NCBI GenBank assembly: GCA_020747065.1
Contig: JAGMVK010000018.1
Span: forward strand, 1,141,274 to 1,205,273
DNA from: Cadophora sp. MPI-SDFR-AT-0126
Lineage: Eukaryota; Ascomycota; Leotiomycetes; Helotiales; Ploettnerulaceae
Length of the DNA stretch: 64,000 bases
Reading direction: 5' to 3'
This document shows, one piece after another, positions 1-64,000 of this stretch. Within the stretch, counting starts at the first letter, position 1. Each line of letters begins with the position of its first letter. Below the pieces are notes generated by a model. That model made no database searches. It had not been told where the DNA came from and saw only the letters and a list, made by a program, of their open reading frames with translations. A program made the position numbers and the translations under genes.

Positions 1-691
1 TGAGGAATGTGGACGCCCGAAAACCTGCCACAAGCAGGAGATACGCCCAAAGCGAAATTAGAACGCCTGCTCAGAGGAATGAAGCAACAACCCAGACTTC
101 ATAGCCTATGGTGACGATAACGATATGACGCGCCGGAAATACGGACTGGTCTGCATGCGTGGTTTCATTCGATAATGCGATTTTGCGCTGTTGAGTCTAA
201 GTACACAAAGCAGTGGATACACCAGTGCTCTCACTCCCAAACCAGTGATGCATGCTTCAGGCAGCACATGTATGTTTCCACCTTCCTATGTATCGTTGAC
301 CCTCTCTATGCTCCCCATTAACAAACCGGCCTCTCTAGCGCGAGAGGAGCCTCGAACAATCGTGCAAATCAAGGGACTTCTGTCTAATACCGAACCCTTT
401 CGAAACCAGAACGCCGAAAATGCATGTGTAAAAACAGGATCAAGTACCCAGTGAGACCGCCAGATGCAGGTGTATCCAGAGTATTCCGCCTTGGAATTCA
501 TTAAGAAGTCGCTCCCTGGTGTGATGTTAAAAGGCATGGGGAATCTATGCAATCGCTAAACAGAGGAGTCGTTATGGCCATCATATATGACCAACCGTGG
601 AGTCTTCCAAAAACGGGGATCGGCAATCTTGGCTACCCATGAATAGATAAGAAAAACTTTTGTGGAATAGGGATTATGGCTGCTCTGGACT
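1..691. other. Intergenic, no gene recognised
   Basis: This stretch lies downstream of the RGS gene, which ends at 692 on the minus strand. Only short open frames without codon-level or family support are present. I see no tRNA, repeat or conserved motif. It probably holds the 3' UTR and terminator of the RGS gene plus spacer. Confidence 0.5.
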
Positions 692-3005
692 TCACCGATT
701 GGATCGGCTCATGCTACGTTCGGGGACCCCCGAGGCATTGTTTCGGGGGACGATGGAATCGAAGTCGTAAGTCTTGAGCGTCTGCTCGTATTTAGAGCTC
801 TTCATGAATTTGGGGACCGAGTCCTACGTCGCGCATTAGTAAGTAGATAGAGACAGGGGAATCAAAAAGTACTCACGCTAGCCATGAGCTTGAAAACAGA
901 CAACTGTGCTTCTTCGAAAAGCTTCGTGACCTCTTTGAGACTTTCGATCATCGCAGAATCTTGCCCTACGGCCTTGGTCATTCTGGTTGCCAGTTGGTTT
1001 CGCAGCAGATGGTCGATATTGAGCTCGCAAGGTGATCCAGGTGCCAGGAATGCGTTGTATATGCCATATGCAGAAGCCATGGTTTCCTTGACAGAATCTA
1101 GATTGCCTCCCGAACTGCCTCTCGATGGAGAATTGGACTTGATTGCAATCTTGCATGACTTGAGAAATTCGTCTACGTCGAGGTAGAATGAGAGATTCTC
1201 CTCACAATGGGTGTCCCGTAGGTTTTCTCGGAAGAGCAAGCGAAGCGACGGATCGTTCAATATCTTATCGAGCTTCTGAGTATTGGAGTCTCGAGAGACA
1301 CCAGCTCTAGCGGCAGTGTTTGATCCCTCTCCGCCTTCAGAAGTGCGCTCCCGAGATGTCATGTTGACGACGTCCTTGCCCTTTTGCGTCATCTGGTAAA
1401 TTCCATGCTTGGTGGGTTGGAAAATCGCAGACTTGTCTCTCTCCTGTGGCGAGAATTGAGCAAGGTAAGCTCTATCCTGCTGAACACACCAAATTAATTC
1501 CTGTTCCAAGAAAAGGGTCGCAATCTCGGTTGTTTCTCTGCGGTCCACGGTTGTGCAACAATCCATCAGCCAGTCCGTGGCAGCCTTTCCGGTGAAAGTT
1601 TGATACATAGTCCGGGGCGGCGAACCAATCTTGCGCTCGTTGGCCATTCTCACACCTGCAATTCCATCCTTGTACTCACTGAGCGAGTCAGAATCAGCAG
1701 AGCTTGTGCTGCTCTTAATGTTTGGACCATTTTGGCCGACAAATCTACGAAAGATGACTTCGATCGTACCACGATCGGAAGAGAGTTTATCTGTTGTCGA
1801 ATCTCGCTCAAGAATAACTAGTTGCATTGTGTTCCTAGAAGAGTTCACGAGCTCGGTGACATGCTTCTGCTGGATTCCATTCTTGGCACAGAATCTCTCC
1901 AAGACGTGGATGCCTTTTGGGGTCAACTGCCAGACCGAACTCTTCATTGTAAATTCCTTCGCTTGCTTGCCATCCGCAGACTCAATGAATCTTGCATCCA
2001 GAAATCTTTGGCAGACAGATCGAGCCATTTCACGAGCCATAGAAAATGTAGTGGTAGTCGTGGTCGTGACGATTCGAGAGGGGTCTTTGGGGTCTGGCAT
2101 ACGGTTTGATTGGGAGAATTTGAGTGATCCCAGGTTGTTTATGGCTTCTTCTGACAGGAAAGAGTGTTCGACTCGTGTCAGGCGTACGCGATGAGGAGCA
2201 AGTGGAAGGCTAACTACCAGAGTTGCGAATAGATCCTTGAAATCCTATACACAAGTTAGCATATACATCGTAGAGACAATCTAGTCGCCCTTACTCTCGT
2301 AAACGGTCTGTCATCGGACGTCATGCGCAGCAAGCGCGAGGAAGTTTGGTGCATCTTGTTGAAGTTTGTTTGTGGCAGAACGATGGGAGCGGGTGTATCG
2401 GAGGCTGTATTTGAATACGCCTGGGAAGGGGGGTTTGTCTCTAGCAAAGAATTTCGAAGTTGATTTGTATTCGACGTTTCCGATCTTTTATGAGGTATGG
2501 TGGGGGTAGAGTTACTGTGGTAGTTCGTCGACGGGTTGCTATTGTCCCTGGTGCTATTGTCCCGCGTATCTAGCTGTGAATAGGTGTTGCTATTATTCAG
2601 TTCGCTTGTAGGAGAACTCTGTGCGGTACGATATAAACTGCCGGACGAGGGTCGATTTCGAATCGACGGTTCGGAGAAGCTCGCAATGGCACTCGAGGTC
2701 TTGTCAAGGGCCAATGCTGCCAACGACAACAGCCCACCACGATTCTGCTTGGACGAGGCAGGGGAATGTGTCGACTGGCGATTCTTGCTGAAGGTGCTCA
2801 GTCGATTCGAAGTGTTGAGGAGTGCTGCTGGAGTAGCAGAGGATGTGACTGAATCTGCGATCGAATGAGCGGATTGGACGATTGGAGGGTCCTTGGACGT
2901 GGACGAAGACGAAGAAGGGCGCTTGAGAGATGTCAGGTGGTCGGCGGATGCTTGAGGAAGCGAGTGAGTAGTGGAGAGTTGTGTGGACTGAGAGATGGCG
3001 GCCAT
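692..3005 (-). CDS. flbA: Regulator of G-protein signalling, FlbA/Sst2 type (DEP-DEP-RGS)
   Basis: GTPase-activating protein for a heterotrimeric G-protein alpha subunit; in Aspergillus FlbA it restrains vegetative growth signalling and permits conidiation, and in yeast Sst2 it desensitises pheromone signalling. Model of three exons: 3005-2295, 2244-877, 823-692, with introns of 50 and 53 bp (donors GTAAGG and GTGAGT). It gives 736 aa. The Ser/Thr-rich N-terminus (about 1-225) is disordered. DEP-like segments lie near 238-360 and 450-527, and the RGS domain near 561-725 (LDKILNDPSLRLLF, then CEENLSFYLDVDEFL). The last exon supplies the end of the RGS fold (DSVPKFMKSSKYEQ). The ATG at 3005 is the first in-frame methionine of the upstream exon. 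The upstream 1.2 kb is full of simple repeats, as expected of a long regulated leader. Orthology to FlbA rather than another fungal RGS protein rests on the DEP-RGS layout. Confidence 0.93.
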
Positions 3006-3621
3006 CTAAGGTCCTAGGACAGGGAGGTGGAGGTGTAGATAGGTTGGGGTGAAAGGATGTTTGACGAGGAGGCACGCCAAGCAGTAGCAGAGCAGCAAAA
3101 AGCAGAGCAGAGCAAAGCAAGCAAGTGAAGATCCTACCTAGCGTTTAGCGTGGAGAACGATGTACATGGATGATGTGCCTAACGGGAAGAGTCTGAGGAG
3201 CAGGAGGAGGAAGACGAGACGAGGACGAGGACGAGGACGGGGGGGTGGATGAAGGATCCACCAAGTCGGGGCCAGACGTCGGTGTTCTGGTCTGTGTCTG
3301 ATGAAGAGGACTCCTGTCTCTTGCCTGCAAGTGGGAATTGGAGCAATTGAAGCTGTGCAGGAATGCTTGTCTGATGTCCAGGACGGGGTGGATAGAGATG
3401 ACAATTAGTGCTGCTGTTGCAGTTGCGTGCAGGGAAGGCAGAGGACGAAGAGGCTCATAGGTTGAGACCGGAGCGTGAGGGGCGTGTAGCGTGGCGTGGG
3501 CATTCGGAGGAAGTCAAGGTAATAATAAATAAATGATAAGAAGTAAGGGTAAGGAAGGAAGGTAGGCGGATGAGATGTAGCAAGGTATGGTTTATAGAAA
3601 GGACGAATGAGTGCCTGTGTG

Positions 3622-3642
3622 GGTAGGTAGGTAGGTAGGTAG
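3622..3642. repeat. GTAG tetranucleotide microsatellite
   Basis: About five tandem GTAG units in the presumed FlbA leader or promoter. It reads open in some frames, but the resulting low-complexity peptide is not evidence of a gene. Confidence 0.8.
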
Positions 3643-4005
3643 AAAAACAAAAAGGGGAGAAGAGGATAATCGGTATCGGTATCGGTATTCAGCTCAACCT
3701 CAATAATAGTAGCAGCAGTGATGGGATGTTTGGTTTGGGTAGGGTTGGGTTTGATTGGGTTGGGTTGGTTTGGTTCGGTGCGCTCCCATGTGGTCAAGAA
3801 GAGTCAAGTCAAGTCCTGTCAAATCCTGTCCTGTCCTGTCAAGTCCAGTCAAAGAGAGTAGCATCAGCAGCAGCCGCCTACTACGGAGGCGATGAATGTG
3901 GGTAGGTAGGTGGGTAGTAAATCGTACTGTAGAGGGCGCTGTGGTGGATATTCGATGTCGTCTCCATAAAGCGAAGGGAGGCTGCTTTTGGCATGGGGTT
4001 CATCT

Positions 4006-4064
4006 GGGCAGGGCAGGGCAGGGCAGTCCAGGGCAGGGCAGTCCAGGGCAGGGCAGTCCAGGGC
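4006..4064. repeat. 15-bp minisatellite
   Basis: Tandem copies of a unit reading GTCCAGGGCAGGGCA, about three to four copies, about 1 kb upstream of the FlbA start codon. G is confined to one strand, giving strong strand asymmetry. Confidence 0.85.
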
Positions 4065-4165
4065 CTTGGCTTGGCTCTGGCTTTGGTCGTCCTGTTGTTG
4101 TTTCTCAGTGCCCGCTGACTGACTGACTGACTGGCACTTATGCAGAGAGTGTTGTTTTCTTCCCC

Positions 4166-4176
4166 CCTCTCCTCTC

Positions 4177-4220
<44 letters not shown>
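4166..4220. repeat. CT dinucleotide tract
   Basis: A pyrimidine run, first CTCCT-like and then pure CT, about 55 bp long. Read from the FlbA side (minus strand) it is a GA tract, a common fungal promoter or leader feature. Confidence 0.85.
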
Positions 4221-7200
4221 CTGTCCCGCACCACAAAGTAGACATGGACCTGGATCTGCCGACCAGTCTTTCCTTGCCTTGCCTTGCCTAACCTACTCTT
4301 TGTTACCTGCTCGCCGCCCTACGGTCTAGAAGACACCGGGCAGATACAGTACGGTACAGTACTGTAATGCAGATCGAGCTTCCTCGTGCTCGTTCTCGTG
4401 GCAGCAGGGATATTGCTGTAAAACGCAACCCACCCACACTACTGCACCAGCAAGTACCCTGGCTGATCCATCCATTCGTCGCACAATAATTCGTCCGCTA
4501 AAGCCCCCCTGACCTTCGAATTGTTCGAGAGGCCCTTCTGTCCGCACGCCAAGCCAAAATTGCCACGCTGCCTGAATCGCCCTAGAACCGTGCGTGTGCA
4601 CATGCGCGTGGCATGGATGGATGAGAGCAGCACGCACGCACGCATGTATGCAGGGGTGTTTCGGAGAGAAAGGACGGTTGGGGACGGACGGGTTGGCGGT
4701 CTCGGAGGTAAGATGAGGTCAGGTCAGGTAAGATAAGGTGAGGTGAAATGGAAAAATGAAAGTAATAACCGCCAACCGCCAGCCCATCAACGACAAATAC
4801 GACAAGCTACCTTTACGGCAGGAGTGGAAAATAAGACGCGTATGGAGCCAGTCTTTACTCTTAACCAGTTTTTACGACATACAGTTGCATCTCACCGACT
4901 ACCAAGATCTCCAAGTGTGATATGGCACTGCTAGGCGGACTGATATTCTACTTCCTAAAATGTACCCATCCGGGATCCCTTCCAACCTCGGTCTCATCAA
5001 CCATTTGATTCTTACATGAAAGATGAGTGAGCTACGGCCCGAGCAGACTCGTTGAGCTCGGGATGGCCGTCTCTCGTGGCGTGGATGTGATGAATTCTGT
5101 CGGCCTTCATGGTTCCGACCCCTACAACAAATTGAAGGCAGTGGTAGATTCTTGTTAGTGTTCGTATGAGCATGAGGGGAAACAACATAGTATCAGGGTC
5201 ATAACTCTGCAGATTCTCGTCTCGTCATATCGAACCGAAATCTTGTAGACCCAGCCCAGTATGCGATCAGACTGGTGTGCGATGTGCTTTGGGAGACTGT
5301 TTGCACACATAGACCATTGTACTAGCATTCACAGCTTGAGTTACGTTCTCCTGCTGTACAACACATACTTCCGACAATTCGGTCGAGGCAATCCGAGGAG
5401 AGGATCCTCCGCATCGGGCACCGACATGTTGCCATGCTGTTCAATGAGCGCTCGTGCGTACGACTTGCTGCAGATAATCGCATATCTAAGAGAACCTGAT
5501 TCTTCGGCTAGGCAGTAAATGGCTTACATCTACTCGACTTTCTACGTCTCTTCTTGGAACCTCTGCGGTTGAACGGTGTCAATCGCTACCGGATTGAAAC
5601 AAGCAACCACATCTTTCACGAGAAGTAAGGATACTGTTGACAGCATGATCTACATGTACTTAAACTTCCTATCCCAGCGCCCACGGAGCCTGTCATCTCT
5701 CTGATGAAAGATCCCCTTGCATGTTGAAGAAAGCTTGAAGTCCGTATCCGCTTTGAGCTTCGGGGATCTTAAATGAAGCTCAATTATCAAGACACGGTAG
5801 GAGGCATCATAAGGGGTTCCAGGAGTCAAGCTCGTAGATCATTTTCCTTCTAGAAGCCTGAGACGACAGGGCTGAGAAGAAATGGCATAAATGTCTTACA
5901 TCGGGGCTAGGGTCTAAATCTGTTTCTAAGATTAAAGAACCGGTACTGTAGGTGTGTGGTAACCCTGTCCCCTGACGGCGTGTGTTTTGCGGTTCTGCAA
6001 AATTAACCGGCCACAGCAAACTATCGATTAAACGTTTTCATCTGTAGAACACGCTCGACTGAAAGATCTTGGAATCAAGCAAACGCCGACAATCTGAACG
6101 TCAGACCTCGAGGTAGACTCACATTTTGCAAAGGCGGGCAGAAACGATCGGGTCTCGGTTCGGTGCGGCCGTGATGAAGCAGTGGTGAAGCCGAGTGCAT
6201 GCTCTGCAGGCAGAGCAACTGCACAACACATTCTGCATAGGAACATTGCACCCGAGGCATCATCTTCGGCAGCGACTACCCTTTCCATTGAAAGAAGGCA
6301 AATTGGTGATCGTCATCTAAATTAAAGGTTCCAGCCCACGGCATCCAAGGGGTCAGACTGGCCCGTTCCTGTTCTACTTCGCGAAGTCTTCTTCAGTTTG
6401 AGAGATGTTCAGATGGTTTGTCTCGTTCATCTCCAGTCACTCATATATTAGGCTTCTCCGGTGCTTCGGGATGAATAGGAGATGCTCTCGTCCAAAGCCA
6501 GACAAGTGAGCTGAAAGTACCACAGGAAGTTGTCAGTACAATGTGAAGGCCATGGCCGTGGAGGGATCGACGGGACAGAACGTTGAATGCATCTGCGCGG
6601 GCACACGACATGATTCATTAAACGAGATGTTGACTTTTGTATTACTCACTCTAGAGCTCGCTTGCGCTTCCCTGTCATCGCTGTCTCTTGTGTGGCAGGC
6701 AGGCATCGGGAGGGGGGGTCGGGGTAGAATGAATAATGAACTTCACAACGAACGGAGGTGGGGGTGAGGTGCAGACAAGCGTCAGCGAACAGTTCTAATC
6801 TGTAAGCTGCACTTCAGTTACAAGCAAGAGCCAGCCATCCAAGAAGGTATACCCGCAGTTGCTAAGAGCCTTCGCGCCATGGTGATCGACCACCAAGAGC
6901 AAAGCAAATTCCAAGCAAACTCTGAATAATAGAAATACAAAACTGATGTTTTTTGAAAGTGCGGTGTGGGCAGGGCTAGCGAGGCTCCTGCGACGCCATT
7001 TGCTGGAGCCGATTGATTGTGAGTAATTCCACCTTCCTTACCTGCCTGCCCTGGCATGCCATGCCCATGTGAAGAGCAGAGTGGGTGGGTGGGTGGGTGA
7101 GTGAGTGGTAAAGCAGCATTGGGGAACGAACCGATCCCAGGTTTGCGCGCTGCACAGGCGACAGGATAGGAACCGTACAGCACAGCACAGCAAAGCACTA

Positions 7201-10200
7201 CCGCACTAACTTCCTTCATATTATTTCCGTCACGGCTCTACTGACGGAAAAGAGCTTTAGCCGGACTAGGGAAGGACGGGGGGGGCATTAGCCTTGTTTC
7301 CGATGTGACCACGTTGTGTGTGTGCGTGCGGGCGGGCCAAGGTGGAAAGTTCAAAGTGGGGCGCCACGCGCCAGAACGTACTGTAAGTAGGCCGGCCCCC
7401 TGGACCCTGGACCCTGGACTCAATTCATGGCGAGTGGAGTGTGGTGTACAGTAGTACTGTACAGTAGTGTCAGACCACCACATGGAATGTCAGGATTGTC
7501 ATTGGTCAGTAATGAGTGAGTGAGTGAGTGAGTGAGTGCTTCAAGTCTTTTTTCCCCCTTCTTCTTCTCTTTCTGCGCAAGTCGCGACGCAGATAGGGAA
7601 CATGTGGTTCGTAGCACGCACACTCCCCCTTGAGGCTAAGGCGAAAGCTACGGTAAGACTACAGCCAGGCGTGCGCTAGCCGGGGCTCGAGGCTGATCTT
7701 GTCTGCTTACAAGATCGGCCAAAAATGCGAAAGAAGACAAGGAAAGCAGGGGCATGTTCGGCACTTACGGGCAAAGAAAGGAAATAGGACCAATTGCGAT
7801 GAAAAACAAACAGCACTCTTCTGGTAAGAGGTAAGAGGAATGTGCACGTGCTTTTACTTTTGCTTTTGCTACCATTTGTAAAGTCGGGAGATTTTCCGGC
7901 TCTGAGGAAAGGAAGTAAAGGAAGTACTTCGTGTGAGTTGAGGCAGCTAAGATCTATCTGCCTCTCAAATCGCCTCCCCATTTATCCATGCCTACCATGG
8001 TACATTACATCCACGCCGCCTGTGTCTTGATCTTCTCTTTCCACGGCTCTATTCTTGATTGAAAGATCGTGCCCTAAAGACCCCATCGTCATGTGCCGTA
8101 TCGTATCTCACCGTTATGTCCCGAGTAGCTTCGTCACCAAAACAACTCGGGCTAAACTCTAACTGCCTTCTCGCATGACCCAGTGCCGCAACCAGGAGCT
8201 GCATGCCAACGAATCCATGACTGACCGCATTATTGTATTGCTTGTCCCTGTCCATCTCCTTGTCCCAGAGCCAAAACAAAGCTATGTATCGTTGCTCGCT
8301 GTACGGAGTACGGAGGTACTAGATACTATTGTGCGGACATTATTGTAGCCAGCGCCTTGCGGGCTGGCGCAAGAGTGGAAGACGGCGGAACGAATAGCAG
8401 TGAGAGATGCAGGTATCATAACACCGCATCAAAAAGCTTCAGGGTTGCTGAAACATCTTACTGGCCATCCAGGATCCAGTAATCATCCTCCAGCACCCCT
8501 GCAACGAACTCCTATGTCCCCGTCAACGTTTCGGCCGTACTACTGAGATGACGTTCTCGGACTTCCAATCTAAATGAGGGTACACGAGATTCCATCCATC
8601 CATCCCTCCAACGAAAAAATAGAATTGTTCCATGAACCTTCCAGAATAGCGGGAGCTGCATCACCCTTGCACTGTGGATGTTCACAATGGCAGGGTGGCA
8701 GCCTGCTTTCCAGCTCACCTCCTCAAGCTCGCATTACTTCGCAGCAGCCACAATAATCTCTGACAAAGGATGGCAGGCAAGATTCAGCCGCGACTCTCTC
8801 GTATGGCTGTGCTGGCTATCACTTTCATTTGCGCCTTTTTGACCACTTGATACCACGACAACACAAGCTCTCAATGTCCTAGAGGTCCCAGGCCAAGGTT
8901 TTCGGACAAACTGCTACAAGTAAGAGAAAGGGACCAGGAGCGTATGATCGCCAAAAATTCGCCGCTTACCCATTCATCTCCACCTCGTAAGCCTTTTCAT
9001 TTCCTTCTTTTCTTCTTTTCTCCTTCCGTAATCATTCCGAGGCGCTTCCAGAAGGTTTCATCGAATCATCCTTGGCTTGTGGCCCCCCTTTTCCTCCGCT
9101 TCGCAGGAATGCATCGTATGCAGCTGCGCCGCTGAGCTGGGGTGCAAATCAAACAAACCCAATCTCGCTCCCGAGATGTGTTTGATCCACTGCCACGTTG
9201 TTGTTTCTGACCGACGGCCCGGATATGGCGCTTAGACTTCCGGGGCTGCCCTCAAATCATCAATAAATTATACGCGTTAAGGTACAGCACGGTATATGAT
9301 TAAACATAGATCTAGAACTTCAAGGGCTGGCTCTATATGACCCTTTGGTACGTAGGTTACGTTTCTTGGCTCGATTTATGCCCTTTGTCTCCTACTTCAT
9401 CTCATGCAAGCCACGAATCCGTACCCAATACTTTTCATGCAATCTGCTCGCCAACAGCTCTCTGTTTCTTGCATTCCATCCTAGACTTGCATCTCTTCTC
9501 GGGACGGTCGACAAAATCGCAACTTGTGAACGTTTCACTCCATTCATGTGTCTTTGAATTCGAAGTTTTCCCTCGAATCGGGTGATACCTGAAGGAAATT
9601 ACAAGGCAATGCACGGGATGGCGAAGAACTGTTGTGCTTCCACAGGTGAAGAATCTTCGTCGCCGCAGTTCGTTCCCAGTGTCACAAGAATACATCATCA
9701 AAGGCTACATTTCCTTCCGTTTCCTTTTGAGCTGCCGTTTCCCGCAGATGTCGTGGTCGCGTCAGGAGGTAGAAGTAAGTATATTGCGATTTTGTGGCTT
9801 CACGACCCAGAAAGCGTTTGTCTTCCGAAACTGAGATCTTCGGATGTGAATAGGTGTCCGGCATCGTGCGAGAGGCTGCATGTCTAGAGACGCGCGCAAA
9901 TATACTGTTCATTATGACCTGCAGAGTCTGGACATGAATACGCTCCTCTGTCTCTGTACAGGGCAAACAGACTGATGACCTCCTTGCGAGAAGTGTCACT
10001 GAAAGGTCAAGCGCTTAAACAGGAGGGAAGTTGGACTATTGGTCTCCTGCATTCAACGCATGTCTCCCTTTGGGCCAATTCTATTCCTGTGCTCACACTG
10101 AAGAGATGGTATCAGAGTGTCTATCTTCTTCTGGCAAGTCGGGAGACTTCCTGCACATACGACTCTACCTGCTGTTGAGACGAATTTACACCAACAAACG

Positions 10201-10748
10201 TGACGACTCTCAGAACCAACATGCCAGGGTGGAGATCCCAGACACGCCGGTAACCTGTAGGTAAGCTGTCTATGAAGTAGAGCATCCGGGCGCCGACTGG
10301 CTCATGAAGGAAGGTTAAAATCTATGTAAATAGGCTAGGTGGGAAAGAAGGGCTCTCTTATTGACCAGTGCATGTACTTGTATCGGCGTCTTCTTCGCAG
10401 CAATCCCGAGGAGAGTTGCTTGTGTTGTATTCCATGAGTTTTCAGGTACATTCGCATGTGGCTTGACTGTAATCACCTCAGAAGAGATATATGTGGACAT
10501 GGGGAGCAGGTTACCCAAGGAGTTGAGTCGCTGAGTACCGTCACGACGAGTCAGCGAGCAAACACAATGCCGAGTTCTTCAGGCCTTTCGAAAAGCCTGA
10601 GTTCCTAAATAGCAAGATTTCGACCATTTTGTGGCCAAAACCATGTCCATCTCCATCTCCAAATCATCCACCAATTTCCGCACATAAGTCCTGTGAACAC
10701 CAGACGCCACTGCCTTTCGCTAAGCACGACTCCCTAATAAATACTTGC

Positions 10749-12086
10749 TCAGATATTCATGGGCCCTGAATCTCTTCTCCAGCCCTTCTGCCGCATATTG
10801 TCCTCAATCCCCTTCCAAATGCTTTCCACTACCTCTCTGTCCCGCCATCTACTTGCTGGTGGCGCACCTGCACTGTACTTGTCAACTTGAGTAGAAAATA
10901 CGCCTCTTCCCCATCCTCTAACCGTATCTGGCGGATTATCTCCTCTCCATCCTACATAAATTCCTAATGTATGCTTGAACAGCTCGGTAGGTTGCTGCCA
11001 CTTGTAGGTCTTGAACTGCCAAGCTTGTCCCGTGGTGAAGACAGCCACAACTCGATTCCAGTACTCTGGTTTGAATTGCTCGGGTGTATCCACAAGAATA
11101 AATCGAATGGGGCGAGTCGCGTCAATGGAGGGAATCAGGCGTTGGGTGTGCAGAAGCGTCGAGGAAGAGCTAGACGATGCGCTGACAGATTCGGGTGGGA
11201 CATACAAGCCATTTTCGAGGAAGGCCTTGATGTTTGACAATCGGAGGAGAGAGGAGGCAGATGGTGAAAGCAGGATAATGGGATCGGGGCGTCGGACAGG
11301 AGCTTTGGGATTATGTGCCAGCGTGGGATTAATTGCCGATGCTACTGCTGCTGCCTGTGCAGCCTTGCGTGCATTGAAAGGTGCTGCCAGCTTGCGGACG
11401 TGAGAGAAGTCCTACTGAAAGTCAGGCTCCTTATACAGATGAGCCCATGAAAGGGTAGCAACACATACCGTAGGTTTGATGCCCCGAAGAACACTGTTCC
11501 TATCTCCCAGCCGTCTCTCTCCATTGTAGATTTCCGCCAGTCGGGGATCAATGGTCTTGCCTGGACGACCTTGAGCGCCACTGGTAACTGGCACAATCCC
11601 GCCCTTGACTCCCGAGGCGACTTGCGCCGATGCCGCTGCGCTTGAAGTATCTGATGCCAGAGGCTTGATATACTCAGACTCCTCCGAAGCACCCTCCAGC
11701 CAAGTGATCAAGTCCAATCGTTCGACGAAAGCTAGATTCTGCACCTGCCCCCCAGCACCATCATCGGCTCCGAGCTCCGCATTCAGTTCCTGAGCCGCAC
11801 CATTGTACTCTGGGATCGCAGTCTCCCGCTTTTCCCAGGCAAAGAAGATGCTTCGAAGGTCAACGGGTTTTTCAGAAGAGAAGAAACGCGTGGGTGTTGT
11901 AAGTGGAACCGAGACCTGGGCTGGCGACGAGAATTGAAGGAATGTCGCTTTGGCAAGGCTGAGGTCAACCGCAGAGGCAGAAGATGCATCTGCAGTGATT
12001 GTCGGTATGATAGGACTACCGGCTGATATCGATTGCTTTAAGAGTAGCAATGGGTCATGCAGATCTCCGCCATCGAAAGCCGCCAT
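10749..12086 (-). CDS. cdc73: Cdc73, RNA polymerase II-associated factor (Paf1 complex)
   Basis: Subunit of the Paf1 complex, which travels with RNA polymerase II and promotes histone H2B ubiquitination and H3K4/K36 methylation during elongation. Two exons, 12086-11469 and 11411-10749, with a 57-bp intron (donor GTATGT), phase 0 on both sides; 426 aa. The N-terminal part carries the Cdc73-type helical region (DPLLLLKQSISAG; LVDLRSIFFAWEKRE-like block near 85-100). The C-terminal Ras-like domain (about 260-420) is clear from RPIRFILVDTPEQFKPEYWN and FTTGQAWQFKTYKW. The open frame extends upstream of 11240, where the first possible start is only TTG; splicing supplies the missing middle part. 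The length is normal for fungal Cdc73. Confidence 0.95.
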
Positions 12087-12504
12087 GATGCTGGTTATCT
12101 TGCAACAAAGGTGTTGTTGCGACGCAGCAAGATGTACAAGGTGCGCTCCGAAATATTAAACAGCTGGAAGCTGTATGCCAGCCGAGCCGAGCCGCATGTT
12201 CACGTGATACGGTCATTTCTGACCATGCAATAAGAAGGCGATCCTTCAATAATAAGGCGCTCTTCGATAGATACAATGTTTTATGCTTTGGAAGTGGCAA
12301 TGATGGTCTGACTAGATCTGTAAGGGATCCCAAGAGCTCATTCCGATTTCTTTGTGGCTATTAGGTTTTCTTACAAACAATCCCACCTCTTCTATGTCTT
12401 TTGTCCTTCAAATTCAAATTTCAGCTTCTGCTCATGTATTTCAAGTCGCCATCCTGTGTCACTCCTCTCTCCCGTCTACGGATCCATCAGACTGCCCCTT
12501 CGAA
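12087..12504. promoter_or_regulatory. CDC73 promoter region with a CACGTG box
   Basis: A 418-bp spacer between the CDC73 start codon and the stop of the next gene. It holds a CACGTG at 12201-12206, about 115 bp upstream of the CDC73 ATG, and a direct GCCGA repeat near 12178-12192. CACGTG is bound by bHLH factors such as Cbf1 in yeasts; whether it works here is inference. Confidence 0.4.
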
Positions 12505-14414
12505 CTAGCCGATGAAGTTCCCTGTCGAGGTACTTTCGCTGGGTACACCGCTGCTTTCCTTCGACTCCAAGCGATTGACATTCATCAAGTGATTACTTCT
12601 CTTCCGCCCATGGTATGGACATATACCGATTCCCCCACTCTCATGCATTGTATTCTTTGGGCAGAGCGGGCTATTTGGAAGATGTTCCGGTAAATTCAGC
12701 TCGAAAGATATCCTCGGCGACCGGTTCGTGCTTGAGTCCATGTTGCGAGGGCGCGCTGATTTGTTTCCTGTACTTGCGTGTTGAGGGTCTGCCTCCCACC
12801 ACTCGATGCTCGGCGAGGTGCCGCTCGATCTGTTTTTCGCTGCAGCGTTGCTGCCAACCGAAATCGGGCTTGCACTGCCCTCTCCTCGCGGGTTCAAGTC
12901 GAAGAAAAATCCCCTGGGCTGGAGATCTGGAGTACCAGGAAACAGGGGTGGAGTGTTGACACGCTTCGCTTCCTGTTATGTACACCGACAATCAGCTTAT
13001 ATTTGTCACCCGTTTTCAAAACTATCATGGGACTTGTTGTGTCGGGTAGTTGTTTAATGTGGACTTTCGATGAGATCATATTGTGTGCAGCGTACATACA
13101 AGTGCTGGATCATCTTGTGGACCATCATCTCGAACGGAAAGGCTGCATACTCACAGATGAAAGAAAATTGGGTTCTATCGGATCTGGGCTTGCTATGTCG
13201 ACTAAGCATCTATGTGTCAGAGCACTGAATTCTACATGAATGCGACTGACCTTTTAGGTATGTTCTCCCATCTGTTCCTTTATATTGATAGTCGGGATTC
13301 GGGGTTGCTGCGGGGGGTTTGCCGAGCAGCAACTTAAAGACAGAACTTGAAGCCGACAGGATGGACTCGTGAGACGACCTACGATGCCATGGTGCCAGAC
13401 CAAATCGCCGAATCGATCTGAGACTGGGCGAACCGGGGGTTTGCGGTGCCTCTGGAGGCAGACATGGTGCCGGAGTTTGGCATTTCTCCAGCTCGGCTCG
13501 GTTCAGGTATTGAGAAGTACCTTGGAGTAGCATCGTTGTCCGTGAAGCCAGCCTATTCATGTCGACTATAGCCGAGTCATCGACCTATGTTTCGGTCAGC
13601 ACGTGGCCAGCCATACAGCATTGTTCTGACCTACTGTGGTTGTTTTCTGCATGAATCTGGATCGAACTGTTTTCTTCGCTCTGCAATATAAGCCCAGTTG
13701 CTCCTCTGGAGTCATGCCACAGTATTCTGGGGGGGATTTCTTTGACTGGACACTGAACTGATTCTTGATACTTTGTACAACGCTACTTTTCCGAGACGTC
13801 GAGGCTGAGTACTCAACCTTTGGACTCTTTGACGCTGGCGACCTTCGCGATATTAGACTCCCAATTTTGATTGTTGGTAGGTCTGTTGTGGATATGGTTT
13901 TCTCGTTGGACTCTTTCTTCATCGAGCTTTTGCTCTTACGTTGGGGAGATCGACTCCACCATTTCTGTCGAGATCCTGCCTTCCTCGGGGAAGGAATCTC
14001 TCGCTCGGCCCAATACCCTTCTGGAAACCAACCCCACTCGTAGCCTGCTCTGGGGGGACGAGGTGGATCCACAGAGCGGTTTGATAAGCAGCCAGCAGAC
14101 GACGGCGTAGTAGCTTCCACGGTTCTGTCATTCCAATCTCGGATGACTTGGTCCTTTGCGATTATGGATTGGGCCGAGCTTATGGAATTTCCCTTTGTAC
14201 GTGGCCCTTGACTTGAGCACCCTGACTTCTGCGACTTCGGTTTAGGGGACTTTCGATACGATGGAGCTCCAGAGGGTCCAAGTTTGGACGAAATTGTATC
14301 GGATTCAGTAGACGTTCGTCGTACTAGGAAATATGCGGAGAGATCCAGCTCTCGATTCTTAACGACTGCTTCCACGGGGTTTGGTCTCAGATGGGGGAGG
14401 TCTTTGTTTTTCAT
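12505..14414 (-). CDS. Uncharacterised fungal protein, Ser/Arg/Pro-rich
   Basis: I do not recognise a named family. Four exons fit: 14414-13635, 13584-13251, 13192-13155 and 12972-12505, with introns of 50, 58 and 182 bp, giving 539 aa. The third exon is only 38 bp, but it joins two blocks into one smooth stretch (DPIEPNFLSS followed by EAKRVNTPPLFPGTP), which resembles a conserved pattern I recall from fungal hypotheticals. Other likely conserved blocks are PPRAGYEWGWFPEGYWAERE (about 110-135), HRRSSHESILSASSSVFKLL and RGFFFDLNPRGEG. Much of the protein is basic and low-complexity with many SP/TP sites, suggesting a phosphorylated scaffold. No membrane segment, signal peptide or catalytic motif is visible. 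The 182-bp intron is the least certain part. Confidence 0.75.
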
Positions 14415-14994
14415 GATGCTTGGTCTGTTGAACGCGACGGTCGCTCCAGTACGACGTCCAAAAGATGGGTCGGAATACCCAGGCGCAAGAGAGTATTTTC
14501 ATATGATCTAGGGAATCGGTGATAGGGTACGTATGTTTGAAGCAATCTAGGTGATAAATATCGAGTGACATTGAATATCGCCAGTCGATCATTAAACATT
14601 AGGCTCGTACGGCTACAAAATTGGCAAGATGCATCCGACTAGTACATGCCGTCGCCCGCATAGGAAAGTACAAGGAGGTCCGACACGGCAAGACCAGTCC
14701 TGGATGTCTAGACATCTGAGATACAGCTCCACGATACAGCCCCGTGTATTGTTTGCCTTGGGCTCTGCAGCCGAAGATTTTTTGGTTGGCTTGCAGTGAT
14801 GGAAGTCATGGGGCAGACTTGACTGGCTGCGGTCACGAAATATTATCTTTTTGACCACTAGAGCAATGTCTATCTACAACTTTTGTTGTGCCATGCAATG
14901 CCAAAAAGAACAAACAATAGACAGACAAGTTTCAAATCTCGCTATGCATACAAGGTCCACTTCATCTAATCATTACCGCCAGGTCGAGTCACAC
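14415..14994. other. Spacer between eIF5B and the 539-aa gene
   Basis: 580 bp of unremarkable sequence. It probably contains the 3' UTR of eIF5B and the promoter of the gene ending at 12505. No gene or repeat seen. Confidence 0.5.
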
Positions 14995-17900
14995 TTAAGG
15001 AATATCAAACAATGGCTTCAACTTCTTGATCAGCAGCCACTCGTCATTTGACACATCTGTCCTGTAGAACTCCTTCAGTACGTCGATACTTTTCCTGGAT
15101 ATAAGAGAGTACAATGTATCTTTCTCCTCCAAATGTCGACCGTATGTTGGCTGGTGACCAGACATCTCGATCTTTACGGCAACAGATGGTTGTCCTTTTT
15201 TGCATATTTGGATCTGCTTATGGTCGCGCTCAATGCTGGTACTACTTCATGTTAACAGCTGCTCACTGTCCGGAATGCGTTGTCAACTTACACTCTGCCG
15301 ATGCCAACAATCTCCTTCACACCAGTGATAGCATTCTGCTTGACCGCGGCAATCGGAGTGTGCATCCTAAGATTACCGTCGACCACATCCACACCCACCA
15401 CAATAGGGCCAGTCTTGTTGAACACAGCAACTGTGTTGAGGACACACGGAAATACGGCGTCGTGTTTGGACTCTTCCTTTTTCTTCTCTGCGATAAGTGC
15501 CATGTGTGCGGTAAAGGCATCAAAAAGATGGTAGATAATGTCGGCAGTGAAAATCTTGATTCCCTGCTCATCCGCGTACAATTGTGCTTCCTTGTCGATC
15601 TTAACATCGAAGCACAACATAACGGCGTATTCCTTGTTCTTCTCGAGCATAGTTCCACAGTTCATGACATCTCGCTTAAAGACTGGACCAATGCCGACGT
15701 TAGCGACAGGAATTTTGGATACCTTCAAGAAATCGAGCAGTGCTTCGAGAGAGCCAAGGGTAGATGCCTGGACGGTCACGCCACGACCAGATTTCTCCAC
15801 GCGCTTGAAGAGAGCACCCAGATCAGACAATACCTCTTCTTCGATATCAGATTCGTCATCATCCGGACCAACAACCATCAACCTCGATCCTGCAATTGCA
15901 CCCTCCAGTCCAGGTGCACTGATCTTAACTCCAAGAGCGGCTTTCACCTCTTTGTTATGGACATACTGCGACTTGAGCCGCAGCTCTTTAAGAGGCGCCG
16001 GGGTCAAGAGGGCTCGAATATTCGTCGTGATAGCACCTTCCACACCACAGAGAACTATACGGTCACCCTCTCGCAGGATACCATTGGAGAGAATAACGTC
16101 AATTGTCATGCCGAAACCTTCAATGGCTTTGACTTCTAAAACTGTTGCCTGTACCTCAGAAAGATACATCAACGAGCCAACCATTCTCTCTTGGGTGAGT
16201 TGAAGAATTAACTTGAGCATATCAGGGATACCCTCACCAGTGTGGGCAGATGTAGGTACAAGGGAAACGAACTTCGCCATGGACTTGTTTTCGTAAAACA
16301 GCTCGGAGTTGAATCCTTGCTCGGCAAAGGCGACCTTGGTGTCAGTCAATCTCTTGTTGAATTCGTTCTGAACACCTTTATTCTGTAGAGCCAAACTCTC
16401 TTGGAAGCCATTGTTGTCAACCTTTTTCCATCCATAGAGACGATCGATCTTATTGAGCGCAACGATGAAGGGTGTTTTTCGGTCACGCAACAGTTTCATG
16501 GATTCCAAGGTCTGTGGCTCGAGTCCATGCATGATGTCGACCACCAAAATGGCAATATTACAGAGAGACGATCCTCGGGATCTGAGATTGGAGAAAGACT
16601 CGTGGCCGGGTGTATCGATGACTAAGAGACCAGGAACCTTGAAATCAAAGCTGTTGTCTCGGTTGACAACCTGTGTTTTCTGTCGGATGGCCTCAACAGG
16701 GAAGTAAGTAGCGCCGATTTGTTGTGTGATGCCTCCTGCTTCTCCTTCCTGGACGTTGGTTTGTCGGATCTTGTCCAGTAGCTTGGTCTTGCCAGTGTCG
16801 ACGTGTCCGAGAATACAGCAAATAGGAGAGCGGAGATTGTCCTTTGACCTGGCAGCCATCGCTGCCTCGTGTGCCTTCTCACGTCTCTCGGCAGCCTCTT
16901 TCTTTTTCTGGGCAGCAGCAAGCTGAGCAGCTGTGGCTTCCTCGTCCTCTGAAGATTCCTCTGATTCCGACTCAGACTCGGAATCCGAATCCTCGGCCTT
17001 CGTGTCACGGACTGGCAATTCCTTTGATCCAGTACTTGCCGCAGCAGCCTTCTTGGCAGCAGCCTTCTCGCGCTCTTCGTCGGAGTCGGCATCCCAGCTG
17101 TCCTTGATGTCGTCTTCACTCTCTGCAGCCGCTACCTCCCAGTCATCATCCAGATCACTTTCCTCGCCCTTCTTTGCGGCAGCCGCAGCACTTTCAGCGG
17201 CCTCCTTTTCAGCCTTCGCAGCAGCTTCTGCAAGTTTTTGTTCGGCTTCTCTCCGTGCCCGTTCCGCAGCCTCTGCAAGAGCTTTCTCTTCCTCTAGCTT
17301 TGTAACATTAGAAACAGTCTTATGAGCCAAAGAAAGCGAACATACCTTGGCTTCTTCCGGATTTTTACGCCCGCCCTTTTTCTTCTTGTCATAAACAGCC
17401 TTTTTCTTCTCTCCTCCTTCGGCACCGCCAACTTTAACACCTGCAGCAATCATCTGCTTCAGCTTCATCTCGTTTCTCAGTTTCTCCTCACGTTGAGCCT
17501 TGGTGAGATAGGTGCCATCTTTCTTCTGTTGCTCAATTCTCTCTTTCTCCTTTTGTTTCTTCAGGGCCTTGGCCTCCTCCTTTCGTTTCTCCTCCTCCGC
17601 TTCTCGTCTCTCTTCTTCCTCTATCCGGGCTTTCTCCTCAGCCAAAGCTCTAGCCTTCTCCTCCTCTCGCCGTTTCAACTCTTCTTGCTGTTGCTGAAGC
17701 TTGGCTAAAGCAGCAGGAAGTTTCTTTCCTTTGCCACCAGCGGAAGTCTTTGTAGGGGCTGACTCATCGACTTTTGCATCCGGAATTGGCTTGAGACTTT
17801 CTGGAGCTTTTGCAACGGCGGCAGGAGTCTTTTTCTTGGCGGCCTGGAGTCATATTGTTAGACCATGTACAAAAGACGTATACCTGGACAAGACATACAT

Positions 17901-18339
17901 TTTCCTTCTTTCTCTGCTTCTCGCGCTCTTTTTTCAGCTTCTCCTTCTGGGCCTTGGTCAGGACCTTGCCATCAGCTCCTCTCTCGTCATCCTCGTCATC
18001 CGCTTTTGGCGCTCTAGCCGGCGCAGCTTTTCCCTTCCCTTTCTTATCTGGCAAGGCGAACTCGTCCTCCAGAGATGCTTCCACAGGCGCCTTCTCAGTC
18101 AGGTCTGGCTCCTCCGTGGTCACGTCCTCTCCTTCGACAAAGTCCTCTTGCTGGCCTCCCTTCTTCTTCTTCTGTCTCTTTCTCATCATGGCCATAAGTC
18201 CACCTGCTGGAAACTCCTCCTCGGCATCTGCCGCTGCAGTTGTGTCGGCGTTATCCTGTGGCGGTGCTGTGGCAGCTGGCTCTCCCAGCTCCGACTCCCA
18301 GTCGTCGACCTTTTTATTGGACTTCTTCTTTGGCGGCAT
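14995..18339 (-). CDS. fun12: Translation initiation factor eIF5B (IF2-like GTPase)
   Basis: GTPase that drives 60S-40S subunit joining at the end of initiation; cytoplasmic. Four exons: 18339-17899, 17843-17346, 17297-15292 and 15241-14995, with introns of 55, 48 and 50 bp, giving 1063 aa, usual for fungal eIF5B. The N-terminal 450 residues are charged and Lys/Glu/Ala-rich with coiled-coil character ([20 protein letters not shown]). The GTPase core has G1 GHVDTGKT (477-484), G3 DTPGH (541-545) and G4 NKID (595-598). The last exon completes the C-terminal domain ([53 protein letters not shown]) that contacts eIF1A. The ATG at 18339 begins [10 protein letters not shown], as in relatives. Large antisense open frames over this gene are shadows. 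Confidence 0.97.
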
Positions 18340-19297
18340 TGTGGATATCGTGAATTAGGAGGTCTTGAGACGTGTTGTAGTTATCGCGTATGTTTGAATA
18401 ATGTACCGATCTGCCAGCAGGATACCTTAGTGGCAAGTAGGGTGCAGCAACGAGCAGAAGCAGACTGCTTAGGCTGGCAGGGCAGGCTGGGGACAGAAAT
18501 TACTGAGTCTCGAGTCGGGGTATAGCGTGTTTATGATGTGACTCAAGGGAGCAGGGATGACTCAACGTCTCTGTATCCTTCTCTGCAAATCGAAAGCTGC
18601 CTGCGCTGTAGGATAGTGGCCGTAGGAGCAGCAGCAGGAGCAGGAGTAGTGAGAGTGGTCGAGGGAATGTGGGGGGGGGGGTTTCGGGAATTGATTTTGA
18701 GATTATTCCCAAGTGTTGACCTCTCAGCTGCGGGGCAATGAAGTCAAGCCTAAGTAAGCGAGCCGGCACGTGCACCATCCCCTCTCTTCACGTCAGGTTC
18801 AATCATTCAAGCCAGGGACAGGGGTTAGGAGTGTGATGGACAAAGAGTGAGGAGAGATAGGTGGATTTTTATTGTCCTTGCAATTGTCTCTCTTTAACGT
18901 GTCCTTGGGTATAGCTGTGTCCGAGTTTTTGATACTTCTAGTGATGTTCCCATTCCATGGTTTCTGATTCAGACCGCGCCTCACAGTGTGCTCCTTACCA
19001 GCGCAAGCATGTCTACTTCATGATATGATCATACCAGGGGCAGCTCCTAGCCTCCATTACCTATCTTAGATGGCCATATCCCCCTGATAGTCGAGGTGAT
19101 CTCTCGTGCTACAAAGCGTTCTGCACATAAGATCTTTTTCTCCCTCACGTTGTCGTGAAAGGGAATTCTGATTGTATCTACCCTGCATTGAACACACTTG
19201 ATCATGTCCTCTTCGTTACCGAGGGAAATGGCCGATAAGACCCCCCCTGATCAGCAGTACCTGTATCCCACAAGTATGAAGATAAATCTCCCAATGC
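18340..19297. promoter_or_regulatory. eIF5B upstream region / 3' flank of the DDB1-like gene
   Basis: 958 bp between two genes on the same strand. A short poly-G run (near 18671) and pyrimidine-rich minus-strand stretches are seen near 18600-18680. No ORF of note. It should hold the eIF5B promoter and the terminator of the upstream gene. Confidence 0.4.
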
Positions 19298-22200
19298 TTA
19301 CATCACAGGTCGTAGATAGAATTCAAGATCTGTGTATGTCTGGGCGATGTAATATGCGGTCGTGCCATCCTGATCCAACGACCCTTGATGGACATCTTGG
19401 AGCAGCCCTATGAACCTTTTCAGCATCCGTTGAGAATCATCTGTCTCTAAGTCGCCCAGTAACTCCTTCAATCCGCGTCTACGCAAGACCGTCTTCAGCA
19501 TATCGCCGTCGATATGCATCATAGTCTTTGGATCAGTCATGGTGTCTAATGGCATTGGATCGTCCCTGTGGGTAAATTCGCAGATCTTTGCTGATCTAGT
19601 AGCCAAGTCCATGATAAGCCTCAGCAGTCTCCACGTCTTGAAATCAATAATGGTAAAGTGGCTCAGTGACCCAGTAATAGACAAGCCCAATGCCTCGCAC
19701 TTAGTTGCCGACGTCGAGGTTGACCTGGTCATGCGAGGTGGCCATACAGAATCCCAGATCGGGCGACATTGTCCGAACCGAAATCGTAGGATCGAGGAGT
19801 GAAGTGCAGCTTCGAAGACGGGCTCCAGAGTGTCGGCTTTCGTATTGTGGGTGGGCCAGAGACCAACAACCGAAGAAAGTTTGTCGGAAACCAAATGTAT
19901 TGGACGTTGTGAAACTCTGTCTACTGACAACTGATGCAGGCTGTCACGGGCAAGTTGGTCCCCATGAGTGCGAACAATTCGGAACTCCCCAGAGTCACTA
20001 GAGACTAATTTAAGGATTTCCAAGGAATGACAACTGGTCAGGGCGTAGATAGTGCCGTTCTCGTAGGTGATGTCCGTAGCTGGGGACGGAAGCTCGCAGT
20101 CAGTCATGCGTTTGAACTTCTTCTCAGTTAAATCTAGAACATCGTATGCTAGCTTCGTTCCAGCACACCAAAGGAGACCATCCGAAAGCCCTGTTGCCGA
20201 ATAGACAGGGTCATTGGACTTGAATTTGTGGCGTGTGTAGTAGGCTATTTGTCGTTTAGTGCCAGGCCCTTTCGATTGAAAGTGCTGACTAGACTGGTCT
20301 TCGCTCGTTGATACTCGACGTTCGTCAATGGAGATGATTAGGAGACGCCCTGTGCTTGTAGCTGCAATGATGAAGTTCCAAGTCTTACTATCTTTTGTAA
20401 AAAACCACTCGAATAGCCTGAATATCCTCTCATTTGCATTGCCAAGACCTGAGGCAAATTCTACGATGTCTTTCGTCTTTTCGTCAATGGGACGAGAAAT
20501 GTCTTCTCCAGTCGTAGGATCGATGAACATGAGTGTAGACTTTCCGTCTACAGAAGCCGCTACCACAAGAAGGTCCAACGAATGAGAATACAACAAGCGA
20601 GTTGGTGTTCCACCAACATTCATGTGTCGAGTTACTGGCTTCGCTTGTTCACTCAAGCCGGTGATCAGCAACTGGAGGCCAGAGATGACGAGAAGGCTCC
20701 CACTTGTGGGTCCGAAACGAGCAGGTCGCATTCTGACGATTGAATTTATCTTCGGCTGGTACATCCCGGGCTTCAAGGCATCAGACAGCCATATTCGATT
20801 GATATCGAGGGGATCGCCGTGCATGAGAGACGGTTCTCGTGCCTTGAGTGAGAGGAGGTAGCCCTTCAGGTCGCAATTCACAAAGAATGTATTACCAAAG
20901 CTCGAGAATTCGTCTTTCACGACCATGGCAGGAGTAGCACCGATACGTCTGAATTGTGACGACACGATTTGGAAGCTAGTTTCTGAGATCGCAAAAAGTG
21001 CCAGCATGCCATTGCGAGTTCCACAGAGTAATTGAAAGACGCCGTCGACTGCTGGTAAAAATGCGATGCTAGCTACTGTGTCGAGGCGGCTGGGCTTGTC
21101 ACCGAATGGAGATGGTGCAACAACATCTGTCTTGGGACCTCCGGTAGCAGGCTGGAATGTCAACATTACCGAACCTTCTCTGCCCCATCCAGCTATGATT
21201 GCCCAAAGGTTACCTGCAATTCGCCCGGCGGCGATACTACTGACATCGTAATCAACTTGACACAGGGTTTGGGCAGTGGGCCCACTGTCAAGGTCCATAT
21301 TACCGTTCGGCACACCGATGTTTAGGACTAGCAGAAACGTCGAAGCTTCCGAACCGTTCAAGCGAGTCGTGAAGAAGATACGACCATCCTCAACTGCTGC
21401 ATGTTCGATTAATGCCTCCCCGTGTCTGGCCTGAAAAAGGTCCTCTAGCCGGTATATGCGGTTACTTATAGCTTGTTACTTCTTGGCATTATTTTAGTAG
21501 ACTTTGATAATACTTACTACGCGTCATTGTCTGTTGCCACAATAGTCTTCTCGGTAACCTGAATCATGTATCGCCCATGTGCGACTGCTGTGATCGTTCG
21601 ATGGACTAAGTCAAGTCTTGTGGCGTCTTCTTCCAGCTCCACAATCTCTGCAGCATCACCAGAAAGCTGAAGAACTGCCGATCGGTCTCCCATAGAAAGG
21701 AGGAACAAGTATGGGGCAGTTTCAGTGAAACTATCAAGATCAGGCGAGAGAGCCCAGGCGCATATGATAGTGCTGTCATAATCAGCCTCTAGGCCAATGT
21801 TTGCCTCGTACCCATATCTGAGTTCAGCGATGCCCCCTCTTGAACCTTTACCCACGCTAACAAAAATTCGGTCAGGATTCGGAATCAGATCTAGGTCTTG
21901 GCTCGTAACGGCTCCATGTGTGGTGAGCTCTGAGGAAGGTGGCCTATATGTAGTCACAAAGTCATGCGCTGGCGACCAGTTTGGAATTGGTTCTGTCAAA
22001 ACCGGATGTTGTCTCGCTTGGAGCTAGACACACATGTCAGCATTGGAACTCGAAGCCAACCGCAGAATTTGCTAGGTGGATTTAGCTGAATTGGTGAAAG
22101 AATCGCCCGAAAGCGCTCACCAAATATGTTCCACCTGAAGATGCGTCTCCTCCCATGATAAACAAGTCGCCACTCTTGGCATTCTTGTTTGGATAGTCAA

Positions 22201-23678
22201 GACTTGCCAATGCCATTCCGCAATTTGCTCCGAGCTCGCCAATATTGTTATCAGCAGTCACAACATCGTCATCTTCAGAGTCTATTTCAAGAAATTTAAC
22301 CAGTCCATCCTCCCTGGCTATGAATAGGTCATCTCGGGTCACCTTGTGGCTCTCGAGGCGCGAAGGACGAGTCCACGACGTCCACAGCGGATTACCCAAC
22401 CCATGGTGAAATGCCGTCGGTTTGTCAATTCTTTCGTTGAAGTATATCAACTTGGGAGTGCCATGAAGAATCCCCTGGCAAACAGCCATTGAACTTTCGT
22501 ACACCAAGATAAAAGATGATTTGATTGTTAATGGAATGAGTAACAGAGGTACCTGGCGTGACTTCTCCAGCAAGTAACCCTTGGAGCTTCGCGCGCTGAC
22601 CTTTTTAAGGTCACTACCAGCCTCCCATTCGTAAAGAAGCATTCGGATTTTGCCTTTGAGAATCGCCAGGACCAGCAAGATGATGTGTTGCTCATCATCT
22701 GCCGCAGGGTATAAGAACTCCATCTTGAGAATGACCCCTCTGGGATATATCTGCGTTTCTGATTCAACGTACTTCAGACTTGACGTCTGCGTGTACTGTT
22801 CTGTGAGGCTACGCCTTGGATACAACGAATAGATCGCAAAGACACCCTCAGAGCAACCCACAGCCATGTAGCGAGAACTCGGGTCCACGGCAAGATGCAT
22901 ACCTGGCTGTAATTTGAACATCGGCTTCGATACTCGATACTTGCTTGAGACAAACTCGAAATTGTCATTCTCTGACCGGCGGAGGGTCAGGAACACCGAA
23001 TCACCGGTATCAAGTTGCAACAAGAGGCATTGGGGTGGAAGCAAGTGCTTGTTAGTTGGCGTAAATTCCTTTTGGGCGCCACCGTCGCTCATTGGGACAT
23101 CGTCATCTCCATCCTCACTCTTGATCAGGGTAGAATGAGCAAGAACAGCCGGATCCCGCTCGTAGGCCTTGACAGATCCAACGATACGAGCATTTCGGAT
23201 ACGGGCTCCGAAATCTTCCTTTCGAGTAACATCCCATAGGAGGCCGTCAGATCGAAGCTCCTTTATCTGGACGAAGTCATCCTGTTGCAATCAGCTATCC
23301 AGCCTATAATGAGCGGTGTCTGCTTCCATGGTAATTTGTCGGGATTGGGAATTGATAGACAAACGAGGGAACTCCCCCAAGGCCCCAAAGCAATACGAGG
23401 GTAGGGAAATGAGACTATGGGAGAGGAACCCGTCTTACCCCGACGAAAGCCACGTCATGTTTGCTATTGTCTCTGAGCCGTGCTGGCAGTATCCAGTGTA
23501 CAAGAGGACTGCGGATCACGGTTTGGGTCAGAAGGCCTAGCTTTGGGGCCTTTTCCACTTCCTGGAGGGTTGTCGCAGCGTCCCTGTCTTGTTGATCGTA
23601 ATGCCGAAGGACGGTATTGACATCAAGAGTCCTGGTAACCCACTCTCCATCAACCAGTGTGTTAGTTGCGAGAGCCAT
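19298..23678 (-). CDS. DDB1/Rik1/CPSF160-superfamily beta-propeller protein (MMS1_N-type)
   Basis: Four exons fit: 23678-23439, 23281-22121, 22023-21518 and 21464-19298; introns are 157, 97, 53 bp, with phases closing throughout; 1357 aa. The N-terminal half shows the MMS1_N-type propeller pattern: VQIKELRSDGLLWDV, LLLQLDTGDSVFLTL, LAVDPSSRYMAVGCSEGVFAIYSL, AREDGLVKFLEID. The rest has further beta-strand repeats (LWAIIAGWGREGSVMLTF, LFFSISDERRVS-like). Family members are scaffolds: DDB1 in CUL4 ubiquitin ligases, Rik1 in heterochromatin formation, CPSF160 and Rse1 in RNA processing. It is divergent and longer than typical DDB1, so I assign only the superfamily. The third intron acceptor (AG at 21466-21465) was chosen because upstream alternatives run into stops. 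An alternative is the true fungal DDB1 paralogue used for H3K9 methylation (DIM-8), but I think this is a separate member. Confidence 0.82.
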
Positions 23679-24671
23679 TCCGGCACACCTGGAACGGGAC
23701 TCAGGTCGATGCCATAAGTCGGTGGCAAGTGTGGTTTGTGTCCACAAACGGGGATGATTGCACGATGCCTCAAAGGCAGTTCCTAGTCAAACGACGAATT
23801 CCGGATTGGTGGCAAGCCCCGTGAGCGGGATAAGGATCTACGCAGAAATCAAGAGGTCTATCGTGCCAGCCAGCGAACAATAGCCAGTTCGGACAATCGA
23901 GCTGCGAGTAGAGGCTGTCGCGCGAGTTAATGCTGTTGATGTGGTGACCTCAGGGCCAGCCTCGGTTGGTGGTTGTGCTGGGGTAGGTTGAAGATCACTG
24001 CAGCCTTGACGCACGAGGCTGTCAAGCTGTGTTCACATGAGTGAGCCCAGGAGGCAAGGCAGCCTGTTGTAGGTAAGGTCAGAAGTGCCTGTGGAGCTGT
24101 AGACAGAGGCAGCTTGAAGTTGGCGTTATACTTGGTGCGAAGAGACAGAAAGAGAGGAGAGAAAGGGAAGGTATCAGAACAGGAGGAAAAGGGGAGAAGG
24201 GAATGATAGGTCATATCATTATCTCCAAGGTAGGGAGGGAGATATCTGGATAGAGCAGGCTGCAGCACAGGGTAGAGAAGAGAAGGGCAATCACGTTTGG
24301 ATTCCTTGTCGGGCGGGGGTATCTTGGTCATCGAATAGAAGCCAAACGGGCATTTGTAACCATGCCGGTGTGTCTGGCGATGAATACAGCCCGCACCTTA
24401 CCGCTTATAGTTAAGTCAAAGAGGCATTATACTTCAGACCGTACCCATGCACGCATACAAGGCTACGCAACACTGGTTCGAGACGATTCAGAACAAATAA
24501 TATACTCCCTATCAGTACAGTAAGATATGCAAACACCTGCGCTTGCTTCACCTTCAACAGACCGAGTCCATTCTACCAAATTCGACAAATCGCGCTGAGA
24601 CTTTCGTCTCTTGATTCGCCGTACCGCAGATTGTCATGCCATGAGGAGCGTATCTATAATCGGTGCTTGAA
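23679..24671. promoter_or_regulatory. Divergent promoter region (DDB1-like gene / TBC gene)
   Basis: 993 bp between two divergently transcribed genes. The left part contains minus-strand open sequence that is not supported as coding; a CT-rich minus-strand leader is visible near 24130-24260. No conserved gene detected. Confidence 0.45.
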
Positions 24672-26019
24672 ATGGAGTCAAGCGGGAATATCCCCATCGA
24701 GAAGAGAGCGACCATCCCCGTCACGCCCAGTCCTCCGCGTCCCCATGTGCGGACTGATTACAGTGCGAAGACCGCAAAGATCCTAGAATCCTGCAAATGG
24801 AAGGATATAGAGACGTTGAGGCTACTCGCAGCTTCTGAAGGAGGGCTGGTCTCGGATGAGGTTCGCCAGCAGGCATGTTCGTGTCATCTAGAGAGGCTCC
24901 TTGGCGATAGCTGATCAGTATAACAGGGCCGCTACTCCTTGGCTGCAATGACCATGACAATGCTATAACGCAGGAAACTGGAAGTGGAGACTGGAAGTCA
25001 CTGCCTAAACACCGAGACGAAGATCAAGTCCAGCTGGACGTAGACAGGTCTTTCATATACTATCCCACAAGTAAGTACCGAGCCCCTTTACCAATACATT
25101 GAAGCCACATTGTGTTCCATACTGATACAATGGCATAGACCAGAGCCCTCGTGATCTCGATGCCCGGAAAGTAGAGTTGTCCGAGCTTATCACCGAGGTT
25201 CTACGACGGCAACCATATCTGTCCTACTTTCAAGGATATCATGACATTTGCCAGGTCTTTCTCTTAGTCCTCCGGCCACAAACTCGTACTCAAGCTGTAG
25301 CACGGCTTTCTGTGTTACGGATAAGGGACTTCATGTTGCCTACTTTCGCACAGGCACTGACCCAGCTGCACTTAATTCCAGCTATTCTCAACACCGTCAA
25401 CCCCAAGCTTCGAGACCATCTATCGCTGACTCAGCCCTTCTTCGCACTTTCTGGTACACTTACGATGTACGCACACGATATCCAAGAATACGGTGAGATA
25501 TCACGTTTGTTTGATATCCTCCTTGCACGTGAGGCGGTCTTCTCGGTCTATATGTTTGCACAGATCGTGCTGCAACGCTCTGATGAACTATTTGAAACCC
25601 CTGCCGACGAACCGGAAATGCTTCATTCCATCCTCTCAAACCTACCGAAGCCTTTGGATATCGAAGCACTTATAGCGAACACGATCCTATTATTTGACGA
25701 TCACCCACCCGAAACCTTGAGGATGTGGCGGTCGATATCAAGTTCAAGTGTATTGAAGACAGCTCGCTGGTATGACCAACTGTCGAGTCAGAATCTAGGA
25801 GATGGAGAGCGGTATTTCATGAAACAGTGCAAAGAATTGGAGTGGATTGAGCGGCGCAAGCATATGCTGAAGACATTATGGGAATACCGGAGGCCTGCTT
25901 CTACTGTAGGGTTAGCTATCCTTATTGGGGTTGTTTCCTTCTGGTTGAAGAGGACTGCGAGCCCGTCTGGAATTTTGGGAATGTTATGGAGGCAACTCTC
26001 GGGTTACCAGGGGCACTGA
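24672..26019 (+). CDS. TBC-domain Rab GTPase-activating protein, TBC1D20/Gyp8 type
   Basis: Accelerates GTP hydrolysis by a Rab, most likely Ypt1/Rab1 at ER or Golgi membranes, by the dual arginine/glutamine-finger mechanism. Three exons: 24672-24876, 24927-25070, 25139-26019; introns 50 bp (donor GTTCGT) and 68 bp; 409 aa. Both fingers are visible: Arg109 in LDVDRSF and Gln148 in YFQGYHD. The first splice recreates the conserved VSDEVRQQAWPLLLGC, with Trp69 split by the intron, which fixes the unusual donor. A single C-terminal membrane anchor (TVGLAILIGVVSFWLK) near 370-390 matches the tail-anchored Gyp8/TBC1D20 group. The gene ends 86 bp from the convergent VPS52 stop codon, so their 3' ends must nearly overlap. 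Confidence 0.92.
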
Positions 26020-26105
26020 ATGCTAATGCAATTGGCACCACCCTCGGATAGACCAGAGACAATTGATATTATATTGTACATATCTTGTAATAGTAGCATT
26101 ACTAC

Positions 26106-28137
26106 CTAAGCCTCTCCGAAGGCCGTTTTGAGTCCTTCGAAATGCTCCTGTTGTTCCAGCGCCAACTTGCCGTCGACATCTCCAATAATTGTCAGGATCA
26201 GGGAGTAGTTGTTATATAGAAACCTTTCCCTCTTCCTCGAGTCGCCAATGGCTTTGCTTGTCTTTGTCAAGAATGCCTCGATTTCACTGCGAAGTCTCAC
26301 TAGACTTGCCGAGACTGGTTCGTCATCTCCCGCTTCCGTACTCAAGGCCAAGATCCCTGCCATGAACTGGCCGAATCGCTGGGTCATGAAATGAGGGGCA
26401 GCGGATTGCCTCGCTTGCTCAGCTGCAGAGGGTTTTCGAGTCGACACTCCATTTGTGACCGTGCGAACAGACTCACAATGATGGTCCATCACAATTTGGA
26501 AACGTGGCCAGAGCAACATACTGGTGGCATTAATATAACCATCGACAGCGGGTATTTTTCGACGTTGAAGTTCAAATGCAAAATGCTGATTCACCCTTAC
26601 ACACAACAGAAGACCCAGACAGTCGAATGTCTCATGAACCAAAGACTTGGTTAAGCTTTGGCCAAGGGAAAACGTAGGCTCGAAGATGTAGTTGAAATGC
26701 CGCGAGATGGCGGAATAAGAGAGCGAGGGGGCAAAAAAAGTGGTGAGAAAGGAGTACTCAGCGGACGCGTTGTCAACTAGAGCAAGATTGAAATTCCTAA
26801 AGGGGACTTCCATGTAATGCATGGATTTTTCTTCTTCAGCGAGGAAAGAAGAGAGCGCCGTCTGATTTGACGTCTTCAGCATATCGATCCGACGACCTAA
26901 ATTGAAAGCATCGTGAGGTGTGGTTGATTTAGCGCCTGAAAGGATGTTTGACTTCCGAGTTCCGTCATCTTGCCCAAGAACGTCGTACTTGTCAATGATA
27001 TGTAGCTTGATTTTTTCGAGAGCTTTGAGGTACCGTGTGAACTGATTCACGAAATACCACCGCATAGTATTTATGTAAGCCTGGCCGATTTGTTCGGCCA
27101 GTTGAGGATGGTGTTTATGCAAGAAAGCAAAGAGATCCTTGTAGCGAATGAAGTGCTGCTGCTGTATGATCTGGGCATTGATGTTTGGTGATCGTAATGC
27201 TTTGATCTGGGCCACTATGAAGTCCCGAATTCGTTCAAGTGCCTGGAGGTGTCAATAATGGCTGCTGACGATGTCGAGTTTCCTTACTTTGTCAATCAGA
27301 TTGCCAAGTAAAGGCTTCAGATCATTGATGCCTTTGATATTGCGATTCTCTTTCGACTTGAGCTCCATGGCTTTGGATCTTTTCTCAACCTCGGCCAGAG
27401 CCCGAACCCAAGCTTCATCGATTGTGCCTTCAACAATCTTCTTTACAACCGCAGGGGAAACACTGATCTCTTCTACGACCGGGCCCAATCCATTCTCAAC
27501 GACTTTCCTGTTCTCCAGCCTCACGCTCAGCGCGGAGGATCTTGCTTGCAATGTTTCTATCTCAGCTGACACTGCAGCAAGGTCATTCTGAAAACTCGTC
27601 AGGTTGATTTCGACCGAATTGAGCACATCATCACAAGCGCGAATTGATTGGTGAAGGTCTTCGAATTTGGTCTTATCCTGTTTAACTATGCCCACGATCA
27701 GCAGAATGTGCGAAGGCTAGGGATGGGTGCGACTTACACTGCTCCGTGGTCTGCGTAGTGGATAAATATTCCTGAGATTGTGTGACAGTTGGGGAAATTA
27801 GTTGGCGCAGATTCAGACCCTCAAATTCGAGTTCGCTCTCAAATTCATCCATCTCTGTATTCCCAGCAGGAACTGCCAAACTTGTTTCTTGAACCACTGC
27901 ATTCCCCTCGGAGCCCAAGAGCTTCTCCAGCACAGTCAAAGGGTCCGGCGCATCAGGCACTGTCGCTGACTTCTTCAAACCCGACCCATCTGGTCTGCGA
28001 GAGGATGCTAATAGCGACGTCGTAGAGTCATTGGAATTTATGGAGAGCGAAGACGAGCGGGGACTGAAGCCGGGTCTCTGAATGGCAGACGCTGGACCAA
28101 GATGACTCGGCCTTCGTGGTGCCGAAGAATACGACAT
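26106..28137 (-). CDS. vps52: Vps52, GARP/EARP tethering complex subunit
   Basis: Subunit of the GARP complex that tethers endosome-derived vesicles at the trans-Golgi. Three exons: 28137-27738, 27685-27288, 27242-26106, with introns of 52 and 45 bp; 644 aa, usual for fungal Vps52. The N-terminus is Ser-rich; a coiled-coil region follows (SVEINLTSFQNDLAAVSAEIETLQARSSALS, residues about 160-200), then the Vps52 core (RYLKALEKIKLHIIDKYDVLG; MHYMEVPFRNFNLALVDNAS; FEPTFSLGQSLTKSLVHETFD). The start MSYSSAPRRPSHLGPAS is the only ATG in exon 1 that keeps the whole frame. It shares an 851-bp divergent promoter with eIF5A. Confidence 0.95.
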
Positions 28138-28988
28138 GATTGCGTTTGGGGGAAAACACAGAGAACGGTGCCGGCCAGAACGCTGATGAATTCCTCGGAC
28201 TTTATAGAGTCCTCCAACTTGTCAATGGCTGTGCCTGTGCCAGTGTCGGTGCCAAACACCAATCTCCTTTCCAACCGGACGCTCCCCAGCTCAGTAAATC
28301 GGTCGAAAATGAGGCAAGCTCTCGGAGCTCTAATACTCATATGGATTCTCCGGGCATGGTCGTGCTCGTGCTACGAGTACCTAATACCATAAGGCATCTG
28401 TCTAGTTCTAGTCGCTGTGGCACAATGAATCGCAGCGGTGAATAAGTCAACTGGAGGGTGGCAGACTTACTCCACAAGGCTGCTTTATGCCGGTATGTGG
28501 AATGGATGTGGATGTGGATGTGGACAGTATAGTACGGTAGGTATAGTAAGTGTCGAGAGGAAGAGAGTTTCGAGTTCAAAAGGAGTGGTTTGGGGGAAGT
28601 TTGTAAGGGCTGGCCGTCTACTCTATCTACCTCCGTAGATACTGTAGGAAGGGCAGGGTAGGGCAGGGCAGGTTCAGGTGCAGTGCGTGCAGTGGCGCTC
28701 CACGAAGACCCACTCTTCCGCCCAGCTCTCTTGTCCGGTTGGCTCGCTTCGCTTCCACTCTCGACTTGCATTACATTTTCCTCGTTCAAAAAAGACCACA
28801 CACAGACCACAGACCTCCTCCTGTCCTGCTCTGCTCTGTTCTGCTCTGCACCACACCCACGTCGCATTCTCTCTGCACTCTCCTGCTCCTCAACCTCTTC
28901 TCCCAACTTTTTCTTTCACCTGCGAACCGCCCCCCCATACCTGCTCCGCTCAATCCATCCTTACTTCGCACCCTCACTTTCATTCAAA
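28138..28988. promoter_or_regulatory. Bidirectional promoter VPS52 / eIF5A
   Basis: 851 bp separate the two start codons. The eIF5A side (28,780-28,988) is strongly pyrimidine-rich on the plus strand, as usual for highly expressed fungal genes, and ends AAAATGG at the start codon. A CTCCGTA motif lies at 28631-28637 and GGGCAGGGCAGG-like repeats near 28650-28672. Confidence 0.6.
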
Positions 28989-29824
28989 ATGGCGGACAAC
29001 GATGCCCAGGTACGTACAGGCAGACAGACAGATAGATTCACAGAGAGACAGAGAGAGGGAGAGGGCAAGAATTTGTTCAGAATACACCCCGCACCACACA
29101 CACGCCCCACCATCCAGACCAAAACCAGAATGTTGGCGCATCGAGTCGCCCTCCACAACCACGATGATGCCAACAACTCTCACATTTTTTTTATCAAAGT
29201 CTGCTAGAGGGACAATGCTAACGGAATATCATTACAGCATGAGCATACGTTCGATTCCGCAGATGCCGGTGCCTCTGCGACGTTTCCAATGCAATGCTCT
29301 GCCTTGAGAAAGAACGGCTTCGTCGTGATCAAGAACCGCCCTTGCAAGATCGTCGACATGTCTACCTCCAAGACTGGCAAGCACGGTCACGCCAAGGTCC
29401 ATCTTGTCGCCATCGATATCTTCACTGGCAAGAAGCTTGAAGAACTCTGCCCATCTACTCACAACATGGATGTCCCCAACGTCACCCGCAAGGAATACCA
29501 GTTGGTGAGTTCCACGGAAAATGCATACAGATTCATGTGCGCTACTAATACAGCCTTCTAGCTCGATGTCTCTGACGATGGTTTCCTCTCCTTGATGGCC
29601 GATGATGGTGAGACCAAGGATGATGTTAAGGTTCCTGATGGAGAAGTTGGCGAGAAGATTGAAAAACTCTTCACCACTGAGGAGAAAGATACCAGTGAGT
29701 TTTTGCCACAGCTTTTTTTTTTTCCGAAAGAAAGTTGACATTTGACACTTATTTAGACGTTATCGTTCTTACTGCCATGGGTGAACAAGCTGCCATTGAA
29801 GCCAAGGAAGCTCCTCGCGGTTAA
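28989..29824 (+). CDS. eif5a: Translation factor eIF5A (hypusine-containing)
   Basis: Binds stalled ribosomes and promotes peptide bond formation, notably at proline runs, and termination; activity needs the hypusine modification. Four exons: 28989-29009, 29238-29504, 29562-29694, 29757-29824; introns of 228, 57 and 62 bp; 162 aa. The first exon encodes only MADNDAQ. The hypusine site is Lys55 in [12 protein letters not shown]. The core reads [41 protein letters not shown] and [21 protein letters not shown], ending KEAPRG. The large first intron right after the start is typical of highly expressed fungal genes and may carry an enhancer of expression (inference). The reverse-strand ORF here is a shadow. 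Confidence 0.98.
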
Positions 29825-30767
29825 ATCACTTCAAGCCATGACTTCGCTTCGACCTTGTTGCCAGCAGTGGCATACCTCCTGTCTGCGGATTAGTGGCCTT
29901 GGAATGCTCAATCATGGAATATCTTCGAGGCTATGAAACCCGCAGTCTAATGGTCGTTGCGTGGGAGGCTATCTGGACACATTGACATTACACTGGTTAT
30001 ACTTCCTGGGCTTTGCAAATCATCATCTTCTTTTTGTCTTTGGTCGGTGCTACGTGACCACTATTTGGCCGGCGTAGTCAAATGTGGACATTTGGGATGT
30101 GTGCATAACATATCCGTAGAAATCGATGGTTTTTCTGACGAGACTATCTTTTGGCATTCCGTGAGATTTTCTTTCCGCCACTATTGTGAACTTGGTACCC
30201 CGCTGGAGGTAACCATACCGATTGCTGTCCTAGTATTTCAGTCCCCAGTGATTGGTTCCTTGATCCGCAACTCCATATTGTGTAACGAGGTTGTGCATCC
30301 TCCTGCATGAGTTGAGTTCCCCATAACATCGTGCATTCTTAACTTTCAGATGCAGTCCTATGTAGTGTGTAGGCTTGGGTGACCTCCGGTAGTCAGCGGT
30401 CTGTGAGGCAACTACGGGGTCGTTGTGACAAGAAGTGAAAGAACTTTCCCAGTTACCGACGCTGGATGTGCCCACACTCTTGAAAATCGACGCTCGAGAA
30501 CTATAACGCAGGAATTGCGAATGTCACAAATCAGGCTCGGACATTGAAAAGCAGTTTGAAGTTACAGAGAATAGTCGCCTCCAGATTTATTCACAACTAC
30601 TCACTGTACATGATCAAATGATACCCACAAGAACTTCGCCAAGAGGTTCTGGCACTTTGGGAGTGCGTCCATGTTATTGCTTTTTCAATCAATTGCAGGT
30701 CCATGGTAGAGAAAGCAGTGCTTTGGGATAATCAAGACTGCCAATGGAAATACTTGCCACAAGCCTT
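29825..30767. other. Convergent 3' spacer eIF5A / RRN7
   Basis: 943 bp between two convergent genes. It should contain both 3' UTRs. No coding or repeat feature identified; short open frames here lack support. Confidence 0.5.
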
Positions 30768-32610
30768 TTATTCCTCGTCTGAGTCCGCCAAGGACTGTCT
30801 CTTGATGTCTGCAAGTCTCCATCTCTCCAATCGAACCTCAAGCCGAAAGACATTACGGGCAAGCTTTTTTGAAGGTACTCCGACTATTGATGCTATGCCG
30901 CATTAGAATCGGTGGGGAACATGGATGTCATATAACGTACCAGCTAACTCGAAGAAAGCCTTCGCTTCTTTTGGGAGTTCCCCTTCCGTTCGGTAACGCT
31001 TGTAGAGCTCACCAGCCCGCGGGACTTCCCCCTCCGGAGTTGGATTTGGATCTTGCAGAATGAGAGCTTGCTGCACAGACTTAAGCCTGGCTACATCTTC
31101 CTCCTGGTGCATGTCATCTATATCTGTGCGGGAAGGTAGGTCATTGAGAGGAAATATGTGGAGCATTTGTTCGGATGCTACACAGCGTATTAGTAGGGCA
31201 GTGTGTTCCAAACAATTAGTACTTACTCTTCGGGTCTCGATCGTCAATCCAGGTGTTTTGATACCAGTCTAGGTAATCATCCATCTTCTTGGTATTCAGA
31301 TCCCAGACATCAGTATCCGTGACTTGGATTGCCTCGCCTCTGGCTAACCCTCGTAGTTTTTCTTGCGCAGTAGTCTTGAGCCATTGAGACCAGTCTAGCT
31401 TAACTGTTGAAGGATCAAAGTAGCTATCGGGAGTCCGATTAACTTTGTCAAATGGATATGCCAATTTCGTTGCTATGGCTATCAAGCTCACGAGTTGTAC
31501 CTCTGGATGACCAGTGCCTTTCCGTGCCGTCTTAGCCGTGGGGTATGCAAAGTCCATCTGGAGTAAAGACTCCAAACGACGAATGGCAGGATACAACTCA
31601 ACTATCCATAATTAGGAGAAACTCGCAATCTCGGATATTCGGGACCCACCAGGAAGACAGAGCTCCTTCATATATCGAAATACGAGTAAGGTTACGTTCA
31701 GCCTGGGCAGTTCCATATCGAATTCGAGGTTGTAAAACTCAGCCAACTGCGCTATACTGCTGTGAAGCTTCGCGCCGTCTAAAGGTGCTCTGATTTCAAG
31801 TGCAGCATGGAAGTGGGCTGGAAGCTTGGATCTCATCTCTTTGGGAACTTCTTTGATCTCAGCAAAGGTCAGCATGCGACTTTACAAGCTTGAGCCATGC
31901 TTACAGCACGATTATAGACAATTCTATCCTGAACAGCCCATTTGTGAAAGTCCCCTACGCTGACAGGTAACTTGAGCAGCAGCGTTCCTAAGTAGCACAA
32001 AGCCAGTGTTTCGATTAGCTTGGGAAGTTTCTCCTCCATCACCGCACTCTTCCTGCTCATTCTCGATCCTGTACTCCGATGCGTCATGCCATCAATATCG
32101 GTATTGTTTCCTTCACTTGCAGAGCTGAACAGCATCGTTCCTGTCCCAGAGCCATAACCACTCCTCTCATCTCTAGGAAAGTGAAGGATTCTCAGTCTCA
32201 GCTCCCAGAGGTCGCGAACAATAATTTGAAGCTCCTCTGGCAGACCCAAGGTAGTTACCAACCAATGGCACTGTTTCCTCAGAATCAACTGATAGCATTG
32301 CAGGTATAGCTCCTTTGCCTCACCACCACTGAGAATTGTCTCGACGCGTTGTCTCTCTTCTCTCTTCTTCCGAGATTTTTTACCCTGTGTATTCCAATCA
32401 TCCTCATCTTGCTGAGTTTGTGTGAATCCCTAGAATTGCGTCAGACACGTGATCTAAAGCACAGTCTGACGCTGAAGCACCAACCGCTTGCTCATGACCC
32501 CTCTGACAAAACTTCTTTCCATCTTCAATGTAAAATTTTCGAGCTCGGCACCCCTCCTCGGTGCAGCTCTCACCTCGCCGGAATCGTTGATACTCGATAT
32601 GCGAAGACAT
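30768..32610 (-). CDS. rrn7: Rrn7, RNA polymerase I core factor subunit (TAF1B-like)
   Basis: TFIIB-like subunit of the Pol I core factor, needed to start rRNA transcription in the nucleolus. Six exons: 32610-32485, 32429-31905, 31857-31650, 31601-31227, 31177-30941, 30883-30768, with introns of 47-57 bp; 528 aa. The N-terminal zinc ribbon is Cys16, Cys21, Cys35, His39 (C-x4-C-x13-C-x3-H). The next block GFTQTQQDEDDW follows the ribbon in the second exon. Cyclin-fold segments include HWLVTTLGLPEELQIIVRDL, LPKLIETLALCYLGTLLLKL and MDDYLDWYQNTWI. The last exon adds a C-terminal helix (VGVPSKKLARNVFRLEVRLERW); without it the frame stops early at 30903. The fourth position of the zinc ribbon being His is as in relatives. 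It is divergent from the ubiquitin-eL40 gene. Confidence 0.93.
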
Positions 32611-32942
32611 CGAAGGAAGCAACAGTTTTTACTAGCAGAATTTGTGCTACCTACACCGTGCAATGCAAGTTCATGTCTTAAGCCGAGGTAGGTTCGAGGA
32701 CCAAATAGGATTTGGCACATTGGAATAATGGAGGATGTTCGAGACGCTTGGTAAATATTCATGCCAGCCAGAAGATCTAGCTTGTCCGGGAGGTGGATCG
32801 CAGTGGCGAGTCCATATCACGTGTAGCTCAGCTTTAAGGTGGAGCCTATATTTCTCGCTTAGCCGCACAAGGAGCGAATATTCATCAACCTCGTTCTTGA
32901 AATCCCCGACAACAACGACGACGGCCTTACGAAACCGCCAAG
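32611..32942. promoter_or_regulatory. Bidirectional promoter RRN7 / ubiquitin-eL40 with CACGTG
   Basis: About 330 bp separate the RRN7 start codon from the inferred start of the ubiquitin-eL40 reading frame; part of it must be 5' UTR. A CACGTG sits at 32818-32823, near the middle. Joint control of a Pol I factor and a ribosomal protein gene would be sensible, but is inference. Confidence 0.5.
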
Positions 32943-33676
<734 letters not shown>

Positions 33677-34474
33677 ACGTTTCGCTTGTTCGGCGTTTGG
33701 AGGCTCCGGAAGATGGAGAGATGGTCAAGGAATCGGGGTTTTTTGCAGGCTTGCAAGCTGTATTATGCGCTTACAATAGCATGAGCACGCAATACGATGG
33801 ACAATGACCATTAATAGACTGTAATGGAATATGTGAGACTTGAGAGTTGCAGAGGGATTCTGCTCGATGGACGATGTTCAACTGGAGTACCTCTAGGAAA
33901 GGTCTCCTTCAGCTTATATTTCGTGACCTTATGCAAGGACGAACCAGCATCATTTACGCCCAGACAAAGCCTTCACCCTAAGTCATCGTCTCGAAAAGGT
34001 ATGGAATCTTCCGGGACCGGATTTCAGCAATGGCTGCGCACTGAGGTCCAGCTAGAACTCCACCCATTTACCTTTTGGCATCCTACGAGGTGTGATTGTT
34101 ATCCAACCTAAATTTCTTCCTCGTACCATTCAAACCAGATATGGTACTCATAATTGCTAAGATATGAATACAAACATGAGATAGTATATGCGGCTCTGCT
34201 AACAACATTGCAACGTGCAACGGCAATGGCGGGGGTTCTCGAGGCAGGGATGCGAGGTGGATGCGCGGCAACCGGAACCAGGGGTCGCTACTTAGAGTAC
34301 AGAGAAGATTGAAGCTAGCGAACGTGGAAGCTGTCAAATCGATGCCTGCCTCGACCAAACACCGTCGCACCTACACACACACACACACACACATACATAC
34401 GGCTTGGACATGCGGAGCGCAACATAAAACAACCCACCTAGTTGTTCTTACTCTCAGCCTCGAAACCTCAGAAA
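33677..34474. other. 3' flank of ubiquitin-eL40 and promoter of the Yip1-family gene
   Basis: 798 bp between tandem genes. A CA dinucleotide tract (34,374-34,392) sits about 80 bp upstream of the next start codon. No gene seen. Confidence 0.45.
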
Positions 34475-35456
34475 ATGTCTGGCCCAGGTGCTGGTTACGA
34501 CGTAGTGGTCGATGTTGACGACGAGGGAGACGTATGTCCTCCCTATATTCAACAAGAACGAGACTGCGTGCATTGCTAACTAAATCAGCTGGGGCACACC
34601 GACCTTCAAGAGGATCTTGAATTCCATTCGTCCAACTTCACTACCGATAATTCGACGCATTCAAGAAAGCTCCCAGGTTCATCACCGGGTCTCCCTGCGC
34701 CGGCAACGGCTGGAAGCGGTTCCTCTAAGCGCTACCTCTGGACATTATCCTTCTATGCGCAGTTCTTCGATGTTGATACTAGCTCGGTGTTATCAAGATG
34801 CTGGGCAGCGTTATATCCACGAGCAAACTTCCTCGATGTCCTGGAAGGCAATCCTGATCTCTATGGGCCAATCTGGATTGCGACCACCGTGGTGTTCATA
34901 CTCTTCTTGGGAGGCACAATAAGCAAGTATTTGGCAGAGACTGGCAGTGAACATTTCGTCTACGACTTTAGACTTCTGAGCGGTATGTACATTATGAAGC
35001 TTGGTTCTCTCAATACCATGCTAATTCTTTAAAGGTGCCGCTGGCCTTATCTATGGCTATACTCTCGTCATCCCCATCGCCCTATTTCTCGCACTAAAGT
35101 ACTTTGGAAGCGAATCTGCCAATCTACTCGAATGCTGGGCTCTATATGGATATTCTAACCTCATCTGGATTCCCGTCGCCTTGATTTCCTGGTCTCCTAT
35201 CACAATCCTGAACTGGGTCTTTGTTGCTGTTGGATTCGGTCTCAGTGTTGCTTTTCTCCTCAGGAATTTATACCCAGTCTTGAGCGCAACGGACAAGCAA
35301 ACCAGCAAAGTTTTGCTGATTCTGGTTGTCTGTCTTCATGCTGGATTGGCTATTGCGATCAAGGTTCTGTTCTTCGCCCATGGAAGTCCCGTTGCGAAGA
35401 CCCCCAAAGATGTGCCAGATGCAGGAGAAGGAACAACGAAGTTCCTTATGTTTTGA
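34475..35456 (+). CDS. Yip1-domain Golgi membrane protein (YIPF1/2, Yip5-like)
   Basis: Polytopic protein of the Yip1 family, which binds Rab/Ypt GTPases at Golgi membranes. Three exons: 34475-34531, 34589-34982, 35035-35456, with introns of 57 and 52 bp; 290 aa. After a soluble acidic N-terminus comes the motif FFDVDTSSVLSRCWAALYPR and five hydrophobic segments: IWIATTVVFILFLGGTIS, YTLVIPIALFLALKYF, LLECWALYGYSNLIWIPVAL, WVFVAVGFGLSVAFLLRN and VLLILVVCLHAGLAIAIKVL. The conserved YGYSN motif is in the third. The short hydrophilic tail faces the lumen or ends there. The subfamily (Yip5 versus YIPF1/2) is a judgement. Confidence 0.92.
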
Positions 35457-35744
35457 TGGGTCTTAGATAATAATAGTGAACCTAAGGTGTATAGTAGAAC
35501 ACAGAGATAAGAGAATTGCGATTCGCCACAAAATGTTCTTCCACGTTACCCGTGTACCTTTGCGGGTCCGCGAGATCCTGTTATGGGTAGGGCTCAAGGG
35601 AGTCGAAAGCCACTGCATTTTCCGTCTTGCTAGCTCGAGACTTGACCCTCCTTGTGAATTCCATATTCGTTCTCCTTGACCGGTCTATGTCGTCGAGATC
35701 CATTGGCTACCAGACCAACCCAGCCATTATGCTACTCTTTTCTG

Positions 35745-36324
35745 CTATTTTCTATTCTCCTTTACACCCCCATTTTGATCCCAATCCAGCCAGCTTCCCT
35801 GATACTCTGCAACATTATCCCAGCCAGCTTGCCTTGCCAATGCTGCCGCAGTACGACTGCGCACGCCTGACTTGCAATAGAAGATGACCTCCTGCTCCTT
35901 GCTTGGCCTCTCAAATCCAAATCTGTCTTCGAACTCTTCTGCAGTGATAAAAAATGAATCCGGCTTCGAAGTAACAGGAATGTTAATGGATCCGGGGATG
36001 GTGCCCGTGGCTTGCAGCTCTCCTGGTTCCCGGCTGTCGATTAAAATGCGATTTGGATCTGGTTTCTCGACGAAAGCTTTTACCTACGGTCTGTCAATGC
36101 GGAAGCTCAAAGAAAAGTACGCGGAGTCTTACATCTTCAAAGGAGTAGTAGATCTTGCTATGAGATGATTCCTGCGAGTAGAACCTTGAGTGCGAAGCTT
36201 GACTAATGCCAGGAGGGACCCGAGGAAGGAGATTTGGTCGCACTCTGACTTGTCGAGCTGCTCGTGGAATTGAACATCGTGATGTCCGAAGAAGAACAGA
36301 GGTCACAGTGCGGTGCATGGTCAT
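35745..36324 (-). CDS. Mitochondrial-type rhodanese-domain protein
   Basis: Single rhodanese domain, probable thiosulfate sulfurtransferase, similar in layout to yeast Rdl proteins. Two exons: 36324-36133 and 36083-35745, with a 49-bp intron; 176 aa. The N-terminus (about 1-55) is Arg/Ser-rich without acidic residues (MTMHRTVTSVLLRTSRCS), a likely mitochondrial presequence. The domain contains LIDSREPGELQATGTIPGSINIP and the active-site loop FYCKSGVRSRTAA with Cys134 (CKSGVR). It ends AEYQGSWLDWDQNGG. The ATG at 36324 is the first in the frame; the open frame upstream has only non-ATG codons. Divergent from ASK1 and convergent with the Yip1-family gene (289 bp apart). Confidence 0.9.
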
Positions 36325-37012
36325 GTTGCTGATATCTTGAGGTTTGACATGGACGCCAAGTGGCACTTCTTGTTCTTGTTCTTGTTGTTCCTGCTGTGCG
36401 GTGGTCAACAGCTTCCCCGGGATCAACCTACAGATAGATAAATCCCTGTCACTGGAATCGTCACGCCTCACACGCGCGGTCGCAGGGAAAGTTGACAAAC
36501 AACATCACACTTTCAGACTTGTGTGAGCCCGAATGATAACAATCGTGATGACGTTCTGATAGATATCACTCTTGCATTCTAGATTAATTCATGCTTCTTC
36601 ACCAATGGAAGCAGATTGGCCATCTCCGTGGGTGGCACGGTACAAAGCCTAGAAAGTCATCTGGTTCTCACCTACTCACTCGTAACTCACAAAAGTACAA
36701 AGCATGCTCCCTTCCCACAACTTGATTGAGAGGAGCCAAGGGAGGAAGAACAGTTGGTCTTGCTTAATGTCATCAAAAAGAGTGTTGCTCACCCAGCTAT
36801 CGATCGACTGAAGAGACCGTACTACTCCACTGTACAAGTAGTACTCCGTAGAGGAGGGACCACCAGAAGCGAGACGGCATGGAACAACGAGCGCGTATCC
36901 TCCCCTCGTCTCCGCGTCAAACTCCCGTCGCGAAAAGTCCTGTTGATTCTCGCTCGCATCCAACCACCTTCCCAGCCCAATTCAACTCTTCCATTCCACC
37001 AAAGGTAGCAAA
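36325..37012. promoter_or_regulatory. Bidirectional promoter rhodanese gene / ASK1
   Basis: 688 bp between divergent start codons. It contains a CTCCGTA motif at 36844-36850 within an ACTGTACAAGTAGTACTCC context, and pyrimidine-rich sequence before the ASK1 start. Confidence 0.5.
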
Positions 37013-38353
37013 ATGTCTCGCCCGACCTCTGCCGTTCGACCTTTGTCCCTGACTGAGGAGCTCGAGAAGCTCGAGCAGTCTATTACCCTTACATTACAAG
37101 GTAAAGCAGCCACCACGTCCTAAATACGTGAAGCTTTCTGACCGCCCTAGAAATCGACCACAACTTCAGCCGCGCCCACAGAATCGTAACATCGAGCATA
37201 TTGCCAATCGTTGAGCAGTATGCAGAACACTCAAACGCAGTCTGGGAAGGGTCAAAAGTCAGTAATCGGTCACCTTCGCTGATGTGGTTGCTGATAGTGG
37301 GGTAGTTTTGGAAACAATTCTTCGAAGCCAGCGCCAATGTGTCACTATCAGGGGTTGAGGAGCGAGAAGAAGAGGAAGGCGCGTCCTATGCTCAATCCCA
37401 CGGAGATGCCGGTACCTATGCAACCTCACAGCAAGGAGATGATACTGGCCGATATCAGAGCCATGAACACGATGTGTACGATCAAACTGAGGACTCTCTG
37501 CTCGATACTGCCGACATCAGTGGCAGCACACCCCGGGCTCCGCGTCCCAAAAGCTCCTCTTCCGATAAGCCAAGATTTGCGGAGTATCCTTCTCCGTACG
37601 AAGATTTGAAGCAGGAATTGAAGGGCGGGCCGAATGGACGGGGGAATGGAGACGAAACTGAATTACCTTCGACACCCGGGGCCAAATCCAGGATCCCAGA
37701 CATGTCAATGACACCAATCTCATCCCCATTCGACCCAATGTCGTATCTTCAGTCTACTGCCAACCGCCAGCCTGCGGATCCATTGTTGCACAGAGTTCTG
37801 GACAAGAATTACCGCATCCAAGCCACGCCTCATACTAGCCGCAAGGAGCAGAAGACGCCTGCAAATAAACCGTCATGGCGAGACACAACTTCGCCCATGT
37901 CTTCGCCGCCTGCAGCTGCGCCGCAACTTCATGCGGAGATATTTAGCTCTCCCATCCGTCAGCAATACAGCCGGCCAAATGTGCCAAGGACTCCTGGTGT
38001 CAGTGTGCAAACTCCTGCCAAGAAACAGCCAGTTTCTGAGACGACGAAGAAGGACGAGATCAGCTGGGAGAGCGACAGCGACGAAGATGCCGAAGGCGTC
38101 TATAGAGAGTTGGGGATGAGTCCACCTAAAACTATACAATTCTCTTTGCCACAGTCGAGACTTCTTCAAACACCAGGTAATTGCTCTCATCAGACTCGGC
38201 TTCTAACGCTTACGTTTGACAGCAAGGGAGGCCAGTAAACGTATCGTAGAGGATTTACTCACCACTGCTGGTGCTGAATTTGATGATACAGATGGTGTGG
38301 AGGATAGTCCAAGCATGGTAGCAGTAAAAGATGGGTTGGACGATAGCTTTTAA
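37013..38353 (+). CDS. ask1: Ask1, DASH/Dam1 complex subunit
   Basis: Outer kinetochore protein of the ten-subunit DASH ring that couples chromosomes to spindle microtubules; substrate of Cdk1 in yeast. Four exons: 37013-37100, 37151-37257, 37306-38176, 38223-38353; introns 50, 48 and 46 bp; 398 aa. The Ask1 domain is the N-terminal 75 residues, read across all three first exons: LTEELEKLEQSITLTLQ, EIDHNFSRAHRIVTSSILP, EHSNAVWEGSKFWKQFFEAS. The remainder is disordered and Pro/Ser-rich with many SP/TP sites (SPFDP, ATPHTS, PRTPG, QTPAK), typical of CDK substrates, and ends in an acidic tail DGLDDSF. Confidence 0.94.
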
Positions 38354-38567
38354 CAAAGTAATTACATTTTCCTGATTACAGAGTACAAGAATTTGCTAAG
38401 ACTTGTTCTTAGAAGTCAATCTCGATCCGTCGCGTAACAAGCATCATTGTGTTGCGGACCTGAATCATAAACACCAACTCCGAGCTCCCGCAAATCTGTT
38501 CCAAAGTTACCATCACGGATATTTGCGTACTGAGAAAGAAATAACAAGTAACACTGTGGCCTCTAGC

Positions 38568-39056
38568 TCATCGTGTCGCAGCCCATATCATATATGCTTC
38601 GGCTGTCGCTTGCCTTGCTGCATTGAAGTTAGCGACTGGCATCTCCTAATCCTCCGACGAAGCATTCCCATTCACACTCACTGTCATAGTTTGGTAAAGA
38701 CTTACGAGTTTTCGTGTCCGCTGGTAGCCTCTTCACTTCCTTCGACACGACTGCAGAGTGAGCAGCTACTTCTTTGCGGCTTCGGTAAGCCTTGAATGGA
38801 GCTGGGATCTTGCTCTTGACACTTTCCTTGAGCAATCCGATCTTAGATGAGAACGTCGAAGTAGTAGAGATGGAGGCTTTGTCCACGTCGCTGGCCGGCT
38901 GCTTGACTGGTTTAATCTTAGGTGACGCGGGGTGAAATAGGGTCGGAGGCTCGTCATCGGGAAATGCTACTTTACTGTTAGTTTTAGGTCGACCGATGCT
39001 GTTGGAGTAGAGTGTAACGTACTGCTCTTACGGAAACCTGGGAACCCGTTCGGCAT
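38568..39056 (-). CDS. Small hypothetical protein, basic, 111 aa
   Basis: Three exons fit: 39056-39032, 38966-38706, 38617-38568, with introns of 65 and 88 bp, giving 111 aa. The protein reads MPNGFPGFPFPDDEPPTLFH, then a Lys/Ser-rich middle (STFSSKIGLLKESVKSKIPA) and a C-terminus EAYMIWAATR. No known domain, signal peptide or membrane span. Support comes from consistent phases, good donors (GTAAGA, GTAAGT) and branch points (AACTAAC), not from recognised homology. The middle exon is the most secure. Convergent with ASK1 (214 bp). Confidence 0.62.
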
Positions 39057-40724
39057 GTTGCGTGATATTTGAGGATTTTGGTAAACTTGTTCACTTCAGC
39101 TCACTATGGCAAACTGGCATGCAAATAGTAGTGTGTAAATAAGAGGTAGTCTGTTTTGGCTATTGTAGTGATTCGGTTGTGATGAGAAAATAACTTCTCT
39201 GGGCGGGAAGCAAGACTTTATAGAGCCTGGTTTCGAGTCACCTTTCTCATCGTACCCTTCTTACATTATTCTTACTCCGACACATCCTCGTCAGCCTCTT
39301 AGAGTGCCTCATCCGGAATCGCACTCTGCATCCATTCAGAACCCCTTTAAGGGAGCACGAGGGCGAACGCCGAATGGATCGGTAAGCGAGCTCCGCCAAT
39401 TCCGCGTCAACCACCAAAATACCCAAGTAAGCACCAAATGGGAATTCCCCCGGTGGTGACTCAGGCTTTTCCGTGATCCACGCCTGTGTGTAATAATTTT
39501 ATCGACTTTGGCAACGTTTTAAGAAGGCCGGAACTTGAATTACCACTGCCTTGACAGCTCCGTTCTTGTATTGTTGCCCAGTCCGTCCGTAGTAGATGAG
39601 TCTATGAAGGATTGCTTGCTATGGTAAGTGCTGCTCCATTAATGTTCAAGTCCTACATACATGCTGAAGTATGCATCCGATACTTGTCTAATTCTTGAGT
39701 GTACGTACACCTCGTCGTCCAAAGTACGAACATCTCTGGCAATCTAGTCCAAAATCCCCAGGCATCAGCTTTCAAGGAGCCTCAAGCAAGCGATCTATTT
39801 CCGCATCCCGATTACTGTCAGAAAAGCTTACTGCAAAGTTGAACTCCGATCTACTTGTACCTCTTGCTCCCAGATTTCTACATAACCACTGAGCTACAGA
39901 GGTTTCTAATCAAACCGTTCATGTTGAGAAGCCCTTCTTAACGAATTCGAACGCCGTTATGCTTCTTAGTCATTGCTGTAAGTACGGCAAGCAGTGCAGT
40001 AGTGCATGTGCCTAAATCACAAACACAAAACAAGTGTTCAGAACGATGTGGGCAATATCGAGGACAGCTCGCTGAGAAAACCACCTCGGAATCCTCTGAG
40101 TGAAACCAAAGTCCGGAGATCCACGTTCGAGTGATTGGATCTTCGACTGGATTTCACGCGTCAAGGGCCTACGAGTTACAGATTTCGAATCCATGGAGGC
40201 AAACAGGGAAAGAGGCTTGCCAATTGAGCAAGTCCAATCAAAGTCCGTCAGTTCAACTTACGAGCTTCCCAGCAACTAAATCTCGGAAAAGCAACAAGTC
40301 AAGAGAAAAGGTGAAAGCAAGGGATACCTAGTCAATGCGGTCACCAATGCCATGAAAGTGACGTGACAACTCCGTAGCTCTCTTCTCCGACATACAAGAC
40401 GCAGAATTGTTCCACAACATAGGTGCAGACCTTTGAGGCAAGATTTCAAATACAGGAATGTATTCCATAGTGTACTTCATAATGTCTTGAAACAACAAAC
40501 ACAAGGAAACAAACGTATTTATTCAAGGCAGCCTTGAAGCATCTGCATTAGGTGAATGTTACAGAGTATTAATATATTATTCTCGTTGCGCCAACTTTCG
40601 ATGCTCCCAAACGCCCACAAAACTCATCCTCTCGTGCAAACGCTTTCAAGGCGCAGGACCATGGCAGGACTACACAATATTGACCCTAGCACTTAGGACA
40701 AAGGGTGATGCGGATATCAGTCCT
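39057..40724. other. Intergenic, upstream of the 111-aa gene and downstream of ERG5
   Basis: 1.67 kb without a supportable gene. Short open frames lack family resemblance and good splice context. It is moderately A+T-rich but not RIP-like. Confidence 0.5.
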
Positions 40725-42537
40725 TCAAGGTCGTCTCGAAAAAGTTAAGGGGCAGTCATCCTGTATGGCATCAGCAGTGGGGTGGATGGGGGAGGCGTAC
40801 TTGTAACCACTTACCATGGGGAAGATTGTAGCAAACACCTTGATCTCTTCCGAAAGTGGTGTCGGGTGATGAACCCAGTCAAGATGCATGGCTGCTTTCC
40901 CAATCATGAGAGCCAGGTTGAGCTGTGCGTATACTTGACCAAGACAGTAATGAGGACCAGTTCCGAAGACCAAAAAATTCTTTGCGCCTTTGATTTCTGC
41001 ATCCCCCGTGACATATCTGTCGGGGTCATACAAATCAGGGTTCGTGTAGATTTCCGGGTCACGAAGCGCTGGATAGACAGTCGGAATAATCATGGCACCT
41101 GCAGGTAAGGTTAGCGAGAATGATATAGTACACAAGGAGCCGGTCATACCTTTGGGAACAGTGTAAGTATCTGTGATTGGGAAGGCTTTTTTTGCAAGAT
41201 ATGGTACCATCAAGACTGGGGGGCGATATCTTAGGAGTTCCTTCACAGCAGCACGAGTGTAAACCATTTCGTCCAGGATATCCATCGTTGCCGGCTTGTT
41301 GCGATCGCCACCGCGGACACGAAGGTTCTCCTCGCGAACCTTATCGAGTACATCGGGTCTCTGCGCCATAGTTTGAAACAGCCATGTGGCTGCGCTACTA
41401 GTAGCATCTTGGGACGCAAATAAGAAAGTGAAAACAGTCTGTGAGATCTCGTAGTCCGTGAAGTCGCGGAGCATGGGCGATGGCTTCTCGATTCCTTCCA
41501 ACGAGAGGCCTTTTTCTTGACGTTCGCGATATTTGGCTGAGTCTAGTTGAGCCTTGACCCAACCATCCATTATGCAGGTGATATCACCTCCAGCAGCCAT
41601 TCGAACCTTGCTCTTCGCGGCACACTTGGCAAATTCTTCGAGAACCATGTCGGCAGCCTTTTTCCCATACCATGTCTTCGTGAATGGTATCATTATGGGG
41701 AAGTTAACTAGCTCCAGGGCTGCTGTGATGTTATAGTAATCATCGGCAATCTTCTTAATAGCTTCATCCGAGATGTAGTAGCCCACGAAAGTTCGGCACG
41801 AGACAGCACACATAACTTCACGAAATTCGGCCATGTATGGCACTGGTTTTCCACCTGCATCTTCGGTGACCTTCAAGAACCTCTCGAAATAATCGTTGTA
41901 GACATCATCTTGTCCGGGCAGGTAGGTCTCCAAGGCTTTCCGTGTGAAAAGCCCATTGAGGCCTTTCCGGAAATCAACGTGAGCCTTTCCGTCAAGAAAA
42001 ACCCAATTTGTCTTGCCGAGAAGCTTGTGTGCAGCATCAACCACGCATGGTTTAACGAATCCCGGAGAATTGAAGACCTTTCTAGACATATCGCGGGTTG
42101 AAGCTATGACGACGAACCTAGTACATGTTACTCCCACGCTGCTTGGATGTGCCATGCAGAACCTACTTGTGGAATACAGACACACAACTGAGCTCGCCAC
42201 TAGCCCACTTCGCCTTGTATTCCTCGAATTTAGGATTCACAGATTCGAGAAAAGGGCCGATAAAGGGGATCTTCCATGCCGGACCAGGGATTGAACCTTT
42301 CTGCCAGAGATAGCTGCCTGTGAGATAGTAAGCTGGCGGGCAGAGTGTAGAGGAGAGGCAGATGCACTGACATTGATCGTATGCGACCATCAGGGCGAGT
42401 AGGGTCATGGCAATTGTCCAGCCGCTGAGCTCTGAAAGGGTTGCCAGGAGTCCATCAAAGCGAGAACTGCTAGCCATGTGTGCATAATTGGCATCGGCTA
42501 GGGGGGAGGCAAACGTGACATTGTCTACGATTGCCAT
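40725..42537 (-). CDS. erg5: Sterol C-22 desaturase, cytochrome P450 CYP61 (ERG5)
   Basis: Introduces the C22-C23 double bond in the late ergosterol pathway at the ER. Four exons: 42537-42167, 42117-41150, 41098-40815, 40760-40725; introns 49, 51 and 54 bp; 552 aa. An N-terminal membrane anchor ([17 protein letters not shown]) is followed by [20 protein letters not shown]. Diagnostic ERG5 blocks are [40 protein letters not shown] and [17 protein letters not shown] (I helix). ExxR is KELLR; the haem-binding motif is [10 protein letters not shown] with Cys498. The third intron is a multiple of three and stays open, so an unspliced reading adds 18 false residues; the family ends DDCPLTF directly after FPM. 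The start is the first ATG in the frame; upstream codons of the open frame are non-ATG. Confidence 0.96.
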
Positions 42538-43935
42538 AGCTGCTACTGTCGCTACTTTGCTCAATGTTATGCTGTTAAGTAAACGATCACTTGCAGCGTT
42601 GAGGGAGGTGGTCTGGCGTGCCGTGGTCGGCTCAACGAGTGAACAAAACACTCAAGACAGTGCAGTGCAGTTCGTGCTGGCGTGCGGTCTTGAAATCCAA
42701 ATGACAGGCGGCGCAGTGTATCGCACCACTGATGAGGTGTAGCTTGGAAGGTGTGAGGAAGGGGGAGGGAGGGAAAGGGAAAGGGAAAAGGAAAGGGTCA
42801 GGGAGAAAGAGTGGAAGATGAGAAATTAACGGAAGCGCATTAGGACCACATGGAATCATCAGGGACAGGGCGATCTCGACTCATTTCATCCCACTCCGCT
42901 CCACTCCGCTCCACTCCGCTTCAGCCAATCCAATTTTGCGGACGCTCGCTCGCTCGCTCATTCGCCAATTCGAGCCCTCAGGAAGCTTATGTAAGAATGA
43001 AGCCAAGACCACCAGGACCATCAGACCAGAGCAGAGCCACTACTATCATCCCTACCCATCGTTATATGATCTTGCCATCTCAATCCCAAACATCAGCGAT
43101 AGTACGCTGGGCTATGCTGGAGACTCCAAGTCCTTTGCTATTTCCAACTTTTGCTTTATACTTTCTTATAATGTCTTTGATTGAGTCTCGAATCGTTGCG
43201 ATTTTCATTGGCGCCTCTCTCACTCTGTTGCTTCCACCTTCCTCTTCCCTTCCCTTCCCTTCCCTTCCCTTCCCTTCCCTTCCCTTCACTTCACTTGTTC
43301 CATTCCATGGTACTCTATACTATTCTATCCTGTTCTACCCGCCTGGGTACTCTGGTCTACTCTGATACAGTACTGCGGCTATCATCAGCTGCAATTTCAG
43401 GTTACTTGTTTGCATTGGTCTTTCGGGGTATTGGCCGCGGCTGTCAAATCTGTTTCTGCGCTCGTCATTCAGTGCACTTGATCTCCTCCATCCACGATCA
43501 TTGCCATGTACAGTGTCCTGTTGCCATAAATTACCTGCAAAAAGGGCGCTCAACGTTGCAGCTTCAGCTCATGTGCGTTGATAGGGCTTGAGGTCGTCCT
43601 CTAGTGAAGAACAAGATCAAGAGGAAGTCGCAACCAACAACTTCGCGTTGCTAATCTCTTGATGCGGTTTATCTCTATGAGCCCTGTCAAGATGAGGCAC
43701 TTCTGGTACTTCCCCGCACCTAGTTGAGGTCCCTTCTTTCCGTTCGTTTCCGCCACTTTACCTACCATATCGCCCATCCAAAGGTGGCTTGGGGGACATC
43801 TATCCGGGCAAGCATCGCCGACAGTCTAGACTATTTATTTGTGCTATTGATCGTTGCATCCAGCTTGGACTTCGCTGCTCGCATTATCTGCCCGAATTGC
43901 TGTGTTCGGTCTGCGAACCACGCGAATGACTAGAC
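42538..43935. promoter_or_regulatory. ERG5 upstream region up to the compositional boundary
   Basis: 1.4 kb of normal composition: purine-rich minus-strand and pyrimidine-rich plus-strand stretches, direct repeats of TCCGCTCCAC near 42894-42918, a CCCTT pentanucleotide tract (43,245-43,286) and no supportable gene. It should contain the ERG5 promoter. At the right edge composition shifts sharply to A+T-rich. Confidence 0.5.
43245..43286. repeat. CCCTT pentanucleotide microsatellite
   Basis: About eight tandem CCCTT units. Open frames here (43,080-43,289) are repeat artefacts. Confidence 0.85.
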
Positions 43936-44580
43936 CACGACTCTCGGCTAAGAGCTTATTCGTAAGAGTATCTTATACTATATTCCAGAAGTTAATAAAG
44001 CTCTTAGTATTATTAATTTCCTAATCGCTATAAGTAACTTTGATTATATATAGTCTTATAAGTACTTCTTTAGCTTTAAAGAAGCTAATAATCTTAGAAG
44101 CTTATAGTTATATACTCTTATATAATTAGTAAGACTCTTTTATACTAAGGAAGTAGATATTTAATATCGCAAGCTTATAAGTAGAAAGAGAAAAAGATAT
44201 AGATATTTTATTACTCTTAGTAAAAGAAGTAATAATACTAGTATTAATATAATAATAGCTCTAGAGCTTAGTAGTACTAATAGAAATAATTTAATAAGGA
44301 ATAAGTATTTATACTTAAAAGATTACACGTATAGTTAAGCTCTAAAGGACTATATAAAGCTTTAGCTTATAGTCTATAGTAAAACTTTCTCTTATATAAG
44401 AAAAAGAAAGTCCTTTATATTAGATATAACTACTAAAGAGATCTGTGATTACTTTATTACTAATAAATAAAGAATACTAAGATTAAATTTTAGTAAGAGA
44501 ACTAATAGAGTATTATTACTAAGTATAGAAAGTACTCTTAAGAAATAAGAATCTAATAAAGCTTAAGGAAAATTAAAAGA

Positions 44581-44775
44581 TGTCGTGTAGTAGTGCGAGT
44601 AGGCTAGGTTAAAGAGATAAGATCTCCTAATTAGAGTAAAAGTATAATATAAAAAGATATATTTAAAAGAGCATTACCTCCTTAAGGGAGGGCCTAAGAG
44701 CATATTATATATACATAGTATACTTACTAAGTATATACTAGACCAGATATAATTTCTAATAAAGCGCGTTTAATA
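44581..44775 (+). repeat. Element X copy 1 (195-bp solo LTR-like)
   Basis: Starts TGTCGTG and ends in TAATA, the RIP form of CGACA. Exactly 195 bp, colinear with the other three copies. In its first 60 nt it differs from the copy at 52,041 by seven transitions, six of them CpA-to-TpA or TpG-to-TpA. No matching flanking duplication is seen (AAAGA versus TAGAG). Confidence 0.85.
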
Positions 44776-45685
44776 TAGAGGTATTATTATAAGAAGATAA
44801 AGATCTAGTAATAAGCTTAAGCTCGCTCTTATCTTTATTATTATTCTAAGTATATATTAGTATATAAGCTTTAAATAATTATAACTAAAGATAAATATAA
44901 GTATTTAAAAAAAGAAATAAACTTACTTAGACTACTTTACGAACCTAACTTATATTACTTAAATTAGTAACCTACTCTCTTATATAACGTGTAAGTTCAG
45001 TAACTCTACGATTATAATTAATAAAAAATCATGAAGAAGTTTTAGAAAGTATTTTAGAATAGTTTAGGGCTATAGTAATCTCTTTATATAAATTTAAAGA
45101 AGAAAAATAAGAGAAAAAGTACAGAACATAAAGAGCTATATAATATATTAAAAGCTTAAAGATTCAGAAGTATAAAAAAATCTAAGGTTAATATACCCTA
45201 AAAAGATATATAATCACCTAGGAAATACGTAATCACCTACTAATATATAGCTAATTAGAGCGCGCTATTATATACTGTTTACCGATTCACTTCCGATCTT
45301 CAGTGTACCTTCCTAAAAGATCACTAATTCACTTTGCCTTTATTAATTAATACTTATCTTAATTCGGCTACCTATATTTAGTAATTATAGAGCCTCACTT
45401 AAATTTAATAATAATTACTTATTTACGCGCTTCTTAATTCATATATAATTATAAACTGAATTACTTTATACGATTTTTAGAATTAAATCCTTTATTATTC
45501 TTTTAGTTATATTCTCGAACTAGATTATTCTATATATATATTCGCGATATAAAAACGCATTATACACTAGACTTATATAATCTTTATTTACTTGTTTAAT
45601 TATAATATATTTATTTATACTTCCTTTATAATTTAGGTATATATATTATAAACATATATTTATAATCGTTATACTTATTTAAGGA

Positions 45686-45729
<44 letters not shown>

Positions 45730-45806
45730 CTCGCTACTTTAGACTTAATCTTTATTTATATAAATCTAATAGTAAGACTCTTAAACTTAAGCTTACTATA
45801 AGAGTG

Positions 45807-46001
45807 TATTAAACGCGCTCTATTAGAAGTTATATCTAGTCTAGTATATACTTAGTAAGTATACTATATATATATAATATACTCTTAGGCCCTTCCTTAA
45901 GAAAGTAACTTTCTTTTAAATATATCTTTTAATACTATACTTTTACCTTAATTAAGAGATCTTATCTCTTTAACCCAGCTTACTCGCACTACTACACGAT
46001 A
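45807..46001 (-). repeat. Element X copy 2 (inverted, 195 bp)
   Basis: Reverse-complement copy of element X, heavily RIP-mutated, same length. No flanking duplication (GAGTG versus TAAGT), so it was probably joined here by rearrangement; its right side runs directly into a 3' fragment of the Gypsy element. Confidence 0.82.
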
Positions 46002-46257
46002 TAAGTACTATAATATATATAATAATAAGTAATTATAGCTTTACTAGACTTAATTTAAACGCCTTTTAGATAGCTTTATAGTTAAGTTACTACTTTACTT
46101 ATTACTACTATTATTATTAATTAGTACTACTAGATTAATACTTCTCTTAGAATCTCTTTATTAAAGCTATATATTTTTATTATTTTATATAATAATAATT
46201 TTATATAGAAATATAATTCAGAGCTTAAGAGTAAGCTCTCTTATAAGAGAGAGGTAA
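46002..46257 (+). mobile_element. Gypsy copy C, 3' internal fragment
   Basis: Matches about 61,155-61,409 of copy A, including the stretch before the 3' LTR (GAGCTTAAGAGTAAGCTCTC) and a purine-rich tract (AAGAGAGAGG) just before the LTR. The rest of copy C is missing. Confidence 0.8.
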
Positions 46258-46479
46258 TATAATATTAAAGTAATAGAAGTACTAGAAATAAAGGTACTTA
46301 AGTTTAGCTAAAATATTACTAAGTAGAAATCAGACTAGATTTATATATATATAAGACTACTTTCCCTCTAAGGATTCCTTACTTTCTTATTTCCTTTATA
46401 TCAGACTTATAATATTACTATTTACTTACCCTCTTACTCCTATACTTAATACTACACTTAGTAATATTACGTTGTTACA
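46258..46479 (+). repeat. Gypsy copy C, 3' LTR (222 bp)
   Basis: Same 222-bp length as the other LTRs of this family; starts TATAAT (RIP form of TGTAAC) and ends GTTGTTACA, so its end is better preserved than in copy A. Confidence 0.85.
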
Positions 46480-47134
46480 CTTAAAAGCGTTTATAATACT
46501 ATCTATCTCCTTTTTAATTTAATATCATTTTTATATTTAAATATATTAAAGAAAATATTAATAATAATTTATAATTATCTTTCTTTTTTATTATACTATT
46601 TAATTAGTATAATTTTATTTTATAAAATTAAATTCTCTAGAATTTAAACTATACTTTATTTTTATTTATAAAACTAAAAAAATATATATTATATTAAATA
46701 TTTTAAATTTAACTTAATATATAAAATATATCTATTTAAAAAAGAAATATAATATTAAAACACTTATAATAAATAATTAATAGATTTTAAGAAAGTTAAA
46801 ATAAATTAAATATAAATAAGTAATAAACTTATAATAAAATATATAATTAATATAAATTATAACTACGATTATTATTAATTAAATCGCTTTATATAATAAT
46901 ATAAGTTCTTAAAAAATAAAGAGTTAAAATATTTTATTATAAATGAAAAAATATAATTAAATTTAAAAAGTAAAAATATAAAAAATAATAAAAATAAAAT
47001 AAACTTCTATTACTTATTTATTTACTTTATTATTTAATAACCTTTTTAAATTCTTATTTATTAATAAAGTATTATTAATTTTAAAGACTCTTTTTTTATA
47101 AAAAAAAGTTTTATAAATAAAAACTCTATAATAA

Positions 47135-47266
47135 TTTAAAGTAATAAAAAATAAAAATAAAAATAAAAATAAAATAAAATAAAAATAAAAATAACAAATA
47201 AAAATAAAAATAAAATAAAATAAAAATAAAAATAAAAATAAAATAAAAATAAAAAATAAAAATAAA

Positions 47267-47297
<31 letters not shown>

Positions 47298-47300
47298 TAA

Positions 47301-47331
<31 letters not shown>

Positions 47332-47370
47332 TAAAAATAAAAATAAAAATAAAATAAAAATAAAAATAAA
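47135..47370. repeat. AAAAAT hexanucleotide microsatellite
   Basis: About 235 bp of AAAAAT/AAAAT units, about 200 bp downstream of the reductive aminase stop codon. A 97-codon minus-strand open frame here encodes only Phe/Leu/Tyr repeats and is an artefact. Confidence 0.9.
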
Positions 47371-47565
47371 TTTATATTCTCGTTGAAGACTCGATATATG
47401 AGGCTGAGGCCATACCTTGAAAGTTTCATTCTTTTCTTCCGTGACTAAGACTTCAAACAGTCGGTGCCAAATCGTCAGGATTGAATCAAGCTTCCATTTC
47501 GCCTCGCAGCAAAGTGGAGGGATGCAGAGACGAAGTTTAGTCTTTTCTACTGCAAACCCCTTCCC

Positions 47566-48426
47566 TTACAGAAATTCTCCTACTTGAGCAATTCCCCCAT
47601 CCCCTCCATGCTCCGCAATCACCTTGTCCACCAATTCACTGAAATACGTCAAGTTACCACTATCAACTCCCTCCTCCACACAAGTCTGAAGAATGTTCTT
47701 CAAAGCAATACCTTGCATCTCTACCGGATTTCCCAGAGACCCAAAAACCCCAGCATCAATCGACTTTGCCATTTCCGCAATGTAAGGCACTAGAGCTTGA
47801 AGCCATGGGATGAGCAATTGACTCACTCGAGGCTCTACTGAACCGCTCTTTTTCAACATCGCCATCGCAGTTATTGCTCCCGCAAACATCCCATACATTC
47901 CTGTCAGAAGAGAGAGATCATGAAGTGATGCTGCTCCTGAATCTTCACCAACATATTGAGTCTTTCCAAAGACATGGATAATATCCTTCACTGCTTTAAA
48001 TCGCTCCTCACTCTCACCACTGACAAAGATGAGTGAGGCAGGAGTTGCAACCATTTCGGGAGTAGCCATGATGCCCCCATCAAAATATTGTACAGCACCT
48101 CGTCGGTACAGCTCTTCTTTCATCTCTCGTGCCTGACGAGGTGTGCCGTTGGTGAGATTGATGACTGTTTTGGATTCCAATGAAAGCGACCCTAGGACAC
48201 TATGGATAGTTTGGTTGTCCAAGACGCAGATGATAATGACCGAGGACTTCGAGATGGCTGATGAGATGTCTGGTTCGAGCACCGCTCCTGCTTCAACGAG
48301 GGATGCAATGGCCGGTCGAGACGTTGTGCGGTTCCAGATGGTTACTTGCTTTCCGGCTTTCAAGAGAGCTTGGGCAAGGGCTGTGCCCATATTGCCGACG
48401 CCGAGGAGGGAGATTGTTGATGACAT
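47566..48426 (-). CDS. NADP-dependent imine reductase / reductive aminase family protein
   Basis: Intact single-exon gene, 286 aa, in a short island of normal base composition among dead transposons. Rossmann nucleotide site LLGVGNMGTALAQALLKAGK with WNR at 31-33 (Arg and Thr after beta-2 favour NADP). It strongly resembles fungal reductive aminases such as AspRedAm: VINLTNGTPRQA (Asn93), AASLHDLSLLTGMYG (Asp170, Tyr178), Trp208 in IPWLQALVPY, and EMQGI (Met237, Gln238), which line up with the residues reported for substrate binding in that family. Such enzymes reduce imines or couple ketones with amines; the natural substrate is unknown. Beta-hydroxyacid dehydrogenases share the fold but have a catalytic Lys where this has Asp170. 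No RIP damage is visible. Start ATG at 48426 fits the nucleotide motif. Confidence 0.93.
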   Translation of the reverse strand: MSSTISLLGVGNMGTALAQALLKAGKQVTIWNRTTSRPAIASLVEAGAVLEPDISSAISKSSVIIICVLDNQTIHSVLGSLSLESKTVINLTNGTPRQAREMKEELYRRGAVQYFDGGIMATPEMVATPASLIFVSGESEERFKAVKDIIHVFGKTQYVGEDSGAASLHDLSLLTGMYGMFAGAITAMAMLKKSGSVEPRVSQLLIPWLQALVPYIAEMAKSIDAGVFGSLGNPVEMQGIALKNILQTCVEEGVDSGNLTYFSELVDKVIAEHGGDGGIAQVGEFL

Positions 48427-48889
48427 GATGTGTTGATGTTGGGGAGGGAAGGCTGGGCTGGCTTAACATACTCTTCCTGCGAAAGCCGCTCTTTATATAG
48501 AAAATTGGAAAGATGTAGTACTTCGAATGAGAACATCATTCATAAGGGAATTGCTGCTCAAGAATTAGCCCGAGAGTTGAATATTGCATTCTCTATTTCT
48601 AAGCGCCAAGCTCAAATCTCTTGTCTCCGTTACTGCATTTCAGGACTTTGATTCTTAAGCACAATCTCTGGAGACAATAAGACGGGTCTCATTTCCATCC
48701 GAGACGTGCTGATGCAGCGATCCAAAGATGGATTGAAGAATTGATGACCCGAGCACTAGGATATCCAATGAACGCGCGACTTATGGTACAATACATCAAT
48801 TGTTTCTAACAAAGACGTTACGGCTCACATCTCCTTCCGATGACCTAATGAATCAGTGTATCTCTTGTTAATGGAAAGCGCTGTATAAA
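48427..48889. promoter_or_regulatory. Upstream region of the reductive aminase gene
   Basis: About 460 bp of moderate composition between the gene and the LINE relic. No additional gene; presumed promoter. Confidence 0.4.
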
Positions 48890-50941
48890 TTGTGGGTCAA
48901 AAATCAAAAATCATTAAAAGTTGGGGACCGCAAGAATTGGCTCCGCTCTGTGATGACACGGTACCTGCGAGTACAGCTTGGAGGGGCGCACAGCCACAAG
49001 CGTCTGGAAGTGAAGCCCGCTTAAAAGAATTAACTAAGAATTTAGCGACACGCAATTCGCCTTTACTATATACAGTAGCCCTGGAGGCAGTAATGGAACT
49101 CAGGCGGCTTAGGGGTCTCTCGCCATTAATAGCACGGCAGTTGTTTACTTCAATAGTCGCTCTAGCTATAGACTATGCCTCTAATATTTAGATACACGCC
49201 TTTAAAGATAAACTCATAGGACCTATTAATAGGGTCCAAAGAATAGGAGCGCAGGCGATTATAGGGACATTTATCACAGTAGTAATAAGTATTACAGAAG
49301 CAGAGGCCTATATTACTAGCGCATAAGACTGCTTCTAGAGATAAGTAGTTAAGTTATAGACAGATATTCACGCGCTACCCAAAACTAACTTACTTTGAAA
49401 GAATATATCTTAAATACGAAAGTTTAGAAAATAATATCGCTTACTACTTTACTAAGTAATAGAGGCACTTACAGATATAGCGATAGAGTATAATGGTCCG
49501 ATATTTACTCGTTGTAAATACAGAGGCTAGGGTTAATCTCTGATAATCAAGAAGTAGGTATATCACGTAGACAGTTAAAGACAGTTACTAGTACTAGGTA
49601 GGAATACTATTAAAGTTAAGTATAAAGCTCTTATCTAATAGTAGACGTGCTAGTCTTTATAGAACCTTCGTTCTCCTTAGATCTTCCGGGATCTAGTAAG
49701 ATCCCTAGATCTATCACGTGACCTAGACGCGGAAACCTACGGCTAATTCGCTGTGTTATATAATACTACTATAATAAAATACTATATGCTACGTATTTCT
49801 TAGACCCTTATTAGTTCCTGTGAGCTCTACTTCTAGGAGCTACTTGGCTCTCAGGAGTACGCCTGCTCAGAGGATATCCTCTCCTAGGGCCCCGCGAACC
49901 CCCAGGAGCGTTCGTAACATAGAGTAGCTAGAAACTATCAACTTATATACGTTAGTACTATAAGAGAAAAAAGTACAAACTATTACCGACGAATTAGTAT
50001 CGAGATAACTAGGCACAAATAAGGCAATACGTATCGCTGTAAGCAGTTCCGCACGAAATAAAGTAGTCGGAGTAAGTAGCGTGATTAAATTATATTAGTT
50101 AACACGTAGTAACTTAAGAGATAAGATCTCGTTCTTCTTCTCTACACTAAGTAAGAGAGAAGAATAAAACCCGTACTCTAGAGAGCTAGCAGCAATAGCT
50201 AATACTCTAAGTACACTAATACAGCTCAGATTTCGTCGAATTATATTAACAATAAGAAATAAAGCAGCTACACTTATACTTAAGAAGCTTCGATAATAAT
50301 CCGAATAAAAGTACATCAGCTATATCTATAAGTTAATAAGAGCCTTAAGAAGAGATAAGAACACGATAATAATCTTATAGCTCCTATTAAGTAAGGAAAA
50401 CGAACTTATAAAGCTTGCTAAAGAGAAGGTAAAAGCTGCAATAAGCTAAGGTATTATCCTATAGACACAGCTCCCTAGAATAAGATTAATAACTCTTAAT
50501 ATAGCGCGAGCTAAGTATAGCACTATAAGAGAGTTACTAGAAAACATTAGAAAACATTCTAAAAGAGTTAATATAGTATTACCTAGTAAATATATATAAT
50601 AGCTCTACGACTGACTATCGTAGAAAGAAGCTAATATACTTACCTAACTTAGAATAGATATAATAAGACTAAACGTCTATTTCCACCGAATTAAAGCTAT
50701 GTTAATAGATTAGTATAAATATAGATAAGCGCGTAAGATAGTAGATTACTTTCTCTTCTAGTACAGAAAGTAGATAGCGCATCGTACCAAGATACTATAA
50801 TATATAGATATAAGTAAAGGGAATATATCTTTCTACTTAAGCGGAAAGTCTCTAATAGATAATAAGAACTAGGCTTCGAATATAACGCTATTCGAGTAAT
50901 AATACAACTCGTATTAGCTATAGGTCGACTTAATACGAACT
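48890..50941 (+). mobile_element. Tad1-like LINE (non-LTR retrotransposon) relic, 3' part
   Basis: An open stretch to 49,191 (LEAVMELRRLRGLSPLIARQ, IVALAIDYASN) matches the C-terminal reverse transcriptase/thumb region of fungal Tad-clade LINEs. It continues with stops (INRVQRIGAQAIIGTF near 49,225). Further on, the RNase H-like region (YSRELAAIANTLSTL near 50,170) and a final zinc-binding segment (near 50,705-50,770) are readable in pieces. All are broken by stops and C-to-T changes. The 5' part is absent. The element is cut at 50,941 by the inverted Gypsy copy B. The span 49,650-49,900 is less A+T-rich and not assigned. Confidence 0.85.
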
Positions 50942-51163
50942 TGTAACGACGTAATATTACTAAGTGCAGTATTAAGTATAGGAGTAAGAGAGTAGGTAAG
51001 TAGTAATATTATAGGTTTAGTATAAAGGAAATAAGAAAGTAAGAAGCTCTTAAAGGAGAAGTAGTCTTATATATATATAAATCTAGTTTAGCTTTTATCT
51101 AGTAATATTCTAGCTAAATCTAAGTACTTTTATTTCTAGTACTTCTATTACTTTAATATTATA
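50942..51163 (-). repeat. Gypsy copy B, 3' LTR (minus orientation, 222 bp)
   Basis: Starts TGTAACGACG and ends TATTATA in plus-strand terms, the inverted form of the 222-bp LTR. Immediately after it comes the inverted purine tract (CTCTCTTTCT), as expected for a minus-strand element. Confidence 0.87.
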
Positions 51164-51743
51164 TTACTCTCTTTCTATAAGAGAGCTTACTCTTAAGCTT
51201 TAAATTATATTTTTATATAGAATTATTATTATATACAATAATAAAGATATATAGCTTTAGTAGAGAGATTTTAAAGGAAATATTAATCTAGTAATACTAA
51301 TTAATAATAGTAGTAATAGTAAGTAAGGTAATAACTTAATTATAAAATTATTTGAAAAGTATCTGAATTAAGTCTAATAAAGCTATAATTACTTATTATT
51401 ATATATATTATAATACTTAATAGTATAGATTTTTAGAATTCTAGCTTTTTTTTTTAAATAACTATAACTTTAAGCTCTATAAGTAAACCTTATATATAGA
51501 GATTTATTAATTTATATATATTACTAATATATTTTAATAGTTTATATTAAATAAAATAAGTAATTTAAGGGTAAGTTAAGTTCTGAATTCTTAGTAGTTT
51601 AGTAGTAATTTAGAATTAATTTAGTATATTAATATAAATAGTACTTACTCTAACTCTTATTAATACTCTTAAGTTTATTTATTATAAGTATTATATCTAA
51701 TATATCTACTTACTTACTATAGAACTAGATTATATTTATAAGT

Positions 51744-51938
51744 TATCGTGCAGTAGTGCGAGTAGGCTGGGTTAAAGAGACGAGATCTCCTAATTAGGGT
51801 AAAAGTATAGTATAAAAAGATATATTTAAAAGAGTATTACCTCCTTAAGGGAGGGCCTAAGAGTATATTATATATACATAATATACTTACTAAGTATATA
51901 CTAGATCAGATATAACTTCTAATAGAGCGCGTTTAATA
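51744..51938 (+). repeat. Element X copy 3, with TAAGT duplication
   Basis: 195 bp, starts TATCGTG (RIP of TGTCGTG). Flanked by perfect TAAGT on both sides (51,739-51,743 and 51,939-51,943). The flanks join to continuous copy-B sequence, proving insertion into B. Confidence 0.9.
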
Positions 51939-52040
51939 TAAGTTTAATAGCGCTAAAAGTAAGAAGTATATATATTATAAGAAGTAAGTAGAAAAATATA
52001 ATCTTATAAGTACTTCTTATTTCTTTTTCTTATATTTAGA

Positions 52041-52235
52041 TGTCGTGCAGTGGTGCGAGCAGGCTGGGTTAAAGAGACAAGATCTCCTAATCAGGGTAAA
52101 AGTATAGTATGAAAAGATATATTTAAAAGAGCGTTCCCTCCTTAAGGGAGGGCCTGAGAGCATATTATATATATATGGTATGCTTGCTAAGCATATACTA
52201 GACCAGATGCAACTTCTGACAGAGCGCGTTCGACA
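52041..52235 (+). repeat. Element X copy 4, best preserved, with TTAGA duplication
   Basis: 195 bp, TGTCGTGCAG..GTTCGACA, so TG..CA with 5-bp inverted ends TGTCG/CGACA. Flanked by TTAGA at 52,036-52,040 and 52,236-52,240. It has the highest G+C of the four and may be the youngest. It holds two self-complementary stretches (near CTCCTTAAGGGAG and TATGCTTGCTAAGCATA). Confidence 0.92.
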
Positions 52236-52512
52236 TTAGATTATTATAAATATAATTTAGTTATAATTTAAATAAGCTAAAATACTAATTTCTATATTAG
52301 ATTTTATATTATATAACTAAGGAATATTATAAGCTCTCTTTTACTATTACTACTAAAGATAATAAAAGTATTATTTCTATTACTTAAGAAATTAATACTA
52401 GATTATATATTACTATTACTAATACTTCTAAGATATAAAGTAAGTTATAATTAGAGTTATTAGAGGAAACTTATATTTTTTACTAAGTTATTATAAATCT
52501 AGCTATATAATA

Positions 52513-52657
52513 GGCTATAAGTTATTCTCTTTTCTTTTCTCTTTTCTTTTCTCTTTTCTTTTCTCTTTTCTTTTCTCTTTTCTTTTCTCTTTTCTTTTCT
52601 CTTTTCTTTTCTCTTTTCTTTTCTCTTTTCTTTTCTCTTTTCTTTTCTCTTTTCTTT
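52513..52657. repeat. 12-bp minisatellite CTCTTTTCTTTT
   Basis: About twelve nearly identical units inside copy B. The matching place in copy A (near 60,395-60,420) has only a short A/T-rich run, so the array expanded in B. It is strikingly regular despite RIP all around. Confidence 0.9.
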
Positions 52658-53905
52658 TATTATAAGTTTTACTTATAATTATCTTAATTTAAGATAGAGA
52701 TTTAATTATAGATATACTTATTTTTACTTAAGTAAAGTTTAAATAACTTCTAATTAATATATATTTAAAGTATAGTTTTAATCTTAAGCTAAATCTAAGA
52801 GAAGATTACTATTAGTACTATTGAAGTAGCTAAGAAGATTTATTATACTCTTAAATATAAGAGAGAAGAGAAGAATACTAGTAAGCTACTAGTAAGATTC
52901 TATATAAAAAAATATTTTAGTAATATAAAAGAGAATAAAGAGATTCTAAATAATTTAGAATAAAAAGAGAATAAGTCTTATTTTAGATTATCTTTATTAT
53001 TAATTCTTTATAGTTATATCTTTAATTAGACTTCTTATATAAAAGTAGCTTTTTATAGTAAAACTAGTAAGATATTCTAACTAAAGTATAGTTATAAGAT
53101 TATAATATTAGTATTTTAAATTAGAGAGTATTTAAATAATCTAAATTAAACTTTATTTTATTATCTTACTAATTAGTCTATTATCTTTTAAATAACTATA
53201 ATTTTTATTTTTTATTTTCTTATATAGCTAATTATTTAAGTAAGTTTTAGAGTAATCTTAAAATAGAAGAGTTAACTTAATAAAAATCTCTTAACTTATA
53301 AAGTGATTTTATTAAGTTAGATATATTATATTATATAGTATTAATATTATAGCTTACTTAATTAACTTAATACTTTAAGGTATTATAATATAATTATAAT
53401 ATAAGAACTTCTTATACTTCTTATTCTTCTTAATTCTTAATTATCTTAAAAGGGTTTTAAAGTTATTTCTAACTAAGTAAAAAGTTATTTAAGTCCTAGA
53501 ATAATAGCTTAAGAGTAAGTATATTATAAATATTTAATTCTATAAGTAACTAAAGTTAGTAAAAGTTCCTTACTTAATATAGAATTTTAAATAGCCCTTC
53601 TTATTAATTACTAAGCTTATAACTTAGTTAGTAACTCTTAAGGTTCTTAGTAAATAAGTATACTTTATTATTTACTTAGAAATTAATAGGTCTATAATAT
53701 TAATTTATAGCTTTTATTATATAATTTTATATAGCTTATATATTTAATTTAACTAACTCTTATAATTCTTTTATATATTCTATTATTACTTTAGTATTAT
53801 AATAATTAAGCTTTTCTAGAGAAGTAATAGCTTTAGAAGAGTTCTAATCTTAATTATTCTTTAGATCTAATCTGAATTTAAGTTAGTATATAGCTATACT
53901 AATAG

Positions 53906-54127
53906 TGTAACGTTGAAGTGACGGAAGTGCTGGAAATAGGGGTACTCAGGTTTAGCCGGAATATTACCGGATAGAAGCCGGACCAGATTCGTATATATAT
54001 AGGACCGCTCCTCCTATAAGGGCTCCTTACCTTCTTATTTCCTTTATACTAGATCTATAATATTACTATTTACTTACTCTCTTACTCTTATACTTAATAC
54101 TACACTTAGTAATATTATATTATTATA
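53906..54127 (+). repeat. Copy A 5' LTR (222 bp)
   Basis: TGTAACGTTG..TTATTATA. Its first about 115 bp keep many CpG and CpA/TpG sites that are mutated in the 3' LTR; its last 85 bp are more mutated than the 3' LTR. Confidence 0.92.
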
Positions 54128-57100
54128 TTAAATAAGAAGGTTACTCTTACTAGAGATAGCTTATATAATATCCTATTATCTAGAAGATATAATTAATTAA
54201 TTCTTATCTGAATTACTCTTAATTACTATTTTTAAAAAGTTAAGATTCTAGAGATCTCCTAAATAAACTAATAAACTAGGGTTTAGTTTTACTTATTATA
54301 AATTAATATAATTAAAGTAGAGTAATCTTTATTAATAGAGATTCTAAATAATCCTCTTTATATAAAGGCTACTATAAATAAATTTAAGGTATTATAACTA
54401 CTATTACTAAAATCCTTAAGTTTATAAAACTCTCTTAAACTACCTTTATTCCCCTTTAGAATATAATCGCGTAATTCCTACTACTTATAGAATTATAGCG
54501 TATAAAAACTACTCTAATACTAATATCCTTTACTAGGAAATTACGAAGTATTCCCTTAATACTCCTAGAACCCTTATTTTAGGCTATACTTAAATCACGC
54601 TTAAATCTTCTCTTATTCTTATTATAAATATTACTAATATAGTAAGTTTATCTAGCGGAGCTACTAATAATACTCTTAACTCTTTAACTCTAATTAGAAG
54701 CTTTTCTAGCTATAAGACTTAAAGTAATAAAGGTAAAGGTTATGTAAATTAAGATAAGAGAGACTTTAATAACCTAGATATATTAAGAGGAATTATTTAA
54801 TTTATAAAGAATTAAAATTATACTTAAGAAGCTTTTTTAACTTATATTAAGTAATTACTAATTTCCGCTTAAGCTACACTAATAGCACCCCTTACTAATC
54901 CTACTTTAATTCCCCTTAAAACCTTATTACTGATTATTTAATTAATAAAAAAAACGAATTAATAAGTTAAAGTAAACGTCCCTTATTTAAGCTAGAAAAT
55001 ACTCCCCTTACTATATATAAAGCGGAATCGGATATTCTTTAAGAACTTAAGGTATAGCTTATAAAAAAGATCTCTTTCTTAAATAAAGAAACTAATCTAA
55101 TATTTAAGTAATAGAAAGCTTTAGTTAAAGATTAATTAAAGGTTAATATAAGTTTTTATCTAAACGCTTAAGTATAGTAAGCTTTAATATAAGAATTAAT
55201 TACTAGCTTAGCTTACTCTTACTTAAAGCTTTAATACTTATTTAAAACTAATATATTCTAAATAGCTTAGAAAATAATTTCTTTACTAGAGACTTACTTC
55301 TTTACTAGAAATAAAGCTTATAAGGCTTATACTAAGTTTTTCAATATAAATATATAAGAACTAGATTATATATATAAAACCTTTATTTAATTTTATATAA
55401 GATTCTAGAATACTATAATTTAAGGAAATATAACTTATATAAAATAGTTCTTTTTTATATAGCTTAAAATTACTTTCTAGCTTTATACTACTATTATATT
55501 AATTAAGAGCTTATAATAAGATAATTATATAATAATAATAACTTATCTTATTTTAATTAATACTAATAAGTAATAGAATATATAATTTAACTTATTTCTT
55601 ACTAGCTTCTATAAATCAGATTCTTTCTAAAGGGTAGCTAAGTCAGGCTCCTTTTAAAAGACTTCCGGATTACTTACTTTTTAATTAGTACTTAAACTTA
55701 CTTCTTCTCCTAACGCTCTCTTTTACTACTACTTAATACTATAGACTTTCGTAACTCTTACCTTACTATATTAAGAGAATATATAGAAACCTTAGGGAGG
55801 TTCTAGTAACTTATAAATAAAGTATTATAAGTATAGAAAGTTTAGATACTATAAGTTAGATTATTTTAAATTAGTTAAGGTTTAAGTCCTTAATAAGGAG
55901 AAAATTAATAATAATACTAAAGAGATAATAGAGAGTAAGAAAGATTAAGTATAGGAAAATAAAGAAGCTTAGGAAAAGACCCTTTCTTAAGCTTATATAA
56001 ATATAATCTATTAAAACTTAATTTAAATTCTCTAATAAGGAGGAAGTAGTTTATAATTAATTATATACTTAGTATAAATAGATTAGGAGTTATACTCTCT
56101 ATATTAGTAGATACTAAAGTAAATAGTAAAGATTTAGCTCCTCTTATATATTATACTAATCTGTAATTTTCAGAACTTCGTTTAAAGCTACGCTACCTAC
56201 TATATATATCTATACTTAATAATTAATAGTTAATATATATATAACTATCTCCTTATAATCCTTAACTTAGGGAAATAAGATATAATAATAAGTATTAAAT
56301 AAATATATTAATTCTATCTTAAGTTATAGATAAACTAGAATTGATTTTTATAGCTATTTAATTACCTGCTTACTAAATAATAGTTTTAGGAGCTAATCTT
56401 ATTCTTTCTATATACGTAGCTCTCTCTATAATAAGACTACTAAAGTAATATAAACTGCAGAGATCTAGTAATCTAAAAGAATAAGATATAACAAAAATAT
56501 CTCTCCTTTATAGTTTAAATACTAGAAGAATATCTCCTTTAAGTTACTCTTAAACTAATCCTAATATTATTTCTTATAAGTAAAAGACTTTTATAAGTCT
56601 AAAAATTAAAATATAAATTATTAAAGGTATTATTTATATCTATATTTATCTATAAAATCAGTATAAACGCCTTCTATTTTAATATAAAACGTAAAGATAC
56701 TAAGTTCTTTTAAATCAGTATTTATAAGATAAACTATATTTTATAAGAATAATATAAACTAGAAGATCCTAATATAATTTAATTCCTATTTAAAAGGCTT
56801 CTGAAATAGTATTAATATCTAAAACTAGTATTTTTTAAAAAAGATATAGATATTCTTTTACTTTATTAATATTATAATTATAAGATTTATTTTAAGGAGC
56901 TACTACTTAATACCTACTTTTCTCTTTACTATTAATTAATAGAGGAGCGTAAAATAATAAAGGAGTACCTTTTAAAGAATCTAGATAAGAGTTTTATTAA
57001 ATTAAGCTAGAGTCTATTTATATTACTTATACTCTTTATTAAAAAGCCTAATAGAGGCCTACGATTCTATATTAATTATCGTAAGCTAAATACCCTTACA

Positions 57101-60100
57101 CAAAAAAACACTCATTTAATTTCCTAAATTAATAAACTCCTTACTAAAGTATTAAATATAAAGATATTTATAAAATTAGATATTTAAGTCGCTTTTAATC
57201 GTATCTGTATAAACCTAGCCTCTAAGGAGTATATTATGTTTTAAACTAGATATAGATTATATAAGTATAAGGTACTACTATTTAGCCTTTATAATAGACC
57301 TAGTATATACTAATATTATATAAATAATGTATTCCTTAACTACCTAGATAACTTCTATATAGCTTACTTAAATAATATCCTAATCTACTCTAAATCTATA
57401 GGGGAATACTAGGCTTATATAGAATCTATATTAAAGTGTTTAATAGAAGCCGGATTATAAGCTAATATTAAGAAATACGAATTCTATATCACTTATATTA
57501 AATACTTAGATTATATAGTAATTACTAAGGGTATTAAGGTAGATCTAGAGAAAGTTAAACTATTATATAACTAGAAGTACCCTAAGGCTATAATAGTTAT
57601 TAAGTTATACTTAGGGTTTTATAGCTTTTACTAATAATTCATATATAACTTTAGGCTTATTACTAAACCTTTATTTACGCTTACTTAACTTATAGTAGCC
57701 TGGAATTAGATAAAAGAGTATCGCGTTATATTTAAAGAGCTCTAAAAGTAGTTACTATTAATTTAATAGATTTACTATTTTTAGCTAGAATTACTTACTA
57801 AGTTAGAAATAAATACTTTTAATAAAGTAATCGCTAGAGTAGTATTATAATAATATAATAATAAATAATAATACTTACTTAGATTTTATTTATGTATACT
57901 TAATAATTATAAACTAAACTAGGAAATCTATAATAAAGAACTATATACTATTATAAAAAGCTTTATAAGTAGTGCTTAGAATTAATATCCCTTTAGAATA
58001 GAATTAAGGTATATTTAAACTACTACTCTTTAAAGTACTTTATAATTACTAAAGTACTTATTATTAAGTAAGCTTATTAGATAGAATTTCTCTCTAACTT
58101 TAATTTCTAAATTATATATACCCTTAGTAAAAATAACTAGAGAGTAAATATCTTAAGCTATTAAGAGTAGGATTTAGAAGTATAGAAATAAGTCTAGAAA
58201 AATAATTAAAGCTAAATCTTACTAGTACTAGAAAGCTTAACCCCTATATTAATTCTAAGCTAGTAGAATAGTTTATTTCCTCTATAGTTATAATATCTCT
58301 TTCACTATTAATTACTACTAAGGTAAAAGCTCTTCTAAATACTTCCTTAGACTCTTTTAACCTTATTAAAAAGCTTTATTAAGATAATTATATTACTTTT
58401 ACTAATATATAAAAATCTTTACTTAAATATTATTTAATTAAAGATAGACTTCTACTTTTTAAAAAATAATTTTATATATAATATAATACTTTCTTTTATA
58501 CTAAGTTAATTAAAGAAGTATATAACTAGTTATTTATTACTTACCTTAGTAAGTTAAAGATATATTAACTCTTAGCTTTAAAATACTACTAAGTTAGAAT
58601 AAGTTTAAATTATAATTAGTATATAAGAAATTACTAAGTTTATTAATTCTTATACTTTAAGTATTCTAAATAGTAAGGCCTTCTCTACTTATTACTAATT
58701 CTAAGTTATCTTATATAATATTTATATATAGATTATAAGGATTTCTTAAAAAATAAGTATAATTATAATAGAATCCTAGTATTTATTAATTACCTAGAAA
58801 AGGATTCTATAATAATTCCTTACTACTAAAATATTAATATATATAGTACTACTAAACTCTTTATCTAGTAAATCTACTAATTTAGATATATTCTAAAGTT
58901 AATTATATTAAATTAAGAACTATAATTTATCTTATTATTTTAGAAAAAGTTCTACTGAATTATTAGTATTAAAGTTAAGCTTTTTATAGTATATTATAAA
59001 GAGATTAATAGCTAGATAGAGATTATAAATAAATATATTAACTAAAGATTATAACTATTTATTAACTTTTACTAAAATAACTAAAGTAAACTAATTCTAT
59101 TAATAAATTAAGCCTAGATAATCCTTCCTTATACTTCTATTAGTATAGCCCTATACTAGCTTAAATTTAGATTAGATCTAAGGAATAGTTAAGATTAGAA
59201 CTCTCTTAAAGCTACTACTCCTTTAGAAAGACTTAATTACTATAATACTAAAGCAGTAGTAGAATATATAAAAGAGGCGTAGGAGTTAACTAAATTAAAT
59301 ATATAAGCTATATAAGATTATATAATAAAAGCTATAAACTAGTACTGCAGATCTATTAATTTCTATGTAAATAATAAAGTGTACTATTTACTAAGAACCT
59401 TAAAAGCTACTAACTAAGTCGTAAGCTTAGTAATTAATAGAAAGAGCTATTTAAAATTCTATATTAAGTAAGGAACTCTTACTAGCTCTAATTACTTATA
59501 AGATTAAATATTTATAATATATTTACTCTTAAACTATTATTCCGGGACTTAAATAATCCCTTACTTAGTTAGGAATAGCCTTAAAACCCTCCTAAAGTAA
59601 TTAAGAGATAAGAAGAATAAGAAGTATAAGAAGTTCTTATATCGCGATTATACTATAATACCTTAAAGTATTAAGTTAGTTAAGTAAGCTATAATCTTAA
59701 TACTATATAGTATAATATATCTAATTTAATAGAGTTACCTTATAAATTAAGAGATTTTCACTAAATTAACTCTTCTACTCTAAGACTACCTTAAAACTTA
59801 CTCGAATAATTAGTTATATAAGAAAATAGAAAAGATAACTATAGTTACTTAAAGATAATAGATTAGTTAGTAAGATAATAAAATAAAGTTTAATTTAGAT
59901 TATCTAAATACTCTCTAATTTAAAGTACTAATACTATAGTCTTATAATTATACCTTAACTAAAATATCTCACTAGTTTCACTATAAGGAGCTACTCCTAT
60001 ATAAGAAGTCTAATTAAAGATATAGCTATAAAAAACTAATAATAAAGCTAATCTAAATAGGGCTTATTCTCCCCTTATTCTAAGTTATTTAGAATCTCCT

Positions 60101-60514
60101 CTTCCTCTCCTACGCTACTAGGGCGTCTACTACTTCGAGTTACCTAGAAACAGGCTAGTAACTCTCCCTCCTCTTCCCCCTTTACTCTCTTATACTTAAT
60201 ATTACTATAACGAACGGTCTTAGCTAATTTAATAGCACTAGTAGTAATCTCCTCTCGGATTTAGCTTAGGGCTAAAACTAGACCCTATTTATATATTAAT
60301 CGAAAGTTATTCTAATCTTACTTAAGGAAAAATAAGTATATCTAGAACTAGATCTTTATCTTAGATAAAGATAATTATAAGTAAAACTTATAATAAAAGA
60401 AAAAAATAAAAGAAAAGGAGGTAACTTATAGTTTATTATATAGCTAGATCTGTAATAATCTAGTAAAAAGCACGGATTTCCTCTAATAACTCTAATTATA
60501 GCTTACTTTATATC

Positions 60515-60585
60515 TTAGGGGTATTAGTAGTAGTAATATATAATCCGGTATTAGTAGCAGTAATATATAATCCGGTATTAATCTC
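60515..60585. repeat. Two-copy tandem duplication of about 29 bp in copy A
   Basis: GGTATTAGTAGTAGTAATAT..ATCCG followed by the same with one change. Only a single trace of this unit is visible in the inverted copy B, so it probably arose in A or its recent parent. Confidence 0.7.
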
Positions 60586-61394
60586 TTAAGAGGTAAAAAT
60601 AATACCCTTATTATCTTTAGTAGTAATAGTAAGGGAGAGCTTATAATATTCCATAGTTATATAGTACGGAATCTAATATAGAAATTAGTATTTTAGCTTA
60701 TCTAGATTATAATTAGACTATATTTATAATAATCGGGATTTAGGAAAAGGAAATAAGAAGTACTTATAAGATTATACTTTTCTACTTATTTCTTATAGTA
60801 CATATACTTCTTACTTCTAGCACTATTAAACTTATAAATATAGTCTAGTTCTATAATAAGTAGGCGGATATATTAGATATAATACTTATAGTAAGCGAAC
60901 TTAAGGGTATTAATAGGGCTTAGAGTAAGTACTATTTATATTAATATACTAAATTAATTCCGAATTACTACTAAATTACTAAAAATTTAGAACTTAATTT
61001 ACTCTTAAATTACTTATTTTATTTAATATAAATTATTAAAATATATTAGTAATATATATAAATTAATAAATCTCTATATATAAGGTTCACTTATAGAGCT
61101 TAAAGTTATAATTATTTAAAGAAGAAAGTTAGAATTCTAAAGATCTACGCTATTAAGTACTATAACACGTATAATAGTAAGTAATTATAGCCTTACTAGA
61201 CTTAGTTTAGATACCTTTTAGATAGCTTTATAGTTAAGTTACTACCTTACTTACTACTACTATTATTATTAATTAGTACTACTAGATTAATACTTTTTTT
61301 AGAATTTCCCTACTAAAGTTATATATCTTTACTATTTTATATAATAATAATTCTATATAGAAATACGATTTAGAGCTTAAGGGTAAGCTCTCTT

Positions 61395-61409
61395 ATAAGA
61401 AGGGAATAA
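61395..61409 (+). promoter_or_regulatory. Polypurine tract of copy A
   Basis: Purine-rich ATAAGAAGGGAA just before the 3' LTR, the expected primer site for plus-strand synthesis; a matching tract precedes the LTR in copies B and C. Confidence 0.65.
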
Positions 61410-61631
61410 TATAATATTAAAGTAACAGAAGTACTAGAAATAAGGGTACTTAGGTTTAGCCGGAATATTACTAGACAGAAGTCGGACTAGATTTATATAT
61501 ATATAGGACTACTTCCTTTATAAGGGCTCCTTACCTTCTTATTTCCTTTGTACTAGACTTATAATATTACTATTTACCTACCCTCTTACTCCTATACTTA
61601 ATACTGCACTTAGTAATATTACGTTATTATA
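61410..61631 (+). repeat. Copy A 3' LTR (222 bp)
   Basis: Exactly the same length as the 5' LTR, with only transitions between them. Its 5' part is heavily RIP-mutated (TATAATATT), while its end keeps C/G at places lost in the 5' LTR. Confidence 0.92.
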
Positions 61632-64000
61632 AATAGAAATATAAGGAAAAGTTATTTAAGCTTAATCTATTAATAGAATTAGCTTACTCTAGTTATTTTA
61701 GTAAAAGTTAATAAATAAGTATAATCTTTAGTTAATATATTTATTTATAATCTTTATTTAGTTATTAGTCTTCTTATAATATACTATAGAGAGCTTAATT
61801 TTAATACTAATAATTCAGTAGAATTCTTTTTAAAATAATAAGATAAACTATAGCTTTTTATCTAATATAATTAACTTTAAAGTATATTTAAATTAGTAGA
61901 TCTATTAGATAAAGAGTTTAGTAGTACTATATATATTAATATCTTAGTAGTAAAGAATTATTATAAAATATTTTTTTAAGTAATTAATAAATACTAGGAT
62001 TTTATTATAGCTATACTTATCCTTTAAAAAATCCTTATAATTTATATATAAATATTATATAAGATAACTTAGAATTAATAGTAAGTAAAGAAGACTTTAC
62101 TATTTTAAGTACTTAAAGTATAAGAATTAATAAGCTTAGTAATTTCTTATATATTAATTATAGTCCGAACTTATTCTAACTTAATAGTACTTTAAAGCTA
62201 AGAGTTAATATATCTTTAACTTATTAAAGTAAGTAATAAATAACTAATTATATATTTCTTTAATTAACTTAGTATAAAAGAAAGTATTATATTATATATA
62301 AAATTATTTTTTAAAAAGTAGAAGTCTATCTTTAATTAAATAATATTTAAGTAAAGATTTTTATATATTAGTAAAAGTAATATAGTTATCTTAATAAAGC
62401 TTTTTAATAAAGTTAAAAGAATTTAAGGAAATATTTAAAAGAGTTTCTACTTTAATAGTAATTAATAATAAGAAAGATATTATAATTATAAAAGAAATAA
62501 AATATTTTATTAAGTTAGAATTAATATAAAAATTAAGTTTTTTTTAAAACTAATAGAATTTAACTTTAATTATTTTTCTTTACTTATTCTTATATTTCTA
62601 GATATTATTCTTAGTAGCTTAAGATATTAGCTTTTTAATTATTTTTACTCAAAGTATATATAATTTAGAAATTAAAGTTAAAAAGAAATTTTATTTAATA
62701 AGCTTACTTAGCTATAAGTACTTTAATAAATATAAAATATTCTAAAGAGTAGTAATTTAAATATACTTTAATTCTATTTTAAAAAAATATTAACTTTAAG
62801 TATTACTTATAAAAGCTTTTTATAATACTATATAATTCTTTATTATAGATTTCCTAATTTAGTTTATAACTATTAAATATATATAAGTAAAAACTAAGTA
62901 AGTATTATTATTTATTATTATGATATTATAATATTACTTTAGTAATTATTTTATTAGAAGTATTTATTTCTAACTCAATAAGTAATTCTAGCTAGAAATA
63001 GTAAATTTATTAAATTAATAATAATTACTTTTAGAACTTTTTCAATATAATATAATACTCTTTTATTTAATTCTAAGTTATTATAAATTAAGTAAGTAAA
63101 AATAGAAGTTTAGTAATAAGCTTAAAGTTATATATAAATTATTAGTAAATACTATAGAACTTTAAGTATAACTTAATAATTATTATAATCTTAAAGGACT
63201 TCTAATTATATAATAATTTAACTTTCTTTAGATTTACTTTAATACTCTTAGTAATTATTATATAATTTAAGGACTTAATATAAGTAATATAGAATTTATA
63301 TTTCTTAATATTAGCTTATAATCTAGCTTTTATTAAATACTTTAATATAGATTTTATATAAGTTTAATATTCTTTTATAGATTTAAAGTAAATTAGAATA
63401 TTATTTAAATAAGTTATATAAAAGTTATTTAAGTAATTAAGAAATATATTATTTATATAATATTAGTATATATTAAGTCTATTATAAAAGCTAAATAATA
63501 GTACTTTATACTTATATAATATATATCTTAAAGACTAGATTTATATAAATATAATTAGAAGTAGTTTAAATATCTAATTTTATAAATATCTTTATATTTA
63601 ATATTCTAATAAAAAGCTTATTAATTTAGAAAATTAAATAAGTATTTTTTATATAAAAGTATTTAATTTATAATAATTAATATAAAATTATAAGCTTTTA
63701 TTAAGCTTTTTAATAAAGAATATAAGAAAAATAAATAAGTTTTAGCTTAATTTAATAAAACTCTTATTTAGATTCTCTAAGAAAATACTATTTATATAAA
63801 AATAATAAGATTAGCTATTAAGACTATTATTTAATAAATAAATAATTAGATAACTATAAAAATTAATTCTAGTTTATTTATAACTTAAGGTAAAATTAAT
63901 ATATTTATTTAATACTTATTATTATATTTTATTTTCTTAAAATAAAAATTATAAAAGAATAATTATATATATATTAAATTATTAAGTAAAAATATATAAT

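What the first reader, a model, noticed from the sequence alone, without database searches (positions are those of the whole stretch)
50942..64000. Readable order of nested retroelement insertions
A LINE relic is cut by inverted Gypsy copy B; B is cut by two X elements (TAAGT, TTAGA duplications) and by complete Gypsy copy A (AATAG duplication). Removing the inserts rejoins B into a sequence colinear with the reverse complement of A. This gives a strict relative order: LINE, then B, then X and A.
Basis: seen in the sequence. Interest (0 to 1): 0.75.

Follow-up and report, generated by a model that had tools for sequence, protein, structure and literature searches.

The report
Nested, mutated retroelements in a fungus
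In what looks like a fungal genome, several copy-and-paste genetic parasites have jumped into one another in an order that can be read from the sequence, and two mutation counts agree on which Gypsy copy is older; the arrangement is real but of an ordinary, well-known kind.

Summary
Copy B (50942 to the window end, minus strand) is interrupted by three inserts with exact 5-bp duplications. Compared piece by piece, B is colinear with A and with a C36 paralogue, except that B lacks about 545 bp at 63781-63792. B begins where three LINE paralogues run on. The order LINE, then B, then X1, X2 and A is supported.

New here:
- X1 and X2 are solo LTRs of an ~8.4-kb Ty1/Copia element.
- The LINE holds another probable solo LTR, Y, 49489-49919.
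[quoted passage not shown]).
- B looks older than A by two counts: at transitions B has the mutated base at 429 sites, A at 118; private transversions are 45 against 3 in 4,614 columns.
- X1 looks RIP-mutated, X2 hardly.

The contig ends inside B, so B's second LTR cannot be checked. This is an ordinary nested, RIP-mutated retroelement island.

The parts
49085..49488 (+). LINE relic, first part (5'-truncated copy); last 5 bases are the left copy of Y's duplication TAGAG
   Evidence: 79.6% over 401 bp to paralogue L024; residues 64-100 of the stop-free piece 48889-49188 match a reverse-transcriptase ORF in L073, 68% over 37 aa, E 2e-14
49489..49919 (.). Y: probable solo LTR, 431 bp, starts TATAATG and ends CGTAACA, duplication TAGAG at 49484-49488 and 49920-49924
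   Evidence: absent from paralogue L024; 45 listed matches in the genome, itself included, 15 of them ending exactly at 49919; duplication and ends
49925..50941 (+). LINE relic, second part, to the B junction; GAACT 50937-50941 is the expected left duplication of B
   Evidence: 77.5% over 1013 bp to L024 and 85.2% over 386 bp to L025; L024 and L025 match each other in one piece across this point; L061 read by eye
50942..51743 (-). Gypsy copy B, piece 1: 3' LTR (50942-51168) and adjoining interior; last 5 bases TAAGT
   Evidence: 88.6% to A 60829-61624
51744..51938 (.). X1: Copia solo LTR, 195 bp, ends TATCG...TAATA, looks RIP-mutated
   Evidence: duplication TAAGT; (CpA+TpG)/(ApC+GpT) 0.32; family
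51944..52040 (-). Gypsy copy B, piece 2; last 5 bases TTAGA
   Evidence: 90.9% to A 60738-60836
52041..52235 (.). X2: Copia solo LTR, 195 bp, ends TGTCG...CGACA, little mutated
   Evidence: duplication TTAGA; (CpA+TpG)/(ApC+GpT) 1.29 against 1.28 in window 1-43000
52241..53905 (-). Gypsy copy B, piece 3, with a TTTTC-type simple-repeat run near 52540-52660; last 5 bases AATAG
   Evidence: 79.7% and 83.7% matches to A 59137-60734
53906..61631 (+). Gypsy copy A, 7726 bp, both LTRs present (53906-54132 and 61405-61631)
   Evidence: duplication AATAG; reverse-transcriptase match PF00078 at 57038-57514 with 6 stops; uninterrupted against the C36 paralogue
61637..64000 (-). Gypsy copy B, piece 4, lacking about 545 bp at 63781-63792, cut by the end of the contig
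   Evidence: 85.9% and 83.0% to A 56972-59141 and 56203-56414; deletion; contig C10 has 1205273 bases = window position 64000

Best explanation
This is a stack of successive retrotransposon insertions in an AT-rich island of what is most likely a filamentous-fungus genome. A 5'-truncated LINE landed first. A Ty3/Gypsy element (B) then integrated into it in reverse orientation. Two Copia elements later integrated into B and each shrank to one LTR, most simply by LTR-LTR recombination. A second copy of the same Gypsy family (A) also integrated into B. Another LTR element, now probably also a lone LTR (Y), integrated into the LINE at an unknown time relative to B. Repeat-induced point mutation (RIP) changed C to T on both strands of these repeats, B most, A and X1 less, X2 little. 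Shown: boundaries, duplications, order and orientation of pieces, uninterrupted paralogues, direction of base changes, transversion counts. Inferred: recombination as the origin of the solo LTRs, RIP as the cause of the transitions, the host being a fungus, and any absolute time.
For: Exact 5-bp duplications. B pieces colinear with A and with the C36 paralogue. LINE paralogues read through B's left junction. X family: 10 same-strand pairs 8237-8288 bp apart among 41 listed matches; 6 of 13 PF07727 (RVT_2) matches compared lie inside a pair; the C19 pair is flanked by TAACT on both sides. At A/B transitions B has the mutated base at 429 sites and A at 118, in 4616 columns. Private transversions in 4614 common columns: A 3, B 45, C36 paralogue 6. 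(CpA+TpG)/(ApC+GpT) is 0.03-0.11 in A and B's larger pieces and 0 in the 97-bp piece 2, against 1.28 in window 1-43000. Of C's that X2 keeps, X1 has T at 16 of 22 CpA and 0 of 32 CpT.
Against: B's second LTR and right-hand GAACT are not in the assembly, so 'B cut the LINE' rests on one junction plus paralogues. B is not fully colinear: it lacks about 545 bp. No rve, Integrase_H2C2 or RT_RNaseH_2 match falls in A itself. B's extra transversions could partly predate its insertion if B came from an older subfamily, and 11 of the 54 counted lie in one 210-column block beside the simple repeat. Copies L012-L022 were chosen as B's best matches and L002-L008 as A's, so rankings of RIP load among copies are biased; in A's 5' region A is more mutated than 6 of 7 distinct copies.
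Confidence: 0.93

Rival explanations
1. A and B arose as an inverted duplication or rearrangement of one Gypsy copy rather than by two insertions.
For: A and B are the same family in opposite orientation and lie together.
Against: A has two LTRs and an exact AATAG duplication inside B, and B continues in register on both sides at A 59137-59141. A differs from the C36 copy by 10 transversions but from B by 58 in 4614 columns, which a local duplication would not give.
Confidence: 0.03
2. X1 and X2 are short non-autonomous elements (SINE- or TRIM-like) and not Copia solo LTRs.
For: They are 195 bp and lone; 21 of the 41 listed copies have no partner in the list, though only 40 of 61 candidates were scored.
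Against: TG...CA ends and 5-bp duplications; 20 of the 41 form 10 pairs, 6 of which enclose RVT_2; the C19 pair is flanked as a unit by TAACT, and the C35 pair by ATAAA if one changed end base is allowed (flanks read by eye).
Confidence: 0.01
3. The AT bias comes from ordinary mutation pressure or CpG deamination in silent DNA, not RIP.
For: Among C's that A keeps, CpG is the class most often T in B (61 of 64), ahead of CpA (30 of 36), CpC (57 of 149) and CpT (280 of 760); in the reverse direction 3 of 6 CpG, 8 of 14 CpA, 8 of 30 CpC and 99 of 643 CpT.
Against: CpA/TpG are almost emptied in A and B, and X1 against X2 shows a CpA preference: 16 of 22 CpA, 4 of 12 CpG, 2 of 17 CpC, 0 of 32 CpT. 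X2, in the same island, is little mutated. C5 DNA methyltransferase matches exist at five places, though none was shown to be the RIP enzyme RID.
Confidence: 0.12

Closest known systems
Ty3/Gypsy LTR retrotransposons of filamentous ascomycetes
   Same: 5-bp duplication, TG...CA LTRs, RVT_1-type reverse transcriptase; A-family copies on C4 (near 1.51 Mb) and C24 (near 105 kb) have RT, RNase H and integrase H2C2 matches in Gypsy order
   Different: I did not match this family (7.7 kb, 227-bp LTR) to a named element
Ty1/Copia retrotransposons
   Same: RVT_2 reverse transcriptase between X LTRs about 8.2 kb apart
   Different: in the finding's interval only solo LTRs are present
Non-LTR LINE (Tad1-like by recollection)
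   Same: copies end at a common 3' end and start at different places; a relative carries RVT_1 in a long open frame
   Different: the relic lacks the reverse-transcriptase part; clade not tested
RIP-mutated AT-rich isochores with nested insertions, e.g. Pyrenophora teres (PMC5915480, passages read)
   Same: AT-rich repeat regions between GC-equilibrated gene regions, LTR elements dominant, nested insertions and RIP named together
   Different: the passages name nesting as a problem for comparing elements; here it is read as an order at one locus
Separating transitions from transversions in RIP-affected regions (Cladosporium fulvum, PMC10823647, passages read)
   Same: RIP-affected regions vary by transitions, hardly by transversions
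   Different: there it is diversity among five isolates; here it compares copies of one element
Nested retrotransposons used for relative dating in maize (recalled, no paper seen)
   Same: order of insertion read from which element interrupts which
   Different: here RIP makes raw LTR divergence unreliable as a clock

Membership tests
Ty3/Gypsy (A and B) | two direct LTRs and a short target duplication around a complete copy | tested here: met
   A: LTRs 53906-54132 and 61405-61631, AATAG
Ty3/Gypsy (A and B) | RVT_1-type reverse transcriptase | tested here: met
   PF00078 match at window 57038-57514, 55.8 bits; none listed in B
Ty3/Gypsy (A and B) | order reverse transcriptase, RNase H, integrase | tested here: inconclusive
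   seen in A-family copies on C4 (RT 1509864, RNase H 1510470, H2C2 1511238, +) and C24 (RT 104996, RNase H 104525, H2C2 103883, -); no PF00665, PF17921 or PF17919 match in A itself
Ty1/Copia solo LTR (X1, X2) | LTR ends TG...CA and 5-bp duplication | tested here: met
   X2 TGTCG...CGACA with TTAGA; X1 with changed ends and TAAGT
Ty1/Copia solo LTR (X1, X2) | the same LTR flanks full elements that carry RVT_2 | tested here: met
   6 of 10 pairs enclose a PF07727 match; 13 of 14 PF07727 rows compared; C19 pair flanked by TAACT
LTR-element solo LTR (Y) | LTR ends, duplication, paired copies around a coding interior | tested here: inconclusive
   duplication TAGAG and ends TATAATG...CGTAACA; among 37 of the 45 listed matches, two same-strand pairs 3-15 kb apart (C37 9.4 kb, C20 14.9 kb); on C37 same-strand RT and RNase H matches lie between, and also an RNase H match on the other strand
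LINE | 5'-truncated copies with a common 3' end | tested here: met
   9 of 10 matches (all but the source copy) end at query positions 320-328 and start anywhere from 1 to 271
LINE | non-LTR reverse transcriptase | tested here: inconclusive
   RVT_1 at 3.9e-29 in relative L073; the window holds only a downstream part, tied to it by a 37-aa match and a 64% DNA match in L065; two stop-free LINE pieces gave no Pfam match
RIP | C-to-T changes preferring CpA, on both strands of repeats | tested here: met
   clearest for X1 against X2, where 16 of 22 CpA and 0 of 32 CpT are changed
RIP | RID methyltransferase and action in the sexual cycle | not tested
   C5-methyltransferase family matches at five places, none assigned to RID

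The most novel reading that the evidence does not exclude
The nested layers record more than one phase of RIP at one locus. B has lost CpG, CpT and CpC beyond the CpA loss it shares with A. X1 was RIP-mutated while still part of a long repeat. X2 arrived and shrank to a solo LTR after RIP had passed, or while escaping it. Nesting plus transversions would then calibrate how RIP load grows with age.
Probability: 0.35. Interest if true: 0.35.

Novelty: new member of a known kind. Interest (0 to 1): 0.2.

Why it matters
RIP makes raw LTR divergence an unreliable clock in many fungi. A locus where the order is fixed by nesting lets one check whether RIP load and transversions rank the copies correctly; for A and B here both do. 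Otherwise it is an ordinary repeat island.

Tried and rejected
Looked for B's missing right half. The contig ends at window position 64000. A search with B's last kilobase found no other match above 88% identity, so no contig end in perfect overlap; 40 of 112 candidates were scored. A search with the LINE continuation beyond the B junction gave 10 matches; of these, 8 fetched loci (L059-L066) were compared with the Gypsy LTR and none carries it in the fetched flanks; L067 and L068 were not compared. The last 2 kb hold no TTAGGG or CCCTAA, so the contig end does not look like a telomere.

A has no stop-free piece of 45 aa or more on its plus strand. Two stop-free LINE pieces, one in the window and one in L024, gave no Pfam match. 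An rve integrase match in A was sought and not found. A local inverted duplication of one Gypsy copy was considered and rejected on transversion sharing.

Literature: searches for nested insertion, insertion time or order of insertion together with RIP terms gave no paper. One gave a single paper on Copia diversity, one gave 8 papers, mostly on fungal genomes, one gave 12 listed of 185, which looked unrelated except one on Pseudocercospora genomes, one gave 3 fungal papers. Passages only were read in PMC10823647, PMC4994206, PMC5445492 and PMC5915480; the rest were seen as listings. I do not claim that this way of dating is unpublished.
Full report
Setting. The window is the last 64 kb of a 1.205-Mb contig of a 54-Mb, 38-contig genome. 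In 1-kb steps, 1-44000 has 46-54% G+C, 44001-48000 has 15-30% and 49001-64000 has 11-38%.

Checking the observation. X1 (51744-51938) lies between two TAAGT, X2 (52041-52235) between two TTAGA, and A (53906-61631) between two AATAG. Two random 5-mers of the island match with frequency 0.0053. A's two LTRs are 227 bp; they align at 85.6% with 32 transitions and no transversion in 222 columns. Comparing A with the left and right parts of B separately gives 11 matches: six reversed, in order, at 79.7-90.9%; one of A's other LTR; and four short ones out of register, two of them on the plus strand. Across X1 the two neighbouring matches overlap by 8 bp on A, across A by 5 bp, as a duplication requires; across X2 they abut with 3 bp between. 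As a control, an unlinked copy on C36 aligns with A in one match over 7.7 kb and shows the same block order against B, so the interruptions belong to B. B also departs from A in two places without an insert: a simple-repeat run near 52540-52660, and about 545 bp missing at 63781-63792, present in A, in the C36 copy and in 7 of 11 further copies tested.

The left junction. The sequence left of B matches other copies (77% over 1013 bp on C12, 85% over 386 bp on C1). The C12 and C1 copies match each other in one piece across the point where B begins, and the C8 copy also continues (partly by eye). In the C1 copy GAACT is followed by more LINE, in the window by B's LTR end TGTAACG. Nine of ten matches to the continuation (all but the source copy) end at nearly the same place and begin at different places, the pattern of a LINE. 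A relative on C12 carries RVT_1 in a long open frame, and a 37-residue stretch of the window's relic matches that frame at 68%. So 'LINE relic' is well supported, although the window holds no polymerase part.

Between the two LINE parts lies a 431-bp insert, Y (49489-49919), absent from the C12 copy, with TAGAG on both sides. It has 45 listed matches, itself included (40 of 85 candidates scored), 15 of them ending exactly at Y's right end. A pair 9.4 kb apart on C37 encloses same-strand RT and RNase H matches. Y is most likely a solo LTR, not proven. X1 and X2 are solo LTRs: among 41 listed X matches (40 of 61 candidates scored), 20 form 10 same-strand pairs 8237-8288 bp apart, and 6 of 13 RVT_2 matches compared lie inside such pairs. 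The C19 pair is flanked by TAACT on both sides, as a full element should be. RVT_2 marks Ty1/Copia. X1 and X2 have different duplications, so they are two insertions, each followed by loss of the interior (inferred: LTR-LTR recombination).

Mutation by RIP. In A and in B's larger pieces the ratio (CpA+TpG)/(ApC+GpT) is 0.03-0.11, in the 97-bp piece 2 it is 0, against 1.28 in window 1-43000. The A/B differences are one-sided: of 547 transitions in 4616 columns, B has the mutated base at 429 and A at 118 (the nominal p of 1.8e-42 overstates, since RIP hits come in groups). In one 780-bp region B has the lowest G+C (0.123) of 14 copies compared (A 0.24, the others 0.18-0.28), but 11 of these were picked as B's best matches. 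In A's 5' region A is more mutated than 6 of 7 distinct copies (eight rows, two of them the C36 copy), which were picked as A's best matches. So A is not the least mutated of its family.

A count that RIP does not drive. RIP makes transitions, so transversions are a fairer age measure. In 4614 columns shared by A, B and the C36 copy, private transversions are 3, 45 and 6. B thus has roughly ten times as many as either, in agreement with the nesting. Some of B's excess may predate its insertion if B came from an older subfamily, and 11 of the 54 A/B transversions lie in one 210-column block beside the simple repeat. No absolute date is given.

Order that can and cannot be read. Fixed: LINE before B; B before X1, X2 and A; LINE before Y. 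Not fixed by nesting: Y against B, and X1, X2 and A among themselves. X2 has a gene-like ratio (1.29) and X1 a RIP-like one (0.32), with 22 mutated bases on X1's side and 2 on X2's. The simplest reading is that X1 was RIP-mutated, perhaps while still full-length, and X2 came later or escaped. X2 is not wholly untouched: two copies on C6 keep 9 and 10 C/G that X2 has lost.

What could not be done. B's second LTR and the right-hand GAACT lie beyond the contig end, and no other contig was found to carry them. Gypsy domain order is seen in family members on C4 and C24 but not in A itself.

Comparison. AT-rich isochores rich in Gypsy and Copia elements, with nested insertions and RIP, are described in PMC5915480 (passages read), and separating transitions from transversions in RIP-affected regions in PMC10823647 (passages read). 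The arrangement is thus a new example of a known kind. Its small value is that nesting, RIP load and transversions agree for A and B at one locus.

Noticed in passing
43950-47370: A second AT-rich island holds an X LTR (44581-44770, +), an inverted X LTR (45812-45999) and a 3' fragment of the A Gypsy family with its LTR (45992-46485); by eye neither X has a matching 5-bp duplication, so this island looks rearranged or truncated.
   Followed up: partly
49489-49919: A 431-bp probable solo LTR (Y) inside the LINE with TAGAG duplication, of a family with 45 listed matches in the genome.
   Followed up: yes
63781-63792: B lacks about 545 bp that A (56415-56971), the C36 copy and 7 of 11 further copies have: a deletion in B, or in its source.
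   Followed up: partly
52540-52660: A TTTTC-type simple-repeat run inside B that falls between the aligned blocks with A.
   Followed up: no
genome G000: C5, C10, C13, C18, C23 (two), C34 (1341-aa frames) and C3, C8, C22, C23, C38 (1300-aa frames): Other RVT_1 families have several copies with long uninterrupted frames and equal scores, so probably recent and not RIP-mutated, beside heavily mutated ones. RIP may now be rare, or sex may be.
   Followed up: no
47566-48426: Between the two islands sits an uninterrupted frame on the minus strand with dehydrogenase and reductive-aminase-like domains (PF03446, PF21761).
   Followed up: partly
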